Source: Acinetobacter sp. C26M (GTDB lineage Bacteria > Pseudomonadota > Gammaproteobacteria > Pseudomonadales > Moraxellaceae). From it: a DNA stretch of 64,000 nucleotides. Both the position numbers and the translations under genes were made by a program. Below, piece by piece: positions 1 through 64,000 of the stretch. Below the pieces are notes generated by a model. It was not told the origin of the DNA, ran no database searches, and saw nothing but the letters and a program-made list of their open reading frames with translations. The stretch is from positions 930,001 through 994,000 of the forward strand of contig NZ_CP098478.1 of assembly GCF_023702675.1 (NCBI RefSeq), in the 5' to 3' direction. The number at the start of each line of letters is the position of its first letter. Position 1 is the stretch's first letter.

Positions 1-1051
1 ACAGTTAATTCATCATGTTTATCGTTACGAAAATGCCCAAGCTGTTACACATTTGATGCGCGTTGCTAGTGGTTTAGACTCATTGATGTTGGGTGAACCG
101 CAGATTTTAGGACAAGTTAAAAGTGCATTAGCATTGTCAAAAGATGCAGAAACTGTTTCGCCAGAATTGAATAGTGTATTTGAATATGCATTTTACGCAG
201 CAAAGCGGGTTCGCTCAGAAACTTCAGTTGGAAGTCATGCCGTTTCAATGGGTTATGCCGTTGCTCAATTGGCTTCACAAGTTTTTAGCCATACTGAAAA
301 GTTGACTGTAATGGTGGTGGCTGCTGGTGAAATGAATAGTTTGGTTGCCAAGCATTTAGCGGAAATGGGGGTTGCTAAAATCCTGATTTGTAACCGTAGT
401 CGTGAACGTGCTGATCTATTGGCACAAGAAATTGCCCATCAAGTTGATGTTGAAATTATTCCTTTTGCAGAGCTTGCACAGAATTTGCATAGAGCGGATG
501 TGGTCTCAAGTTGTACAGGTAGTTTGCATCAAGTGATTGAATATTCAGATGTTAAAGTTGCACTTAAAAAACGTCGCTATCAACAAATGCTCATGGTCGA
601 TTTAGCTGTTCCGCGTGATATTGATCCCAAAGTGGAATCATTGGATAACGTCTATTTGTATGGCGTTGATGATTTGCAAAGCGTGATTGATGAAAACTTA
701 GCGCAACGTCGTCAAGCCGCGGTTGAAGCTGAGATTATGGTCAATCAATTGGCGACCCAATTGATGACTCAGCAAAAGGTGAAAGAGGCGAGTGGAACTA
801 TTCAGGCTTATCGTCAGCACAGTGAAGATGTGAGTCAAAAAGAATTGGCACATGCTTTGGAATCGCTGCAACATGGAAATACTGCTGAACAGGTCTTGCA
901 AGAGTTTGCACATCGCTTAACTCAAAAGCTGATGCACCCAACCTCAATTTTGCTCAGAGAAGCAGCCAAAGCTGAAAATCCAGATTACTTTGAATGGCTG
1001 CAACAGCATTTGCAAGATGTGTTTGAACATGAGCGTAAGCCACGCCAGTAA
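1..1051 (+). CDS. hemA: Glutamyl-tRNA reductase, 5'-truncated by window edge
   Basis: The enzyme reduces glutamyl-tRNA(Glu) to glutamate-1-semialdehyde with NADPH, the first step of C5 tetrapyrrole (heme) synthesis. The frame is open from base 2, upstream of the first in-frame ATG at 53, so the gene starts outside the window and its N-terminal catalytic cysteine cannot be seen. Visible are the family signature [18 protein letters not shown], the Rossmann NADPH-binding stretch around [15 protein letters not shown], and the C-terminal helical dimerisation domain. The stop lies 6 bp from the stop of the convergent dnaG, with no clear terminator between them. Another heme-pathway gene, hemJ, lies about 14 kb downstream. 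Confidence 0.95.
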
Positions 1052-1057
1052 TGACAG

Positions 1058-2953
1058 TTAAGACAATAAGCGCAAACTAATCTGTTTGGTCAATTCATTT
1101 AGTTGTTGGCGTAAATTACGCGATTCAATTAAAGAAATTGGTGATTTCAGTTTTAAGCGCAAATATTTCTCTTGTAGCCCCAAAGCATATTCCTTCGCCA
1201 GTTTGTCAGCAACTTCAGGTGCTTGGGTTAAGGACTGAATATTGGTACGCTGCATAATATCAGCCAGTTCATGGCTATAACTACTACAAGCGCCCAGCAC
1301 ATAATAGGTTGCAAGCTCCTGATCATCAGGAAGATCATCAAACACGATATTCAGTGCAGCGAGAATCTTCGCTAATAATTCATTTTGGTCAATCACCGCT
1401 CGCAGTTCTTCAAAATGAATATACAGGAAGGGATGGTGCATCAAAATCGCAACCGCAAAATCTTCATCTTTGGTCTGAATATTAAAAGATAGTGATGCAT
1501 CATGGCTGATTTGTGGCGTGAAGCGTTTACCTAGACCGAGCTTCTCACGGAAAGACTGACTCAGCAAATAACGAAATGAACCGTGTTTAGGTAACAGTTC
1601 TGTTAACTCACGTAGTTCACCCATGACCAAGCTTTTGCCTTCAGGGGTACTGACGTCATGTTGTCCTGTTAAATGTGCGAACACAAAGTCAGATAACAGT
1701 GGTGCTTGTTGTAATAATTTTTGGAAATTTTCCAAACCTTCTCGACGAATCAGCGAGTCAGGGTCATGTTCATTTGGTAGTACAAAGAATTTTAATTCAC
1801 GACCATCATTGAGCAGGGGGAGCGCAATTTCTAAAGTGCGTCGTGCTGCTTTCTGTCCTGCTGCATCACCATCAAAGGCAATGGTGATACGAGAATTTTG
1901 TTTAAACAGGGTGGTTAAATGATCGGCATTACTTGCCGTTCCCAAGGTCGCGACTGCACCATTGATGCCATATTGCTGTAGGGCAATCACGTCCATATAA
2001 CCTTCCACCATCAGCCAATCATTGGCTTTGAGTTTGCGGCCTTCGTATAGACCATAAAGCAGCTGGTTTTTATGGAATACTTCAGAATCAGGTGAGTTGA
2101 TATATTTCGGTTTTATCTCGTCGTTTAAGGCGCGGCCACCAAAGCCAACCACACGACCTTTATGATCGCGAATCGGGAAAATTACCCGTTCACGTAATAA
2201 ATCGAAATCTCGACCGCTATCACTGGAACGAATCAAGCCCAGTTGTTTTAAACCTTCAATATCTTGTGGAAAGGCTTTTTCTAAATGCTGCCAATCTTCT
2301 GGTGCATAACCCAAACGCCAAAATTGAATGGTCTGTGAGGATAAACCACGCTGTTTGAAATAGTTTTGTGCCTTTTGACTGTTGGGTAATTGCCGTTCAT
2401 AAAACTGAGCGACATTTTCTAACAAGTCGTAGAGATTACCTTCCTGTACCTGTTCATCCATGATATTGAAGGAAGGATCAAATTGTGCAAAAGGATCATC
2501 CATATAACGATCCATATCAACAAAATGATCATCAATGGATTCAGCGCTCGCAGATGTTGCTGGGCTTTGGTTTTCCTGTACAGGAGGCGTGACGGTGGAT
2601 TGAGGTGCAGTAATTTGTTGTGGACTGCGTTTATAGGACAATTTTTTATTATCGTGATTATCTTTAGGGAGTTCGATACCAGTCTGATTGGACAGATCCT
2701 TCATCACATCAATAAAGTTACGACTGTCAATGTCCATCAAAAAGCGGATGGCATTACCATTGGCTTGGCAACCGAAACAATGGTAGTACTGCTTATCTCG
2801 ATAAACATGGAATGAGGGTGACTTTTCCTGATGGAAAGGACAACAACCCGAATAGGTTCGCCCCGTCTTTTTTAACTTCACACGCTGACCGATCAAATCG
2901 ACAATGTCGGTTCGATCTAAAATTTGATCAATCGTATGTTGTGGAATTGCCAT
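1058..2953 (-). CDS. dnaG: DNA primase DnaG
   Basis: This primase makes the RNA primers for chromosome replication and binds the DnaB helicase through its C-terminal domain. The 631-residue protein has the CHC2 zinc finger (C38, H41, C59, C62), then a low-complexity polar linker of roughly 70 residues (about 100-170). The RNA polymerase core follows, with TOPRIM motifs VEGYMDV (catalytic Glu) and FDGDAAG (metal-binding Asp residues), then a helical C-terminal domain. It is somewhat longer than the E. coli enzyme (581 residues), mostly because of the linker. The ATG at 2953 begins MAIPQHTIDQIL, the usual DnaG N terminus. It stands alone here, not in the rpsU-dnaG-rpoD arrangement of enterics. 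Confidence 0.97.
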   Translation of the reverse strand: MAIPQHTIDQILDRTDIVDLIGQRVKLKKTGRTYSGCCPFHQEKSPSFHVYRDKQYYHCFGCQANGNAIRFLMDIDSRNFIDVMKDLSNQTGIELPKDNHDNKKLSYKRSPQQITAPQSTVTPPVQENQSPATSASAESIDDHFVDMDRYMDDPFAQFDPSFNIMDEQVQEGNLYDLLENVAQFYERQLPNSQKAQNYFKQRGLSSQTIQFWRLGYAPEDWQHLEKAFPQDIEGLKQLGLIRSSDSGRDFDLLRERVIFPIRDHKGRVVGFGGRALNDEIKPKYINSPDSEVFHKNQLLYGLYEGRKLKANDWLMVEGYMDVIALQQYGINGAVATLGTASNADHLTTLFKQNSRITIAFDGDAAGQKAARRTLEIALPLLNDGRELKFFVLPNEHDPDSLIRREGLENFQKLLQQAPLLSDFVFAHLTGQHDVSTPEGKSLVMGELRELTELLPKHGSFRYLLSQSFREKLGLGKRFTPQISHDASLSFNIQTKDEDFAVAILMHHPFLYIHFEELRAVIDQNELLAKILAALNIVFDDLPDDQELATYYVLGACSSYSHELADIMQRTNIQSLTQAPEVADKLAKEYALGLQEKYLRLKLKSPISLIESRNLRQQLNELTKQISLRLLS

Positions 2954-3030
2954 GTGTGTTTAACCATTTAAGACGGGGAATAGAACATTGTTGCTCTGCA
3001 AAATGTCAAGAATCATTGTTGCATAAAATG

Positions 3031-3060
3031 AAAAACAGGCAAGGGGTGACTTGCCTGTTT
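3031..3060 (-). terminator. Rho-independent terminator of bamD
   Basis: An 11-bp perfect inverted repeat (AAACAGGCAAG / CTTGCCTGTTT) with a 6-nt loop is followed, reading on the minus strand, by a T-rich stretch. It lies 21 bp past the bamD stop and between bamD and dnaG, so it fits termination of bamD. Confidence 0.8.
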
Positions 3061-3081
3061 GCTGTATCAAAGAATTGCAGA

Positions 3082-4182
3082 TTAGTTGGCTGCATCATCC
3101 TCAGATGAGTTACTTGCTTCAGGTTTATCTAAAAGACCAAAGCTTAAACGATTTTTCCAACTTGGCTTATTTTCTGTTGCTGCTGGAGCTACAGGTGCTG
3201 CAACTGGAGCGGGTGTTGCTTGCTCAGCTTCTGGCTTACCGAGTAGACCAAAGCTTAAACGGTTGGTTAAGCTACGTTGTTCAGTATTGTTGGTTGCTTC
3301 ATCTTTTTTGGTTTGAACCGTTTTAGATTCACGACCAAGTAAACCTAAAGTTGCACGATTCACCCAGCTACCTTCTTTACGCGCAGCACGTAAATTCACT
3401 TCACCATTCGATTTTACGAGATTCGGATAGTTGAGTTTTAAGATATCAATATATTGTTGCGAGGTCGCATTATCGCCAAGTTTTTGATAGCTATAAGCCA
3501 AAGTCGCTAATGCTTCAGGCGTTTGTGGTGTTTGCGGATAGTGTTCAATGACCCATTGTGCGCGCTCAGCAGCAGCAAGCCATGCTTTACGTTCAATGTT
3601 GAAACGTGCTGCATTCATTTCACTTTCAGCCAATTCTTGGCCGATAAATTTCATACGCTGTGCAGCATCAACTGAATATTGGCTGCTTGGGAAGCGGCGA
3701 ATCAGTTCTACGAAGTTTTGATACGCTACTTTCACATAGCTCACATCACGGTGTGATTGCTGTAAAGAGGTATAGCGAATTAAGCTGTCGTAATTCATTT
3801 CCATGTTGGCTACGCCACGAACATAGTAGGCATAATCAACATTTGGATGCTGTGGATTTAAGCGAATGAAGCGATCTGCAAGTGCAATCGTACCTTCATA
3901 ATCTTTTTGTTTGAATTTCGCATAAAGCAGCTCAAGTTGAGCTTGTTGTGTATATTGCCCAGTTGGATAGTAAGTATCTAAAGCTTCAAGTGACTTTACC
4001 GCATCAGTATATTGATTGCGCTCAAGCGATTTTATTGCTTTTTCAAAATAAACTTGTTCACTCGATTGTGGTCCTTTATCCACCACTTCTTTCTTACTTG
4101 GATTGCTGCTACAGCCCACAAATGCAGACGCTACACCTAAAGATAGTGCAAGCACCGTAATTTTATAACGTGGTAGCGACAT
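3082..4182 (-). CDS. bamD: Outer-membrane assembly lipoprotein BamD with extended repeat tail
   Basis: BamD is an essential lipoprotein of the BAM complex that inserts beta-barrel proteins into the outer membrane. The N terminus has a signal peptide with lipobox FVGC (acylated Cys24), followed by the TPR-type repeat domain (about residues 35-250) seen in BamD/ComL. At 366 residues it is about 120 longer than E. coli BamD (245). The extra C-terminal tail carries three copies of a short motif, S(W/L)xNR(L/A)(S/T)(F/L)GLL(G/D)(K/R), near residues 272, 304 and 341. These are joined by Ala/Pro- and charge-rich linkers. The gene is divergent from rluD, as in many gammaproteobacteria. BamD identity is secure; the role of the tail is unknown. 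Confidence 0.95.
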   Translation of the reverse strand: MSLPRYKITVLALSLGVASAFVGCSSNPSKKEVVDKGPQSSEQVYFEKAIKSLERNQYTDAVKSLEALDTYYPTGQYTQQAQLELLYAKFKQKDYEGTIALADRFIRLNPQHPNVDYAYYVRGVANMEMNYDSLIRYTSLQQSHRDVSYVKVAYQNFVELIRRFPSSQYSVDAAQRMKFIGQELAESEMNAARFNIERKAWLAAAERAQWVIEHYPQTPQTPEALATLAYSYQKLGDNATSQQYIDILKLNYPNLVKSNGEVNLRAARKEGSWVNRATLGLLGRESKTVQTKKDEATNNTEQRSLTNRLSFGLLGKPEAEQATPAPVAAPVAPAATENKPSWKNRLSFGLLDKPEASNSSEDDAAN

Positions 4183-4253
4183 AAAAACTCCTCTGTTATT
4201 CTGGGCAATGAGCTACAATGGTGCTATTAAACCATTTTTGTACCGATCATCAA

Positions 4254-5303
4254 ATGACTTCAGCACAATCTTCCAATTCAAACTTCTCTGAAACAGATTT
4301 CTTACTCGAAGATTCTGTGGATGCAGATAATCATAATTCCGACTCAACTGCAACACGTTTATCGTTGCAAATTCAACTTGATGAAAACTATTTAGGTCAA
4401 CGTATTGATCAGGTTGCCGCATTGGTTTGGAGCGAGTTTTCTCGTGAAAAACTCAAGCAATGGATGAAAGACGGTCATCTGTTGGTAAATGGTAACATTG
4501 TTAAACCAAAGTACCGTTGTGAAGGTAATGAGCTGCTTACGCTTGAAGTTGAACTTGAAGCACAAACATCGAGCCAGCCTGAAAATATTCCATTAAATAT
4601 TGTTTATGAAGATGACGATATTATTGTGATCAATAAGGAAGTGGGGATGGTGGTTCATCCTGGCGCAGGTAATCCAACGGGGACCTTGGTGAATGCGTTA
4701 CTTTATCATGCGCCAAAATTGGCAGAGCTGTCTCGTGCAGGCTTGGTACATCGTATTGATAAAGACACCAGTGGTTTATTGGTGGTTGCGAAAAATCTTG
4801 AAGCGCAATTTTCTTTGAGCAAGCAGTTAGCCAAGAAAACCGTTTATCGTGTTTATGATTTAGTTGTCTATGGCAATGTCATTGCGGGTGGCACTATTGA
4901 TGAGCCGATTAAGCGTCATCCTGTTGATCGTATTAAGATGGCGATTTTACCGGGCGGACGTGATGCGGTAACACATTATAATGTGAAAGAACGTTTCCGT
5001 GACTTTACCCGTATTCAGGCACAACTTGAAACAGGGCGTACTCATCAAATCCGTGTGCATTTTAGCTATCTTGGGCATGGTTTGGTTGGAGACCCTGTTT
5101 ATGTTAATCGTGTGCGTTTCCCCGCAGGTGCATCAGAAACATTAACTGATAAGCTACGTAGCTTTAAGCGTCAAGCTTTGCATGCAGCTAAACTTGGCTT
5201 GGTACATCCGCGTACGGGTGAAGAAATGATGTTTGAAGCACCTTGGCCAGAGGATTTTACTCAGTTGCTTGAAGTGTTGCGTAGTGAAAATGAAGCCTAT
5301 TAA
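4254..5303 (+). CDS. rluD: 23S rRNA pseudouridine synthase RluD
   Basis: The enzyme converts uridines 1911, 1915 and 1917 (E. coli numbering) in helix 69 of 23S rRNA to pseudouridine. An N-terminal S4-like RNA-binding domain (LKQWMKDGHLLVNG) precedes the catalytic domain, with the RluA-family motif HRIDKDTSGLLVVAK containing the catalytic Asp and a C-terminal GRTHQIRVH motif. An ATG at 4218 would add 12 residues, but a possible -10 element TACAAT (4214-4219) overlaps it, so the ATG at 4254 is preferred (349 residues). It is divergent from bamD and followed by pgeF, the conserved rluD-pgeF pair. Confidence 0.93.
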   Translation: MTSAQSSNSNFSETDFLLEDSVDADNHNSDSTATRLSLQIQLDENYLGQRIDQVAALVWSEFSREKLKQWMKDGHLLVNGNIVKPKYRCEGNELLTLEVELEAQTSSQPENIPLNIVYEDDDIIVINKEVGMVVHPGAGNPTGTLVNALLYHAPKLAELSRAGLVHRIDKDTSGLLVVAKNLEAQFSLSKQLAKKTVYRVYDLVVYGNVIAGGTIDEPIKRHPVDRIKMAILPGGRDAVTHYNVKERFRDFTRIQAQLETGRTHQIRVHFSYLGHGLVGDPVYVNRVRFPAGASETLTDKLRSFKRQALHAAKLGLVHPRTGEEMMFEAPWPEDFTQLLEVLRSENEAY

Positions 5304-5339
5304 GTAAAGTTCCTTTTTAATAAAGGATGATTTGTTCAG

Positions 5340-5375
5340 CTCCTCCCTTTGAAAAGGGAGGTTGGGAGGGATTTT
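5340..5375 (+). repeat. Half copy of a dispersed palindromic repeat; supplies the pgeF ribosome-binding site
   Basis: CCTCCCTTT (5342-5350) and AAGGGAGG (5354-5361) form a hairpin, followed by TTGGGAGGGATTTT. The right half matches the element inside rnpB (8340-8384) in the same orientation. GGGAGGG at 5364-5370 sits 5 nt before the pgeF ATG and is its only visible Shine-Dalgarno sequence. The left-hand CCTCCC can pair with either purine block. Confidence 0.7.
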
Positions 5376-6116
5376 ATGGAATTTGTACAAGGTCTACCTA
5401 AAGGCGTTTATGTTGGGCAAACACGAATCGAACATCCTCAAACTATTGCAACAGCAAATGAAAATCTGTCTGGATTTAATTTGGCGTTGCATGTCAATGA
5501 TGATGCACAACGTGTTCAGCAGCATCGTATGGTCTTGTTGAATCAGTTATCTGTATTTGGTGTAGATAAAATCACATGGATGACGCAAACCCATAGCACG
5601 ATTTGCCATACCGTGAATGAACAAATTCCATTTATTGCCCTTGAAGGAGATGGTCTAGTCACACAACGTGAAGGCCATGCTTTAATGATGATGACTGCTG
5701 ATTGCCTACCTGTCGTCATGGGTAATGCCGACGGCACAGAAGTTGCCAATCTGCATGCCGGTTGGCGTGGTCTAGCCAATGGTATTATTGAAAATACTGT
5801 CACTGAAATGCAGTCTCAGCCGAGTTGGGCATGGCTAGGTGCAGCAATTAGTCAACCGTGTTTTGAAATAGGTGCAGAAGTCAAAGCCGCATTTTGTGAA
5901 AAATATCCTGAACTCGAAACTGCTTTTGTTGCTGGCCAAGTGGTGGGTAAATATCATGCGGACCTTTATGCGATTGCTCGCTTTATTTTAAATCGTTTGG
6001 GCGTAGAAACTGTTTTAGGCGGAGATCAGTGCTCTTATCAACAAGCCGAAGATTATTTTTCTTACCGCCGTGATGCAAAAACAGGACGAATGGCAACTTT
6101 TGTATTCATGCAATAA
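5376..6116 (+). CDS. pgeF: Peptidoglycan editing factor PgeF (YfiH, multicopper polyphenol oxidase fold)
   Basis: Members of this family (E. coli YfiH) act in the cytoplasm as amidases on UDP-MurNAc peptides that carry L-Ser instead of L-Ala, keeping peptidoglycan precursors correct. The metal-site motifs are present: TQTHS near the N terminus, TADCLPV in the middle and HAGWRG shortly after. The 246-residue length is normal. An earlier in-frame ATG at 5349 lies within a repeat hairpin; the ATG at 5376, just after GGGAGGG, gives the expected N terminus. It follows rluD by about 70 bp in the same orientation. Confidence 0.9.
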   Translation: MEFVQGLPKGVYVGQTRIEHPQTIATANENLSGFNLALHVNDDAQRVQQHRMVLLNQLSVFGVDKITWMTQTHSTICHTVNEQIPFIALEGDGLVTQREGHALMMMTADCLPVVMGNADGTEVANLHAGWRGLANGIIENTVTEMQSQPSWAWLGAAISQPCFEIGAEVKAAFCEKYPELETAFVAGQVVGKYHADLYAIARFILNRLGVETVLGGDQCSYQQAEDYFSYRRDAKTGRMATFVFMQ

Positions 6117-6199
6117 ATTGCATTGGTTGTGTTGTTGATTCGCCATGTCGTAGTGAAAATGTTAAACTTGATCTAATTCATTGGTTTTTAAAATTCTCC

Positions 6200-6772
6200 A
6201 TGTCTGTTATTGAGCAAATTATTCCCCAAGTTAAAGTTTGTGTGGTTTATCACAGTCCTTATGGACATACAGCCAAAGTTGCGCAATATATTACTCAGGG
6301 TGCCGAGCAGGCAGGTGCAGAGGTACATCTCATTTCTGTAGCAGCGCCACAGTGGGACTTATTAGACCAAGCTGATGTGATTGTTATTGGTTGTCCAACC
6401 TATATGGGCAGTCTCACAGCTGCATTGAAACAGTTTATGGAAGACTCCTCTAAACGTTGGTTAGCGCGGGCATGGCAAGGTAAACTGGCTGCTGGTTTTA
6501 CCAATGGTGGCGGTCTCAGTGGCGACAAATTGGCGGTATTACAGCAGATTAATTTATTTGCGATGCAACATGGCATGGTGTGGGCTGGTTTACCATTTAT
6601 GCCGACGGGAAGAAGTGCTTTAGATATTAACCGTATGTCGAGCTTTCTGGGCTTAATGACCCAGTCAGATAATGCCAGTGTTGAAATTACCCCACCAGAA
6701 GGTGATTTGGAAACTGCACGTAAGTTCGGAAAATATCTAGCTGAATTAAGATTGACACATATCCCAGTTTAA
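6200..6772 (+). CDS. Flavodoxin-fold NAD(P)H-dependent oxidoreductase (WrbA-like)
   Basis: A cytoplasmic FMN-binding flavodoxin-like protein of 190 residues. The phosphate-binding loop SPYGHTAKVA lies near residues 20-29, and the isoalloxazine-binding loop GCPTYMGSLTAALKQFM near 74-90. A second ligand loop, TNGGGLSGDK, follows. These match the WrbA/NAD(P)H:quinone oxidoreductase group, usually linked to two-electron quinone reduction. The substrate cannot be assigned. It ends at a bidirectional terminator shared with smpB. Confidence 0.8.
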   Translation: MSVIEQIIPQVKVCVVYHSPYGHTAKVAQYITQGAEQAGAEVHLISVAAPQWDLLDQADVIVIGCPTYMGSLTAALKQFMEDSSKRWLARAWQGKLAAGFTNGGGLSGDKLAVLQQINLFAMQHGMVWAGLPFMPTGRSALDINRMSSFLGLMTQSDNASVEITPPEGDLETARKFGKYLAELRLTHIPV

Positions 6773-6781
6773 TCTTGAGCG

Positions 6782-6813
6782 AAAAAAACCTCCAATTATT
6801 GGAGGTTTTTTTT
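6782..6813. terminator. Bidirectional terminator between the flavodoxin gene and smpB
   Basis: ACCTCC / GGAGGT stem with an AATTATT loop, flanked by A7 on the left and T8 on the right, so it can work in both directions for the two convergent genes. Confidence 0.9.
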
Positions 6814-7288
6814 ATTTATACAGCAGACGAGATTTATCACGTTGCCAGTCACGGTCTTTTTCTGTAGCACGTTTGTCGTGTAATTGCTTACCTTTCACCA
6901 GTGCAATTTCCAACTTAACCAAACGGCCTTTCCAGTAACAAGCCAATGGTACACATGAATAGCCTTTTTGATTCACTGCACCCAACAGCTTTTCTAACTC
7001 ACGACGAGAAAGTAGCAACTTACGCGTACGTGTTGCTTCCGGAACGACATGGGTTGATGCAGACAATAACGGCTGAATTTGTGAGCCCAGTAAAAAAGCT
7101 TCGCCATTTTTAAAAACCACATAGCTTTCAGTGAGCGTCATACGTCCTGCACGTAAAGACTTTACTTCCCAGCCTTGGAGTGACATGCCTGCTTCAAATT
7201 TTTCTTCGATAAAGTAATCGTGACGCGCTCTTTTATTTTGAGCAATCGTGCCACCATTATGTTTTTTTACAACTGTTGCTTGCGCCAT
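6812..7288 (-). CDS. smpB: SsrA-binding protein SmpB
   Basis: SmpB binds tmRNA and brings it to stalled ribosomes for trans-translation. The 158-residue protein shows the family core [14 protein letters not shown] and the basic C-terminal tail ([20 protein letters not shown]) that inserts into the ribosome's mRNA channel. Its stop codon overlaps the terminator shared with the convergent oxidoreductase gene. The tmRNA gene itself is not in this window. Divergent from coaD. Confidence 0.95.
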
Positions 7289-7381
7289 AATCTAAACTTC
7301 CACAATTACAGCTATTGTGCCGTAAAACGCAACCTTTTTCCATTGTTTAGGAATTTCGCGTTTAGGCCGAACATTTGTTAA

Positions 7382-7909
<528 letters not shown>

Positions 7910-7910
7910 T

Positions 7911-8174
7911 GTGTCTTTATATATTACAGATGAATGCATTAACTGTGATGTCTGTGAACCTGTATGTCCGAATGAAGCCATTTATATGGGTGAGCTGATT
8001 TATGAGATTGATCCTGCATTGTGTACAGAATGCATCGGTCATCATGATCAGCCACAGTGTCAACTGTTTTGTCCCGTTGATTGTATTCCGCTCGATCCGC
8101 AACATGTCGAATCGCATGATGACTTGATGGCGAAATACAAAAAGTTAACTGGGCAAAAAAATGCGAGCAATTAA
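7911..8174 (+). CDS. YfhL-type 2[4Fe-4S] ferredoxin
   Basis: A small ferredoxin of 87 residues, likely a cytoplasmic electron carrier. Two cluster motifs are visible: CINCDVCEPVCPNEAI near the N terminus and CTECIGHHDQPQCQLFCPVD, the second with the longer spacing typical of the YfhL group. An ATG at 7872 exists in frame but overlaps coaD. The GTG at 7911, giving MSLYITDECIN, matches the usual family N terminus and lies 1 nt past the coaD stop. Its physiological partner is not evident from context. Confidence 0.88.
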   Translation: MSLYITDECINCDVCEPVCPNEAIYMGELIYEIDPALCTECIGHHDQPQCQLFCPVDCIPLDPQHVESHDDLMAKYKKLTGQKNASN

Positions 8175-8200
8175 CTTCGATCTTTGATAAGATGCGCCAC

Positions 8201-8590
8201 GAAGTGGGCTGGACGGTCGCTGCTGTGGAGGTCTCCGTGACTGAAACAGGGGAGGAAAGTCCGGGCTTCATAGGGCAAGGTGCCAGGTAACGCCTGGGCG
8301 GCGAAAGCCGACGGCAAGTGCAGCAGAGAGTAGACCGCCAATCCCTCCATTCCTCCCTTTAATAAAGGGAGGCTAGGTAGGATTAGGTAAGGGTGAAAGG
8401 GTGTGGTAAGAGCGCACCGCGTGTCTGGTAACAGTTCACGGCAAGGTAAACCCCACCGGAAGCAAGACCAAATAGGAATCCTGAGGCACGGCCCGTGCTG
8501 GATTCGGGTAGGTCGCTTGAGCGTATGAGTGATTGTACGCCTAGAGGAATGATCGTCCTCGACAGAACCCGGCTTATAGGCCCACTTCTC
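8201..8590 (+). ncRNA. rnpB: RNase P RNA (class A), with a palindromic repeat forming the P12 region
   Basis: Catalytic RNA that trims the 5' leaders of pre-tRNAs. The 5' GAAGTGGGCTG pairs with the 3' CCCACTTC (helix P1). Conserved blocks GAGGAAAGTCCGGGC, GCGGCGAAAGCCGACGGCAAG, GGTAAGGGTGAAAGGGTG and AGACCAAATAGG are all present. Between AGACCGCC and AGGTAAGGGTGAAAGG, where P12 normally lies, there is a 45-bp palindromic element also found elsewhere in the window. Ends are judged from P1 pairing and could be off by a few bases. Confidence 0.95.
8340..8384 (+). repeat. Dispersed palindromic repeat inside rnpB
   Basis: Two 21-bp arms (about 16 of 21 complementary) around AATA, with the inner core CCTCCCTTT / AAGGGAGG. 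The core and right arm resemble the element upstream of pgeF (5340-5375). It would fold as the P12 stem of the RNase P RNA. Confidence 0.75.
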
Positions 8591-8609
8591 AAATTTTTTA
8601 AAATTGTGC

Positions 8610-8638
8610 TTGACGTGTGTATTGAAAGTTAAGATAAT
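8610..8638 (+). promoter_or_regulatory. Sigma-70 promoter of the first tRNA-Met
   Basis: TTGACG (8610-8615), a 17-bp spacer and GATAAT (8633-8638), placed about 15 bp before the tRNA 5' end. The same arrangement precedes the second tRNA copy. Confidence 0.85.
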
Positions 8639-8653
8639 GCGCCCACAGTTTTC

Positions 8654-8730
8654 GGCTATGTAGCTCAGTTGGTTAGAGCACCGCACTCATAATGCGGGGG
8701 TCACAAGTTCAAGTCTCGTCATAGCCACCA
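8654..8730 (+). tRNA. tRNA-Met (CAT), elongator, copy 1
   Basis: A 77-nt cloverleaf with encoded CCA. The acceptor stem GGCTATG pairs with CATAGCC, the anticodon stem CCGCA with TGCGG, and the loop CTCATAA gives anticodon CAT. The body closely matches E. coli elongator tRNA-Met rather than initiator tRNA or the lysidine-modified tRNA-Ile. It has its own promoter and a terminator just downstream. Confidence 0.93.
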
Positions 8731-8736
8731 TTTTAT

Positions 8737-8765
8737 AGACCACGCTCCTGCGTGGTCTCTTTTTA
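8737..8765 (+). terminator. Terminator of tRNA-Met copy 1
   Basis: GACCACGC / GCGTGGTC stem with a TCCT loop, followed by TCTTTTTATC. A near-identical copy follows the second tRNA. Confidence 0.88.
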
Positions 8766-8944
8766 TCTGCAGTTTTTATAACATTCAAAAAACAATCTTT
8801 TGACTCGATATTAGTTTCCACTTTGATAAAAGTCCTATCATCATCAAATTTTGTCATAACAAACGAGATCTGTTGAAATTTGATCAATTGATGTTTGATA
8901 GCATAAAAACTGTTCATATGTTCTATATTTTCAAGATCATAGAC

Positions 8945-8973
8945 TTGACCAATTGGGTCGGAAACTAGATAAT
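8945..8973 (+). promoter_or_regulatory. Sigma-70 promoter of the second tRNA-Met
   Basis: TTGACC (8945-8950), 17-bp spacer, GATAAT (8968-8973). The stretch from the -10 into the tRNA is nearly the same as for copy 1, showing that promoter and gene were duplicated together. The bases between the first terminator and this promoter (about 8766-8944) hold no gene that I can support. Confidence 0.85.
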
Positions 8974-8988
8974 GCGCACACAGTTTAC

Positions 8989-9065
8989 GGCTATGTAGCT
9001 CAGTTGGTTAGAGCACCGCACTCATAATGCGGGGGTCACAAGTTCAAGTCTCGTCATAGCCACCA
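8989..9065 (+). tRNA. tRNA-Met (CAT), elongator, copy 2
   Basis: Identical over all 77 nt to the copy at 8654-8730, with the same anticodon CAT and encoded CCA. The two lie 258 bp apart in the same orientation, each as a separate transcription unit. Confidence 0.93.
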
Positions 9066-9070
9066 TTTTA

Positions 9071-9100
9071 AAAACCACGCTCCTGCGTGGTTTCTTTTTA
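9071..9100 (+). terminator. Terminator of tRNA-Met copy 2
   Basis: AACCACGC / GCGTGGTT stem with TCCT loop, followed by TCTTTTTATC; a duplicate of the terminator behind copy 1. Confidence 0.88.
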
Positions 9101-9137
9101 TCTGCTTATTACGTAAAAATAATTCATCAGATATGCA

Positions 9138-9177
9138 AAAGCCTGTAAATAAGTCATTTATCTACAGGCTTTACTTT
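9138..9177 (-). terminator. Terminator downstream of the nadE operon
   Basis: AAAGCCTGTA and TACAGGCTTT arms about 15 nt apart, located directly after the stop of the minus-strand gene at 9178. Flanking A/T runs are weaker than in a classical terminator. Confidence 0.6.
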
Positions 9178-10209
9178 TTATAAATATTTTTCGATGGTCG
9201 CTAAAGTTTGAGGACTCTCATAAAACGGTTTTAAGATGAGGGTAATGATTGGTTCAAGTACATCATGTTCATCTAAAGCCACCACGACTTTAGGGTAGAA
9301 ACGTACCGCTTCGTTAAGTAGATCTGTTTCTTCTATACCTATCGCAGCAAAAACATCTTCCAGACTTTCATCTTTATAGAAGTCATAAAACACTTTTACA
9401 CCGTATAAGATTAAATCTTGTATGAACGTGGACTGGCGTAATTCTTTCCAGTACTCATAGATCATGACAAAGAACTCTTCTACATCGAGCGGTGTAACTT
9501 GTTTGGTGTATTCTGATAAAGGCTGGGCTTTGTTGTCGTCCCAGATATTGCGGGCAAGACTCTCAAGGTCATCATTTGAAAGCAAGCTGAGATCAACCAG
9601 CTGTTCTTGAATGAATCGACCAATACTTTCTTCAATCTTTTGTTCAATACGCTGCTGTTGGCGATGCGAAAAGCTTTTTAGTTTTTGCTGCCATTCATAT
9701 TTACTTTCAGAGATACGTTCTTCATCTGACTGAGTAAATAATTTGGGTAATTTATTCTGTAAAGTCGTGGTCGCAATATATTGGCACAACTGCTGAATCG
9801 AAGGACTGTCTTTTAAAAATTGATTTAAATAATGGCGAATATTATCCAGTTCTAAAAATTTGGATAACCACATTTCAAATTGGTGGTCTGAAAATACGTC
9901 CTGTAATTGTGCAGATGACTGTAAGGAAAACACATGCAGTCTTTGCGCAATTTCCCCAATAAATTCCAATAAGCCTGCCCCGAGCTGCATTTCAAAGGCA
10001 TAGCGTTTTACCACAGCCTGAATTTGTTCTAATTCAACTACTTCCTTGAGCTGAATATTGGGTGCATGTTGGAGAAAAAGCTGAATAAATTGTTGGAAGA
10101 AATCAGCAGAAAGTTGTGTGGTGAGTTGGTTTTTATAAAATGCAACTTGCTCAAGCATAAGTGCTTGAGCAAGTAATTGTGACTTTTCAGAAACAATTTT
10201 TTCAGTCAT
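9178..10209 (-). CDS. Conserved-looking protein of unknown function, coupled to nadE
   Basis: I do not recognise this 343-residue protein. It is soluble, with no signal peptide or membrane segment, and appears almost wholly helical. It is rich in Gln, Leu and Glu, with a charged stretch (KLKSFSHRQQQRIEQKIEESI) that may form a coiled coil. An upstream in-frame start would run deep into nadE. The ATG at 10209 (MTEKIVSEK) overlaps the nadE stop by 8 nt, a spacing typical of translational coupling. Context therefore suggests co-expression with NAD synthesis, but no function should be inferred from that alone. Confidence 0.75.
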   Translation of the reverse strand: MTEKIVSEKSQLLAQALMLEQVAFYKNQLTTQLSADFFQQFIQLFLQHAPNIQLKEVVELEQIQAVVKRYAFEMQLGAGLLEFIGEIAQRLHVFSLQSSAQLQDVFSDHQFEMWLSKFLELDNIRHYLNQFLKDSPSIQQLCQYIATTTLQNKLPKLFTQSDEERISESKYEWQQKLKSFSHRQQQRIEQKIEESIGRFIQEQLVDLSLLSNDDLESLARNIWDDNKAQPLSEYTKQVTPLDVEEFFVMIYEYWKELRQSTFIQDLILYGVKVFYDFYKDESLEDVFAAIGIEETDLLNEAVRFYPKVVVALDEHDVLEPIITLILKPFYESPQTLATIEKYL

Positions 10210-11827
10210 TCGCGGTCCATCCGTTGACGATCGGGTAGCGTCGTTCACGACTGAAGGCACGTGAACTAATACGTGGTCCAATCGCGCCCTGACGACGCTT
10301 GTATTCATTACGATCAACCAAACGAATCACTTTCTCTACCACTTCGGCTTCATAGCCTTTGCCGATAATGTCCGCTTGGCTGAGATCTTCTTCAATATAA
10401 GCATATAAGATGGCATCAAGTACATCATAAGCAGGTAATGAATCTTGGTCTTTTTGATCAGGGCGAAGTTCTGCTGATGGTGGACGAGTAATGACACGCT
10501 CAGGAATCACTGGTGTTTCATCTAGCGTGTTACGGTATTTCGCTAACTCAAACACGATTGTTTTATACACGTCTTTGAGGACTGAGAAGCCACCAACCAT
10601 GTCGCCATACAAGGTGCAATATCCGACAGAAATCTCTGACTTGTTGCCTGTAGAGAGTACAAGATTACCAAATTTATTGGATAAACCCATCAGTAACGTA
10701 CCACGAGTACGCGCCTGTAAGTTTTCTTCAGTTGCGTCTGCAGGGGTATTACCAAAGAATGGGAATAAGGTCTGCATAAAACTGTTTACGATTGGATGAA
10801 TCTCAGCAATACCAAAGGTAACACCCATACGACGTGCTTGTTCAGTTGCATCCTCTACACTCATTTGTGAGGTGTAGGTATATGGCATCATCACAGCCTG
10901 TACTTTATCTGCGCCAATTGCATCAACTGCAATTGCCATTGTTAATGCGGAATCGATTCCACCAGATAAACCAAGAATTACACCTGGGAAGCCAGAGCGT
11001 TGCACATAGTCACGTGTTGCCATTACGAGTGCTTGATAAATCTCTGCAAAAGTTTCTAATGCAGGAATCGCATCAGTTGTTTTAAACTGCTTTTGTTCAG
11101 CATCATATTCAACGTAACAAAGTGCTTCTTGAAAGCTTGGTACTTGCAGTGCAAGTTGACCGTTTTTATTGCTGACAAAGCTTGAACCATCAAAAATAAG
11201 GTCATCTTGTCCACCAACTTGGTTGGCATAGACAACGTTTAGATTCAATTGTTTTGCAAGTTCGTTGAGCGTTTGAATGCGGTGTTGCGGTTTACCCACT
11301 TCATATGGTGAAGCATTTAAAACCAGAACCGTTTCAACATTCAACTGACTGAGTTGTTTAACGGTATTCAGTGACCAAACATCTTCACAAATCAAGACGC
11401 CGAATTTGTGACCTAGATATTCGAAAACAAGATGTTGATGACCTTCTTGGAAGTAGCGTTTTTCATCGAACACACCATAATTTGGCAGGTTTTGTTTATT
11501 ATAAACACCTAAAACCTGCCCGTCTTTCATGACAGCAGCAGAGTTATAGCGATGACCATCTTCAGTTTGGTGCACAAAACCGAATACCATCAAGATGTCT
11601 TTTACTTCGCTTAACTGGGCAAACGCTTTTTGAGTGCGTTTTTGTAGGTTTGGGCGGAGTAATAGGTCTTCAGCTGGGTAACCGATCGTAGATAGTTCAG
11701 GGAAGATGATCAAATCAGCCTGTTGTTGTTTCGCTAAATTTGCTTGCTCAACCATCTTTTGAGTATTTGCATCAATATTGCCAATGTGCGGAGAGAATTG
11801 AGCAAGGGCAACTTTAAAATTTTTCAT
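10202..11827 (-). CDS. nadE: Glutamine-dependent NAD+ synthetase
   Basis: Makes NAD+ from nicotinic acid adenine dinucleotide, ATP and an amide nitrogen taken from glutamine. The 541-residue protein is a two-domain form. The N-terminal CN-hydrolase glutaminase domain has Glu in FPELSTIGYPAEDLL, Lys in KQNLPNYGVFDEKRYF and Cys in LICEDVW. The C-terminal NAD synthase domain has the ATP-pyrophosphatase P-loop LSGGIDSAL. This means it can use glutamine without a separate glutaminase. It starts at the ATG at 11827, next to a 581-bp intergenic stretch, and is followed by an overlapping gene of unknown function. Confidence 0.96.
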   Translation of the reverse strand: MKNFKVALAQFSPHIGNIDANTQKMVEQANLAKQQQADLIIFPELSTIGYPAEDLLLRPNLQKRTQKAFAQLSEVKDILMVFGFVHQTEDGHRYNSAAVMKDGQVLGVYNKQNLPNYGVFDEKRYFQEGHQHLVFEYLGHKFGVLICEDVWSLNTVKQLSQLNVETVLVLNASPYEVGKPQHRIQTLNELAKQLNLNVVYANQVGGQDDLIFDGSSFVSNKNGQLALQVPSFQEALCYVEYDAEQKQFKTTDAIPALETFAEIYQALVMATRDYVQRSGFPGVILGLSGGIDSALTMAIAVDAIGADKVQAVMMPYTYTSQMSVEDATEQARRMGVTFGIAEIHPIVNSFMQTLFPFFGNTPADATEENLQARTRGTLLMGLSNKFGNLVLSTGNKSEISVGYCTLYGDMVGGFSVLKDVYKTIVFELAKYRNTLDETPVIPERVITRPPSAELRPDQKDQDSLPAYDVLDAILYAYIEEDLSQADIIGKGYEAEVVEKVIRLVDRNEYKRRQGAIGPRISSRAFSRERRYPIVNGWTAND

Positions 11828-12302
11828 TCAAACCTAATCCTAAGTCTTAACAAGTTATGACATACAAGTTTTTGATTTATATGGGTATAGTTATTAAAAA
11901 CAAGTGTATGTCATGGCGCCAAACATTTTATATCTTAAAGAAAAATGACAAGTTTACTAATATATACTAAATGCACATTTTTCTGCGTAAAAATAACAAG
12001 TTTTTCTGTATAAAACAGCAACATTTCTCAATGTTTGCGTGATTATGGTGCATGAACATGAATAAATTGAATAGAGTCATCTAAAGTTTTTTTCATGTCA
12101 TTTTTGCATCATGCTATTACACCCGAGTGACAATATCGACAAACAATAAAAAAATTTAGAAAAAAGAATAACTTTGGGCTTCTATTTTAAATTTTAAAAA
12201 TAGTTAAAACAGTTGTACTTTTAAAAAATATAAGCTTATTCAATGTCTTGAATTTATATCGTGTATTTTTTATACCGTTCGTCGGGAATGTCTTTGCGAC
12301 AC
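11828..12302. other. Long A+T-rich intergenic region upstream of nadE
   Basis: I see no gene here: stops are frequent in all frames and no tRNA or terminator stands out. It is strongly A+T-rich, with several A or T runs (12148-12175 and 12226-12275). It presumably carries the nadE promoter on its left side and upstream control sequences for the small-gene cluster on its right side. Confidence 0.5.
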
Positions 12303-12358
12303 TTGAGTGTACATTTGTGCACTGCTATTATCCCAATTAATGTGAACGGTTGTGCACT
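12303..12358 (+). promoter_or_regulatory. Promoter flanked by TTGTGCACT direct repeats, for the small membrane-protein cluster
   Basis: TTGAGT (12303-12308), a 17-bp spacer and TATTAT (12326-12331) preceded by TGC form an extended -10 promoter. The 9-mer TTGTGCACT occurs twice, 35 bp apart: at 12315-12323, inside the promoter spacer, and at 12350-12358, just past the expected transcription start. Each holds the palindrome GTGCAC. Sites in these positions would suit a repressor; that role is inference. Confidence 0.6.
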
Positions 12359-12408
12359 TTATTATTCATCAAGTGTACCCAAGCACGCAAAATGAAGAGG
12401 TAACAACA

Positions 12409-12507
12409 ATGTCAGTTTTATTATTTCCAGTAATTGCTTTTGGTTTGGCTGTAGTCGTTGGTCGTGTAGGTACAGTAATGTTCCAAGAAAAAGATCAACA
12501 ACTTTAA
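12409..12507 (+). CDS. Small single-pass membrane protein A (32 residues)
   Basis: A 32-codon gene, too short for usual gene finders. The product is one hydrophobic helix (LLFPVIAFGLAVVVG), a conserved VGRVGTVMF junction and a charged polar tail (QEKDQQL). A Shine-Dalgarno AAGAGG (12395-12400) lies 8 nt before the ATG. It is 28/32 identical to the product at 12551-12649. The two coding sequences differ by several silent changes, such as TTG/TTA, GTC/GTT, GGT/GGA and TTC/TTT, which supports real translation. It is first in a three-gene cluster. I do not recognise the family. It could be a regulator or subunit of a membrane complex, but nothing in the sequence says which. Confidence 0.75.
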   Translation: MSVLLFPVIAFGLAVVVGRVGTVMFQEKDQQL

Positions 12508-12550
12508 TTGATCATTAAATTTTGATTCATTTTTGATGAGGTAGTGCACC

Positions 12551-12649
12551 ATGTCAGTTTTATTATTTCCAGTAATTGCTTTTGGTTTAGCTGTAGTTGT
12601 TGGTCGTATTGGAACAGTAATGTTTCGCGAACAAGATCAGCAAGCCTAA
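12551..12649 (+). CDS. Small single-pass membrane protein B (32 residues)
   Basis: Paralogue of the protein at 12409-12507: identical through residue 19, with changes V20I, Q26R, K28Q and L32A. The Shine-Dalgarno GATGAGG (12535-12541) is 9 nt upstream. It has the same layout, a helix of about 18 residues ending in VGRIGT followed by a short polar tail. The 43-bp gap to the first gene has no terminator. Function unknown. Confidence 0.75.
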   Translation: MSVLLFPVIAFGLAVVVGRIGTVMFREQDQQA

Positions 12650-12689
12650 GCTAATTATTAAATAGTCATTTTAAATAAAGAGGTACAAA

Positions 12690-12854
12690 ATGATGACTTC
12701 AACTATTTTATTGCCTGTAATCGCCTTGGCTTTAGCTATTGGTGTTGGGCGTATTGGTACCATTGTTAAGGATGCGATGCGTGTAGATTTTACGACTGAT
12801 ATGGATGATAGTCATGAATTTAAAACTGAAACTCAAAAAAGCACGGCTGCATAA
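12690..12854 (+). CDS. Small single-pass membrane protein C (54 residues)
   Basis: A longer relative of the two preceding proteins. It keeps the core LPVIALALAIGVGRIGTI and adds a hydrophilic tail of about 28 residues rich in Asp, Thr and Lys. AAAGAGGT (12677-12684) precedes ATG 12690; a second ATG at 12693 is equally possible. The cluster ends at a strong terminator 20-odd bp downstream, so the three genes form one transcription unit. The shared motif is (F/L)PVIA(F/L)xLAxxVGR(V/I)GT. No family is recognised. Confidence 0.72.
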   Translation: MMTSTILLPVIALALAIGVGRIGTIVKDAMRVDFTTDMDDSHEFKTETQKSTAA

Positions 12855-12876
12855 TTTTTCTTGCATACTGCTTAAT

Positions 12877-12920
12877 TAAAAAGCCCTGTAGTTGAAACTT
12901 ACAGGGCTTTTTATTTTTCT
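12877..12920. terminator. Bidirectional terminator after the small-gene cluster
   Basis: AAAAAGCCCTGTA / TTACAGGGCTTTTT stem with a 7-nt loop, A-rich on the left and T-rich on the right. It serves the small-gene cluster and the convergent gene that ends at 12911. Confidence 0.88.
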
Positions 12921-13435
12921 AGAATGATGTTGGGGATTTTATTAAAGTAGATATCTCGTGCAATATCGCCTTGTTGCTCGATGTTATAATTAGAGAAAGC
13001 TTTGTTCTTGATAAATTGATATTGATACGGATTGTATCGCTTAAGACTTAGGTAATAGCCAGCCTGAAGTATTGCACCTTTGACAATGACATTGATTCCT
13101 TGCTGAAACTGTAGGATATGCGCCAGCTCATGAATAAAGATTCCTTGCAAGGATAGTGAACATTTTGAATAGTCAGGACTGAAATATTTCTGATGTACAA
13201 ATAAATTGCCGTTTGGTGCCATAAAAATATTGGCAGGCTGCCAAGGTAGATAGGGGATATTAAAAACTTTTATTTGCGCATAATCGATAAGATCGCCAAA
13301 GACAGGACGCGCCATTTCGATTTCAGCAGACGTCAAACCACGATATTGAAATTGATTCATTTTGAGGTAAAAGATTAAGCTGGAAGTAAATCGCGCTTTT
13401 AATCTTGGTATAGCGTGCTGAAATGGTTTGTTCAT
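12911..13435 (-). CDS. HExxH metallopeptidase-like protein, uncharacterised
   Basis: A 174-residue protein with the zinc-peptidase motif HELAH (in GIFIHELAHILQFQQG). The following context, IVKGAILQAGYY and a C-terminal ARDIYFNKIP, resembles small Vgr-related or DUF4157-like peptidase domains. A downstream third zinc ligand cannot be fixed by eye. The ATG at 13435 gives a basic N-terminal extension; the Met at residue 26 (MNQFQYRGLT) is an alternative start. No signal peptide is clear. It stands alone between the small-gene cluster and divergent secreted proteins. Peptidase activity is inference from the motif. Confidence 0.7.
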   Translation of the reverse strand: MNKPFQHAIPRLKARFTSSLIFYLKMNQFQYRGLTSAEIEMARPVFGDLIDYAQIKVFNIPYLPWQPANIFMAPNGNLFVHQKYFSPDYSKCSLSLQGIFIHELAHILQFQQGINVIVKGAILQAGYYLSLKRYNPYQYQFIKNKAFSNYNIEQQGDIARDIYFNKIPNIILEK

Positions 13436-13512
13436 CTGATCTATGCATCTGAAAAACGTGGAGATCTGTTTTATTCTAGAATAAAAGCGAAGTGAGCAGG
13501 GGGGATTTTGGT

Positions 13513-14238
13513 ATGCGAAGCATTAAATTAATTGTTTTTTCGCTCTGCTTGATGAGCACTACGTCTTATGCGGATTTGGATATAAAAAATTATAAAAATT
13601 GTACAGGTTTGCCTTTGGTGGAATTAAATGATCATCCCAATCGTGTCTTTTCAATCATTGATTCTTATCAAAGCGATCATTTTAATTATTCTACGGTTTT
13701 AGATCGATCCAATACTGAAATGGTGCAGTGTTATGTCATTAGTAATGATAGAAAAGTGATCTTAGATACCATACCTAGCATGATTTCAGACAGTTGCAGT
13801 GGGCAATGGGATAAAACAAGCAAAAGCCCTGTATGGATGGCGGATATTGGTGGAGGGAAAGATGGCGTTAACTCTTTTCATTATTTGTCTTCGGAGCAAT
13901 TGAAGCAACTCAGTAAAAGTAATGTATCCGAGATCAAGCAAATTGTTGAAGGTATTGACTGCCAACTGTCTTCTTATAAAGAACAAGATGTAGTAGAGCT
14001 AAATGATGCTGCATTTTTCCTCTATCAATTGGGGTATTATGATGATTCATTAAGATTGTTAAATCATGTCATAAAGTTAGATCCGAATAGAACCGTAGCT
14101 TACTTAAATCGAGCGGACACTTATTTAGTTTTAAAAAATGTGGGCAAAGCCAGAAAAAATTACATGATTTATGCTGATCAAATGAAAAAGTTGGGCTTAT
14201 CCAACAAAGTCCCGTTAAGAATAAAAAAATATTTATGA
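13513..14238 (+). CDS. Secreted TPR-containing protein of unknown function
   Basis: A 241-residue exported protein. The N terminus MRSIKLIVFSLCLMSTTSYA looks like a Sec signal peptide with cleavage after YA. A middle domain with several cysteines follows, and then tetratricopeptide-like helices near the C terminus (AAFFLYQLGYYDDSLRLLNH and AYLNRADTYLVLKNVGKA). A GTG at 13492 is possible, but AGGGGGGA just before ATG 13513 favours this start. It is 46 bp upstream of another small exported protein, so the two may be co-transcribed. Function unknown. Confidence 0.75.
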   Translation: MRSIKLIVFSLCLMSTTSYADLDIKNYKNCTGLPLVELNDHPNRVFSIIDSYQSDHFNYSTVLDRSNTEMVQCYVISNDRKVILDTIPSMISDSCSGQWDKTSKSPVWMADIGGGKDGVNSFHYLSSEQLKQLSKSNVSEIKQIVEGIDCQLSSYKEQDVVELNDAAFFLYQLGYYDDSLRLLNHVIKLDPNRTVAYLNRADTYLVLKNVGKARKNYMIYADQMKKLGLSNKVPLRIKKYL

Positions 14239-14284
14239 TCAAATGGTGACCGCAGAAATACAGATCAATCATTGCTAGCAAGAG

Positions 14285-14689
14285 ATGAAACGAATGATGA
14301 AACAAACTTTATGGTTGTGCCTATTTTTATCTGTGTGCGTACAGGCCTATGCAAGTAATGAATATTACTGTTTTGCTGATGGCAAAAAATCAATTTTATT
14401 GGTTTCACCACAATATCAAAAGACACTGTCGATCAGGTATTATCCCTATCTCAAAGATATCAAGCTTTCTGAGCCAGTCCATATTGAAGAGGTTGAGATG
14501 GGTGAAGTCGCTCAGCCCGAAGTTTATAAGACCATGAATGAGCTGATTGATGGCAAAGTAACAGGACAATATACCTTTGTGTCGCAAGGCTATATTCTTT
14601 ATGACGTAAGCTATCGAAATCTGAAAACAAAAAAAGAGACCCACTTTGAGCAAGTGTCTTTAAATTTGAAGGGGATAAGCTGTTTATAG
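14285..14689 (+). CDS. Small secreted protein of unknown function
   Basis: A 134-residue protein with a signal peptide (MKQTLWLCLFLSVCVQAYAS; cleavage probably after YA) and a mature part with a conserved-looking pair of cysteines, near residues 29 and 133, that could form a disulfide. The rest is beta-rich and unremarkable. ATGs at 14285, 14294 and 14297 are all possible starts. It follows the TPR protein closely. I do not recognise a family. Confidence 0.68.
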   Translation: MKRMMKQTLWLCLFLSVCVQAYASNEYYCFADGKKSILLVSPQYQKTLSIRYYPYLKDIKLSEPVHIEEVEMGEVAQPEVYKTMNELIDGKVTGQYTFVSQGYILYDVSYRNLKTKKETHFEQVSLNLKGISCL

Positions 14690-14712
14690 TCTGGATGCCT
14701 AGATTGGAAACG

Positions 14713-14748
14713 AATGCTGTAATCATTTTTGAAGAAAATTACAGCATT
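14713..14748. terminator. Inverted repeat between convergent genes
   Basis: A perfect 11-bp inverted repeat AATGCTGTAAT / ATTACAGCATT with a 14-nt loop, midway between the secreted-protein gene and hemJ. The T-tracts are poor, so terminator function is only likely. Confidence 0.5.
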
Positions 14749-14768
14749 AGAAAACAAGACTTGTTGCC

Positions 14769-15221
14769 TTAGAACTGAGGTTTTACTACGACTAAAATCA
14801 CCACTGCAAACAGAATTAAGGTCGGCATCTCATTAAAGAAGCGCCAAAACTTATGCGATTTATAATGCGCATTGCCAATCAGTTTTTTACGGTAATAACC
14901 ACAAACAAAATGGTAAATCACCAATAAACCGACTAGACCGACTTTGAGGTAAAACCATAAGGCTTCATGGTAATGTCGGGTTGCATCGCCCCAATCAACC
15001 AAAAAGTGGGCGGTAATGAGTGTAGCAATCATAGATGGCCACATAATACCGCGATACAACTTACGTTCCATGACTTCAAAGCGTTGATGACTCACGGCAT
15101 CTTCGCTCATGGCATGGTAAACAAAAAGACGTGGTAAGTAGAACAATGCAGCGAACCAACACACCACAGCAATAATATGTAATGCTTTTACCCACAGGAA
15201 AGCATCAGAAGGTGCATCCAT
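14769..15221 (-). CDS. hemJ: Protoporphyrinogen oxidase HemJ (UPF0093)
   Basis: An integral membrane protein that oxidises protoporphyrinogen IX to protoporphyrin IX in bacteria lacking HemG or HemY. Four or so hydrophobic helices are visible. The first contains the conserved His in VKALHIIAVVCWFAALFYLPRLFVYH, and the C terminus has the usual KSHKFWRFFNEMPTL motif. The 150-residue length is typical. It starts 21 bp after the fabB stop on the same strand, so the two are probably an operon. Confidence 0.9.
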   Translation of the reverse strand: MDAPSDAFLWVKALHIIAVVCWFAALFYLPRLFVYHAMSEDAVSHQRFEVMERKLYRGIMWPSMIATLITAHFLVDWGDATRHYHEALWFYLKVGLVGLLVIYHFVCGYYRKKLIGNAHYKSHKFWRFFNEMPTLILFAVVILVVVKPQF

Positions 15222-15242
15222 CGATAATCCTGTTAAATGGGA

Positions 15243-16472
15243 TTATGCATCCCACTTCTTGAAAATAAGGCAGGCGTTAACACCGCCAAAGCCAAAACTG
15301 TTACTCATGACAGTATTCAGTTTTGCATCGCGTTTTTCAAGTACAATATCGAAACCTTGTGCTCCTTCATCAAGCTCAGTCACGTTGATGTTTGGAGCAA
15401 TAAAGTCATTTTGCATCATTAAAACAGAGTAAATCGCTTCCTGAACACCCGCAGCACCTAAGCTATGACCCGTCATCGATTTGGTTGAGCTGAGTGGAGG
15501 AACTTGTCCTTCACCAAATGCGCGTTCCATTGCTTTAAGCTCAGTCACGTCACCTGCTGGTGTTGAAGTACCATGCGTGTTGACATAGTCGATATGTTCT
15601 ACACCGTGTTGTTTGGCTTCATCAAGTGCCATGATGATACAACGTGTCGCGCCTTCACCGCTTGGTGCAACCATGTCTGCGCCATCACTGTTAGCTGCAT
15701 AGCCGATCACTTCAGCTAAAATATTCGCGCCACGCGCTTGCGCATGTTCAAGTGATTCAAGCACCACGAAACCACCACCGCCTGCAATCACGAAACCGTC
15801 ACGGTCTTTTGAATATGGGCGTGAAGCAGTTTCTGGTGTTTCATTGTATTTTGAACACAATGCACCCATCGCATCAAACAATAAGCTTTGTGACCAGTGA
15901 TCTTCCTCACCACCGCCAGCAAGCATTAAATCTTGTTTGCCTAATTGAATCAGGTTGTAGGCATAACCAATTGCATCGGCAGACGTTGCACAAGCGCTGG
16001 TAATCGAGTGCGCTACACCTTGCAGTTTAAATGCAACACCAACGTTCGCCGTAATGGTGTTACTCATATTGCGAGGTACAAAGAAAGGACCGATTTTACG
16101 CGCGCCTTTTTCCTCTAACAGTTTGATCATTTCTGCAACAGATGCAGTTGAGTTACCACCAGAACCGCCAGCAATACCGTAACGTGGATTGTTTGCCAAA
16201 TCTTCTTGTTTCAGTCCAGCATGTTCAACAGCTGCGACAGCTGCGTTATACGCATACATCGCACAGACGCCCATAAAGCGTTTCAGTTTGCGATCAATAC
16301 CATCAAAATCCTGTTCAGCTGCAGCGCTGACATGGCTCTTGAAATTCAGTTCTGCATAAGTTGGGTTTAAACGTGTGCCTGAGATTCCATTTTTTAAAGA
16401 ATGAGTGACCTCTTCTAAAGAGTTACCGATACATGAGTTAATGCCCATACCAGTGATTACAACACGTTTCAT
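15243..16472 (-). CDS. fabB: 3-oxoacyl-[acyl-carrier-protein] synthase I
   Basis: A condensing enzyme of type II fatty-acid synthesis; FabB-type enzymes are needed for unsaturated fatty acids. The 409-residue protein has the catalytic Cys161 in SITSACATSAD, the two histidines in NTHGTSTPAGD and TGHSLGAAG, and the C-terminal NSFGFGGVNA loop. The short length and TSACATS context fit KAS I better than FabF. It precedes hemJ by 21 bp. No fabA lies in the window. Confidence 0.93.
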   Translation of the reverse strand: MKRVVITGMGINSCIGNSLEEVTHSLKNGISGTRLNPTYAELNFKSHVSAAAEQDFDGIDRKLKRFMGVCAMYAYNAAVAAVEHAGLKQEDLANNPRYGIAGGSGGNSTASVAEMIKLLEEKGARKIGPFFVPRNMSNTITANVGVAFKLQGVAHSITSACATSADAIGYAYNLIQLGKQDLMLAGGGEEDHWSQSLLFDAMGALCSKYNETPETASRPYSKDRDGFVIAGGGGFVVLESLEHAQARGANILAEVIGYAANSDGADMVAPSGEGATRCIIMALDEAKQHGVEHIDYVNTHGTSTPAGDVTELKAMERAFGEGQVPPLSSTKSMTGHSLGAAGVQEAIYSVLMMQNDFIAPNINVTELDEGAQGFDIVLEKRDAKLNTVMSNSFGFGGVNACLIFKKWDA

Positions 16473-16763
16473 TTACAGATCCCTTTTATGGTAATACTTA
16501 AGCCCTGTGCATCTCGCTATGAATACAAATCAGGAGAACAATAACGATTAAAATGGCTTATGAGTGAATGACACCATGATAGCAGAAAGGTTTTTTATTT
16601 CTTATGGCAAATCTTATGCCTATTTCCAGTTGTGTAAATATTCGTAAATATTCGCGATGTTGTGACGAAACGTAAAGAAAGAACACAGATAAAAGTTGAG
16701 ATAAATCTGCATTCAACCTAGTATTTACCTAGAAATGCACAGATTACACAACAGAGGTACTTG

Positions 16764-18107
16764 ATGACAAAATCTAAAAACAAGCAATCTTCAGGTTTAT
16801 TTGCACAAGCCTTTGGAGTGGCTAAAAAGCTCAGTTCTGAATTACAGAAATTTCAAGTTGCCCCAACCACATCAGGTGCGGAACTCGCGAATTCATCCAA
16901 TATTGTTGAAGGGAAAGCGCGTTTCAAAAGTCCATTTGAGGTCGAAAAATATGAAAATCCTCAACAAATGCTACGTCAACAATTTCCAAAATTATCCCAT
17001 CAATTGTTAGGTCGCCATTATAACCGAGTGAATAGTGTGGCTTCGTTTGTTTCACCAGATTTGGGTGATAAGGTTTCTGACTATTTATTCCAATGGTTAA
17101 ATGAATTTAGTTCGAATAGTTCCCTAACTGAAAAAATCCTTGAGGAAGCAGGGGTTAAAGATATTATGGAACTGACTACAGATACAGGGCGTTCCCAGCG
17201 CTTAAGTCAGGCATTAATTGAACAAAATAAATTATTAGCTGCTGCGCAAGGTGCAATTACGGGTGCAACGGGTGTCTGGGGTGCGGCGATCGATATTCCA
17301 GCGTCTATTGTTTTGACTTTGAGAACGATTTATCAAACTGGCCGTTCACACGGTTTTGATTTATCAGAAGATGCAGATCAAGAAATTGTTGCTTTTATCT
17401 TTAAAGAAATCGATTTGAGTTTGGTTGCGGAAAAACAAACCTTGTTGGTTGCGTTAAAAGCATTGAAGTCCATGTTAGAAACACATGATTTGCAACAGTT
17501 CCAGCAATTGTTAGGTTCAAATAATGATATCGAATTGGTGAAAAAGTGGTTGGTAGATGAAAATGGTCAGTTTAAATGGAACTGGCTCAATCGTATTCCT
17601 CAAGCTTCGGTGGTTGGTAAATTGACTCCAATTGCAGGCGCAGCACTGGGTGGTTTCTATAGTTGGAGACTGCTAGAAGATGTTGGACATAAATCGCAAT
17701 CGATTTTTGGTGCAGCACGCTTTTATATGAATGAATATCCAAATGAAAAGATTTCACCTCTAGAAGCATATTTTAAAGCTGAAGCCTTATTGAAGAAAGC
17801 GAGTCCACGTTTATTAAGTTCTACAACAGTTGAAAATAATAAGACCGCATCAGAAGAACCGAATGATGTGATTACCCATGTAACCGTTAAAACCAAAGAC
17901 AGTACAACGCCAACAGTCGCTGTAGATGACAAGGTTGAAGCTGGAATTCAACAACTTGCTGAACAGCATGTGGTTGAGCATCCTCATACAGAACAACAGC
18001 CTGCGTTAAAAGCGCAGCAAGATGAAACTTTTGAGGATGCTGAGGCGGAGGTTGTTGCTGAGCAAAAATCAATTGACATAGAGCCTGCCTCAACAAAGCA
18101 TAGCTAA
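16764..18107 (+). CDS. EcsC family protein
   Basis: A 447-residue protein with the EcsC-type domain, seen in AAAQGAITGATGVWGAAIDI, PASIVLTLRTIYQTGRSHGF and the later PIAGAALGGFYSWRLLEDVG. These glycine/alanine-rich segments look membrane-associated rather than fully spanning. The last 110 residues form an acidic, Gln- and Val-rich low-complexity tail. A TTG at 16761 adjoins the ATG; AGAGGT upstream supports the ATG at 16764. The molecular role of the family is not settled. It lies just before the str operon, which has its own promoter. Confidence 0.82.
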   Translation: MTKSKNKQSSGLFAQAFGVAKKLSSELQKFQVAPTTSGAELANSSNIVEGKARFKSPFEVEKYENPQQMLRQQFPKLSHQLLGRHYNRVNSVASFVSPDLGDKVSDYLFQWLNEFSSNSSLTEKILEEAGVKDIMELTTDTGRSQRLSQALIEQNKLLAAAQGAITGATGVWGAAIDIPASIVLTLRTIYQTGRSHGFDLSEDADQEIVAFIFKEIDLSLVAEKQTLLVALKALKSMLETHDLQQFQQLLGSNNDIELVKKWLVDENGQFKWNWLNRIPQASVVGKLTPIAGAALGGFYSWRLLEDVGHKSQSIFGAARFYMNEYPNEKISPLEAYFKAEALLKKASPRLLSSTTVENNKTASEEPNDVITHVTVKTKDSTTPTVAVDDKVEAGIQQLAEQHVVEHPHTEQQPALKAQQDETFEDAEAEVVAEQKSIDIEPASTKHS

Positions 18108-18173
18108 ATTGGGGTGTGATGTTTTTGGTATTAAAAACACAACAAACTTAAGAAATGGTCGACACTTGAAATG

Positions 18174-18202
18174 TTGACCATTTTTACTTCTTAGCTTACA
18201 AT
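18174..18202 (+). promoter_or_regulatory. Sigma-70 promoter of the str operon
   Basis: TTGACC (18174-18179), 17-bp spacer, TACAAT (18197-18202), about 65 bp ahead of rpsL. Near-consensus, as expected for a ribosomal-protein operon. Confidence 0.82.
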
Positions 18203-18267
18203 TATGTGCCCTTAAAAAGAGGTTCTTTTCTTTTTTTAAGGTTGTTTAATAACGGGAGAATTGCCAA

Positions 18268-18642
18268 ATGGCAACAACAAATCAGTTGATCCGTAAGGGT
18301 CGTACAACTTTGATTGAAAAATCTAAAGTTCCTGCGTTGAAGGCTTGTCCACAACGTCGTGGTGTATGTACACGTGTTTATACTACTACACCTAAAAAAC
18401 CTAACTCAGCAATGCGTAAGGTTTGCCGTGTTCGCTTAACTTCAGGTTTTGAAGTATCTAGCTATATCGGTGGTGAAGGTCATAACCTACAAGAGCACAG
18501 TGTTGTTCTTATCCGTGGTGGTCGTGTTAAAGACTTACCAGGTGTACGTTACCATACCGTTCGTGGTTCTTTAGACTGTGCTGGCGTTAAAGATCGTAAC
18601 CAGTCACGTTCTAAATACGGTACTAAGCGTCCTAAGAAGTAA
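18268..18642 (+). CDS. rpsL: 30S ribosomal protein S12
   Basis: S12 lies at the decoding centre of the 30S subunit and affects accuracy; changes in it cause streptomycin resistance. The 124-residue protein has both streptomycin-linked loops in wild-type form: [11 protein letters not shown] (Lys at the classic position 43) and [11 protein letters not shown] (Lys at position 88). It is the first gene of the str operon rpsL-rpsG-fusA-tuf. Confidence 0.98.
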
Positions 18643-18742
18643 TTCTAGGAAACTAGTCCAAACAACCCTTTAGCGTTTCGCTTGTTTGAATTCTTCATAG
18701 TTTTGTAATTCAAGCGACGTATAGTAAGGCCAGCGAAAGTAC

Positions 18743-18783
18743 ATGACACTCGTACAAACTGCTGGATTATCCTGAAGTGTCAT
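18743..18783 (+). promoter_or_regulatory. Hairpin just upstream of rpsG, possible S7 autoregulatory site
   Basis: An 8-bp perfect inverted repeat ATGACACT / AGTGTCAT with a 25-nt intervening loop ends 18 nt before the rpsG ATG. In E. coli, S7 represses its own operon by binding the rpsL-rpsG intergenic RNA. The position fits, but the sequence is not the E. coli one. Confidence 0.4.
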
Positions 18784-18801
18784 ATTATTAGGTGTATTAA
18801 A

Positions 18802-19272
18802 ATGCCAAGACGTCGCGTAGTCGCTGCTCGTGAGATCCTTCCAGATCCAAAATTTAGCAGCCAAACAATCGCTAAATTCATGAACCACGTAATGCAAGAT
18901 GGTAAAAAATCTATTGCTGAAAGTATCGTTTACGGTGCTTTAGACCGCGTTCAAGAAAAAAACAAAGTAGACCCAGTTGAATTTTTCGAGACTACTCTTG
19001 AAAAAGTTCGTCCTATGGTTGAAGTAAAAGCACGCCGTGTTGGTGGTGCTACTTATCAAGTACCTATGGAAGTACGCCCATCCCGTCGTACTGCTCTAGC
19101 TATGCGTTGGTTAGTAGATGCTGCTGCTAAGCGTTCTGAAAAAACGATGGCTTTACGTCTTGCTGGTGAGTTGCTTGATGCAGCTGAAGGTAAAGGTGCA
19201 GCGATCAAAAAACGTGAAGACGTGCATCGTATGGCTGAAGCCAACAAAGCCTTCTCTCACTACCGTTTCTAA
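18802..19272 (+). CDS. rpsG: 30S ribosomal protein S7
   Basis: S7 starts assembly of the 30S head by binding the 3' domain of 16S rRNA and is also the translational repressor of its operon in E. coli. It has 156 residues, with the expected N terminus [18 protein letters not shown] and the basic segment [20 protein letters not shown]. Spacing is 159 bp from rpsL and 177 bp to fusA, both unusually roomy for this operon. Confidence 0.98.
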
Positions 19273-19306
19273 GCGGATAAAACAGTCCCTAATCAGGAGA
19301 ATATTC

Positions 19307-19369
19307 ATGCGTACCGCGGCTCGATTCAACATCGCTCTTTACCAAAGTGGGGGCTTTGCGGGTATTTAA
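19307..19369 (+). CDS. Possible 20-residue leader-type ORF between rpsG and fusA
   Basis: An ATG at 19307 is preceded by a good Shine-Dalgarno AGGAGA (19295-19300, 6-nt spacing), as strong as those of the flanking ribosomal genes. The product would be MRTAARFNIALYQSGGFAGI. It is followed by a hairpin (CGCATCAA / TTGGTGCG, about 19393-19412) and then fusA. It may be a translated spacer that couples S7 and EF-G synthesis, or a chance frame. No homologue is known to me. Confidence 0.4.
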   Translation: MRTAARFNIALYQSGGFAGI

Positions 19370-19449
19370 GTTGCCTGCTTGGATATTCGTGCGCATCAAT
19401 TTAATTGGTGCGTCCTGTTTTAAATATAACATTTAGGAATGTAGACATC

Positions 19450-21588
19450 ATGGCTCGCCAAACCCCAATTAGTAATTACCGTAACATCGGTATTTCTGCG
19501 CACATTGACGCAGGTAAAACAACTACAACTGAACGTATTTTGTTCTACACAGGTGTATCTCACAAAATTGGTGAAGTACACGATGGTGCAGCAACAATGG
19601 ACTGGATGGAACAAGAGCAAGAGCGTGGTATTACAATTACCTCTGCTGCTACAACTTGTTTCTGGTCTGGTATGGCTAACCAATTCCAACAACACCGTAT
19701 CAACGTAATTGATACACCGGGACACGTAGACTTCACAATCGAAGTTGAACGTTCTATGCGTGTTCTTGACGGTGCGTGCATGGTTTACTGTGCAGTTGGT
19801 GGTGTACAGCCTCAGTCTGAAACTGTATGGCGTCAAGCGAACAAATATAAAGTGCCTCGTTTAGCATTCGTGAACAAGATGGACCGTACTGGTGCAAACT
19901 TCTTCCGTGCTGTTGAGCAAGTTAAAACTCGTTTAGGTGGTAATCCTGTACCTATCGTTGTGCCAATTGGTGCAGAAGATACGTTCACAGGTGTTGTTGA
20001 CCTTATCGAAATGAAAGCGATTATCTGGGATGAAGCATCTCAAGGTATGAAGTTCGAATACGGTGATATTCCTGCTGACCTCGTTGAGATTTCTCAAGAA
20101 TGGCGTACTAAGATGGTTGAAGCTGCGGCTGAAGCATCTGAAGAGCTAATGGACAAGTACTTGGAAGAAGGTGATCTTTCTAAAGAAGAAATCATCGCTG
20201 GTCTTCGTACACGTACATTGGCTTCTGAAATCCAAGTTATGCTTTGTGGTTCAGCGTTCAAGAACAAAGGTGTTCAACGTATGTTGGATGCTGTAATTCA
20301 ATTCTTACCTTCTCCGACAGAAGTTAAAGCAATTGAAGGTATTCTTGACGACAAAGATGAAACTAAAGCATCTCGTGAAGCATCTGACGAAGCGCCGTTC
20401 TCTGCACTTGCGTTCAAAATCATGAACGATAAGTTCGTAGGTAACTTAACATTCGTACGTGTTTATTCTGGTGTTCTTAAACAAGGTGATCCGGTTTATA
20501 ACCCAGTTAAATCTAAGCGTGAACGTATCGGTCGTATCGTGCAAATGCACGCGAACGAACGTCAAGATCTTGAAGAAATCCGTGCAGGTGATATCGCAGC
20601 GTGTGTAGGTCTTAAAGACGTTACTACGGGTGATACATTATGTGATGAGAAAAACATCATTACTCTTGAACGTATGGAATTCCCAGAGCCAGTAATTTCA
20701 TTGGCTGTTGAACCAAAAACTAAAGCTGACCAAGAAAAAATGTCAATTGCTTTAGGTCGTTTGGCGAAAGAAGATCCATCGTTCCGCGTTCGTACAGACG
20801 AAGAATCTGGTCAAACAATTATTGCTGGTATGGGTGAGCTTCACCTTGACATCATCGTTGACCGTATGAAGCGTGAATTCGGTGTTGAAGCGAACATTGG
20901 TAAACCAATGGTTGCTTACCGTGAAACGATCAAAAAGTCTGTTGAGCAAGAAGGTAAGTTTGTTCGTCAAACAGGTGGTAAAGGTAAATTCGGTCATGTA
21001 TATGTTCGTTTAGAGCCTATGGATGTTGAAGAAGCTGGTAAAGAATACCAATTCGCTGAAGAAGTTGTCGGCGGTACAGTACCTAAAGAATTCTTTGGTG
21101 CGGTTGATAAAGGTATTCAAGAACGTATGAAGAATGGTGTATTGGCTGGTTACCCTGTTGTGGGTATCAAAGCGACATTATTCGACGGTTCTTACCACGA
21201 TGTCGACTCTGACGAATTGTCGTTCAAAATGGCTGGTTCATACGCTTTCCGTGACGGTTTCATGAAAGCGGATCCTATCCTTCTTGAACCAATCATGAAA
21301 GTTGAAGTAGAAACTCCAGAAGACTACATGGGCGATATCATGGGTGACTTAAACCGTCGTCGTGGTATGGTTCAAGGTATGGACGATCTTCCTGGTGGAA
21401 CAAAAGCAATTAAAGCAGAAGTTCCATTGGCTGAGATGTTTGGTTACGCGACTCAAATGCGTTCTATGTCTCAAGGTCGTGCGACTTATTCTATGGAATT
21501 CGCTAAATACGCTGAAACACCACGTAACGTGGCTGAAGGCATCATCGCTAAGTTCCAAGCTGGCGGTAAAAAAGGTGACGACGAGTAA
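19450..21588 (+). CDS. fusA: Elongation factor G
   Basis: This GTPase drives ribosomal translocation and, with RRF, recycling. The 712-residue protein has the G1 motif [14 protein letters not shown]2 RGITIT, G3 DTPGHVDF and G4 NKMD in order, then domains II-V. An in-frame ATG at 19405 would add 15 residues in a region with no Shine-Dalgarno. ATG 19450 gives the normal N terminus [15 protein letters not shown]. Confidence 0.98.
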
Positions 21589-21680
21589 TCTTTCGATTAC
21601 TATATTACCCAACTAAATTTAGTTAAAAAACCAAGTGCTCATGGGCGACCCTCATGAGCAGTTTATAAAGGAAGATCATC

Positions 21681-22871
21681 ATGGCTAAAGCCAAGTTTGA
21701 ACGTAATAAACCACACGTAAACGTGGGTACAATTGGTCACGTTGACCATGGTAAAACAACTTTAACTGCTGCGATTGCAACTATCTGTGCAAAAACTTAC
21801 GGCGGTGAAGCGAAAGATTACTCACAAATCGACTCAGCTCCTGAAGAAAAAGCACGTGGTATTACAATTAATACTTCACACGTAGAATACGATTCTCCAA
21901 TCCGTCACTACGCTCACGTAGACTGCCCGGGCCACGCCGATTATGTTAAAAACATGATTACTGGTGCTGCTCAGATGGACGGCGCGATCCTTGTATGTGC
22001 TGCGACTGATGGTCCAATGCCACAAACTCGTGAACACATCCTTCTTTCACGTCAGGTTGGTGTACCTTACATCATCGTATTCTTAAACAAGTGTGACCTT
22101 GTTGATGATGAAGAATTACTTGAATTAGTAGAAATGGAAGTTCGTGAACTTCTTTCTACTTATGACTTCCCAGGTGATGACACTCCAGTTATCCGTGGTT
22201 CAGCACTTGCTGCACTTAACGGTGACGCTGGTCAATATGGTGAGTCTTCAGTTCTTGCTCTTGTTGAAGCGCTTGACTCTTACATTCCAGAACCAGAACG
22301 TGCTATCGACAAAGCATTCTTGATGCCAATCGAAGACGTATTCTCTATCTCAGGCCGTGGTACAGTAGTAACTGGTCGTGTAGAAGCTGGTATCGTAAAA
22401 GTTGGTGAAGAAGTTGAAATCGTAGGTATCAAAGATACGGTTAAAACTACAGTAACTGGCGTAGAAATGTTCCGTAAATTGCTTGACGAAGGTCGTGCAG
22501 GCGAGAACTGTGGTGTTCTTCTTCGTGGTACTAAGCGTGAAGACGTACAACGTGGTCAAGTACTTGCTAAGCCAGGTACAATCAAGCCGCATACTAAATT
22601 CGATGCAGAAGTATACGTACTTTCTAAAGAAGAAGGTGGTCGTCATACTCCATTCCTTAACGGTTACCGTCCACAGTTCTACTTCCGTACAACTGACGTA
22701 ACTGGCGCGATCAAATTACAAGATGGCGTAGAAATGGTAATGCCTGGTGACAACGTTGAGATGTCAGTAGAGTTAATCCACCCGATCGCAATGGACCCAG
22801 GTCTACGTTTTGCGATCCGTGAAGGTGGTCGTACTGTAGGCGCTGGTGTTGTTGCTAAAGTAACTGCATAA
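21681..22871 (+). CDS. tuf: Elongation factor Tu
   Basis: EF-Tu delivers aminoacyl-tRNA to the ribosome. The 396-residue protein has G1 [10 protein letters not shown]3 [20 protein letters not shown] and G4 NKCD, followed by two beta-barrel domains. It is the last gene of the str operon and ends at a strong terminator. Gammaproteobacteria usually have a second tuf copy elsewhere, which cannot be checked here. Confidence 0.98.
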
Positions 22872-22884
22872 TCGCTTAGAGTGA

Positions 22885-22914
22885 TAAAAAAACACCCCAT
22901 TGGGGTGTTTTTTT
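22885..22914 (+). terminator. Terminator of the str operon
   Basis: ACACCCCA / TGGGGTGT stem with almost no loop, flanked by A7 and T7. Placed 14 bp after the tuf stop. Confidence 0.92.
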
Positions 22915-22946
22915 ATGTCTGTTGTTCGACAATTTTTCTGCAAGAG

Positions 22947-22979
22947 TGTCCTAAACTGATACCACGCTGTCCTAAACTG
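22947..22979 (+). promoter_or_regulatory. Paired direct repeats upstream of the first PF10118 gene
   Basis: TGTCCTAAACTG occurs twice, exactly repeated, at 22947-22958 and 22968-22979. The starts are 21 bp apart, two helical turns. The second copy is followed by CACTTA and then a possible -10 TATAAA (22995-23000). In that case it would overlap the -35 position. The spacing is typical of AraC-family activator sites, but the regulator is unknown. Confidence 0.6.
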
Positions 22980-23073
22980 CACTTAATTGATTCGTATAAA
23001 ACCGTAATATAAAACTCAAGAAAACGAACAAAAGTGCTCAGTGGAGATATTTCACTGAAAAGGAGTAGGCAGC

Positions 23074-23955
23074 ATGAATGCTAAAGTGAATGTTTCGAAT
23101 CGTGCAGGTGCAAGTTTCCCAGTACGTCGTATGAATTTTGATTTTAATGAAGTTCCTGAATATTGGGTCAGTGGTTCAGCTGGATTAACTCATTTTATGA
23201 CAGGTTTATCTGCGCTATTTCCAGATGGTGAAAAACTCTTTATCGATTCAGTGCGTGCTGTACGTTATCACCCAGCCATTAAAGACAATGAAAAACTGCA
23301 AAAAGAAATCAGTGCTTTTATTGGTCAAGAGGCCATGCACACGCAAGAGCATGTCAACTTTAATGCTTCAGCTCAGAAATATGGTCATGATGTCGAGACA
23401 CTTGAACGAAGAACAGGTGTCGTGATTCAAACAGGCCGTAAACTATTTGCTAAATTGGTTAAACCATTCGGTATGACACAAGAAATGGTGGATTTGACTG
23501 CAACCACAGCACTTGAACATTTTACTGCAACCATTGCGTCAGAATTATTGCGTAATCCGCATATTCAAGAGTTAATGCAAGACAAGACCATGGAATATAT
23601 GTGGTTATGGCATGCGGTAGAAGAAAATGAACATAAAGCAGTTGCTTATGATGTGTATGAAGAAATTTTTGGTCGTGGCGTAAAAGCATACGCATTACGT
23701 AATACGGCGTTGGTTGTTTCGATGGTTGCAATTTTCCTGACCCAATCTTCATTTGTGTTGAAGCTCTTGAAAGATGATGGAAAATTAAATCTCAAAGAGC
23801 TCGGTATGATTTATGAATATGCCTATAGTCCGTCGAAAGGAATTATCTCTGGAATGGCGGGTGAAATGTTGGCGTACTTCAAGCCTGGTTTCCATCCAAA
23901 TGATTTAGATACTGTGCAATTATTGCAAGATTGGAAAGCAAAATTAGGTCTATAA
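23074..23955 (+). CDS. PF10118-type predicted metal-dependent hydrolase, paralogue 1
   Basis: A 293-residue protein of the COG3687/PF10118 family. Helical segments carry ferritin-like metal ligands: GQEAMHTQEH, TALEHFTATIASEL and WHAVEENEHKAVAYDVYE. A hydrophobic helix near residues 210-228 could anchor it to the membrane. The substrate is unknown. The N terminus MNAKVNVSNRAGASFPVRRM is almost the same as in the next gene. It has its own upstream repeat pair and its own terminator, so the two paralogues are separate units. Confidence 0.82.
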   Translation: MNAKVNVSNRAGASFPVRRMNFDFNEVPEYWVSGSAGLTHFMTGLSALFPDGEKLFIDSVRAVRYHPAIKDNEKLQKEISAFIGQEAMHTQEHVNFNASAQKYGHDVETLERRTGVVIQTGRKLFAKLVKPFGMTQEMVDLTATTALEHFTATIASELLRNPHIQELMQDKTMEYMWLWHAVEENEHKAVAYDVYEEIFGRGVKAYALRNTALVVSMVAIFLTQSSFVLKLLKDDGKLNLKELGMIYEYAYSPSKGIISGMAGEMLAYFKPGFHPNDLDTVQLLQDWKAKLGL

Positions 23956-23984
23956 CGTTCTTCATTCTTGTCTAGCAATAGCTA

Positions 23985-24014
23985 AAAAGGGACAATAAAT
24001 TTTGTCCCTTTTTT
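23985..24014 (+). terminator. Terminator after PF10118 paralogue 1
   Basis: AAAGGGACAA / TTGTCCCTTT stem with a short AT loop, followed by T7. Confidence 0.88.
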
Positions 24015-24058
24015 TATTTTAATCTTTCATTTCATGCAGGATTTTGAGCAAAGCGACA

Positions 24059-24091
24059 TGTCCTAAGATGATGCTTTTATGACCTTATCTG
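24059..24091 (+). promoter_or_regulatory. Paired direct repeats upstream of the second PF10118 gene
   Basis: TGTCCTAAGATG (24059-24070) and the weaker TGACCTTATCTG (24080-24091) lie 21 bp apart, the same spacing as in front of the first paralogue. CTGCACTTA follows in both cases. This points to one shared regulator for both genes. Confidence 0.55.
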
Positions 24092-24177
24092 CACTTATTG
24101 AATGCGCTGAAAAGGGCGTATAAATAAAGAATAGAAAATGATCAGTAAAACGTATTCATCGTATAGGAGAACCGGGT

Positions 24178-25062
24178 ATGAATGCTAAAGTTAATATTTC
24201 AAACCGTGCTGGTGCCAGCTTTCCCGTACGCCGAATGGATTTTGAATTTGGTGAGGTACCACGCTATTGGGCCAATGGTGATGCTGCACTCACACATTTT
24301 ATGACTGCACTTTCGGCACTATTTCCTGAAGGGGAACAATTCTTTGTAAATAGTACCCGTGCAGTACGTAATGACCCTAAATTGGCGGATCAGCGACTAC
24401 AGAAAGAGATTAGTGCTTTTATTGGTCAAGAAGCGATGCATTCTAAAGAGCATTTGGCATTTAATGCTTCAGCCCAAGCCTATGGTTATGATGTTCGCGA
24501 GTTAGAGGCGCAAACGGGGCGTTTGATTAATCGCACCATAGGTGTTGCCTCAAAAATATTAAAGCCTTTTGGTTTTAGTAAAGAGATGATTGGATTAACG
24601 GGAACTTGTGCCTTAGAGCACTTTACTTCCACCATTGCTGAAGAGTTATTGAGTAATCCAGACATTCAAGCCATGTTTATGGATCAAACCATGTATCATT
24701 TATGGATGTGGCATGCCGTAGAAGAAAATGAACATAAAGCAGTTGCCTTTGATGTCTATGAAGCCATGTATGGACAAGGCCCTAAAGCGTATTTTATGCG
24801 TTCATTGGCTTTAGTGATCGCGATGGGATTGATCTTTATCACTCAATCTTATTTCACGGCAAAACTTTTGCGAACTGATGGAAAATTGACATGGCGTGAT
24901 ACCAAATACATGATCAAATTTATGTATGGTTATAAAGGCTTTATGACGCGCCAAATCCCAACTTTATTGGATTTTTTAAGACCAAAATTTCATCCAAACG
25001 ATCAAGATACCACTGCATTGCTGAATAAGTGGCGTGCTGAATTGGGCTTTAATTTGAGTTAA
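24178..25062 (+). CDS. PF10118-type predicted metal-dependent hydrolase, paralogue 2
   Basis: A 294-residue paralogue of the preceding protein, sharing its whole layout. It has the N terminus MNAKVNISNRAGASFPVRRM and ligand segments GQEAMHSKEH, CALEHFTSTIAEELL and WHAVEENEHKAVAFDVYE. It also has a hydrophobic helix near residue 215 and the C-terminal motif PKFHPNDQDTTALL. The two have diverged in the middle and tail, so this is an old duplication. A terminator follows at 25069. Substrate unknown. Confidence 0.82.
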   Translation: MNAKVNISNRAGASFPVRRMDFEFGEVPRYWANGDAALTHFMTALSALFPEGEQFFVNSTRAVRNDPKLADQRLQKEISAFIGQEAMHSKEHLAFNASAQAYGYDVRELEAQTGRLINRTIGVASKILKPFGFSKEMIGLTGTCALEHFTSTIAEELLSNPDIQAMFMDQTMYHLWMWHAVEENEHKAVAFDVYEAMYGQGPKAYFMRSLALVIAMGLIFITQSYFTAKLLRTDGKLTWRDTKYMIKFMYGYKGFMTRQIPTLLDFLRPKFHPNDQDTTALLNKWRAELGFNLS

Positions 25063-25068
25063 CTTCAT

Positions 25069-25095
25069 CGGGCAGTCAAAACTGCCCATTTTTTT
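25069..25095 (+). terminator. Terminator after PF10118 paralogue 2
   Basis: GGGCAGT / ACTGCCC stem with a CAAA loop, then ATTTTTTT. Confidence 0.9.
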
Positions 25096-25157
25096 ATTCA
25101 AATTTTGCTTTAAATTGCTGATAATCTGCAGCAGTATTTTATATAGAGTAGCAGATC

Positions 25158-25616
25158 GTGATTCGATTGATGCAAGAAAAAGATTTAGATCGTGTTTCTG
25201 CAATTGAAGCTTTAGTTCAAACACATCCATGGTCGAAGCAGCAGTTTCAGGAATCTTTTGCTTCATATCAATGTACGGTATATGAACAAGCCAATCAGGT
25301 AGTTGGCTTTTGTATTTTGCAGCCCGTCTTAGATGAAGCAAACTTATTATTGATGGCAATACATCCGAGTCAACAAGGCAAGGGATTAGGCTATGAATTA
25401 TTAGAAAGTTCAATTCATCAATTAAAAAACAATCCAATTCAGATTTTTTTAGAAGTCCGTGAAAGTAATCTTGCTGCAATTCGTTTGTATGAAAAGACAG
25501 GTTTCCACCAAATAGACTTACGCAAAAATTATTATCCAAACTCTGATGGTTCAAGAGAGCATGCTGTGATTATGGTCAAAACATGCACTGATGATTTTGC
25601 GGCGTTATTTCAATAA
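25158..25616 (+). CDS. rimI: Ribosomal protein S18 alanine N-acetyltransferase
   Basis: RimI uses acetyl-CoA to acetylate the N-terminal alanine of ribosomal protein S18. The 152-residue GNAT protein has the CoA-binding motif QQGKGLGYELL (Q/RxxGxG/A) and the RimI-type end of the core, LEVRESNLAAIRLYEKTGF. The start is GTG at 25158. It lies downstream of the PF10118 genes, separated by a terminator. Confidence 0.85.
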   Translation: MIRLMQEKDLDRVSAIEALVQTHPWSKQQFQESFASYQCTVYEQANQVVGFCILQPVLDEANLLLMAIHPSQQGKGLGYELLESSIHQLKNNPIQIFLEVRESNLAAIRLYEKTGFHQIDLRKNYYPNSDGSREHAVIMVKTCTDDFAALFQ

Positions 25617-25950
25617 ATTTATGCAATTTAAGTATGACTCAGACATATATTCTAAAATATTAAAAAGTATTTGTTGTAACGGAGTCATTCAGGTTAATTA
25701 TCCAATTTCATGATAAACCTGCGGTTCGCCCTACTTTTGTTTCGGCATGAGGAGCGAAAGCTCCGCAAGGGCAAACCATCTTTCTTGCACTACTTGATCA
25801 AAGTTCACCGCAAGGCGAAAAACTTTGCTTAGTATAAACTACGCACTTCGTTTGTCTTGCGCTGCGCTAAAGCTATAGTCGCTTTAACTTGCTCAGGTTG
25901 TGAATGACACTTGCGTGTATCAAATAGTCGAAAAAATTATCAAATTTAAA
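25617..25950. repeat. Non-coding, repeat-like patch between rimI and bpt
   Basis: This 334-bp stretch holds no credible gene. From about 25720 to 25920 it differs from the flanks: it is richer in G+C and full of short hairpins, such as GGAGC-GAAA-GCTCC at 25751-25764 and the GCGCTGCGC run at 25859-25867. The style is that of a dispersed repeat of the Acinetobacter type. No second copy is present in this window, so the repeat label is inference. Confidence 0.4.
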
Positions 25951-26766
25951 TTATTTAATAATTAAATTATTCCACTCAGAAGGTAGCGTACTCATTAATG
26001 AATTTCCAAGCTGATGGATTTCATTGTCTGAGAGCGGGCGATTGAGTCGACGCCATTGTCCATCAAGCAATAATTCGAGTGGTGTATATTGCGATTTATA
26101 ATTCATTTTGGGTGAATGTGGTACCCAATAGCCTAGGTATAAATAGTCTAGGTTCAATGTACGTACATATTCGATTTGTTTGAGGATCGCAAACACACCT
26201 AAAGAACGACGTTGTTCATCTGGATCAAAGAAGGTATAGACTGCCGACAGTCCGTCATCCATCAAATCACAAGTTGAAACACCAATCAGTTTTTGATCCT
26301 TCCACAACTCAATAAAAAAGCTTTCTGTACAGCTATGCACTAGAAATTTCTCAAACTGATCTAAACTGGCAGGGTACATATCTCCATCTGAATGACGTTC
26401 ATTGATATAACGTTCATACAAGTCGTAGTGTTGCTGAGTTGCTTGCGAGGTCGGCAAAATACTCATTTGCAAATCTTGATTACGTTTCCATGCCTTTTTT
26501 TGGCTGCTGTTCATTTTAAATTCTTGAACTGGAACACGGCAAGATAGGCATTGGCGACATAGGTGACATTCAGGACGATAGACAAAATCACCGCTACGAC
26601 GAAAACCAACGCGAGAAAGTTCTGACAATGTCACCACATCAATACGGTGAATTGGGTCTAAGAACACCATTCGAGCTGATTTGTTATCGAGATAACTGCA
26701 GTCATGCGGTGGCGTAATATAGTACTGTAAGTCATTTAAAAGGGACTTGGGTTGATATGATTTCAT
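25951..26766 (-). CDS. bpt: Aspartate/glutamate leucyltransferase (arginyl-tRNA--protein transferase family)
   Basis: Transfers leucine from Leu-tRNA to proteins with N-terminal Asp or Glu, marking them for ClpS/ClpAP degradation. The 271-residue protein shows the ATE-family N-terminal signature CSYLDNKSARMVF and the cysteine cluster YRPECHLCRQCLSCRVPV. Its C-terminal YLGYWVPHSPKMNYKSQYTP is typical of bacterial Bpt. It follows aat on the same strand with a 28-bp gap, so both N-degron transferases are one operon. Confidence 0.92.
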   Translation of the reverse strand: MKSYQPKSLLNDLQYYITPPHDCSYLDNKSARMVFLDPIHRIDVVTLSELSRVGFRRSGDFVYRPECHLCRQCLSCRVPVQEFKMNSSQKKAWKRNQDLQMSILPTSQATQQHYDLYERYINERHSDGDMYPASLDQFEKFLVHSCTESFFIELWKDQKLIGVSTCDLMDDGLSAVYTFFDPDEQRRSLGVFAILKQIEYVRTLNLDYLYLGYWVPHSPKMNYKSQYTPLELLLDGQWRRLNRPLSDNEIHQLGNSLMSTLPSEWNNLIIK

Positions 26767-26794
26767 TAATCTGTCCCTCCAAGGTGTTCATCCG

Positions 26795-27541
26795 TTAACC
26801 GTCTAATTTTGCAAAAACTGCTATTGTTTTACTTGAAAATACACGTTCTTGATAACTTTTCCAATTGATAGAGGGGGCAATAATTACATCTTGTAACGAT
26901 TTAAGGTAGGCTTGGCGAGAAAGTGTACATGCACCGAGGCTTAAAAGATGATCATTGACCAATTGGCAATCAATCCACGGCAACTGATTTTCCTGTCCAA
27001 TTAGCATTAAGGTATAGAAAGCCATCTTAGAAACATCAGTTTCTGTGCTAAACATGGACTCACCAAAGCATCCTTTGCCGATAGTGACTCCATATAAACC
27101 ACCGACCAGTTGGTCTTGCTGCCAGACTTCAATACTATAAGCATAACCCGCTTGGAATAATGCACAATAGCCTTCGATGATATCTTCACTAATCCATGTT
27201 TCGTTGGCGTAGCTGCGTGGCATTGAGCATGAGCGAATGACCTGATCAAAAGCATGATTAATGGTAATTCGATAATCGTGCTTTTTCATGTTCCGAATTA
27301 AAGATTTACTTGGTTTGTAAGCATGTGGCTCGATAATGCATCGCGGTTCAGGACTCCACCAGCAAATTGGCTCGTCTTCATTAAACCAAGGGAATAAACC
27401 ATGTGTATAGGCTTCAAATAAAGTAGAAGGGGATAGGTCTGCACCAATACAAATAAATCCTTGTCCTTCAGGATCAGCTTCGATTGGATGAGGGAAAATA
27501 TATTGTGAGGGTGGGAGTTGTTGCATAGCATAAGGAATCAA
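26795..27541 (-). CDS. aat: Leucyl/phenylalanyl-tRNA--protein transferase
   Basis: Adds Leu or Phe to proteins with N-terminal Lys or Arg, the main step creating N-degrons for ClpAPS. The 248-residue protein has the family motifs [20 protein letters not shown] and the downstream [18 protein letters not shown]. Met at residue 6 (MQQLPPSQY) is an alternative start. It sits directly upstream of bpt. Confidence 0.93.
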
Positions 27542-27612
27542 TCAGACTGATTCTAAGCTAACTGAAGTTATAGGGAATGGCAATCATTTGCAGAGCCACT
27601 CCCTATACCTGA

Positions 27613-29169
27613 TTAATCAAACAAACGTAAATGCTTAGCAATTTCTAATTTTTTACTGTCAATGAAAAGTTGAGCTTTAGTTTGAATAATTTCGATGCTT
27701 TTTTCTTTGTCTGATACCGTTTTACCTTCGCTGTCCAAGACTAACCAATTGAGTTGGCTGATCGCATCCTGTACATACTGCGCAAATTCACTTGCTGATG
27801 CTAAACCATCAATGAAATGTGCGCGATAGAACAGTTGGTGAAAATGCTCAGTCGGAATACCGATTCCTGTAATTGGGCTAATCAGTACATTATAGTTTTG
27901 ATGAAAACTTGCTTGCTTTAACAAGTAGTGATTTAAACGATGGCATTGCTCTAGTGTCTGCTGTTTGGGTTCTAAGTTTTGGCAAGGTTGAGCTAAACCT
28001 AGGTGCGATAAAATCACTAAAGCATTGAGGATTTTGGCATAGTTGAGATCTGGCAAACTTTGCTCAAGTTCAAAAATGGTTAGCGGTTGATAGTTTTCCT
28101 TTGCAAATTTATCACCAATTGGCAGATAAATTTCTTCAATTAAATTAAAGGTACCTAATAACCCACTGATATTGGTTGGCAGTTGTTCCTTAGCTGTGAG
28201 CAATACGAAAGCCGTGTTACGAAGTCGCTCTTGTACTTGTAATGGGGTTAGGTTGTTTTTACCTCGAATAAACAGGTCGCGTCTGAATTGTGTGTTGGCA
28301 AAATAATCACGGCATTGTTCTTTAAAAATCGGATGCTCAATAGCATTCAAAAATGCTTGGTGTTGTTCTGAAAAATTAATGTTATCTAGGTGGGTATTTA
28401 AATCGGTCGAGCCTGCGTAGGACAGTTTAATTTCATCCAAAATTCGTACAATTTGCTGGAAAGAAAAACATTGCCAATCTTGATTGAGATATTCATGAAT
28501 CAAATAATTTGGATTTTGTTGTTTTAAATCCGCAACTTTTTGTACAGCATTGGGATTACGTTGAGCAAAAATCGGATTTTGTTTAAGTAAGTCTTCGCTA
28601 AAGGTGAGGGCTTCATTGACCTTTTGCAGAGGGTTGGTACTTTTGCTATTGAATTTAAAATGGCTATGGAACAGTTCGCGGATCGGCATATTGGCTGCCC
28701 AACCAGTAACGCAGTTATAGCTGATATAGACAATGCCATTCGGTTTTAAAAATTTACGAATAAATTTTAAAATAATGTGCTGATTTTCATAACTAATCCA
28801 GCTCCAAATCCCATGTAGGCTAATCGAATCAAACATCGGTAGATCAGAACGATTAAGCAGTTCTTCAAAACTATCATCATAGAAATAATGTTTGGTTTGG
28901 GTTTGTTCCGCCAGTTGATTGGCATGTGCCGCGTGAGCAGGGTTGAAATCCGTACCGTAGAATGCAGCTTCATTACAGGTTGCGTGAATATTAATACTGA
29001 CGCCTTGACCAAAGCCAAGTTCGCAGTGGTTATGATTTTCCTGAAAATCTGGACTGTCGATGCCATTTAAAAGTAAGCAGAACTTTTGGAAATTCGGGCT
29101 GAGGTCTCGATAATAACCGTAGGTATAATTTACTTCAGTTTGGTAGCCGTTCGTCCAGGTCGTTGTCAT
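27613..29169 (-). CDS. SAM-dependent methyltransferase with methyltransferase regulatory domain
   Basis: A 518-residue protein with a class I methyltransferase domain in its N-terminal third: motif I CELGFGQGVSINIHA, the acidic loop GTDFNPAHA and motif SISLHGIWSWIS. A regulatory domain of the PF10119 type and a helical C-terminal part follow. This architecture is shared with lysine methyltransferases that modify outer-membrane proteins in Rickettsia. Whether this one does so is unknown. It lies between aat and trxB on the same strand but is separated from trxB by a terminator. Confidence 0.78.
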   Translation of the reverse strand: MTTTWTNGYQTEVNYTYGYYRDLSPNFQKFCLLLNGIDSPDFQENHNHCELGFGQGVSINIHATCNEAAFYGTDFNPAHAAHANQLAEQTQTKHYFYDDSFEELLNRSDLPMFDSISLHGIWSWISYENQHIILKFIRKFLKPNGIVYISYNCVTGWAANMPIRELFHSHFKFNSKSTNPLQKVNEALTFSEDLLKQNPIFAQRNPNAVQKVADLKQQNPNYLIHEYLNQDWQCFSFQQIVRILDEIKLSYAGSTDLNTHLDNINFSEQHQAFLNAIEHPIFKEQCRDYFANTQFRRDLFIRGKNNLTPLQVQERLRNTAFVLLTAKEQLPTNISGLLGTFNLIEEIYLPIGDKFAKENYQPLTIFELEQSLPDLNYAKILNALVILSHLGLAQPCQNLEPKQQTLEQCHRLNHYLLKQASFHQNYNVLISPITGIGIPTEHFHQLFYRAHFIDGLASASEFAQYVQDAISQLNWLVLDSEGKTVSDKEKSIEIIQTKAQLFIDSKKLEIAKHLRLFD

Positions 29170-29240
29170 TGATATATCCTATAGACTGATTGTTGATATG
29201 TTTAAAAAGCCGTCAATTTTTCGATTGTATGGATACTCTC

Positions 29241-29271
29241 AAAAAAAAACCACCAAAGATTGGTGGTTTTT
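29241..29271 (-). terminator. Terminator of trxB
   Basis: AAAACCACCA / TGGTGGTTTT stem with a short AAGAT loop. Read on the minus strand, the hairpin is followed by T9. Placed 15 bp past the trxB stop. Confidence 0.9.
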
Positions 29272-29285
29272 CAGTTTTGGCTTAA

Positions 29286-30251
<966 letters not shown>

Positions 30252-30488
30252 TTATATCAAAACTGCTAAAATTATACGTGAATCCAGAGCGGAGTGGTTT
30301 AAATCCATCGGGATAATATTGATTAACTCAATCGAATTGAGCTATATCCGAGCAGGATGTTAACAACAACAGTAAACAATCGTGCATCTTTTTTGTAAGA
30401 ACGAGTGCATAATATAAAACTTATTGATTAAGGCATTTTAGGCCTTGAAAGATACTAACAAATAACGAATTGGGTTACAGGACTGTAT

Positions 30489-33400
30489 ATGACTGCGGTG
30501 TCAAGTGTTTATGCACAACGCTTTTTAATGACATTATTTTTGATTTCTTTTGGCATTTATTTATTTCTTGCCACAGTAACCTATACACCATTTGATCCGG
30601 GTTGGATGCATATTTCCAGTGATACCCAGCAGGTTTCAAATGCAAGTGGAGTAGCGGGTGCTTGGATCGCAGATTTACTTTTTGGTTTCTTAGGCTGGGC
30701 CAGCTTACTGATTCCGATTTTTTTGTTTATTGAAGCGATTCAAGTATGGTGGCCAAGAAGCTTTTTAAATCGCCCATTTCGTTATGCTGCCCAGTTTTTC
30801 TTGATTCTTTCAATCTCTAGCTTGTTGTATTTACATTGGAATACGCCTGCGGATACTTTGGATAATGCGGCTGGGGGAATCATTGGTTATGAGTTAGGAC
30901 AGAGTTTATCCCAACTACTTACCATCTACGGTGCAACCTTGTTCTTACTTGCATTCAGTATTTTATTACTGACCTTGGCTTTTGGAATTCAGTGGAACAA
31001 AACGTGGATCACACTAAAAAATACGCCTGCTTACTTACAGGATTTATTCTATAAAAATGTGCCGCAGCATGAATCTGCATATGACCTGACTGAGCAATTA
31101 GCCGCTGCTGATACACCTGCAATTAAAAATAAAGTATCAACTGAGTCTGATCCTGTCGCAGAGACAACAGAAGCTCAAACCAATCAAGTTCAGGCAAAAC
31201 TGATTAAAATTGATGATTCACATCATCAATTGATGGCTGAAAAATTATTTGCTGACGTTGTTGCAAAAGAGCAGCAACAAGGTAGTCAGCCAGTTCAAAC
31301 TGAGCAAATTGAAGATTTTGAACAGACGTTACAGCGTGCCCATCAGTTTGAAACCGAAAGTCAACGTTTGGTTCAAACAGGTGAAGTATGGCGTGCTTTA
31401 CAGCGTGATGATGCGAGTCATAAACAGGAGATTGATGCATTATTAAGAGCTGCGGATGACACTCCTCATGCTCCAGCGCAATATGCATCTGCTGCTCATG
31501 TAGCAACGTCAGCGCAAGTATCCAGTCACAGTAATCTAGACTGGAATGATGATCAAATTTTTGATGAATTGTTGGCTGCTGTACCGAACAGTAAGACCGC
31601 AACAGACTTGCATACGCCTTTTACTCAAGAGCCTCCAGCAAATCCAAGCCGTCATGCTGATGAAGCCGAGTTTGAGACAGATATTGAAGCACTTATTACT
31701 GAATCTGAAAAACCAGCTATTGCACAGCCGCATACAGTAGCCCCTGTTCAGAATATTGCTCAAGATGAGATACATCGTGCTGTCGCGGAAGATATGGATG
31801 ATTTCAGTGATCTTCTGGTTGAAGAAGAACGAGAACATACTACACCGCGAACAACAAGCTACGCTCAATCATCTGCTTTTGTAAAAGCACCGATTGAAGT
31901 TTCAACACCAACACAAAAAGAAACACTGTCTAAAGAAGCCTTTATCGAAGCTTGGCAAGAAACCGCAGGTAAAGCTGATCCTGATGCAGATTTGGATATT
32001 GAAGATGATTTTGACCTAGATGCACCATTAACAGATGCGTTTGGTCGTCCGATGTCGCGTGCGATGCACGTGGCGAAAAAGCGTCTTGATTTGCCAACCT
32101 TACCGGGCCTAGAGCTGCTTGATAATGTGGATCCAAATAAAAAGGTCAATTTCACTGCTGAACAATTGTCACGTCTTTCTGAACTTTTAGAAATTAAATT
32201 ACAAGAATTTAATGTGAAAGCACAGGTGGTAGAGGCACAACCAGGTCCTGTAGTCACACGTTTTGAACTGGATCTTGCGCCAGGGGTGAAAGCGTCTAAA
32301 GTAACCAATATTTCTCGTGATTTAGCCCGTTCAATGTCTATGGCTTCTGTCCGTGTGGTTGAGGTAATTCCGGGTAAACCGTATATTGGAATTGAAGTAC
32401 CGAATAGTAGCCGTGAAATGGTACGCTTGATTGAGTTATTGAAAACGCCAGCTTTTGAAGACCCTGCGGGTTTGCTCTCTATGGCGATGGGTAAAGACAT
32501 TTCAGGCAACCCAGTCATTACTGACCTAGGCAAAGCACCGCATATGTTGGTTGCAGGGACCACTGGTTCAGGTAAATCAGTTGCAGTTAACTCGATGATT
32601 CTTTCGATGTTGCTGAAATACACACCAGATCAATTGCGTTTAATTTTGATTGATCCAAAGCAGCTTGAATTAGCCAACTATAACGATATTCCACATTTGT
32701 TAACACCAGTAGTCACTGACATGAAAGATGCAGTCAGTGCATTAAACTGGTGTGTCAATGAGATGGAACGCCGTTATAAGCTGATGTCATTCCTGAAAAT
32801 TCGTAAGTTAAGTGACTATAACCGTAAGGTCGAAGAAGCGATTGCCAATGGTGAAGACCTGATTGATCCAACATGGAAAGCCAGTGATTCGGTTGTTGGC
32901 GAGCGTGCGCCACGTTTAGCACCATTACCATCGATTGTCATTGTTGCCGATGAGTTCGCTGACATGATCATGCAGGTGGGTAAAAAAGCAGAAGAAATGA
33001 TTACGCGTTTGGCACAGAAATCGCGTGCAGCGGGTATCCATCTATTACTCGCAACCCAACGTCCATCGGTTGATGTGATTACAGGTTTGATTAAAGCCAA
33101 TATTCCAACCCGTGTTGCATTACGTGTAAACAGTAAGATTGACTCGCGTACCATTCTCGATGCAGGTGGTGCAGAAGACTTACTCGGTCATGGTGATATG
33201 CTGTTCCTAGGACCGGGTAAAATCGAGCCTGAGCGTGTGCATGGTGCCTTTATTAGTGATGATGAGGTCAACCGTATTTGTGATGCTTGGCGTGAACGTG
33301 GTGAGCCTGATTATGTCGATGAAATTCTCACGCCATTTGATGAAGAACCAACATCTCGTGGTTTTGAAGATGGTGATGGAGATCCAAGTCGCGATGCACT

Positions 33401-33572
33401 ATACGATCAGTGTGTATCCTTTGTGCTCGAAACTCGTAAGGCTTCAACTTCGTCGCTGCAACGTAAATTTAGCTTAGGTTATAACCGTGCGGCGCGTATT
33501 ATTGACCAAATGGAAGAGAATGGCATTGTCAGCTCAATGGGCGCCAATGGTAAGCGAGATATTCTAGTTTAA
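30489..33572 (+). CDS. ftsK: DNA translocase FtsK
   Basis: FtsK is a septal DNA pump that resolves chromosome dimers with XerCD and helps divisome assembly. The N-terminal 180 or so residues form about four transmembrane helices. A long acidic, Gln/Thr-rich linker follows (about 190-550). The RecA-like motor comes next, with Walker A GTTGSGKS near residue 690 and Walker B SIVIVADEFAD. The C-terminal winged-helix gamma domain (about 965-1027) reads KOPS. At 1027 residues it is shorter than E. coli FtsK (1329) because of the linker. Confidence 0.96.
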   Translation: MTAVSSVYAQRFLMTLFLISFGIYLFLATVTYTPFDPGWMHISSDTQQVSNASGVAGAWIADLLFGFLGWASLLIPIFLFIEAIQVWWPRSFLNRPFRYAAQFFLILSISSLLYLHWNTPADTLDNAAGGIIGYELGQSLSQLLTIYGATLFLLAFSILLLTLAFGIQWNKTWITLKNTPAYLQDLFYKNVPQHESAYDLTEQLAAADTPAIKNKVSTESDPVAETTEAQTNQVQAKLIKIDDSHHQLMAEKLFADVVAKEQQQGSQPVQTEQIEDFEQTLQRAHQFETESQRLVQTGEVWRALQRDDASHKQEIDALLRAADDTPHAPAQYASAAHVATSAQVSSHSNLDWNDDQIFDELLAAVPNSKTATDLHTPFTQEPPANPSRHADEAEFETDIEALITESEKPAIAQPHTVAPVQNIAQDEIHRAVAEDMDDFSDLLVEEEREHTTPRTTSYAQSSAFVKAPIEVSTPTQKETLSKEAFIEAWQETAGKADPDADLDIEDDFDLDAPLTDAFGRPMSRAMHVAKKRLDLPTLPGLELLDNVDPNKKVNFTAEQLSRLSELLEIKLQEFNVKAQVVEAQPGPVVTRFELDLAPGVKASKVTNISRDLARSMSMASVRVVEVIPGKPYIGIEVPNSSREMVRLIELLKTPAFEDPAGLLSMAMGKDISGNPVITDLGKAPHMLVAGTTGSGKSVAVNSMILSMLLKYTPDQLRLILIDPKQLELANYNDIPHLLTPVVTDMKDAVSALNWCVNEMERRYKLMSFLKIRKLSDYNRKVEEAIANGEDLIDPTWKASDSVVGERAPRLAPLPSIVIVADEFADMIMQVGKKAEEMITRLAQKSRAAGIHLLLATQRPSVDVITGLIKANIPTRVALRVNSKIDSRTILDAGGAEDLLGHGDMLFLGPGKIEPERVHGAFISDDEVNRICDAWRERGEPDYVDEILTPFDEEPTSRGFEDGDGDPSRDALYDQCVSFVLETRKASTSSLQRKFSLGYNRAARIIDQMEENGIVSSMGANGKRDILV

Positions 33573-33587
33573 TCAGAAAGACTAAAT

Positions 33588-33618
33588 AAAAAAGCCTCTA
33601 GTGATAGGGGCTTTTTTT
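33588..33618 (+). terminator. Terminator of ftsK
   Basis: AAAAAGCCTCTA / TAGGGGCTTTTT stem (one G-T pair) with GTGA loop and T7 tail, 15 bp after the ftsK stop. Confidence 0.9.
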
Positions 33619-33645
33619 ATTTGCCTTGTATTCGGGAGAGGGATT

Positions 33646-34182
33646 TCATGTCGTTCCCATAAATAAACCTAGGAGTACTAGAAACCACCACAGGGAACCA
33701 AGAATGATGATCACCAGATGTGCAGTACTCGGCTTTTCTTGGATGATGCCATGAACTTGCTCAGCGTGTGTTTTGGCATAATTAAATGCGACAAAAGCAG
33801 GGATCAAGAAAATGAAATTGAGTAGGGCAATCAACCAATAAGGATCAGGTAGGTGGTAAGCAAAGGCCACTATTAGATAGCCAAAGAACATCCGTGCTGA
33901 TGAAAATGACCGTGTATAGCCATTTTCTTGAGCATAGTTCTGAATCTTGTTAAACAGCGAATATAAGAAGAAGATTGAAAAAATGGCACGTGCAGCGGGC
34001 ATAATGTTTAAATTGTCTTTGATGGCGAAAAATCGCCATGCTTTAAACATCCACCAGATTTGATATAAGCCAAATGAAGTGATGCATAAGACGATAAACC
34101 TCTTCATGCTGATAATGTTCAGATCTGCAAGATGGTGTTTTATTGGAGGCGATTCTATTAAATGATTGTTAGTGTTTGTCAT
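33646..34182 (-). CDS. Small integral membrane protein of unknown function
   Basis: A 178-residue protein with about four hydrophobic segments (around residues 25-50, 62-80, 100-135 and 152-175). The start of the first, SFGLYQIWWMFKAWRFF, has the aromatic YxIWW pattern seen in DUF4234-like membrane proteins. The assignment is weak. No partner gene is evident; it stands alone between ftsK and the min region. Function unknown. Confidence 0.65.
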   Translation of the reverse strand: MTNTNNHLIESPPIKHHLADLNIISMKRFIVLCITSFGLYQIWWMFKAWRFFAIKDNLNIMPAARAIFSIFFLYSLFNKIQNYAQENGYTRSFSSARMFFGYLIVAFAYHLPDPYWLIALLNFIFLIPAFVAFNYAKTHAEQVHGIIQEKPSTAHLVIIILGSLWWFLVLLGLFMGTT

Positions 34183-34328
34183 AGTCTTTCTTGGAAAATA
34201 GAATTGTTTTGGTTTTATTTTAATAAATTACAACGAATTGGTGACATGGTGGTTTTTAATAATGCCACATCATTAATATCTGCTAGAGATAGCTCAGATC
34301 AATCATATGGCATTATTGGGGGAAGCAA

Positions 34329-34616
34329 TTAGGCAAATTTTGCCAAGACTTCCAAGAAACCATCTTTTTGGCGTGGGAACTGTGCAATCACATCATGAAT
34401 GCGTTGTCCTTCTGGATTCGTTGCATTCAAGTCACGACCATCAGCCAAAAATTGGGTAATTAAGCGTTCATAGTCATTTGGACGCATATGTTTGAATGCA
34501 TGGTAAAGCACATGAAAGTCAGCATTTACGCCAGTTGGAGGAAGTTGGTTAAGGTAGGCAAACACACGCTCATCTGACCATTCTTCATTGAAAGTTGCTG
34601 GCTGTGATAATGCCAT
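34329..34616 (-). CDS. PA4642 family protein
   Basis: A 95-residue soluble protein. The pattern FHVLYHAFKHMRPNDYERLI followed by GRDLNATNPEGQ resembles the uncharacterised PA4642 family of Pseudomonas and relatives. A longer reading from 34691 would run through the hairpin at 34642-34711. GAGGAG just before ATG 34616 fixes the start as MALSQPATFNEEW. It lies downstream of minE on the same strand, past that hairpin. Confidence 0.7.
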   Translation of the reverse strand: MALSQPATFNEEWSDERVFAYLNQLPPTGVNADFHVLYHAFKHMRPNDYERLITQFLADGRDLNATNPEGQRIHDVIAQFPRQKDGFLEVLAKFA

Positions 34617-34641
34617 GACAATCTCCTCAGTCTTATAAAAT

Positions 34642-34711
34642 AATAAAGGCAAAATACTCGTAGTGGGGAAAGTCATACTTTCCAGATCCACCCGTGTATT
34701 CTGCCTTTATT
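34642..34711 (-). other. Long two-part hairpin between minE and the PA4642 family gene
   Basis: The outer arms AATAAAGGCAAAATACTCG and CGTGTATTCTGCCTTTATT are 17 of 19 complementary. They enclose an inner stem GGAAAGT / ACTTTCC with loop CAT and a GTGG/CCAC clamp. The whole 70 nt would fold into one long rod. It may terminate or protect the min transcript, or be a small RNA. It lacks a clean T-tract. Confidence 0.55.
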
Positions 34712-34738
34712 TGCGAAAAATCGCTAATGAAAAAACTT

Positions 34739-35011
34739 CTATCGATCTTCAGGTAAATTGATATTCATTTCTAACATTTCGATATTTGCTTCTGAACGAA
34801 CCTGCATTTGAATATGCTGTTCATCCACGCCACGAACATAGCGACTTACAACCTGCATGATTTCTTTTTTCATTTGGTCGATTTTGTCTTGGCCTAGGCG
34901 ACGGCCTAAACCTTGTTCAGAGGCAACAATTACCTTTAAACGATCTTTGGCAGTTTGTGCACTTGATGGTTTTTCATCACTGCTAAAAAGTTTACTCCAG
35001 AATCCTGCCAT
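34739..35011 (-). CDS. minE: Cell division topological specificity factor MinE
   Basis: MinE stimulates the MinD ATPase and drives pole-to-pole oscillation so that FtsZ rings form only at mid-cell. The 90-residue protein has the amphipathic N terminus (MAGFWSKLFS), the anti-MinCD helix with AKDRLKVIVASEQG and the beta-domain for dimerisation. It begins 2 bp after the minD stop, so it is coupled to it. Confidence 0.95.
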   Translation of the reverse strand: MAGFWSKLFSSDEKPSSAQTAKDRLKVIVASEQGLGRRLGQDKIDQMKKEIMQVVSRYVRGVDEQHIQMQVRSEANIEMLEMNINLPEDR

Positions 35012-35013
35012 AA

Positions 35014-35835
35014 TTACGCTCCAAATAGTCTAGCTAACCAACCTTTTGGCTGTACTGCAATGTGTCGATAAGGACGGTCTTCGCCAAGGAAGCGAGCCAC
35101 TAAATCATCATAGGCTTGACCCGCTTTTTCTTCTGCATACAGAATCACTGGTTTACCTTCGTTTGATGCTTGAAGTACGCTCGGACACTCAGGAATTACC
35201 CCTAATGTCGGTACACGTAAAATATCTTTAGAAATATCATCAATTGTGAGCATTTCTTGTCGATCAGCACGCTCAGGGTTGAAACGAGTGATACATAGAT
35301 GTTTACGGATACGACCTTCGTTTTGTTCAACTTTTTTGGTCTTGCTATCGAGCATACCAATAATACGGTCCGAGTCACGAACTGAAGAAATCTCTGGATT
35401 GGTTACAATGATCGCTTCATCAGCATGATACATTGCTAAAATCGCACCACGTTCAATACCTGCTGGAGAGTCACAGATAATGTAATCGAACTCTTGAGAA
35501 AGTTCATCAATCACACGTGCAACACCTTCATCGCTCAAGGCATCTTTATCACGTGTTTGTGATGCAGGGAGAATGTATAAGTTTTCAATCTCTTTATCAC
35601 GGATCAGCGCTTGTTGTAAGCGCGCTTCATTATTAATGACGTTAACGAAATCATACACTACGCGGCGTTCGCAGCCCATGATCAAATCTAGATTACGTAA
35701 ACCTACATCGAAATCAATCACAACAGTTTTATGACCACGTAGGGCTAAACCTGTTGCAAAAGATGCGCTTGTTGTAGTTTTACCTACACCACCTTTGCCT
35801 GACGTTACGACAACAATTTTGGCCACCGAATCCAC
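35014..35835 (-). CDS. minD: Septum site-determining ATPase MinD
   Basis: A membrane-bound P-loop ATPase that recruits MinC and oscillates with MinE. The deviant Walker A motif SGKGGVGKTTTSA lies at residues 12-24, followed by the switch regions DFDVGLRNLD and CDSPAGIERG. The C-terminal amphipathic membrane-targeting helix ends KGWLARLFGA. 273 residues, second in minCDE. Confidence 0.97.
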   Translation of the reverse strand: MDSVAKIVVVTSGKGGVGKTTTSASFATGLALRGHKTVVIDFDVGLRNLDLIMGCERRVVYDFVNVINNEARLQQALIRDKEIENLYILPASQTRDKDALSDEGVARVIDELSQEFDYIICDSPAGIERGAILAMYHADEAIIVTNPEISSVRDSDRIIGMLDSKTKKVEQNEGRIRKHLCITRFNPERADRQEMLTIDDISKDILRVPTLGVIPECPSVLQASNEGKPVILYAEEKAGQAYDDLVARFLGEDRPYRHIAVQPKGWLARLFGA

Positions 35836-35900
35836 TCCTATTTATGGTCATACGCCCCTAAAAGGGCTTATTTGGTGCTTTTAAAACTCAATTAAATAAA

Positions 35901-36620
35901 TTAAAACTGCAAGGCTTCAAATTCAAGTTCTTGCTTGTTATTTAAATAAATATGTATAGGCTTTTTGATCATATCTTTTGGAATATCATCTGCTACACAA
36001 TAGGTCCCTGCAATAGAGATTAATTCTGCTTCTAGCGAATGGCAGAAAATACGTGCCGCAGTTTGCCCACCTGCACCTGCAATGACTCTACCACGAGCAT
36101 TGCCATAAATGTGAATATTTCCAGATGCAATTACTTCTGATCCACTATTCATGCCCGCATTTAAGATAATATCGCCTTGATCTTGTACCAAACATTGGCC
36201 TGTACGCAAAATCTCATCATGATAAGAGGTGATATACGCATTCGATGTATTTTTTTGTGGTGTTTGTATTGCAGAGTTATCCGTTGTTTCCACTGGTGTG
36301 TGGTCAACGACTTGCTCTTTTGATGCCTTAATACGTTGAAGCGGTTGATCAGCTGGCAGAACAGGGAATTGGATGGCGCGCGCTTCATCGCCCAAAATGC
36401 CATCAATCACAGCCATGGGTTGTAAGCCTAAATCGATTAAGAGCTGGATTAAAGCAATCAGTTCTTGCTCAACGGTACTATCTATAATCACTAGGGTTCC
36501 GATATAAGAACCTTCGTTTAGCGTGCTGGTAAGTTGCTGGCGGATTGCATTATGGTCGTTTGTGTCGAAAGTGAGTCGACTAAAATTCACCATTCTGCCC
36601 GTAATCCGTATATCAGCCAT
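35901..36620 (-). CDS. minC: Septum formation inhibitor MinC
   Basis: MinC inhibits FtsZ assembly away from mid-cell. The 239-residue protein has an N-terminal FtsZ-inhibiting domain, then a polar linker (about 105-135). The C-terminal beta-helix domain contains [16 protein letters not shown] and [16 protein letters not shown]. It is first in the minCDE operon, 65 bp before minD. Confidence 0.94.
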
Positions 36621-36736
36621 AATTTATCCTTCAGGGCTTTTTAAGCGCTCTATTGTGTTAAAGCAGTTGTAAATAAAAGCAAATGCTAGAACAAATTACA
36701 CGAATTCTCTAGCTTGATTGGTAATTTTTCTTGTAA

Positions 36737-37807
36737 TCATTCTGCTTTTTTATCCAATTGATCATATTCTTGCAAAGTTTGCTGCCATTGCTTCACTTTG
36801 ACTTGTTTTCGAATTGCTTCAAGGCTTTCAAATACCACTGATTCAACCAATTCTTCTAGGTATTGATTGTCGATGTTTAATTCACTTACTTTTTCCGCAA
36901 TGTATTGGTAGTTTTCATTGGGCCGTTGTGCTGAGCCTGCTGTAAACGGTTCAATCAAACCAGCACTAATATTTTCGCCTAAGCGTTGTCCAATACTTTG
37001 TATCTGCTGTTCGATTCGCCCACCAACAATTGGGATGAGTCTGAGCAATTGGGTTAGCTCTGGAGTGTCTTCAATGGCTTGATTGACAATGACACCTACT
37101 TTTTGCGTAATCAAAGGCTGCTGCTGTTGCAAAGCACTTGCAAGAGATTCTTGCAACATCGATGCCAAGGTTACGGTAAAAAGTTGGCGATGGTGATCGA
37201 CTAAATCATGAATAATTTTTTTATGGCTTGAACTGGTCTCAAGTTCATGTCGTATACCATCAATGACTGTAATGACCACACGATCAGAAAGTTCTTCCAT
37301 AATTACACGATAATAGAAAATCGCTTTAATACGAATGCCATCGGGTACGACTTTATAACCAAGCTCATGTAAACGATACGCAATGATGCCTGCACGGAAT
37401 AAACGCAGAAATCGGAAATGCGGAATAATTGCCACAATTTCGTACCAGTGGATAAACGGAAAGAACCACCAGCGCGCATGATGCTTTTGTACAATAGAGA
37501 GAAACCAGCGAATTGATAGTTCAGCAATCAAAAAGATGATAAACCAAGCTTCGGTAGTGATGACCCAAGGGTGTAAATAAGTACGATAGAAATCAAGCAC
37601 ATTCGTGAGGTGAATGGTATTAAAAAACCATGCACCAATATTACTCATCAAGAAAAAGTTCATGCCTAAGCAGAACAAATTAAAAACAATAATAAACACC
37701 ATGAAAATGTCATAGACTAAGAACAGCTTGAAGAACTTGCTGCTCGGATTGACATAGTTATATTTAGAGTTTTTTCCTGAGTCCTGCTGGGTCATGTTTG
37801 TACTCAA
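36737..37807 (-). CDS. Membrane protein with voltage-sensor-like helices but no visible pore
   Basis: A 356-residue protein. The first 160 residues have three or four hydrophobic helices, ending with FRFLRLFRAGIIAYRLHELG. There, arginines recur every three to four residues as in the S4 helix of voltage-gated ion channels. ELSIRWFLSI before it resembles S3. No S5, pore loop or S6 follows. Instead there are about 190 soluble residues, helical and Gln-rich (SALQQQQPLITQKVG; IPIVGGRIEQQIQSIGQRLG). It resembles proteins labelled ion transporter, but channel function is doubtful. It starts 12 bp from the stop of the acyltransferase, so the two are probably co-transcribed. Confidence 0.65.
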   Translation of the reverse strand: MSTNMTQQDSGKNSKYNYVNPSSKFFKLFLVYDIFMVFIIVFNLFCLGMNFFLMSNIGAWFFNTIHLTNVLDFYRTYLHPWVITTEAWFIIFLIAELSIRWFLSIVQKHHARWWFFPFIHWYEIVAIIPHFRFLRLFRAGIIAYRLHELGYKVVPDGIRIKAIFYYRVIMEELSDRVVITVIDGIRHELETSSSHKKIIHDLVDHHRQLFTVTLASMLQESLASALQQQQPLITQKVGVIVNQAIEDTPELTQLLRLIPIVGGRIEQQIQSIGQRLGENISAGLIEPFTAGSAQRPNENYQYIAEKVSELNIDNQYLEELVESVVFESLEAIRKQVKVKQWQQTLQEYDQLDKKAE

Positions 37808-37819
37808 TCCCTAATGAGA

Positions 37820-38737
37820 TTATTGATGATACTTGGATTTCATTTGTGAAATCAGTTGGTCTTTTTCAGTCCAGATTTGATCGACCCACTTTTGAAAACG
37901 TTCACGATAAATTGGATCATCTTCATAATTGCCACCGAGCACCCAATCTGGAATCTCTATTTTACGTAAATCAACAGCAATACGTGATACATCACCTAAC
38001 CAAAATTCGCCATAACCGGGTGCACCATCAGGGTACACAATGGTCATATCGACCAATGCATCAATTTGATCACCCAGAATACTGAGCGCCAAGGCTAAAC
38101 CACCAGCTTTGGGTTTGAGTAAATTTTGAAAAGGGGACTGCTGTGCAGCATGTTTTTCAGGAGTAAAGCGAGTGCCTTCTAAATAATTTAATAAAGTAAA
38201 AGGTTGACTGAGTAATTGTTCACAGGCTTTACGCGCTTCGAGCATGTCGCGTGATTTTAGTTCTGGATTTTTTGCAATTTGCTCTTTGCTATGTCGCTTC
38301 ATCATTGGGAAGCCCAATATTTTGAAAGCTTGCCCCACAAAAGGAATAAAAATAAGTTCCCATTTAGTAAAGAAGCGAGTGAGTGGCATACGAGTCAAAC
38401 CAAAATACTGATTCACAGTGGTATCAACCCAGCTTTGATGGTTACACATCATCAGATATCGTCCCTGTAAATTCAGGTCGAGTTGTTCATCAATACTGAT
38501 GTCCCATTGTAAATTTGGCAGAACATTGTCAATCAACCAGTTGTTTACCCCTAACCAACTGTTGGTAATTTGAATATTTGTTTCATCTACTTTTGCAGAT
38601 TGTTTAAATAATTTGGTGAGACCGAGTGCAAGGACGGGCGGACCATGAAAAAAGGTACTGCCAGTAATCACTGAACTAACGGTTAATCCTTTACTGACTT
38701 TTTGCAATAGGGATGCTTTTTTATTAGCGGTAGCCAT
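37820..38737 (-). CDS. PlsC-type acyltransferase (YihG-like)
   Basis: A 305-residue membrane-associated acyltransferase, likely acting on lysophosphatidic acid or a related lysophospholipid at the inner membrane. The NHQSWVD block (HX4D) is the catalytic motif, followed by an RFFTKWELIFIPFVG helix and YLEGTRFT as the substrate-binding EGTR block. The order fits the YihG group, which is longer than PlsC. An ATG at 38782 is also in frame; the ATG at 38737 (MATANKKASLL) is preferred. It is followed by the voltage-sensor-like gene. Confidence 0.83.
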   Translation of the reverse strand: MATANKKASLLQKVSKGLTVSSVITGSTFFHGPPVLALGLTKLFKQSAKVDETNIQITNSWLGVNNWLIDNVLPNLQWDISIDEQLDLNLQGRYLMMCNHQSWVDTTVNQYFGLTRMPLTRFFTKWELIFIPFVGQAFKILGFPMMKRHSKEQIAKNPELKSRDMLEARKACEQLLSQPFTLLNYLEGTRFTPEKHAAQQSPFQNLLKPKAGGLALALSILGDQIDALVDMTIVYPDGAPGYGEFWLGDVSRIAVDLRKIEIPDWVLGGNYEDDPIYRERFQKWVDQIWTEKDQLISQMKSKYHQ

Positions 38738-38782
38738 AAATCGAACCTTGAGTGCATATGTTTGAAAAAAGAGATGTTCCAA

Positions 38783-39127
38783 CTATAAACAACAGATGTT
38801 GAAATACAACTGTATATTTAAAGATATTGACATTTTTTATATATTCAAATGCGTAGATTGGTTTTTATTGGTAAAGAGTCGCGGTAGCCTTGTCAAGTTT
38901 GCGGGTAAATTACATGGTTTTATTTTGTGATGTATTCCTCATTATTGATTTTTTGTGAGATGAGTACAACAATGGAGAAATTATGTTGCTTTGATCAAGT
39001 AAAATGCATCAAAATATTACAAAACTACAAATAAAGTGTTTATTATTAACAAAAAATCAATGGTCTAGCGCCATTTTCTCATTCATCATTTGTCCAGACA
39101 ACAAAATACATAGACAGGAGCAACGCA
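38783..39127. other. Intergenic region upstream of the OmpA-type lipoprotein gene
   Basis: This 345-bp A+T-rich gap lies between two divergent genes. I see no gene, strong hairpin or clear consensus promoter. CAGGAGC just before position 39128 is the Shine-Dalgarno of the lipoprotein gene. It presumably holds promoters for both flanking genes. Confidence 0.5.
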
Positions 39128-39781
39128 ATGCGTGCATTAGTAATTTCAACACTCGTAGGGGCTGGATTGGTACTTTCTGGTTGCCAAACGACTGGTAATA
39201 ACATCGGTGGCGTAGAATACGATAAAGCAGCTTTAGGTGCATTAATCGGTGCTGCTGCAGGTTATGGTGTTTCTAAGGGTAACGCAAATACAAGTAAGCA
39301 AAACAACCGTGCTGCGGCAATTGGTGCAATTCTTGGTAGTGCTGGTGGTTTGTATCTCGATAATAAAGAGAAAAAATTACGTGAACAAATGGCGGGTACT
39401 GGTGTAGAAGTAGGCCGTAACCCAGATGGTTCTGTACAATTAATCATGCCTGGTAGCATTACGTTTGATACCAACAAATCAAACATCAAACCTAACTTCT
39501 ACGGTACTTTAAACAAAGTAGCGCAAACTTTAGGTGAAGATAACAAGAGTGCGATCCTTGTAACGGGTTATACAGATAACACGGGTAATGATTCAATCAA
39601 CATCCCATTATCTCAAGCACGTGCGCAATCAGTTAAAAACTACTTAGCTGGTCAGGGCATTTCTGGTAGCCGTATTGATGCGCAAGGTTTAGGTTCAGCG
39701 AACCCAATCGCTTCAAACACAACTGCTGCTGGTAAAGAGCAAAACCGCCGTGTAGAAATCAGCATTTATGCTAAACAGTAA
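39128..39781 (+). CDS. OmpA family lipoprotein (YiaD-like)
   Basis: A 217-residue outer-membrane lipoprotein. The signal peptide ends in LVLSGC, acylated at Cys19. A glycine-rich region, GALIGAAAGYGVSKGNANTS and AAIGAILGSAGGLYLDNK, looks like two glycine-zipper segments. The C-terminal OmpA domain (about 100-215) binds peptidoglycan, with the motif TGYTDNTGNDSINIPLSQAR and the final NRRVEISI. This layout matches YiaD. It has its own terminator, so it is monocistronic. Confidence 0.9.
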   Translation: MRALVISTLVGAGLVLSGCQTTGNNIGGVEYDKAALGALIGAAAGYGVSKGNANTSKQNNRAAAIGAILGSAGGLYLDNKEKKLREQMAGTGVEVGRNPDGSVQLIMPGSITFDTNKSNIKPNFYGTLNKVAQTLGEDNKSAILVTGYTDNTGNDSINIPLSQARAQSVKNYLAGQGISGSRIDAQGLGSANPIASNTTAAGKEQNRRVEISIYAKQ

Positions 39782-39796
39782 TTTTTACTGATTTCT

Positions 39797-39825
39797 AAAA
39801 ACCACCTTCGGGTGGTTTTTTTATT
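39797..39825 (+). terminator. Terminator of the OmpA-type lipoprotein gene
   Basis: AAAACCACC / GGTGGTTTT stem with a TTCG tetraloop and T7 tail. Confidence 0.92.
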
Positions 39826-39977
39826 GCATATAAAAATAGACGACAAACTGTGTCGCTATTAAAAATTGAAACATCATAATTTATACATATCCCTAGATTT
39901 ACTATTGGGATTCTAAAACAGAGATGTCTATAATTGTGCTCGAAAAAACAGGCTCGGAAACGAGAGAGGTATAACCA

Positions 39978-42017
39978 ATGTCATCTGCCAGTCAACTTAA
40001 TGACAAACAACTTGAGGCCATGAAATATGTTCAGGGGCCATTGTTGGTACTTGCAGGTGCAGGTTCAGGTAAAACCTCTGTAATTACCCGAAAAGTTGCT
40101 TTTTTGGTACAGCAGTGTGGAATTCCTGCCTATCGTATTACTGCGATGACCTTTACCAATAAAGCTGCGCGTGAAATGAAAGAGCGTGTCGGAAAACTGC
40201 TCTCACGTGAAGAAGCAAAAGGACTTTCGGTTTCGACTTTCCATACCTTTGGTTTAAATTTACTCCGTTTAGAATTAAAACATCTGCCGCTTAAAAACAA
40301 TTTCTCAATTTTAGATGCTGATGACTGCAAACGAATTTTGATGGATTTGATGCAGCGTGACAATTTGTCGGGTGCAGAGAGTAAAGAACTGCTTGCTAAG
40401 GCAATGAAGAAAATTTCAGATTGGAAAAATGATCTGATCGTACCTGAACAAGCACACTCAACTTGTGAAACGGTTGAGGATGTCCAATTCGCGCATCTTT
40501 ATCAGCTCTACGAGCGCAATTTACGTGCTTATAACGCCGTTGATTTTGATGATTTGATCGTAATGCCAACACGTTTACTTCAGGAAAATGCTGAAGTCCG
40601 TGATAAATGGCAGAACCGTGTTCGCTATTTATTGGTGGATGAATATCAAGATACCAACACCGCCCAATATACGCTTGTTAAGCTTTTGGTTGGAGTGATG
40701 GGGCAGTTTACTGCTGTAGGTGATGATGACCAATCCATTTATGCTTGGCGTGGTGCAAAGCCTGAAAACATGGCTTTATTGAAAGATGATTTCCATAATC
40801 TCAAAGTAATCAAGCTGGAGCAGAACTATCGTTCAACCAGCCGTATCTTAAAAGCTGCCAATGCCGTGATTGAAAATAATCCACATATTTTCGATAAAAA
40901 ATTGTGGAGTGATAAAGGTCACGGTGAAACCATTCGTGTCATCACCTGTTTAAATGATGATGATGAAGCAGAACGTGTGGTGAAAGACTTGATCACACAT
41001 AAGCTGATGAATGGTAAGAACTGGAAAGATTATGCAGTGCTGTATCGCGGTAACTTTCAGGCCCGTGTGATTGAAACCCAACTGCGTCAGATGCAAATTC
41101 CGTATAAATTATCGGGTGGTCAATCCTTCTTCGCACGCGCTGAGATTAAGGATGTGATGAGCTATTTACGTCTTATCATTAACCCTGAAGATGACAGCGC
41201 ATTCTTACGTATTATTAATACCCCAAAGCGTGCTATTGGTCCTGTGACTTTAGAAAAATTAGGTTTATTTGCACAGGAAAATACGCTGTCTTTGCTGACT
41301 GCATCTTCAGATCAACGCTTAAGTATGGTATTGCCGAAAAAAGCTGCGACTCAATTACATGAGTTTGCTGATTTCATCGCGACATTTACACGTGAGCTTT
41401 TAGACGATGATGAGCCGATGCCAAAGGTTCGTCAGATGATCAACGAAGCAGGCTATATCGATTATATTCGTGAACAGGCTGCGACACCTGCACAAGAGAA
41501 GACCAAACTCGACAGTATTGAAAGCTTGTATAGCAGTATTCAAAATCTATTGAATCGTACCGATGATGTAGATGAGAAAAATATTGAAAGTGTGATTCGT
41601 AAGCTGGTACTGCTGGATATGCTTGAGCAGCAGCAGGAAGAAGAAGACACTGATAAAGTGAATTTATTAACTTTGCATGCTGCGAAAGGTTTGGAGTTCC
41701 CTTATGTGTATATGATTGGCTTGGAAGAAGAGCTATTGCCACATAAGAACTCGATTGCATCAGAAACGATCGAGGAAGAACGCCGTTTGATGTATGTGGG
41801 CATTACCCGTGCTCGTCAGGGTTTGACCCTAACTTTGGCAGAGCAACGTAAAAATGGCGGGCAAATGCGTCAAATGACACCAAGTCGTTTCTTGGATGAA
41901 ATGCCGCAAGATGATTTGGAATGGCATGGCCGTAAAAAGAAACTGGCACCCAATGTCGATCCAAAAGAACAAGCTCAGCAATACCTTGCCAATTTAAAAG
42001 CATTGTTGAAACGTTAA
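39978..42017 (+). CDS. rep: ATP-dependent DNA helicase Rep
   Basis: A superfamily 1A helicase that moves 3' to 5' on DNA and helps replication forks past bound proteins. The 679-residue protein has Walker A LAGAGSGKTS, motif Ia MTFTNKAAREMKERV, Walker B LLVDEYQDTN, GDDDQSIYAWRGA, motif IV EQNYRS and motif V LLTLHAAKGLEFPYVYMIG. Its length and the GDDDQSIYAWRGA form of motif III are closer to Rep than to UvrD. It ends 23 bp before dut. Confidence 0.93.
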   Translation: MSSASQLNDKQLEAMKYVQGPLLVLAGAGSGKTSVITRKVAFLVQQCGIPAYRITAMTFTNKAAREMKERVGKLLSREEAKGLSVSTFHTFGLNLLRLELKHLPLKNNFSILDADDCKRILMDLMQRDNLSGAESKELLAKAMKKISDWKNDLIVPEQAHSTCETVEDVQFAHLYQLYERNLRAYNAVDFDDLIVMPTRLLQENAEVRDKWQNRVRYLLVDEYQDTNTAQYTLVKLLVGVMGQFTAVGDDDQSIYAWRGAKPENMALLKDDFHNLKVIKLEQNYRSTSRILKAANAVIENNPHIFDKKLWSDKGHGETIRVITCLNDDDEAERVVKDLITHKLMNGKNWKDYAVLYRGNFQARVIETQLRQMQIPYKLSGGQSFFARAEIKDVMSYLRLIINPEDDSAFLRIINTPKRAIGPVTLEKLGLFAQENTLSLLTASSDQRLSMVLPKKAATQLHEFADFIATFTRELLDDDEPMPKVRQMINEAGYIDYIREQAATPAQEKTKLDSIESLYSSIQNLLNRTDDVDEKNIESVIRKLVLLDMLEQQQEEEDTDKVNLLTLHAAKGLEFPYVYMIGLEEELLPHKNSIASETIEEERRLMYVGITRARQGLTLTLAEQRKNGGQMRQMTPSRFLDEMPQDDLEWHGRKKKLAPNVDPKEQAQQYLANLKALLKR

Positions 42018-42040
42018 GAAATTGTAAGTAGGAAATTTTA

Positions 42041-42493
42041 ATGAAAGTTCAAGTTAAAGTATTAGATACACGTTTAGGTCAAGAGTGGGCTTTACCTTCT
42101 TATGCAACCACGGGTTCAGCTGGTTTAGATTTACGCGCATGTTTAGATGAAGCGATTGATATTGCTGCAGGTGAGACTGTTTTAGTGAAAACAGGTTTGG
42201 CGATCTATATTGAAGATCCAAATTTTGCGGGTTTAATTCTACCTCGTTCAGGCCTCGGTCATAAACATGGGATTGTATTAGGTAATTTGGTTGGTTTGAT
42301 TGATTCTGATTACCAAGGCGAGTTGATGGTATCAGTTTGGAATCGTGGACAAAATAGTTTCCGTTTAGAACCAGGTGAGCGTTTAGCTCAATATGTATTG
42401 GTTCCAGTGGTTCAAGCAGAATTTGAACAAGTAGACGAATTCGTTGCGACTGAGCGTGGAGCAGGTGGTTTTGGTCATACTGGGAAACAATAA
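42041..42493 (+). CDS. dut: Deoxyuridine 5'-triphosphate nucleotidohydrolase
   Basis: Hydrolyses dUTP to dUMP and pyrophosphate, keeping uracil out of DNA and feeding dTMP synthesis. The 150-residue trimeric dUTPase shows all five motifs in order: [50 protein letters not shown] and [12 protein letters not shown]. It is 23 bp behind rep, so probably in the same transcript. Confidence 0.96.
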
Positions 42494-42516
42494 GATTTTT
42501 CAGTAATTATCACTTT

Positions 42517-42553
42517 AAATGCAATGTTTTGCTGAAAAACGTTGCATTTTTCA
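42517..42553 (+). terminator. Terminator after dut
   Basis: AAATGCAATG / CGTTGCATTT stem (one G-T pair) with a 13-15 nt loop and TTTTTCAT tail. Confidence 0.7.
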
Positions 42554-42688
42554 TATTGATTGTTGCCTTGATATATATTACAAAGCAGCTGACTAATTAT
42601 TTTAATTTTTCTGAATAAGGGTTAATTAATTTCTTAATAGTTTCTGCTTTTTTTATGGATCAAAAGATTATAAAAATAGGGGCTTACA

Positions 42689-44110
42689 GTGAATATACAA
42701 CATACATTTCCTCTGAGTGTTTTCCGTGCCTATGATATTCGCGGAAAGCTAAGTCATTTAACACCAAGTATTATTAGCTCAATTGCTTACGCTTTAGCGT
42801 CACAATATAAAAATGCTCAACAAACGCATGTTGTGATTGGTTATGACGCGCGTTTAACTAGTCCTACCTATGCCAATATCATTCAAAAAATATTCGAAAA
42901 ACAGGGTCTACAAGTCACCAACATTGGATGTTGTTCATCCCCGATGATGTATTACATTGCTCGTGATTTTGGTGGTAATGGGGTGATGGTCACAGCAAGT
43001 CATAATCCGAAATCGGATAATGGTATTAAATGGATTTTAAAAGGTGAGCCACCAACACCAGAAACGATTCAACAGGTGGGGCAGTTTGCACAAGTGTCTA
43101 TACCTAATCTTGAAGATATTCTGCATTTGAAAAATACTGCACATCAAATTGTTCCCCAATATTGTTTGCAATATCAGGATGCCTTGATAAGTGATATTCA
43201 GTTAACACGACCATTAAAAGTCGTTCTAGATGGATTACACGGTTCAGCAGGGCGTTGCGCCAAACTGGTTTTAGAAAAACTGGGTTGTGAGGTGATTGCT
43301 TTACGCTGTGAAGCAAATGGACATTTTCCTGATCACGCACCAGACCCGTCGCATGCAGAACATTTAATAAAGTTACAAGCCGCTATTGTTGCCGAAAAAG
43401 CTGATCTTGGGATTGCATTGGATGGTGACGGCGATCGTGTCGTTTTACTCGACGAGAATGCACATATTATTAGTCCTGACCGCCTACTGTCTTTATTTGC
43501 ACAGATGTGCTTACAGCAGCACCCGCATAAAGAAATTGTGTTTGATGTGAAGTGTTCGCGGATGGTGGCGGATACCGTACAGGGGTTGGAAGGTCAAGCC
43601 AAAATGATTCGTACGGGCAGTAGCTTCTTGCGTGCTTATTTATCGCAATCAAAAGGTTTTGCCGTATTTGGTGGTGAATATGCAGGTCACTATGTTTTTA
43701 ATGATGGGCGTGGCTTTGGTTATGACGATGGTTTGTATGCAGCACTACGTGTGATGGAATATTTAACCCAAACCAACGCAGCGACCATGTCTGAGTTATT
43801 GGCTACTTACCCAGAACGTTATTGCACAGAAGATACCTATATCAGCACGTATGATGCCGATCCTAAGCAGGTTTTAAATGATATTGAAATTTTAAGTCAT
43901 CGTTTAGGCGCCCGTTTAAGTAAAATTGATGGTGTAAGACTTGATTTTGACGATGGATTTGGCATTATTCGAGCATCAAATACTGGTGAATATTTTACCG
44001 TCCGTTTTGATGCTGATAATCAGAACCGATTAATTGAAATTCGTCAGAAGTTTGTTTCTATGTTGCAAGATCAATATCCACAAATTGCACAAGAACTCGC
44101 ACAGGCCTAA
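42689..44110 (+). CDS. Phosphomannomutase/phosphoglucomutase (AlgC type)
   Basis: Interconverts hexose 6- and 1-phosphates and so feeds nucleotide-sugar synthesis for surface polysaccharide. The 473-residue protein has the phosphoserine loop VMVTASHNPKSDNGIKW, the metal loop ALDGDGDRVVLLDE and the sugar-binding loop FGGEYAGHYVF. A phosphate-binding loop, RASNTGEYFTVRF, lies at the C terminus. The length and loop forms fit the dual-specificity AlgC/PMM-PGM group. The start is GTG at 42689. It lies between dut and argB; argB begins 12 bp later. Confidence 0.9.
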   Translation: MNIQHTFPLSVFRAYDIRGKLSHLTPSIISSIAYALASQYKNAQQTHVVIGYDARLTSPTYANIIQKIFEKQGLQVTNIGCCSSPMMYYIARDFGGNGVMVTASHNPKSDNGIKWILKGEPPTPETIQQVGQFAQVSIPNLEDILHLKNTAHQIVPQYCLQYQDALISDIQLTRPLKVVLDGLHGSAGRCAKLVLEKLGCEVIALRCEANGHFPDHAPDPSHAEHLIKLQAAIVAEKADLGIALDGDGDRVVLLDENAHIISPDRLLSLFAQMCLQQHPHKEIVFDVKCSRMVADTVQGLEGQAKMIRTGSSFLRAYLSQSKGFAVFGGEYAGHYVFNDGRGFGYDDGLYAALRVMEYLTQTNAATMSELLATYPERYCTEDTYISTYDADPKQVLNDIEILSHRLGARLSKIDGVRLDFDDGFGIIRASNTGEYFTVRFDADNQNRLIEIRQKFVSMLQDQYPQIAQELAQA

Positions 44111-45022
<912 letters not shown>

Positions 45023-45040
45023 TTTATTCTATTGATTTTA

Positions 45041-45068
45041 AAAGAGACCCCTCGAGGTCTCTTTTTTT
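45041..45068 (+). terminator. Terminator of argB
   Basis: AAAGAGACC / GGTCTCTTT stem with a CCTCGA loop and T7 tail. Confidence 0.92.
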
Positions 45069-45149
45069 CGTCATCAGTTGTTCATGTTTTAGTCATTGCA
45101 GTGTCATTTAAGCGCTTTAAGGTGAACCTAGCCATAAGGAGCTTTCATT

Positions 45150-45926
45150 ATGCTAGAAAAATTAAATCAATATCGCCAGACATTGACTTTACCCCTACGC
45201 CACAAGCCAGCTCAAAATCAATTCCGTTTTGAATGGGTGGATAATTTAAAAGAATTACAAGAAGTACAACGCTTTAGAGCAACACAATTTAGCCATCAGT
45301 TTGGGATGCGCTTTGAAGACGGTTTAGACCAAGACTTATATGATTTTGGTTGCGAGCACGCGGTATTACGTGAAAAATGGACAGGCGAAATTGTAGCCTA
45401 TACGCGCCTTAAATTGTTCCAAGGTCATGAAATTGGACAGAGTTACAGTGCTCAAGAATTTGAAATCGTTCCTCAATTTTCTCATTTACCGAGTATTCTC
45501 GAGATTGGACGAACTTGTGTTCATCCAAAGTTCCGTTCGGGTAAAGCACTATCAATGCTATGGTTGAACCTGACGCCTAAAGTATTGTGGTCTATGCGTG
45601 CCAAGTATTTAATGGGCTGTGTCAGTATTCATTTAGAAGATAATTTGGCACGTGCTTATTACACCCATCGTCAGATTCAACAGCTAGGCGAGCATCAGAC
45701 TATAGATATTCGTTCAAAACGTAGCTTTGAACCAGAACGTCCTGATTATAGTTTCCCGCAAGATGAACGCATGCCAAAACTGTTTCAGACCTATTTGGGA
45801 ATGCAATCGAAACTATCAAAACAAGCGTTCTATGATGAAGATTTTAAATGCTTAGATTATTTCGTTTTCCTTGAGGTGAATAAGATTGCAACCTCTTTTG
45901 TGATGAACAAGATGGTGCAACGTTAG
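45150..45926 (+). CDS. OlsB-like N-acyltransferase (GNAT fold)
   Basis: A 258-residue GNAT protein of the PF13444 group, which includes the ornithine N-acyltransferase OlsB and autoinducer-type acyltransferases that take acyl chains from acyl-ACP. Typical elements are QRFRATQFSHQFGMRFE, the acidic DQDLYDFGCEHAVL and ILEIGRTCVHPKFRSGKAL. It has no signal or membrane segment. OlsB would start ornithine-lipid synthesis and needs a partner O-acyltransferase (OlsA), which is not adjacent. The substrate is inferred from the family. It is monocistronic, after the argB terminator. Confidence 0.75.
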   Translation: MLEKLNQYRQTLTLPLRHKPAQNQFRFEWVDNLKELQEVQRFRATQFSHQFGMRFEDGLDQDLYDFGCEHAVLREKWTGEIVAYTRLKLFQGHEIGQSYSAQEFEIVPQFSHLPSILEIGRTCVHPKFRSGKALSMLWLNLTPKVLWSMRAKYLMGCVSIHLEDNLARAYYTHRQIQQLGEHQTIDIRSKRSFEPERPDYSFPQDERMPKLFQTYLGMQSKLSKQAFYDEDFKCLDYFVFLEVNKIATSFVMNKMVQR

Positions 45927-46025
45927 TGCCTTATCATTCTTAATCTAATAGTGAGCACATATTGAGATTTACAAGCCATCTATCCCTCATGCACAATAGG
46001 CATAGATGTTTGATAGTTTAAAGAT

Positions 46026-46874
46026 ATGTGCCAGCTATTAGGAATGAATTGCGCCACCCCGACAGATATTACTTTTTCTTTTCGTGGGTTTTCACAACGC
46101 GCAGGGGTAACCTCTGATCATTGTGATGGTTTTGGGATCGCTTTTTTTGAAGATAAAGCTTGCCGCTTATTTGTTGATAATCAATCTGCGGTTGAATCTC
46201 CGATTGCTGATCTGATTCGGAATTATCCAATCAAGTCTCGTAACGTCATTGCACATATTCGTAAAGCGACACAGGGAAAAATCAACCTCGAAAATTCACA
46301 TCCCTTTTTGCGTGAGCTATGGGGTAGACATTGGATTTTTGCGCATAATGGCGATTTGCATGACTTCAAACCTACACTGAGTGGGCGATTTGAGCCTGTA
46401 GGTAATACCGACAGTGAACTGGCATTTTGCTATTTATTGGATCAGATGGTTGAAGCATTTGGCTATACAGAACCAAGTTTAGAAGAAATTTTCTCACTGT
46501 TAGAACGTATCTCGCCACAAATTGCAGAGCACGGCACATTTAATTTCTGTCTTTCCAATGGTAAAGCATTATTTAGCTATGCGACGACTAAGTTGCATTG
46601 GTTAGTACGAGAATATCCATTTCAACCTGCACATTTAATTGATCTCGATGTTGAGGTCGATTTTAGTCAAGTCACCACGCCTGAAGATCGCGTTGCAGTG
46701 ATTACGACAGAGCCATTAACACATAATGAGGCATGGACAGCATATCAAGCAGGGGAAATGATTTTATTCCAGCATGGTAAACCGATTCAGCATGCATTGA
46801 CTCGAGTCGAACGCTTAATCCGTGAAGCAGAAAATCCGGCATTAAAACGAGTAACAAAAGCCGATCAATATTAA
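46026..46874 (+). CDS. Class II glutamine amidotransferase (YafJ-like)
   Basis: A 282-residue Ntn-type glutaminase domain. After Met removal, Cys2 is the nucleophile (MCQLLGMNC). Further family features are DHCDGFGIAFFED, the HIRKATQGKINLENSHPF loop and FAHNGDLHDF. There is no synthase domain, as in E. coli YafJ, so the acceptor is unknown. It stands alone, with a 99-bp gap before it and 283 bp of A+T-rich DNA after it. Confidence 0.85.
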   Translation: MCQLLGMNCATPTDITFSFRGFSQRAGVTSDHCDGFGIAFFEDKACRLFVDNQSAVESPIADLIRNYPIKSRNVIAHIRKATQGKINLENSHPFLRELWGRHWIFAHNGDLHDFKPTLSGRFEPVGNTDSELAFCYLLDQMVEAFGYTEPSLEEIFSLLERISPQIAEHGTFNFCLSNGKALFSYATTKLHWLVREYPFQPAHLIDLDVEVDFSQVTTPEDRVAVITTEPLTHNEAWTAYQAGEMILFQHGKPIQHALTRVERLIREAENPALKRVTKADQY

Positions 46875-47157
46875 TATATAAGATATAACTGGAATATATA
46901 TTTAGCAGGATTTTAATGGAATCTGTATGTCTTTTTTTCTAGTTATATCAATAAAATTAGATAGATAATTTTTCTTGTTGGTTAAAAAATACTTGAGTGT
47001 TTTGATTGGTATAAATATTAAAATAAATACAAAACAATGGGTTAATTTATTTATTTGAAAAATATTTAAATTCTGACAAAAATGCTGTGTTTTTATTTAA
47101 TTCATTTGCCGATATTATATCCTTATTCAATAAATCAAATATGGTTTGGGGTTCGAT

Positions 47158-47613
47158 ATGGGTATGAAATGGTCTGTCGAATATAATACAGGAATCGAGG
47201 TGATCGATGATCAACATCGTCGTATTCTAGATTATATTAATGAAATTGATGAATTAAATGAGGGGGATGACCGGGCAAAATTAAAAGGTATTTTGGATAA
47301 TATCATTGATTATACCCAGTCTCATTTTACCTTTGAAGAAAGCTTACAAGAAGAAGCAAACTATAAATATCGTGTACCACATAAGCGTGTACATGACTTA
47401 TTTATCAAAAAGATAGAGACCTATCGTCAACGTTTTGAGTTGGGGCAAGAAATTGATAGTGAGCTGCATGAAGCACTCTCGAAATGGTTAATTAATCATA
47501 TCCGCCATGATGATGCTGATTATGTCGGTGCAGTAAAAGAAAATATGATCGGAATCATTAAAGAAAATGAAAAGAAAAAAGGGAAAAACTGGTTTTCTCG
47601 ATTCTTCTCATAA
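47158..47613 (+). CDS. Bacteriohemerythrin
   Basis: A 151-residue single-domain hemerythrin, a four-helix bundle that binds O2 at a di-iron site. All ligands are seen: H20, H56 and E60 (HFTFE), H75 and H79 (HKRVH), and H114 and D119 (HIRHDD). The last 15 residues (KENEKKKGKNWFSRFFS) are basic then aromatic and could touch the membrane. A TTG at 47146 is in frame, but ATG 47158 behind GGGG fits better. It is monocistronic. The role could be O2 supply or sensing; that is inference. Confidence 0.88.
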   Translation: MGMKWSVEYNTGIEVIDDQHRRILDYINEIDELNEGDDRAKLKGILDNIIDYTQSHFTFEESLQEEANYKYRVPHKRVHDLFIKKIETYRQRFELGQEIDSELHEALSKWLINHIRHDDADYVGAVKENMIGIIKENEKKKGKNWFSRFFS

Positions 47614-47857
47614 TAATAAGACAATAATAAAAGACCCCTTATGATAAATAATAATAAGGTGTGGTATGAGTGTACATAAGGGGTTTACTTAATAATATAA
47701 TAATTCGTGCGCAGCAAATCACCGTAAGGTGATTTGCTTCTTTCTTTCGAGATCTTTTGTTTTGATTTTCAGGCTTGAGAAAGGCAAAATAGATTGAATA
47801 TTTCATTGCAAACTCCATAAAGTGCAATGAGTTCAAAGATTTTTCAAGGAATGCATT

Positions 47858-48940
47858 ATGCAGGACACAACTCTGTCACGCTGGCTGGCTCCAGTGATGG
47901 CGTTTTGCCTATCTTTTGTCATGATTACGACATTGGCACCTACCGTTGGAATCCAGATTGATCGTCAGTTCGATTTCTGGTTGCTTTGGTTAGGTACAAT
48001 GATTTTGTTGGCATTACCCATCGGTTATCTTGAAATTGCTTTAGCAAAGCGTTCACAGACCACAGCATTACAAGCACTTTCAAGTCTGACGCGTGACGCG
48101 GATGCTTCACCAAGATGGCGTATTGTGGGTTGGTTAGCAGTTGTTTTTGTCCCATTTTTTGCAGGTAGTGTCTTAACTACTACAGCACATGTCGTGAGCC
48201 AACAGCTAACGCTTGCTGTATCAGGTCAGATTGTTTTTGCAGCCCTTGCCATTGTTGCACTTGGATTATCTTTTATTCCTCGCCAATTTTTAATCGCTTT
48301 GACAACGATTGGTGTGATTGCCGCATTTATTCTTGCCAATGTAATGGGAACAGATCTAACGGCTTGGCATTGGACAGGAATCGAGTTTAAAGAGTGGGGC
48401 AATGCCACAGTGCTTGCTTTGGTTGCAAGTGGTTTAGGACTTGGCTTGTATTGGCAAAGTAGTTTAGTCGCAGTGAAAAAACAGGGAGCTGCAACACGTA
48501 CAGCCTTGCCAATTTGGGTGGCGCAATTACTTGCTGTGATTGCCTTTGGTTTCTTCTCTGTGCAGGCACAGTTACCTGCATTGGCATGGGTGTTTGCTGC
48601 CATCATGTCAGCAGCCTTATTAATTCAATTTGCAAAAGAACAGCTAGCACAGCGTCAGCTTGCGATCGTGATTCAATGGGCGATTTTGCTTGCAGCTATT
48701 GCTGTTTGGGCTATACCACAAGTGGAACAAATCTTTAATAGCCTGCTTATGCTATGGGGATTACTGATTTGCTTGATTTACGCAGTATTTGCTGGCTGGA
48801 TTATGAAGATTAGTCATCTGCGTAAAGCAATGGGCTTTAGCAATGAGTTGTTTTATAACATTTGGCGTATTGCCATCCGTATCGTGTTACCGCTTTCAAT
48901 TGTCGTGGCAATCATTGCTGTGATGGGACAAGTGCTGTAA
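47858..48940 (+). CDS. Sodium-dependent transporter-like membrane protein (NSS type)
   Basis: A 360-residue integral membrane protein with about ten hydrophobic segments. The N terminus (LAPVMAFCLSFVMITTLAP) and the second segment (LLALPIGYLEIALAKRSQ) resemble the neurotransmitter:sodium symporter family, in which TM1 and TM2 bind Na+ and substrate. It is shorter than the usual 440 or so residues, so the family call is moderate. Its TAA overlaps the ATG of the RnfH gene by one base. Confidence 0.7.
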   Translation: MQDTTLSRWLAPVMAFCLSFVMITTLAPTVGIQIDRQFDFWLLWLGTMILLALPIGYLEIALAKRSQTTALQALSSLTRDADASPRWRIVGWLAVVFVPFFAGSVLTTTAHVVSQQLTLAVSGQIVFAALAIVALGLSFIPRQFLIALTTIGVIAAFILANVMGTDLTAWHWTGIEFKEWGNATVLALVASGLGLGLYWQSSLVAVKKQGAATRTALPIWVAQLLAVIAFGFFSVQAQLPALAWVFAAIMSAALLIQFAKEQLAQRQLAIVIQWAILLAAIAVWAIPQVEQIFNSLLMLWGLLICLIYAVFAGWIMKISHLRKAMGFSNELFYNIWRIAIRIVLPLSIVVAIIAVMGQVL

Positions 48941-49254
48941 TGGAGCAGGCTAAACAAGTTTGGGTCGCTTTTTCAAGCCCTGAACAGCAATTCCATATTG
49001 CTGTCAGCTTTAGCGAGGGAATGACGGCTCAACAGGCAATTGATACCAGTGGCTTAGCAGCACAGACGGTACTACCAGAAGTTTTACAGTTAGGTATATT
49101 TGGTAGCAGAATTGACGCGGATACAGTCCTGCAAGCAGGAGACCGAGTTGAAATCTATCGGGCACTCACCATCAACCCGAATGATATTCGACGTAAGCGG
49201 GCAGCAAAGAATCCAGTTGGGCGATTTATCAAAGGTAATCGTTTTAAGGCATAA
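48940..49254 (+). CDS. RnfH family protein (UPF0125)
   Basis: A 104-residue ubiquitin-like-fold protein. WVAFSSPEQQFHIAVSFSEGMTAQQAI is the N-terminal beta-grasp pattern, and GDRVEIYRALTINPNDIRRKRA the conserved C-terminal motif. The longer reading from 48862 lies inside the upstream gene. ATG 48940 (MEQAKQVW) overlaps that gene's TAA stop and gives normal length. In many gammaproteobacteria it sits beside ratA and bamE; here bamE is convergent but ratA is absent. The role of the family is unclear. Confidence 0.87.
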   Translation: MEQAKQVWVAFSSPEQQFHIAVSFSEGMTAQQAIDTSGLAAQTVLPEVLQLGIFGSRIDADTVLQAGDRVEIYRALTINPNDIRRKRAAKNPVGRFIKGNRFKA

Positions 49255-49266
49255 AGCTGATAAATA

Positions 49267-49304
49267 AAACCCCTCATGATTGACTCGATGAGGGGTTTCT
49301 TTTT
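49267..49304. terminator. Bidirectional terminator between RnfH gene and bamE
   Basis: AAACCCCTCAT / ATGAGGGGTTT stem with a GATTGACTCG loop. It has a T-rich tail on the plus side and a weaker one on the minus side. Confidence 0.85.
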
Positions 49305-49316
49305 ACTGGAAAGCCG

Positions 49317-49715
49317 TTATAGTGGTGGCGCAGTCAAAATAGCTTCTTTTGATGCCGGTAAACCAGGTTGTGATTCTGGAATCGTATCTAAACCTTCTAA
49401 GCGTTCTACGTTACCATTTGCATCAAAATAAACTTTTAAATGTTGACCGTGTGCCGCAGGTATTTTTGCTTTTTTCGCATAAGTGCCTGGGATATAGTTG
49501 TAGATGTAGTCCCAGCGTTGCGGATTCAGTGGATCTGTTACTGTTGGACTACCAAGCAAGAAACGGACTTGCTGAAAGCTCATGCCCACTTGTACTTGAG
49601 AAGCTTGTGCTTTGGTTAATGGTGTTCCTTGTGGAATATCAACTTTATAAACACCAAAGACTGAACAACCGCTAAGTACTGTAGTGACGAACAACGCCAG
49701 CATGATTTTTTGCAT
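49317..49715 (-). CDS. bamE: Outer-membrane assembly lipoprotein BamE
   Basis: BamE is a small lipoprotein that stabilises the BamA-BamD interaction. The 132-residue precursor has the lipobox VLSGC (Cys17). The SmpA/OmlA fold motifs are VGMSFQQVRFLLGSPTVTDP and RWDYIYNYIP. The C terminus is Pro/Ala-rich. It is divergent from fur, an arrangement common in gammaproteobacteria. With bamD at 3082 this gives two BAM lipoproteins in the window. Confidence 0.93.
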   Translation of the reverse strand: MQKIMLALFVTTVLSGCSVFGVYKVDIPQGTPLTKAQASQVQVGMSFQQVRFLLGSPTVTDPLNPQRWDYIYNYIPGTYAKKAKIPAAHGQHLKVYFDANGNVERLEGLDTIPESQPGLPASKEAILTAPPL

Positions 49716-49826
49716 TTTGCTACACTATCCTGATAAATGATGATGCATTTGATTCAAGGATAGATCATACTGCATCTAAACTCTATTGCCTATTCCAACT
49801 TAAGATTTGTTGAGAGACCTTTTTTT

Positions 49827-50264
49827 ATGCCGATTTCTAATCAAGACTTACGCAAAGCTGGACTTAAAGTTACCCTTCCTCGTATTAAGATTTTGGAATT
49901 ATTAGAAAATTCAAAACAACATCATTTGAGTGCTGAAGATATTTATAAAACTTTGCTCGAGCAAGGTGAAGATGTTGGTTTAGCAACGGTTTACCGTGTG
50001 TTAACACAATTCGAAGCTGCGGGTATTATTCAGCGTCACCATTTTGAAAATAACCATTCAGTTTTTGAAATCATGCAAGAAGATCATCACGATCATCTAG
50101 TATGCTTAAACTGTAATAAAGTTGTTGAATTTACGAATGATATTATCGAGAAAGAGCAACATTCAGTTGCAGATAAACATCAATTTGCTTTAACAGGACA
50201 CTCTTTAAATCTTTACGGCTACTGTAGTGATGCAGAATGCCAAGAGGCTTATCGTAAAAAATAA
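49827..50264 (+). CDS. fur: Ferric uptake regulator Fur
   Basis: An Fe2+-dependent repressor of iron uptake genes. The 145-residue protein has the winged helix (LRKAGLKVTLPRIKILELLE; VGLATVYRVLTQFEAAGI). The metal-binding segment is HHDHLVCLNCNKVVEF and the C-terminal zinc site includes YGYCSDAEC. No convincing Fur box precedes the gene. A clear terminator follows. Confidence 0.95.
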   Translation: MPISNQDLRKAGLKVTLPRIKILELLENSKQHHLSAEDIYKTLLEQGEDVGLATVYRVLTQFEAAGIIQRHHFENNHSVFEIMQEDHHDHLVCLNCNKVVEFTNDIIEKEQHSVADKHQFALTGHSLNLYGYCSDAECQEAYRKK

Positions 50265-50310
50265 GTTGTATTGAGTAAACATTTAAGTGTTCACGAAAAT
50301 TGAACAAATA

Positions 50311-50345
50311 AAAAAGGGAAGGTTACAAAAACCTTCCCTTTTTTA
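50311..50345. terminator. Bidirectional terminator between fur and pilU
   Basis: AAAAAGGGAAGGT / ACCTTCCCTTTTT stem with TACAAAA loop, A-rich and T-rich on its two sides. It lies between the convergent fur and pilU. Confidence 0.92.
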
Positions 50346-50360
50346 ATGGCTTAGTTTGAA

Positions 50361-51479
50361 TTATTGGCCATCAAAGGTAATATTTCGGCTGGCACTCAGT
50401 AACTGGTCTGCACCTTCTTCGGAAAGTTTGATGGTGAGGCGTAAGTCGTTTGGCGAATCCGCATGCTTTAATGCATCTTTATAGGTAATTTGCCCAGCTT
50501 TATAAAGATCAAATAACGCTTGGTCAAAGGTTTGCATACCCAACTCACGTGAACGTTTCATCAGATCTTTGATCTCGTGAATTTCACCCTTTCGGATATA
50601 GTCAGCCAGAAGTGGAGTATTGATCAAAATCTCAATCGCAGCACGACGTGAATTACCATCTGGTGTTGGAATCAATTGCTGTGCGACGAGTGCTTTTAAG
50701 TTCAGCGACAAGTCCATATACAATTGACTATGACGGTCTGCTTCAAAGAAGTGAATGATACGATCGAGGGCTTGGTTGGCGTTGTTGGCATGCAGGGTAG
50801 CGAGTACCAAGTGACCTGTTTCTGCGAAAGCGATGGCATAGTCCATGGTTTCACGCGAACGAATCTCACCAATCAAGATCACATCTGGCGCCTGACGTAG
50901 GGTATTCTTTAGCGCAATTTCAAATGAATCGGTATCAATCCCAACTTCGCGCTGCGTCACGATACAGCCTGCATGTTGATGCACAAATTCGATTGGGTCT
51001 TCAATGGTGATGATATGACCTTTGGAATTTTGGTTACGGAAACCAATCATTGACGCTAAAGAGGTCGATTTACCTGTCCCTGTTGCACCAACAAAGATAA
51101 TGATGCCACGTTTGGTCATCGCCAATTCTTTCAGCACTTCAGGTAGTTTCAAGTCGTCCATGCTTGGAATATGCGTTTCAATCTTACGCAGTACCATACC
51201 TGGCATATCACGTTGTTGAAAAGCACTGACACGGAAACGCGCCGTCTTTTCACGGTTCATGATCGCGAAGTTACATTCACGGGTCTCTGCAAATTCTTTC
51301 CGCTGTTTGTCGGTCATAATGGATTGAACCAGTTGACCCACAATTTCCCCTGAAAGTTTCGATTTAGAGACAGGCACGATCTGCCCGTTAATTTTCATTG
51401 AAGGTTCAACATCTGCGGTGACAAATAAGTCCGATGCATTTTGTTGAATCATCAAATTGAGTAAATCATTAAAATCCAT
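50361..51479 (-). CDS. pilU: Type IV pilus retraction ATPase PilU
   Basis: An accessory retraction motor that works with PilT. The 372-residue secretion ATPase has Walker A FVGATGTGKSTSLA, the Asp box TIEDPIEFVHQH, Walker B APDVILIGEIRSRET and the His box GHLVLATLHANNA. The C-terminal extension beyond the PilT-like core is typical of PilU. It follows pilT with a 24-bp gap, forming a pilTU operon. Confidence 0.94.
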   Translation of the reverse strand: MDFNDLLNLMIQQNASDLFVTADVEPSMKINGQIVPVSKSKLSGEIVGQLVQSIMTDKQRKEFAETRECNFAIMNREKTARFRVSAFQQRDMPGMVLRKIETHIPSMDDLKLPEVLKELAMTKRGIIIFVGATGTGKSTSLASMIGFRNQNSKGHIITIEDPIEFVHQHAGCIVTQREVGIDTDSFEIALKNTLRQAPDVILIGEIRSRETMDYAIAFAETGHLVLATLHANNANQALDRIIHFFEADRHSQLYMDLSLNLKALVAQQLIPTPDGNSRRAAIEILINTPLLADYIRKGEIHEIKDLMKRSRELGMQTFDQALFDLYKAGQITYKDALKHADSPNDLRLTIKLSEEGADQLLSASRNITFDGQ

Positions 51480-51503
51480 GATATTTCTCTAATCCATTTA
51501 TTT

Positions 51504-52541
51504 TTATAGGAATGATTCGGGTTGTTTTGCCACAGTACGTGCAGTTTGCGGACTAATTAAGCCTTTAGACACCAGTGTTTTTAGGCTTTGATCCAAAGTG
51601 GTCATACCGTAGTTAGCACCTGTTTGGATCGCAGAATACATTTGTGCGACTTTGTTTTCACGCACAAGGTTACGAATCGCAGGAATACCGATCATGATTT
51701 CATGTGCAGCCACACGACCACCGCCATTCTTTTTCAATAGTGTTTGAGAAATCACGGCTTGTAGAGATTCAGAGAGCATGGCACGTACCATGTCTTTTTC
51801 TTCTGCTGGGAATACGTCGATAACACGGTCAATGGTTTTTGCAGCAGAGGTGGTATGTAGGGTACCAAACACCAAGTGACCCGTTTCCGCAGCGGTTAGT
51901 GCCAAACGAATGGTTTCTAGGTCACGCATCTCACCGACCAAAATAATGTCTGGGTCTTCACGTAGGGCTGAGCGAAGTGCAGCATTAAAGCCATGGGTAT
52001 CGCGATGTACTTCACGTTGGTTAATCAAACATTTTTTTGATTGGTGTACAAATTCAATTGGATCTTCGACCGTTAAAATATGGTCATAACGGTTTTCGTT
52101 AATATAGTCGATCATCGCTGCGAGTGTGGTGGACTTACCCGACCCAGTAGGACCTGTCACTAGGACAATCCCACGTGGATAATCACAGATTTCTTTGAAA
52201 ATTGAGCCTAAACCCAAATCTTCCATAGTTAAAACTTTGGAAGGAATGGTACGGAACACCGCACCTGCACCACGGTTCTGGTTGAATGCGTTGACACGGA
52301 AACGGGCAATATTAGGTACTTCAAATGAAAAGTCAGTTTCCAAATCTTCTTCAAAGTCACGACGTTGTTTATCATTCATAATGTCATACACCAAACGGTG
52401 TACATCTTTATGTTCAAGCGCAGGTAAGTTAATGCGACGAACTTCACCATCCACACGAATCATAGGAGGCATACCCGCTGAAAGGTGTAAATCGGAAGCA
52501 CCGTTTTTAACTGAAAAGGCGAGTAGTTCTGTAATATCCAT
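51504..52541 (-). CDS. pilT: Type IV pilus retraction ATPase PilT
   Basis: The main motor for pilus retraction, twitching and DNA uptake. The 345-residue protein has the N terminus MDITELLAFSVKNGASDLHL, Walker A VTGPTGSGKSTTLA, Asp box TVEDPIEFVHQ and Walker B DPDIILVGEMRDLET. The His box is GHLVFGTLHTTSA, and the conserved AIRNLVRE lies in its C-terminal part. It is divergent from the YggS gene, as in Pseudomonas. Confidence 0.97.
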   Translation of the reverse strand: MDITELLAFSVKNGASDLHLSAGMPPMIRVDGEVRRINLPALEHKDVHRLVYDIMNDKQRRDFEEDLETDFSFEVPNIARFRVNAFNQNRGAGAVFRTIPSKVLTMEDLGLGSIFKEICDYPRGIVLVTGPTGSGKSTTLAAMIDYINENRYDHILTVEDPIEFVHQSKKCLINQREVHRDTHGFNAALRSALREDPDIILVGEMRDLETIRLALTAAETGHLVFGTLHTTSAAKTIDRVIDVFPAEEKDMVRAMLSESLQAVISQTLLKKNGGGRVAAHEIMIGIPAIRNLVRENKVAQMYSAIQTGANYGMTTLDQSLKTLVSKGLISPQTARTVAKQPESFL

Positions 52542-52651
52542 AATTTCCCCGAAACAAACTAAAATGTCTCATTATTTTGTAGAATAATATAAGGCTTTCA
52601 TTCAGGCTTACCAACACCTTAAAGAATGGAAAGCAAAAAAAGATTTCGTAA

Positions 52652-53353
52652 ATGAGAACTGTGTCAATGAATCAATCGCAACAATCCCGCCAATCTGTTT
52701 TAAATCAAATAGAACAAGCCTGTCAGCGTGTTCAACGTGATCCTGCAACAGTGCAGTTGTTGGCTGTTTCCAAGACACATCCAAGTGCCAGCCTTCGCGA
52801 AATGTATGCAGTCGGGCAGCGCTGCTTTGGTGAAAACTATTTGCAGGAAGCATTGGAAAAAATTGAAGAACTACAAGACCTAGAGATCGAATGGCATTTT
52901 ATTGGTCATGTTCAACGCAATAAAACTAAGCATCTAGCTGAAAAATTTGACTGGGTGCATGGGGTTGATCGTTTGATTATTGCTGAGCGTTTATCTGGTC
53001 AGCGTATCGAATCTCAAAAGCCTTTGAACCTTTGTCTGCAAGTCAATATTGATGGGCAAGATTCTAAAGATGGTTGTCAGCCAGCCGAGGTCGCTGAACT
53101 GGTTCAGCAAATTAGCCTGCTGCCAAATATCCGTTTACGGGGTTTGATGGTAATTCCTGCACCTGAAAATCATGCTGCATTCGCAGATGCTAAAAGTTTA
53201 TTTGATCAAGTGAAAGTTCAACATGCACAGCCGCAAGACTGGGATACTTTAAGTATGGGGATGTCGGCTGATCTTGAAGCCGCCATTGCGGCGGGTTCAA
53301 CCATGGTCAGAGTAGGAACTGCATTATTCGGCGCACGGGATTATTTAGACTAA
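52652..53353 (+). CDS. YggS family pyridoxal phosphate homeostasis protein
   Basis: A PLP-binding protein of the YggS/PROSC family with an alanine-racemase-like TIM barrel fold. It has no known enzymatic activity and controls PLP levels and amino-acid pools. The PLP lysine is in LLAVSKTHP, followed by CFGENYLQEALEK. The C-terminal phosphate-binding site is GMSADLEAAIAAG and VRVGTALFG. The 233-residue length is normal. Either ATG 52652 or ATG 52670 could start it; no clear Shine-Dalgarno decides. Confidence 0.92.
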   Translation: MRTVSMNQSQQSRQSVLNQIEQACQRVQRDPATVQLLAVSKTHPSASLREMYAVGQRCFGENYLQEALEKIEELQDLEIEWHFIGHVQRNKTKHLAEKFDWVHGVDRLIIAERLSGQRIESQKPLNLCLQVNIDGQDSKDGCQPAEVAELVQQISLLPNIRLRGLMVIPAPENHAAFADAKSLFDQVKVQHAQPQDWDTLSMGMSADLEAAIAAGSTMVRVGTALFGARDYLD

Positions 53354-53532
53354 TATAGGGTGAATTGAATAAATATTCGCAGAGATAAAGAACAAATTAC
53401 AATTATATAAAATATATTTGCTGTTGAAAAAAACGGCATAAATTAAGATAACCTGTTTATTCATTTATATCGAACTTCGGTATAAATGAATAAAGATTAT
53501 TTTTTACAAAGATAAAAATTGAGTTTAGGATC

Positions 53533-54281
53533 ATGTTTAAAATGAAAAAACTGTTTTTTTAATTTCTTTTATTCTATGTTTATTTTTAGCAGCTTGTAGT
53601 AAAAAACAGAGTGATGTGGCTGCAGAAGCGAGCGATAGTAATGCTCAAGTGGCTGTAGATGAAAAGCTCGGTACCAAATGGGGCGATGAAATTAGCTCGC
53701 ATGTGACCGAGGTGAATTTAAGCCGCTTAACAGAGCAACCGATTGCTGAGTCACAAGTTCGTTATGCCAATAAACAATATCAAGGTAAGACGGTAAATAG
53801 TATTTCGTTGGTAGCAGGGAAAATTAATTTTTCTATTGTTGATGATGCTGATCAACCATTTGCCTTATCTCGTGACGGTCAAAACTATTATCTCTCAGCA
53901 AAAGATGGTCAAAGCTACCAATTAAAATATGAAAACCATACCGACAATACCTATGAAGTCGTAGCAAGTGTTGATGGGATTGATGTGTTAGATGGCAGTG
54001 CTGCTTCACGAAATAATGCAGGTTATGTGCTTCATCCGCATAGTGAAATTACAATAGAAGGCTTCCGTAAGAGTGATTCTGCTGTTGCTTCTTTTACCTT
54101 TAGTAAGCCCGAGGATGCTTATGCGGCAAATTCAGATAATGGTTCAATTCAGAATACAGGTATTATTGGAACAGCGATTTATCAAGTTGAATCACTGAAA
54201 TCCGCTGATGCAGCCGCACCAGAAAAGCCATCTAAATATGCTCCTCCACCAAAGGCTTTCCCAGCGGATAAAAATGAATAA
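53533..54281 (+). pseudogene. Lipoprotein gene with a frameshift in the signal-peptide poly-T tract
   Basis: From ATG 53533 or 53542 the frame reads MKKLFF and then stops at TAA directly after a run of seven Ts (53554-53560). With one more T it would continue as a lipoprotein signal peptide, LISFILCLFLAACSKK with lipobox LAAC. It then enters the long open frame to 54281 (about 246 residues in all). The intact body is polar, beta-rich and ends with a Pro/Lys tail (EKPSKYAPPPKAFPADKNE). I do not recognise it. The frameshift may be phase variation, true decay or a base-calling error. The internal GTG at 53616 would give a product without a signal peptide. Confidence 0.7.
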
Positions 54282-54341
54282 TGGATGAGAAAATCCTTAG
54301 AAGATTGGTTATCTTGAAGGGATTCTTTTTCTCGAAGTTAT

Positions 54342-55010
54342 TTACTCGAGGCATTTTAGTGTTTCGATGAAGTTTTTAAAATGATGTAGATTTTGATCAG
54401 CTGTTGCTGAGAAAATCACTGGATTGGGATGAAAGAAAATGGTTTTCATCCCGACTGCCTTTGCACCTTGTATGTCTGCCAGTTCATTATCTCCGACAAA
54501 GATACAATCTTGTGGGTGAACACCGAGCTGCTGACAAGATAATAGAAAAATTGCGGGATCTGGTTTTCTAAGTCCGACTGCCTCGGAAACAATGATGCTC
54601 GAAAAGAATTCAGTTAGCCCTAGTGCATAAAAATTATGTTCCTGAAAGGGCGTTCTGCCATTAGAGATTAATCCAATTAAATAGCCTTGCTGTTTTAATT
54701 GGATGATGGTGTTTTTTACATGTTCAAAGCAGCATGAAAATTTATTAAAATCATTGATATAGCTGGCTAAAAGTATTTCTTTAGCATGATGCTGAATTGA
54801 AAATTCCTGAATCAGATTTTCATAAACACGATCTTTCCAAACTTTGCCATTATCATCTAATTCAAGAAAGCGTTGGATAAATTTTTCTCTGTCATTGGCA
54901 GGCACCAATTGAAAGAAATTAATCTGCCAAGTGAGGAATTTTATTAACGATGTTGTTCGATCAAGTAAGGTTTGATCGAGGTCAAAAATAACCGCCTTAT
55001 TTTGATTCAT
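54342..55010 (-). CDS. HAD family hydrolase
   Basis: A cytoplasmic 222-residue phosphatase-like protein. HAD motif I is IFDLDQTLLDR (nucleophile Asp and acid Asp), motif II is LISNGRTPF, motif III is the Lys in GLRKPDPAIF, and motif IV is IFVGDNELADIQGAKAVG. The helical cap lies between motifs I and II. The substrate cannot be told; phosphoglycolate- or nucleotide-type phosphatases share this layout. It is followed on the same strand by a small unknown gene. Confidence 0.85.
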   Translation of the reverse strand: MNQNKAVIFDLDQTLLDRTTSLIKFLTWQINFFQLVPANDREKFIQRFLELDDNGKVWKDRVYENLIQEFSIQHHAKEILLASYINDFNKFSCCFEHVKNTIIQLKQQGYLIGLISNGRTPFQEHNFYALGLTEFFSSIIVSEAVGLRKPDPAIFLLSCQQLGVHPQDCIFVGDNELADIQGAKAVGMKTIFFHPNPVIFSATADQNLHHFKNFIETLKCLE

Positions 55011-55081
55011 GTGATTTAAGCATTGTGATTATTTAATCATCATAAAATTTGCTCACACATGAGTGCAATCAGAAAGTGTAA

Positions 55082-55327
55082 CTAACTAAATTCTAAATAG
55101 TGTTGGTCAATCGCTTGTTCAATCGTAGAAAACCATTTACAACGAGACAGAGGTGACTCTTCAAGTAACAAGTCAAAGGTTAGTTTTTTAAAATAAGCAT
55201 GATCCTCATTTGAGGATGTAGGGTTATAAAAATTAGTGCATAGCACAGCATATTGTTTTGTTTCTAAGCTATATAAACAAACGTATTCCGCAAGTTGTTG
55301 ATTAGAAATACGCTTGAATATTGGCAT
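55082..55327 (-). CDS. Small hypothetical protein
   Basis: An 81-residue soluble protein (MPIFKRISNQQLAEYVCLY...). It has no signal peptide, membrane helix or known motif, and mixed alpha/beta character. It lies between the HAD gene and sbcC on the same strand. Its amino-acid makeup is normal for a coding frame. Unrecognised; it could be a chance ORF. Confidence 0.5.
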   Translation of the reverse strand: MPIFKRISNQQLAEYVCLYSLETKQYAVLCTNFYNPTSSNEDHAYFKKLTFDLLLEESPLSRCKWFSTIEQAIDQHYLEFS

Positions 55328-55381
55328 GAGTTGGAAGAGATCATTTTGTTTGATGTTTGATTTCCATAAGTATGATTATAT

Positions 55382-58300
55382 TTATCCTACCACTTCAATC
55401 CGACTCGAACCTGACCCAATTGGCTGTACTTGAATTTGTACAGGAATACGCTCATGCATTTCCTGAATATGCGAGATCAACACCACTTTACGCCCTTGGC
55501 TTTGTAATTGATCCAGCGCATTCATCACCATATGCAACGAAGAAGCATCCAGCGTCCCAAAGCCCTCATCAATAAATAGTGATTCGATTTTCATTGAACC
55601 AGAGGCCATATTGGCAATTGCCAAGGAAATCGCAAGAGCAGTGAGGAAGGACTCACCACCAGAAAGAGAAGCCACTGAACGAGTTTCTCCATCCATATCA
55701 TGGTCAATGATGGCTAGGCTGAGGGAATTATCCAAACGTTTTAAGGTATAACGCTGTGACAACATGCTGAGTTGTTGGTTGGCATATTCAAGCAGAATAT
55801 CCAGATTATATTGCTGGGCTAAATCACGGAAATCTTTACCTTTAGAATCACCAATCAAACTGGAAATTTTATTCCAACGGTGTTCCTGTTGCTGAATCTG
55901 CTGGATTTGATCTGCAAATTGCTTTTGCTTGGCAACATTTTGCTGATGTAGTTCCAGTTTCAGTTTGAATTGATCACGTTGTTCAGCTTGCTGCTGTAAT
56001 TTTTCATGATTGAGATGGATGTGCTCAAGCAACTGGTTGTGTTCGATGGGTGGCTGTTGTTGCTGATGTGTCTGTAATTGCTGTTGCAACGTTTTCAATG
56101 CAGAGGCGGCCTCATTGAGCAAGCGTTCTGCATGCTGTAGCGATGTTCGAATGTGCTGTTCTTGCTCAGCTCGAATAGCAAGTAAATCAGCTAATAGATG
56201 TTCTTCAAATTCAGGATGCTGGTCTAACCAGGCTCGAATTTCAGTCTTGGATTGGACAAGGGTAGCTTGTTGCTGCTGCTGTTGGGCTTTGAGCTGTTCC
56301 AGTTCATTTTTCTGCTGTTCAAAGCTTTGACGAGCCTGTTCAAAATGCTGCTTGATCTGCTGGTATTGATTTTGGAGTTGCTGACGCTGTTGATCGTGTT
56401 GGTTTAACCATTCATTGGCTTTCAGTTCAGTTAAACCTGTCATTGCCACAATCAATTGATGCGCTGATTCTGTATTTTGTTTACCTTTGAGTTCGGTGTC
56501 TTTGAGTTGCTGATTAAACTCGGTATGTTGAGTGATCAAGCTGGTTAAATTGGACTTTAATAGATTCAGTTGCTGTTCAAGCTGCTGCTGTTGTTTGCTG
56601 AGTCTTTCAGCTTGTTCAAGCTGTTGAACACGCTGCTGCAAATGTTGTGCGAGCTGTTGAGCAGAGCTTAGCGTTTGCTGCTGCCATAGGTTTTGCTCAT
56701 CAGTCGTTAGACAATCTACAACATGCTGAATCTGTTGTTGTAATTGCTGTACGCTTTCGAGTTGATAGCGGATATTTTGAATCGTTTGAGTCAGGTGATA
56801 GTGATCTTTATTGGCCTGATGTAGTTGCTGTAACTCAATTTCAATCTGCTGTTTGAATTGGGCTGTCTCATTGATGTATTGCTGTTGAACTGTAGTGATT
56901 TCAGCATGCGACTGAGTTAAATCTAGCTGGATCTCGAACTGTGCTGCATGTTTGACTAATTCCTGATGTTGCAGCTTGAATTTGTCATCGACTTGTTGCA
57001 TAGCAGATTGCAATTGCGTCAGTTCAGTACGAATCTGGGTAAATTGCTGCTGTGCGTTTTGCCAAAGCTGAAAGCACTGTTGCTCTTGTTGAATGGCCTG
57101 TTGCTCTTGCTGTTGTTGCAGCTCATACAGGGCTTTGGAGAGCTGACTGGCATCATCACGATAGGGGTGTTCAGTGCTGCCACAGACCAGACAGGCTTCA
57201 CCGTGTTTGAGCTCAGCACGGAGATGTTCAATATTTTCAGCATGTAATAAACGTTGTTGTTGCAACATTTGCTGCAATTTCTCCCGTTCAGTTTTGGCTG
57301 ACTGGAATTCGACTTCGCTGGTTTGCAGTTGTTGTTCAAGTTGCTGATGTTGTTGCTGTGCACTACTGAGCTTATGGCTTAGTTCATCATGTTCTTTTTT
57401 CAGTTCAAAATAATGCTGTAACTTCTGTTGAATCAGGTCCAGTTGATTCAGTCGGGCTTGTTGCTGTTCTCTGAGTTTTTGTTTCTGCTCAAGTTGGCTT
57501 TCGATCTGTTGTGGTGTGCCAAATTTTTGAATGAGCTCATTCAATACGATCTGATCTTGTTCAAGCTTGGACTGCGCTTGTTGAATCGAACCTAAATTCT
57601 GTTCGACTTTTTGGTATTGCTGAATAAATTGCTGCAGTTGTTGAAGGTATGCATTGAGCCCTTTATCTAAAGTGGAGAATTGTGCACTCTGTTGCAGTTG
57701 TTCAGAACAGCTTTGTTGTTGTATGGATAGGTTGCTGCGACTTTGTTCAAATTGCTGCTGTTGCTCAAGCAATGGTTGTTGTTGCGCTTCATTTTGGTTT
57801 AAGCGAACTTTGGTTTTCTTATATTCATCGGCAATGTATTCACGTTCCTGTACACATTTACGCACTTGAGTGAGTTCATGCTGATGGTTTTGTTCAAAGC
57901 TTTGAAATTGATCTAAGGCCGTTTCCGCTTGGGTATAAGCCGCTTTTTCTTGCTCAAATTGGGTGCTTAAAGCGGTAAAGTTCTGCTGCTTGTGTTGAAT
58001 CTGAGGTTCAAGCTGTTGCAGTGCTTTTTCCAATTGTTGCTGTTGGAACACAATCGGACGAATACCTGAAAAGGTTTCGAGTTGGTTGAGTCGATTGCGA
58101 TCTGCTGCCAAAGCCTGATGTGCTTGAATTTGAATGTCATGCTGTTGCTGTTTCAGTGTGATTTCAGTTTCGAGTTTTTGTCGCTGTTCAAACCATTGTT
58201 GCTGTTGATTAAGCTGAACTTTGTCGGCTTCCAACTGTTGAACCTGTTGTTGTATCTGCTGAAATTGAGTCTGTAATTCGGCAACTTCTTCATCTGAACG

Positions 58301-58978
58301 AATTTCTATATGACCTAAAACATTTTCCAGTTGTTTGCGTTGGTTGCTTATTTCACGGGTCTTTTCAAACGCCAGTTGTCCAATTTTGGCAAAAATACTG
58401 GAATTGGTCAGATATTCGAGTAATTCACCACGCTCATTATCTCGTGCCTTTAAAAAAGCGGTGACCTCGGACTGTGCCAACAGTACCGCACGGGTGAATT
58501 GCTCAAAACTCAGTTGAGTAATTTGTTGAATATGCGCTTCAACCGCTTTGGTTTTATCTGCAATCACCACGCCATCGGTCAGGCATTTGAGTGAGCGTTG
58601 TACACTTTGCAGTTTGCCACTGGCATTTTCACGAGCACGTTTAATTTCCCAACGTGCGAGGTAATGTTTCTGGTCTTGTGCTACAAAACACAGTTCAGCA
58701 AAACCATGTCCTGTGCCACGACGTAGAACCGTTAAAGGGGAGTTGGTGAGTAGTTCCGAACCATCGACATCTAACAGTTTGCCGTCACTTTCTTTGAGAC
58801 GGGGAATTTTATTAAATAACGCCAGGCACATGGCATCTAAAATCGTGGATTTACCTGCACCGGTTTTTCCGACAATGGCGATCAGTCCTGCACTGGCCAA
58901 AGGCTCAGTTTCAAAATCAATAAAATGTTCATCTGCCAGAGATGCCAAATTTTTCAGTCGAATTGATAAAATTTTCAT
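55382..58978 (-). CDS. sbcC: Exonuclease subunit SbcC, Gln-rich coiled coil
   Basis: The SMC/Rad50-like subunit of the SbcCD nuclease, which opens DNA hairpins and processes ends. The 1198-residue protein has Walker A IVGKTGAGKSTILDAM, a very long coiled coil in two arms, and the zinc hook CLVCGS near residue 598. The ABC signature SVASLSGGESFLTALAISLA and Walker B SLFIDEGFGTLD are at the C terminus. The coiled-coil arms are extremely rich in glutamine, coded by mixed CAG/CAA runs. It starts 9 bp after the sbcD stop. Confidence 0.95.
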   Translation of the reverse strand: MKILSIRLKNLASLADEHFIDFETEPLASAGLIAIVGKTGAGKSTILDAMCLALFNKIPRLKESDGKLLDVDGSELLTNSPLTVLRRGTGHGFAELCFVAQDQKHYLARWEIKRARENASGKLQSVQRSLKCLTDGVVIADKTKAVEAHIQQITQLSFEQFTRAVLLAQSEVTAFLKARDNERGELLEYLTNSSIFAKIGQLAFEKTREISNQRKQLENVLGHIEIRSDEEVAELQTQFQQIQQQVQQLEADKVQLNQQQQWFEQRQKLETEITLKQQQHDIQIQAHQALAADRNRLNQLETFSGIRPIVFQQQQLEKALQQLEPQIQHKQQNFTALSTQFEQEKAAYTQAETALDQFQSFEQNHQHELTQVRKCVQEREYIADEYKKTKVRLNQNEAQQQPLLEQQQQFEQSRSNLSIQQQSCSEQLQQSAQFSTLDKGLNAYLQQLQQFIQQYQKVEQNLGSIQQAQSKLEQDQIVLNELIQKFGTPQQIESQLEQKQKLREQQQARLNQLDLIQQKLQHYFELKKEHDELSHKLSSAQQQHQQLEQQLQTSEVEFQSAKTEREKLQQMLQQQRLLHAENIEHLRAELKHGEACLVCGSTEHPYRDDASQLSKALYELQQQQEQQAIQQEQQCFQLWQNAQQQFTQIRTELTQLQSAMQQVDDKFKLQHQELVKHAAQFEIQLDLTQSHAEITTVQQQYINETAQFKQQIEIELQQLHQANKDHYHLTQTIQNIRYQLESVQQLQQQIQHVVDCLTTDEQNLWQQQTLSSAQQLAQHLQQRVQQLEQAERLSKQQQQLEQQLNLLKSNLTSLITQHTEFNQQLKDTELKGKQNTESAHQLIVAMTGLTELKANEWLNQHDQQRQQLQNQYQQIKQHFEQARQSFEQQKNELEQLKAQQQQQQATLVQSKTEIRAWLDQHPEFEEHLLADLLAIRAEQEQHIRTSLQHAERLLNEAASALKTLQQQLQTHQQQQPPIEHNQLLEHIHLNHEKLQQQAEQRDQFKLKLELHQQNVAKQKQFADQIQQIQQQEHRWNKISSLIGDSKGKDFRDLAQQYNLDILLEYANQQLSMLSQRYTLKRLDNSLSLAIIDHDMDGETRSVASLSGGESFLTALAISLAIANMASGSMKIESLFIDEGFGTLDASSLHMVMNALDQLQSQGRKVVLISHIQEMHERIPVQIQVQPIGSGSSRIEVVG

Positions 58979-58987
58979 GGCAGCTCC

Positions 58988-60238
58988 TTAAACAGTCTGA
59001 TCATCTTCAAGTTGCTTTTGCGCTTCTGCGACCAAACTCATAAAGTCTTGAGTGACTTCATCATCGGCGTGATAGCCCTTTTTCTCCCAAATTTGCTGAA
59101 ATAGTTTTTCGGGTGTTGGTGGTTCTAAGCTAATACTTTGCTTACTCTCGGCATTGCTTTCATTGGATAGATATTGTCTGGAAATCCGTACCAGCCGATA
59201 ACGATCTTTGGGCAAAGCATCTTCAAATTGTTGTCGTAGATTAGGCTGTGGTGGTGTCGCGGTATGATATTCGATATCAACATATTCACGATGCTCAAGA
59301 TTTTCGATTGGTTCATTTGGCAGATTGCGAAGGCGTTGCATCACTACAGTGAGTTCATCTTTAATTTTATGCAGTTGAATACTTCTGGGGATCGGCAAAG
59401 CTTCAAAGTTAAACGAATCTTCACTTTTTGTTGGATCAATTGTGACTTCAACCACTTGGTGATTGTATTTGATCTCGCTAAATGACAGTGGAATCGGTGA
59501 GCCGCTATAACGAATATGTGGATGCTGAACTTTTTGTGGTTTATGCAGATGACCCAGTGCTACATAATCAATGCTATCGTCGAACAGAGCTGTAGATAGG
59601 GCTTCTTCATTGCCAATAATAATCGGTCGTTCTGAATCGGAGGTTTCCCCACCTTGCATATGCGCATGTGACATCAGAATCAGGGCTTGATCATCGGTTT
59701 TACGACGTTTGGCTTCTTCAATTAATTGTTGGTGTAGATAAGCAATCGCATTTTGGCTATTGGTGGTGTGCTCATTAAAACCTGTGATTTCAGCAGAACG
59801 TAGGAATGGCAGGGCAATACACCATGCCACAATTTGATTTTGTTCATCATAAATTGGCAAAATTAAACGTTCTAAATCGAGGCTTTTATCTTGATTCCAA
59901 CGAATCACACCAACCGTTTTAGCATTGTATTTTTCTAATAAAGGCTCGACTTGTTCAATGCGATAACCCGAATCGTGATTGCCTGCAATCATCAAAGTTT
60001 GCATATGCGGTGCAAGCTCATGTGCATCGGCAAGGAATTGATAGAGTTGTTTTTGTGCCTGTGAACTCGGATTAATCACATCAAAGATGTCACCTGCAAT
60101 GAGCAAGGCATGCGGTTGTTTAGTTTTGATCTGCTCAAGTAACCATGCCAGAAATTGTTCATGTTCGTAGTGGCGGGAATGATTATAAAAAAACTGCCCC
60201 AAATGCCAGTCAGACGTATGAAAAAAACGCACGGTCAT
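58988..60238 (-). CDS. sbcD: Exonuclease subunit SbcD
   Basis: The Mre11-like nuclease subunit of SbcCD. The 416-residue protein has phosphoesterase motifs FHTSDWHLGQ, LLIAGDIFD, IAGNHDSGYR, LMSHAHMQGG and ALGHLHKPQ, which supply the two-metal active site. The C-terminal part binds the SbcC coiled coil. It is upstream of sbcC with 9 bp between them. Confidence 0.95.
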   Translation of the reverse strand: MTVRFFHTSDWHLGQFFYNHSRHYEHEQFLAWLLEQIKTKQPHALLIAGDIFDVINPSSQAQKQLYQFLADAHELAPHMQTLMIAGNHDSGYRIEQVEPLLEKYNAKTVGVIRWNQDKSLDLERLILPIYDEQNQIVAWCIALPFLRSAEITGFNEHTTNSQNAIAYLHQQLIEEAKRRKTDDQALILMSHAHMQGGETSDSERPIIIGNEEALSTALFDDSIDYVALGHLHKPQKVQHPHIRYSGSPIPLSFSEIKYNHQVVEVTIDPTKSEDSFNFEALPIPRSIQLHKIKDELTVVMQRLRNLPNEPIENLEHREYVDIEYHTATPPQPNLRQQFEDALPKDRYRLVRISRQYLSNESNAESKQSISLEPPTPEKLFQQIWEKKGYHADDEVTQDFMSLVAEAQKQLEDDQTV

Positions 60239-60402
60239 AAATGAATCTAAAAATAAAATAAACCTGAATAAGGTAGCACGTATTCAGGAAGAAGGGAGAG
60301 TCTTACTGAGCAGAAAAGCACTACAAGATCCGCCTTGATCATTTTTCAACGATCCTCTAGTTTGATCTGAATGCCATTATTTTAACAATGAGGATAGATA
60401 AA

Positions 60403-61185
60403 ATGAGCTTAGGTAAAGTAAGCCGTGAAATCATGGACCAGATTATGCTGATCGGTCTGGATCGTGTGGAAAAACGCAATGCTTTTGATAGCCATATGAT
60501 TCATGACCTATCTCTGGCACTTACCGAATATGAAAACCAGCCTGAACTACGCTGCGCCGTAATTTTTGCGCATGGCGATCACTTTACTGCAGGCTTAGAT
60601 CTGGTGGAATTACAGTCCAAAATTTCACAAGGTATTTTTAATTTTGAAGCAGAGCAAATAAATCCGTGGGGAACAGGCGGGCGGCATCGAACTAAACCTG
60701 TGGTGGTGGCTGTACAAGGGATTTGTTATACCGCAGGAGTCGAATTAATGCTGAATGCTGATGTGGTGATTGCCAGTGAAAATACGGTCTTTGGTCAGCT
60801 TGAAGTGCAACGTGGGATTATGCCTTTTGGCGGTGCAACGGTGCGTTTTGTACAAGCTGCGGGTTGGCAAAAAGCCATGCCTTATTTACTGACGGGTAAA
60901 ACATTTAATAGCAAAACGGCTTATGAATTAAATCTTGTGTCCGAGGTTGTCGAATCGGGGCAACAACTTGAACGTGCCCTTGAAATTGCCAAAGAAATCT
61001 GTGTTTCTGCACCTTTAGCAGTACAGGCATTATTGGCTTCTGCGACTGATGCAGTCGTGGAAGGGCAAACAGTTGCATTTGAAAAAATGAACAATTATTT
61101 GATGCCGCTGTTTGTATCGGAAGATGCTCAAGAAGGGGTTCGCGCCATGTTAGAAAAACGTCCACCGCAGTTTAAGGGGCGGTAA
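60403..61185 (+). CDS. Enoyl-CoA hydratase/isomerase (crotonase) family protein
   Basis: A 260-residue crotonase-fold protein. The oxyanion-hole segments are HGDHFTAGLDLVEL and VQGICYTAGVELMLNADVVIA. The second catalytic Glu of true enoyl-CoA hydratases appears in VFGQLEVQRGIMPFGG. The exact reaction is not clear. ATG 60403 (MSLGKVSREI) is preferred; ATG 60388 is also in frame. It stands alone between sbcD and a VOC-family gene. Confidence 0.85.
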   Translation: MSLGKVSREIMDQIMLIGLDRVEKRNAFDSHMIHDLSLALTEYENQPELRCAVIFAHGDHFTAGLDLVELQSKISQGIFNFEAEQINPWGTGGRHRTKPVVVAVQGICYTAGVELMLNADVVIASENTVFGQLEVQRGIMPFGGATVRFVQAAGWQKAMPYLLTGKTFNSKTAYELNLVSEVVESGQQLERALEIAKEICVSAPLAVQALLASATDAVVEGQTVAFEKMNNYLMPLFVSEDAQEGVRAMLEKRPPQFKGR

Positions 61186-61209
61186 CAATTTTAATTTAAC
61201 TTGAGTACG

Positions 61210-61587
61210 TTATTGCGCATGTTCATCGATTTCGCAAATGCCAAAGGTATTATGATCGAGGTCGATGAAATAGCCTTGCCAGCAGCGGTTCGGGATCGCA
61301 AATTTATCCATGGCGATAATCCCACCTAAACTTAAAATTTTAGCTGCCGTTTCATCGAAATTTGCCACCTCTATACTACAGGTAAAGGCATTGGTTCCAC
61401 ATCCTGTTGCTGGGGTTGCTACAGGACGTTGTAATAAACCGCCATGAATTCCTGTGGTTGCGATACGATAATATTCAATCGGTAGGCCTTCTACTTTTTC
61501 AAATTGCCAGCCAAATACCGATTGATAAAAGTGAATGTCACGTTGTGGATCTGATGACTGAATTTCAAAATAAATAATGTTGTTCAT
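61210..61587 (-). CDS. VOC family protein (glyoxalase-like)
   Basis: A 125-residue protein with a vicinal-oxygen-chelate fold: FEIQSSDPQRDIHFYQSVFGWQF at its N terminus, HGGLLQRPVATPATG in the middle and the C-terminal DLDHNTFGICE. Such proteins include glyoxalases, dioxygenases and antibiotic-binding proteins, so no function is given. Convergent with the crotonase gene. Confidence 0.82.
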   Translation of the reverse strand: MNNIIYFEIQSSDPQRDIHFYQSVFGWQFEKVEGLPIEYYRIATTGIHGGLLQRPVATPATGCGTNAFTCSIEVANFDETAAKILSLGGIIAMDKFAIPNRCWQGYFIDLDHNTFGICEIDEHAQ

Positions 61588-61744
61588 TCAATCTGCCCTT
61601 AATTTTTATAGTTTTAGGATTATTCTAAAGAGATATGAAATTGGAAGATGAGAGATTTATGTAAGCAGCTGCGCATTTTGCGGTTTGATCATAAAATCGC
61701 GTTGAATACATTTGAGTAGAGTATAAGAGGTTAATCCTGCATTG

Positions 61745-62194
61745 ATGAAAATTATTAAATTAGCGAATCATCCTGAATTGCGAGAACAGGCTGCAATCTG
61801 GTTTTCAGATAAATGGGGGATTCCTGTTGAGGCCTATCGAGACAGCATACAAAGTTCGATTGAACAGCCAGAAGGAATTCCGCAATGGTACGTGATTTTG
61901 AATGAACATCAGCACATCATTGCAGGCACTGGGGTGATCGACAATGATTTCCATGAGCGCAAAGATCTCAGTCCAAACCTATGTGCTTTGTTTGTTGATG
62001 AGGCTTATCGAAAGCAAAATATCGCCAAACAGCTGCTGGATTTTGCCCGAGTAGAAATGAAAAGTTTAGGCTTTGAAAAGCTTTATCTGGTGACTGACTT
62101 AGATGATTTTTATGAAAAATGTGGTTGGACATTTTTAACCATGGTAACTGAAGATGAGGGTGGGCTGATTAAAATGTATGTTGCCGATACCTAA
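61745..62194 (+). CDS. GNAT family N-acetyltransferase
   Basis: A 149-residue GNAT protein. The CoA-binding motif is RKQNIAKQLLDFAR, with the preceding beta strand LCALFVDEAYR. The end of the core, KLYLVTDLDDFYEKCGWTFL, is typical of small acetyltransferases acting on amines. The substrate is unknown. A TTG at 61742 adjoins the ATG at 61745. A hairpin terminator follows. Confidence 0.8.
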   Translation: MKIIKLANHPELREQAAIWFSDKWGIPVEAYRDSIQSSIEQPEGIPQWYVILNEHQHIIAGTGVIDNDFHERKDLSPNLCALFVDEAYRKQNIAKQLLDFARVEMKSLGFEKLYLVTDLDDFYEKCGWTFLTMVTEDEGGLIKMYVADT

Positions 62195-62221
62195 TCAAAC
62201 CCAAATTACAGGCAAATAAAA

Positions 62222-62265
62222 ACCGACGATTCGAGTGATGATAAATCGTCGGTCAAAATCTTTTT
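62222..62265 (+). terminator. Terminator after the GNAT gene
   Basis: ACCGACGATT / AATCGTCGGT perfect 10-bp stem with a 12-nt loop, followed by CAAAATCTTTTT. Confidence 0.75.
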
Positions 62266-62314
62266 CAATGGTTCTGGCTGCTAACACAACCATTGTTAAA
62301 GATGGAGAGTCATA

Positions 62315-62401
62315 ATGAAAGGTCACCGAAAACATTGCGGATGCCGTGCAATGTACAATCGGTTGCTGCGACCTTGTACCCTATATAACGCTGCTGGTTG
62401 A
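62315..62401 (+). CDS. Possible 28-residue cysteine-containing ORF
   Basis: An ATG with GGAGAG (Shine-Dalgarno) upstream opens a 28-codon frame. The product is basic, with three cysteines and a CGC motif: MKGHRKHCGCRAMYNRLLRP then CTLYNAAG. It sits in the otherwise empty 289-bp gap between two genes. It may be a small protein, part of a small RNA, or chance. Confidence 0.3.
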   Translation: MKGHRKHCGCRAMYNRLLRPCTLYNAAG

Positions 62402-62483
62402 GGATTGGTTGACATAAAAATGAAAAAAAAGTGAAAAAAATTTATAATTATTTTCTAAAGCCAGTCTAATTAGGTTTATCTTT

Positions 62484-62930
62484 ATGATTTCATTGCGTTT
62501 GTACTATCTCTGGTTTTTTATAATTTGTTTTACTGCGACGTTGTTGGCAGGTGTACTGGCAGCTATTTTACCCAATAGTATTGGTGGCGTGCTGACTGCG
62601 GTTCCTTATTTAATTGCCATCATTGTTATTTTATTCAAATTTCTCAAGCAACAACGCCGTGCACCGACACCACAGGAACGAAAACGTTTAAGCATCGGCT
62701 TTAGTCTGATCTTTTGGGGCTATAATGCATGTGGCTTACTCCTCGGTCTATTTATTTTTGCACGTAAAGATCCCGAAGTTTGGCAGAACTTTTTACTCTA
62801 TCTGAAACAGCCCCAATTTTTGCTGACAGTATTGGCGATGTGGTTCGTGATTGCTGTACCGTTATTCTTAATTACCTATTGGTTTTATGGATCGCAAGCG
62901 CAGAGAATGGCCAATAAAATGTTCAACTAG
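62484..62930 (+). CDS. Small integral membrane protein of unknown function
   Basis: A 148-residue protein with four hydrophobic segments (around residues 6-30, 34-53, 72-95 and 109-136). A basic loop, KQQRRAPTPQERKRLS, lies between the second and third. No known family is recognised. The ATG at 62484 starts MISLRLYYLWFF. It is not clearly linked to either neighbour. Confidence 0.65.
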   Translation: MISLRLYYLWFFIICFTATLLAGVLAAILPNSIGGVLTAVPYLIAIIVILFKFLKQQRRAPTPQERKRLSIGFSLIFWGYNACGLLLGLFIFARKDPEVWQNFLLYLKQPQFLLTVLAMWFVIAVPLFLITYWFYGSQAQRMANKMFN

Positions 62931-62997
62931 TTGAACAAAGTTCACTTGTAATTCACTTTCATTCTGCTAAGACTGAGATATCGAGCTGATCAATATC

Positions 62998-63921
62998 ATG
63001 CGGGATGAGAGTGCCATGCAAAAACAGACGGTTTTAATCACAGGCGCAAGTGGCTTTATAGGCTCACATTTGTTGCCTTTTTTATTGGAACGACAATATC
63101 AAATCATTGCACTGACCCGACAGCCCAATCGGGTTTCTCAGCATTCAGAGTTACGTTGGGTGAGTGATCTTGATCAAATTGAAACGCAACAAATTGATTA
63201 TGTGATTAATCTGGCTGGTGAAAATATTGGCGCAAAACGCTGGACTGAACAACGTAAGCAGCAATTAATACTCAGCCGTGTTGCGGTGACAGAGCAATTG
63301 TATCAATGGCTGGAACAACGGCAAATTTTTCCGAAATGTATTATTTCTGGTTCTGCGATTGGTTATTACGGTATTGATCCACAAGAACAATGGAAGCTTG
63401 TTTGTGATGAAAATATAGCACCGCAAGCTATTTTTATGTCTGAACTTTGTCAGAAGTGGGAGCAAACCGCTTTAAAATTTAGTCAACAAAATACCAAGAT
63501 CATTCGTTTAGGTGTGGTTTTTGGACAGGGCGGGATTTTGCCACAAATGCTGTTACCGATTCGGTTGAATGCGGTTGCAAAAATTGGCTCGGGGCAGCAA
63601 CCTGTCGTGTGGATTCATATCCAAGATGTACTGAATGCTATAGTTTTTTTGCTGCAATCCAATCACAGCCAAAAGGTGTATAACCTTGTCGCACCTGAAC
63701 AAATCAATCAACAACAATTCGCTCAAACGGCTGCCCACATTTTAAAGCGCAAACCATTTATGCGAATGCCTAAGTGTGTATTTACATCAATGCTTGGCGA
63801 GCAAGCACAGCTTATTTTAAATGGCCAATATGTGATTCCGAAGGCGCTGTTGGAACAGGGCTTTCAATTTCAATACCCAGATTTAAATGTGGCTTTAACT
63901 GCAATTTTAGCAAGAAATTAA
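62998..63921 (+). CDS. TIGR01777-type epimerase (YfcH-like, SDR superfamily)
   Basis: A 307-residue NAD(P)-dependent epimerase-like protein. The Rossmann motif TGASGFIGSHLLPFLL is near the N terminus, with the NLAGENIGAKRWTEQRKQQL family block after it. The SDR catalytic segment is SGSAIGYYG, followed by the C-terminal PVVWIHIQDVLNAI. Substrate unknown. ATG 62998 and ATG 63016 (MQKQTVLITG) are both possible; the latter gives the more standard N terminus. Its end overlaps a minus-strand frame entering from the right. Confidence 0.87.
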   Translation: MRDESAMQKQTVLITGASGFIGSHLLPFLLERQYQIIALTRQPNRVSQHSELRWVSDLDQIETQQIDYVINLAGENIGAKRWTEQRKQQLILSRVAVTEQLYQWLEQRQIFPKCIISGSAIGYYGIDPQEQWKLVCDENIAPQAIFMSELCQKWEQTALKFSQQNTKIIRLGVVFGQGGILPQMLLPIRLNAVAKIGSGQQPVVWIHIQDVLNAIVFLLQSNHSQKVYNLVAPEQINQQQFAQTAAHILKRKPFMRMPKCVFTSMLGEQAQLILNGQYVIPKALLEQGFQFQYPDLNVALTAILARN

Positions 63922-64000
63922 ATCCTGTTGTTTTAAGCGCAGAGGTGAATAAGCATTCGGATCAACCAGCGTATCTTGCCTTAAAATGAGTTGACGCAGT
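63907..64000 (-). CDS. Likely 3' end of a gene entering from the right edge
   Basis: On the minus strand a single frame is open from the window edge to a TAA at 63907-63909. It gives a plausible protein end (LRQLILRQDTLVDPNAYSPL then RLKQQDLISC). The other two minus frames are closed by stops. It would overlap the 3' end of the convergent epimerase gene by 15 nt. Too short to identify. Confidence 0.4.
   Translation of the reverse strand, partial: LRQLILRQDTLVDPNAYSPLRLKQQDLISC

Follow-up and report, generated by a model that had tools for sequence, protein, structure and literature searches.

Judged from sequence, locus A of Acinetobacter sp. C26M is an operon of tandem paralogous hydrophobic microproteins that are under selection at the protein level. 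It is also predicted to belong to the FabR/DesT (unsaturated fatty acid) regulon. The microprotein family to which its products belong is real and conserved, and it comes with a strong regulatory lead. The locus was found within a window of 64,000 nucleotides (G000:C1:930001-994000, G000 being the genome of the window). On one side it has a nadE-like gene, named by inspection, on the minus strand (10202-11827), and on the other the gene for a 174-aa protein, also on the minus strand (12911-13435), which carries a HELAH motif and has no Pfam match.

The operon comprises three genes on the plus strand. Genes 1 (12409-12507) and 2 (12551-12649) each encode 32 aa, MSVLLFPVIAFGLAVVVGRVGTVMFQEKDQQL and MSVLLFPVIAFGLAVVVGRIGTVMFREQDQQA respectively, and were recognized from the frame list and by homology search; gene 3 (12690-12854), recognized from the frame list and by profile and protein searches, encodes 54 aa and ends in an acidic tail. 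A Shine-Dalgarno sequence is present on the plus strand before each of them: AGAGGT at 12396-12401, TGAGGT at 12537-12542, and AGAGGT at 12679-12684. The initial annotation had proposed these frames of 32, 32, and 54 codons, and they are indeed intact, each led by its Shine-Dalgarno sequence, and recur in relatives. The single promoter and single terminator that it had proposed were likewise located. A sigma-70-type promoter, TTGAGT-17-TATTAT with a TG before the -10, was identified by the promoter scan at 12303-12331 of the plus strand; its -35 hexamer TTGAGT (12303-12308) is conserved and is followed, after a 17-nt spacer, by the extended -10 (TGC)TATTAT at 12326-12331. The intrinsic terminator, a 15-pair stem followed by a T-run, is at 12877-12913 on the same strand. 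The scan lists no promoter-like site on the plus strand between 12331 and 12826. Since the locus has 6 promoter-like sites altogether, compared with 3.5 +/- 2.1 in shuffles, it is on conservation that the promoter call is based.

Between proteins 1 and 2, 28/32 residues are identical. Their genes differ in 9 codons, of which 5 (codons 13, 16, 21, 25, and 30) have silent changes only, as had been noted from the first inspection (28/32 identity and at least five silent changes), and dS is about 0.43 with a dN of about 0.08. Purifying selection, which the initial annotation had claimed at the level of the protein, is visible both in this comparison and in pN/pS. Over the 22-codon core, pN/pS is 0.27 for 45 distinct A1-type sequences, 0.24 for 24 of A3-type, and 0.35 for 39 of B-type, these ratios being rough because pS is near 0.5. 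The motif filter fixes six core columns, therefore the ratios were calculated again without these six codons, giving 0.35, 0.31, and 0.43 for A1-, A3-, and B-type, and invariance was rechecked in an alignment built from HMM hits. There, too, the core A, G, R, G, and T are invariant, with the second core A replaced by V in 2/32 rows. Among the 111 distinct core segments, stops are present in frame 0 in none, in frame +1 in 109, and in frame +2 in 23, with frame 0 being open partly by selection because the segments were picked by motif.

Could the RNA be the functional product, with the frames incidental? The transcript is short and has a strong terminator, and frame +2 is also open in 88/111 core segments, which speaks in favour. 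However, silent changes outnumber replacements, and genes 1 and 2 match at 86/99 positions as against 28/47 aligned columns for the spacers that follow them, which makes a purely RNA-level function extremely improbable.

The family is defined by the core A-x3-A-x3-G-R-x-G-T within a hydrophobic run, often with Pro. In a search with protein 2, 24/119 genus genomes gave a strong A-type match (best E<=1e-6), and 81/119 gave a match at E<=0.1 to locus A or to locus B, a second chromosomal location described below. This is the conservation in related genomes on which the initial annotation had made its proposal depend. Nor are the frames disrupted there, for the matches listed include only one internal stop, a TAG by which the fourth copy of genome G065 merely loses its end and is left with 30 aa. 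By profile search, 57/199 Moraxellaceae genomes match at E<=0.05, in 4/16 genera, and at least 16 genus genomes have no match. The accepted genera are Acinetobacter and one containing Alkanindiges and a Moraxellaceae MAG. The matches (E 1.5e-4 to 0.035) in the two other genera, g8 and g14, are doubtful: a frame scan found no small frame of the microprotein kind in the g8 stretch, and the g14 matches fall within frames of some 320 residues.

When proteins were searched with an alignment of 12 members, 324 matched at E<=0.01, and the best 120 of the 324 are hypothetical proteins from Acinetobacter, a Moraxellaceae bacterium, or a Pseudomonadota MAG. The suggestion that gene finders miss these genes is therefore right only in part, relatives of the 54-aa frame being present at NCBI as 'hypothetical protein'. 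For 21 members searched, Pfam and NCBIfam gave nothing beyond noise (the best E values, 0.031 and 0.038, were for unrelated families and came from 1 or 2 of the 21 each), no PDB chain was better than E 0.66, and PADLOC likewise gave noise only for the family. In Rfam no family reached its gathering score over 11800-13000, and the sub-threshold matches each overlap the terminator. A description of the family was not found in the literature searched, the coverage of which mostly excludes subscription papers. As neither a family match nor a description was found, the locus stands as the candidate undescribed small-protein system that it had been suggested to be. A phage origin was considered and rejected, viral contigs having given 13 pattern stretches with 0 confirmed, as was a plasmid origin, the 54-aa query having no relative in plasmids.

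Locus A consists of 2-5 tandem paralogues, of which the final one usually has an acidic tail. Named carriers include A. dispersus, A. higginsii, A. colistiniresistens, A. proteolyticus, A. haemolyticus, A. gyllenbergii, A. junii, A. vivianii, A. halotolerans, A. courvalinii, A. beijerinckii, A. venetianus, A. tjernbergiae, and A. modestus, which we take to be the haemolytic clade. One carrier, A. venetianus RAG-1 (L173), is a laboratory strain. In G065 (L007:1360-1875) the 32-aa gene is present as four units of about 141 bp; the encoded peptide is the same in three of them, which points to a recent change in copy number. This variation, the second locus, and the operator described next had not been seen in the initial annotation.

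The palindrome AGTGTACATTTGTGCACT, at 12306-12323 on the plus strand (G000:C1:942306-942323), overlaps the end of the -35 and continues through the spacer, sitting between the -35 and -10 of the locus-A promoter. It is a predicted FabR/DesT-type operator. With no more than 1 mismatch it is present in 25/25 distinct A-type upstreams, 16 exact and 9 with 1 mismatch. These upstreams are 24 from locus A and one from G031; repeat copies of the same genomes were excluded, as was G079, whose last 100 bases are those of G110. In 40 shuffles of each upstream the mean best was 5.3-5.8 mismatches and the minimum 3. The operator starts 101-111 bp before the first ATG, or 67 bp in MAG G030 (1 mismatch), and it was also present in the locus-A upstreams of five further species (L159, L161, L163, L170, and L172).

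In G000, AGTGNACANNTGTNCACT has 3 exact sites and 3 with 1 mismatch, with 0 for the reversed control. Of the exact sites, one is in the locus-A promoter, one in the gap that follows an xthA-like gene, and one between the reductase-desaturase operon and the repressor gene; those with one mismatch are a second site at the desaturase locus, one at a gene for a 260-aa protein, and one at 57671-57688 of the window, which lies in a repetitive stretch and may be due to chance. Exact AGTGNACANNTGTNCACT is found in 76/119 genus genomes, against 0/119 for the reversed control. When 30 exact sites, one per genome, were placed, all were at four conserved places: 8 at des, 3 at locus A, 14 in the xthA-arsC gap, and 5 at relatives of the 260-aa gene (u260). 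G031 carries a lone A-type gene, located between rph- and argA-like genes. Two exact operators accompany this gene, one of them again in the promoter spacer, and the desaturase/repressor locus is on another contig with two one-mismatch sites. This is a second, separate association of the microprotein family with the operator.

Conservation of the operator at the A-type promoters and at the desaturase/repressor locus is the basis for the predicted regulon membership. At the des locus a reductase gene is followed by an FA_desaturase gene, which is the desC-desB arrangement (named after Pseudomonas usage, where DesB is the desaturase), and a TetR repressor gene is divergent. Two operators are between the reductase and repressor genes, G000:C1:3861744, exact, and 3861782, with 1 mismatch. 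The best NCBIfam match of the TetR product is FabR NF008402 (E 6e-40, 137 bits, below the cut-off of 151). A repressor match at E<=1e-20 is present in 117/119 genus genomes, although for 11 of them the best match has an identity of no more than 34-42% and G030, a locus-A carrier 65% complete, reaches just 9.3e-22. The 21 most similar repressors (93-100% identity) are all from A-type genomes, 21 of the 24; of the three exceptions, two are incomplete genomes, G110 (75%) and G030, which has a weak match only, and the third is G031 (63%). Among the 117 genomes that match the repressor, about 93 lack an A-type gene. Most genomes listed also have a second TetR match, a paralogue of 30-34% identity in the listed rows, which might bind the operator instead.

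In gammaproteobacteria the FabR/DesT regulon includes fabA-fabB, desCB, and desA. The system described here shares with it a palindromic GTACA-NN-TGT operator and a divergent desaturase/repressor locus, and the GTACA-NN-TGT core is common to the locus-A operator and the E. coli FabR motif AGCGTACACGTGTTCGCT given in the available part of PMC4273635. Divergent des/repressor loci are known (PMC4273635, available part), and FabR regulons with desABC occur in several gammaproteobacterial lineages (PMC5343134, available part). DesT represses desCB, and its binding is weakened by saturated and strengthened by unsaturated acyl-CoA, according to the portion of PMC10634369 at hand. The accessible portion of PMC11448061 describes for A. 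baumannii a desT homologue and a reductase beside desB, as well as a shift in unsaturated fatty acids between 18 and 37 C. Unlike the known regulon members, a microprotein operon has no mention in the available parts of PMC5343134, PMC10634369, and PMC4273635, nor is a microprotein mentioned in these or in that of PMC11448061.

Each of the three peptides has a maximum Kyte-Doolittle 19-residue mean of 2.2-2.3, so that of the one helix plus polar tail originally proposed the hydrophobic stretch is clear, and the helix and tail remain an architecture suggested by the residues. Known type I toxins (the Ldr/Fst/Ibs kind) are likewise tiny hydrophobic tandem paralogues, and the locus could on this account encode self-toxic peptides silenced by antisense or trans RNA. 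Minus-strand promoter-like sites are present inside the operon (12557-12529 and 12815-12787) and upstream (12356-12327), but they are unremarkable given that the total at the locus, 6 against 3.5 +/- 2.1, is at shuffle level. Neither Rfam, without a family at gathering score in 11800-13000, nor the promoter scan supports an antisense RNA. Furthermore, unlike a toxin promoter, that of locus A has a lipid-type operator, which fits regulated production, and plasmids (54-aa query) and viral contigs provided no match. A toxin family is thus quite improbable.

Locus B (G000:C1:448339-448670) has 1-2 members and is between SdhE-/CptA-like genes and a lipoprotein-like gene, all named by inspection, with a rhomboid-family gene next. 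In Alkanindiges-type genomes locus B is near an acyl-CoA-dehydrogenase-like gene, as in Acinetobacter, and it is therefore apparently older than locus A. The FabR/DesT-type operator is present in 0/36 distinct locus-B upstreams, where the best site has 4-7 mismatches, close to what shuffles give. Control of locus B by FabR was accordingly rejected; lipid control is not family-wide and the basic function of the family need not be linked to lipids. Another dyad, AATTGTYNRACAATT, is in the locus-B upstream, with 2 exact sites in G000 and 7 at no more than 1 mismatch against 2 for the reversed control, and is possibly the site of another regulator. As AATTGTTTGACAATT it lies at L031:4631-4645 (G000:C1:448130-448144), and similar dyads are seen in other locus-B upstreams. 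Basic tails in some locus-B members suggest a C-in topology; the tails at locus A, being neutral to acidic, do not support one.

CydX, KdpF, AcrZ, and MgtS are small single-span membrane proteins that, like the microproteins, are about 30-50 aa long with one hydrophobic segment and a short polar tail. The microproteins might be small subunits with a structural role in a respiratory or transport complex, with FabR control of locus A merely matching membrane composition. The single hydrophobic stretch, the small-xxx-small face, the conserved Arg, and the SdhE- and CptA-like neighbours of locus B are consistent with such a role. Yet, unlike those proteins, the microproteins match no curated family (Pfam and NCBIfam within noise in 21 members, PDB at E 0.66 at best), and they have tandem arrays of 2 to 5 at locus A and the A-x3-A-x3-GRxGT core, with at least 16 genus genomes having no match. 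We regard a structural subunit as unlikely. More generally, the microproteins may be regulators or subunits of larger complexes, as the initial annotation had suggested.

The explanation that we favour, and consider on the whole rather likely, is that locus A is derepressed together with the desaturase and that its single-helix microproteins serve as accessories of membrane enzymes. Following published FabR/DesT biology, the repressor with unsaturated acyl-CoA would sit on the operator between the -35 and -10 and block the operon. A shortage of unsaturated acyl-CoA, or an abundance of the saturated kind, would make the repressor leave the operator, and the microproteins would be made together with the desaturase. 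By its hydropathy each peptide would form one helix in the inner membrane, with the small-residue face of A-x3-A-x3-G and the R-x-G-T packing against another copy or a larger membrane partner. Our guess is that they assist or modulate membrane enzymes whose work is needed when the lipid phase is too ordered, and as a partner the aerobic desaturase system is the first candidate. The microproteins share the DNA switch in their promoter with the fatty-acid desaturase genes and so probably help the cell to adjust its membrane when unsaturated lipids are short. The lack of the operator at locus B and of A-type genes in most genomes with the repressor count against a tight link to lipids or the desaturase. 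That this Moraxellaceae family entered the FabR/DesT lipid-sensing regulon twice, at separate chromosomal places, as small helical cofactors or brakes of the aerobic acyl desaturase, is unlikely. If true, it would represent a protein-level layer of homeoviscous control, for which we know of no bacterial example. The analysis places an unnamed microprotein family in a physiological setting that can be tested, that of membrane unsaturation. It also suggests that the genus has a compact FabR/DesT-type regulon, one of whose four places holds a conserved GGA-rich RNA candidate.

A second conserved element, the box TACCGTTCGTCGGGAA, is at 12273-12288 on the plus strand, 14 bp before the -35. With no more than 1 mismatch to TACCRTTYRTCGG it is present in 24/24 distinct locus-A upstreams; it was not found upstream of the A-type gene of G031. 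The 13-mer TACCGTTCGTCGG has 1 match in G000 at up to 1 mismatch, against 4 for the reversed control, so the case for the box rests on conservation, not on rarity. Its conservation implies a further input besides the lipid-type operator. The sequence TACCRTTYRTCGGGWA is in 32/118 genomes, 17 of them locus-A carriers, and the reversed control in 7. In three genomes without locus A (L193, L195, and L196) it is in the promoter of a surface-protein gene, presumably FilA-like, and in a fourth (L198) it is inside a large gene. At L079, one of the locus-B upstreams, the box TACCATTCGTCGGG is 157 bp before the core of the locus-B gene, which hints at an input common to loci A and B.

At the two other places the operator precedes different products. 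In the xthA-arsC gap there is a conserved RNA candidate on the minus strand (L088, about 2780-2950; G000:C1, about 145,680-145,850), with many GGA motifs (AGGAUGA, GGGAUAGGAC, and UAGGA) and a terminator. It follows the FabR-type operator in 14/14 aligned sequences, the alignment being of G000 and 13 of 14 loci, with L118 left out. We take it to resemble a CsrA/RsmA-sponge RNA. Its only Rfam match up to E 1 is at E 0.62, and the main text of an A. baumannii sRNA paper (PMC5320573) contains none of CsrA, Rsm, or xth. The 260-aa protein, which has no Pfam or NCBIfam match, is encoded at L090:3201-3983 (G000:C1, about 3,741,800-3,742,580). Its gene follows a FabR-type operator, with 1 mismatch in G000, and adjoins the gene for a 964-aa symporter-like sensor kinase.
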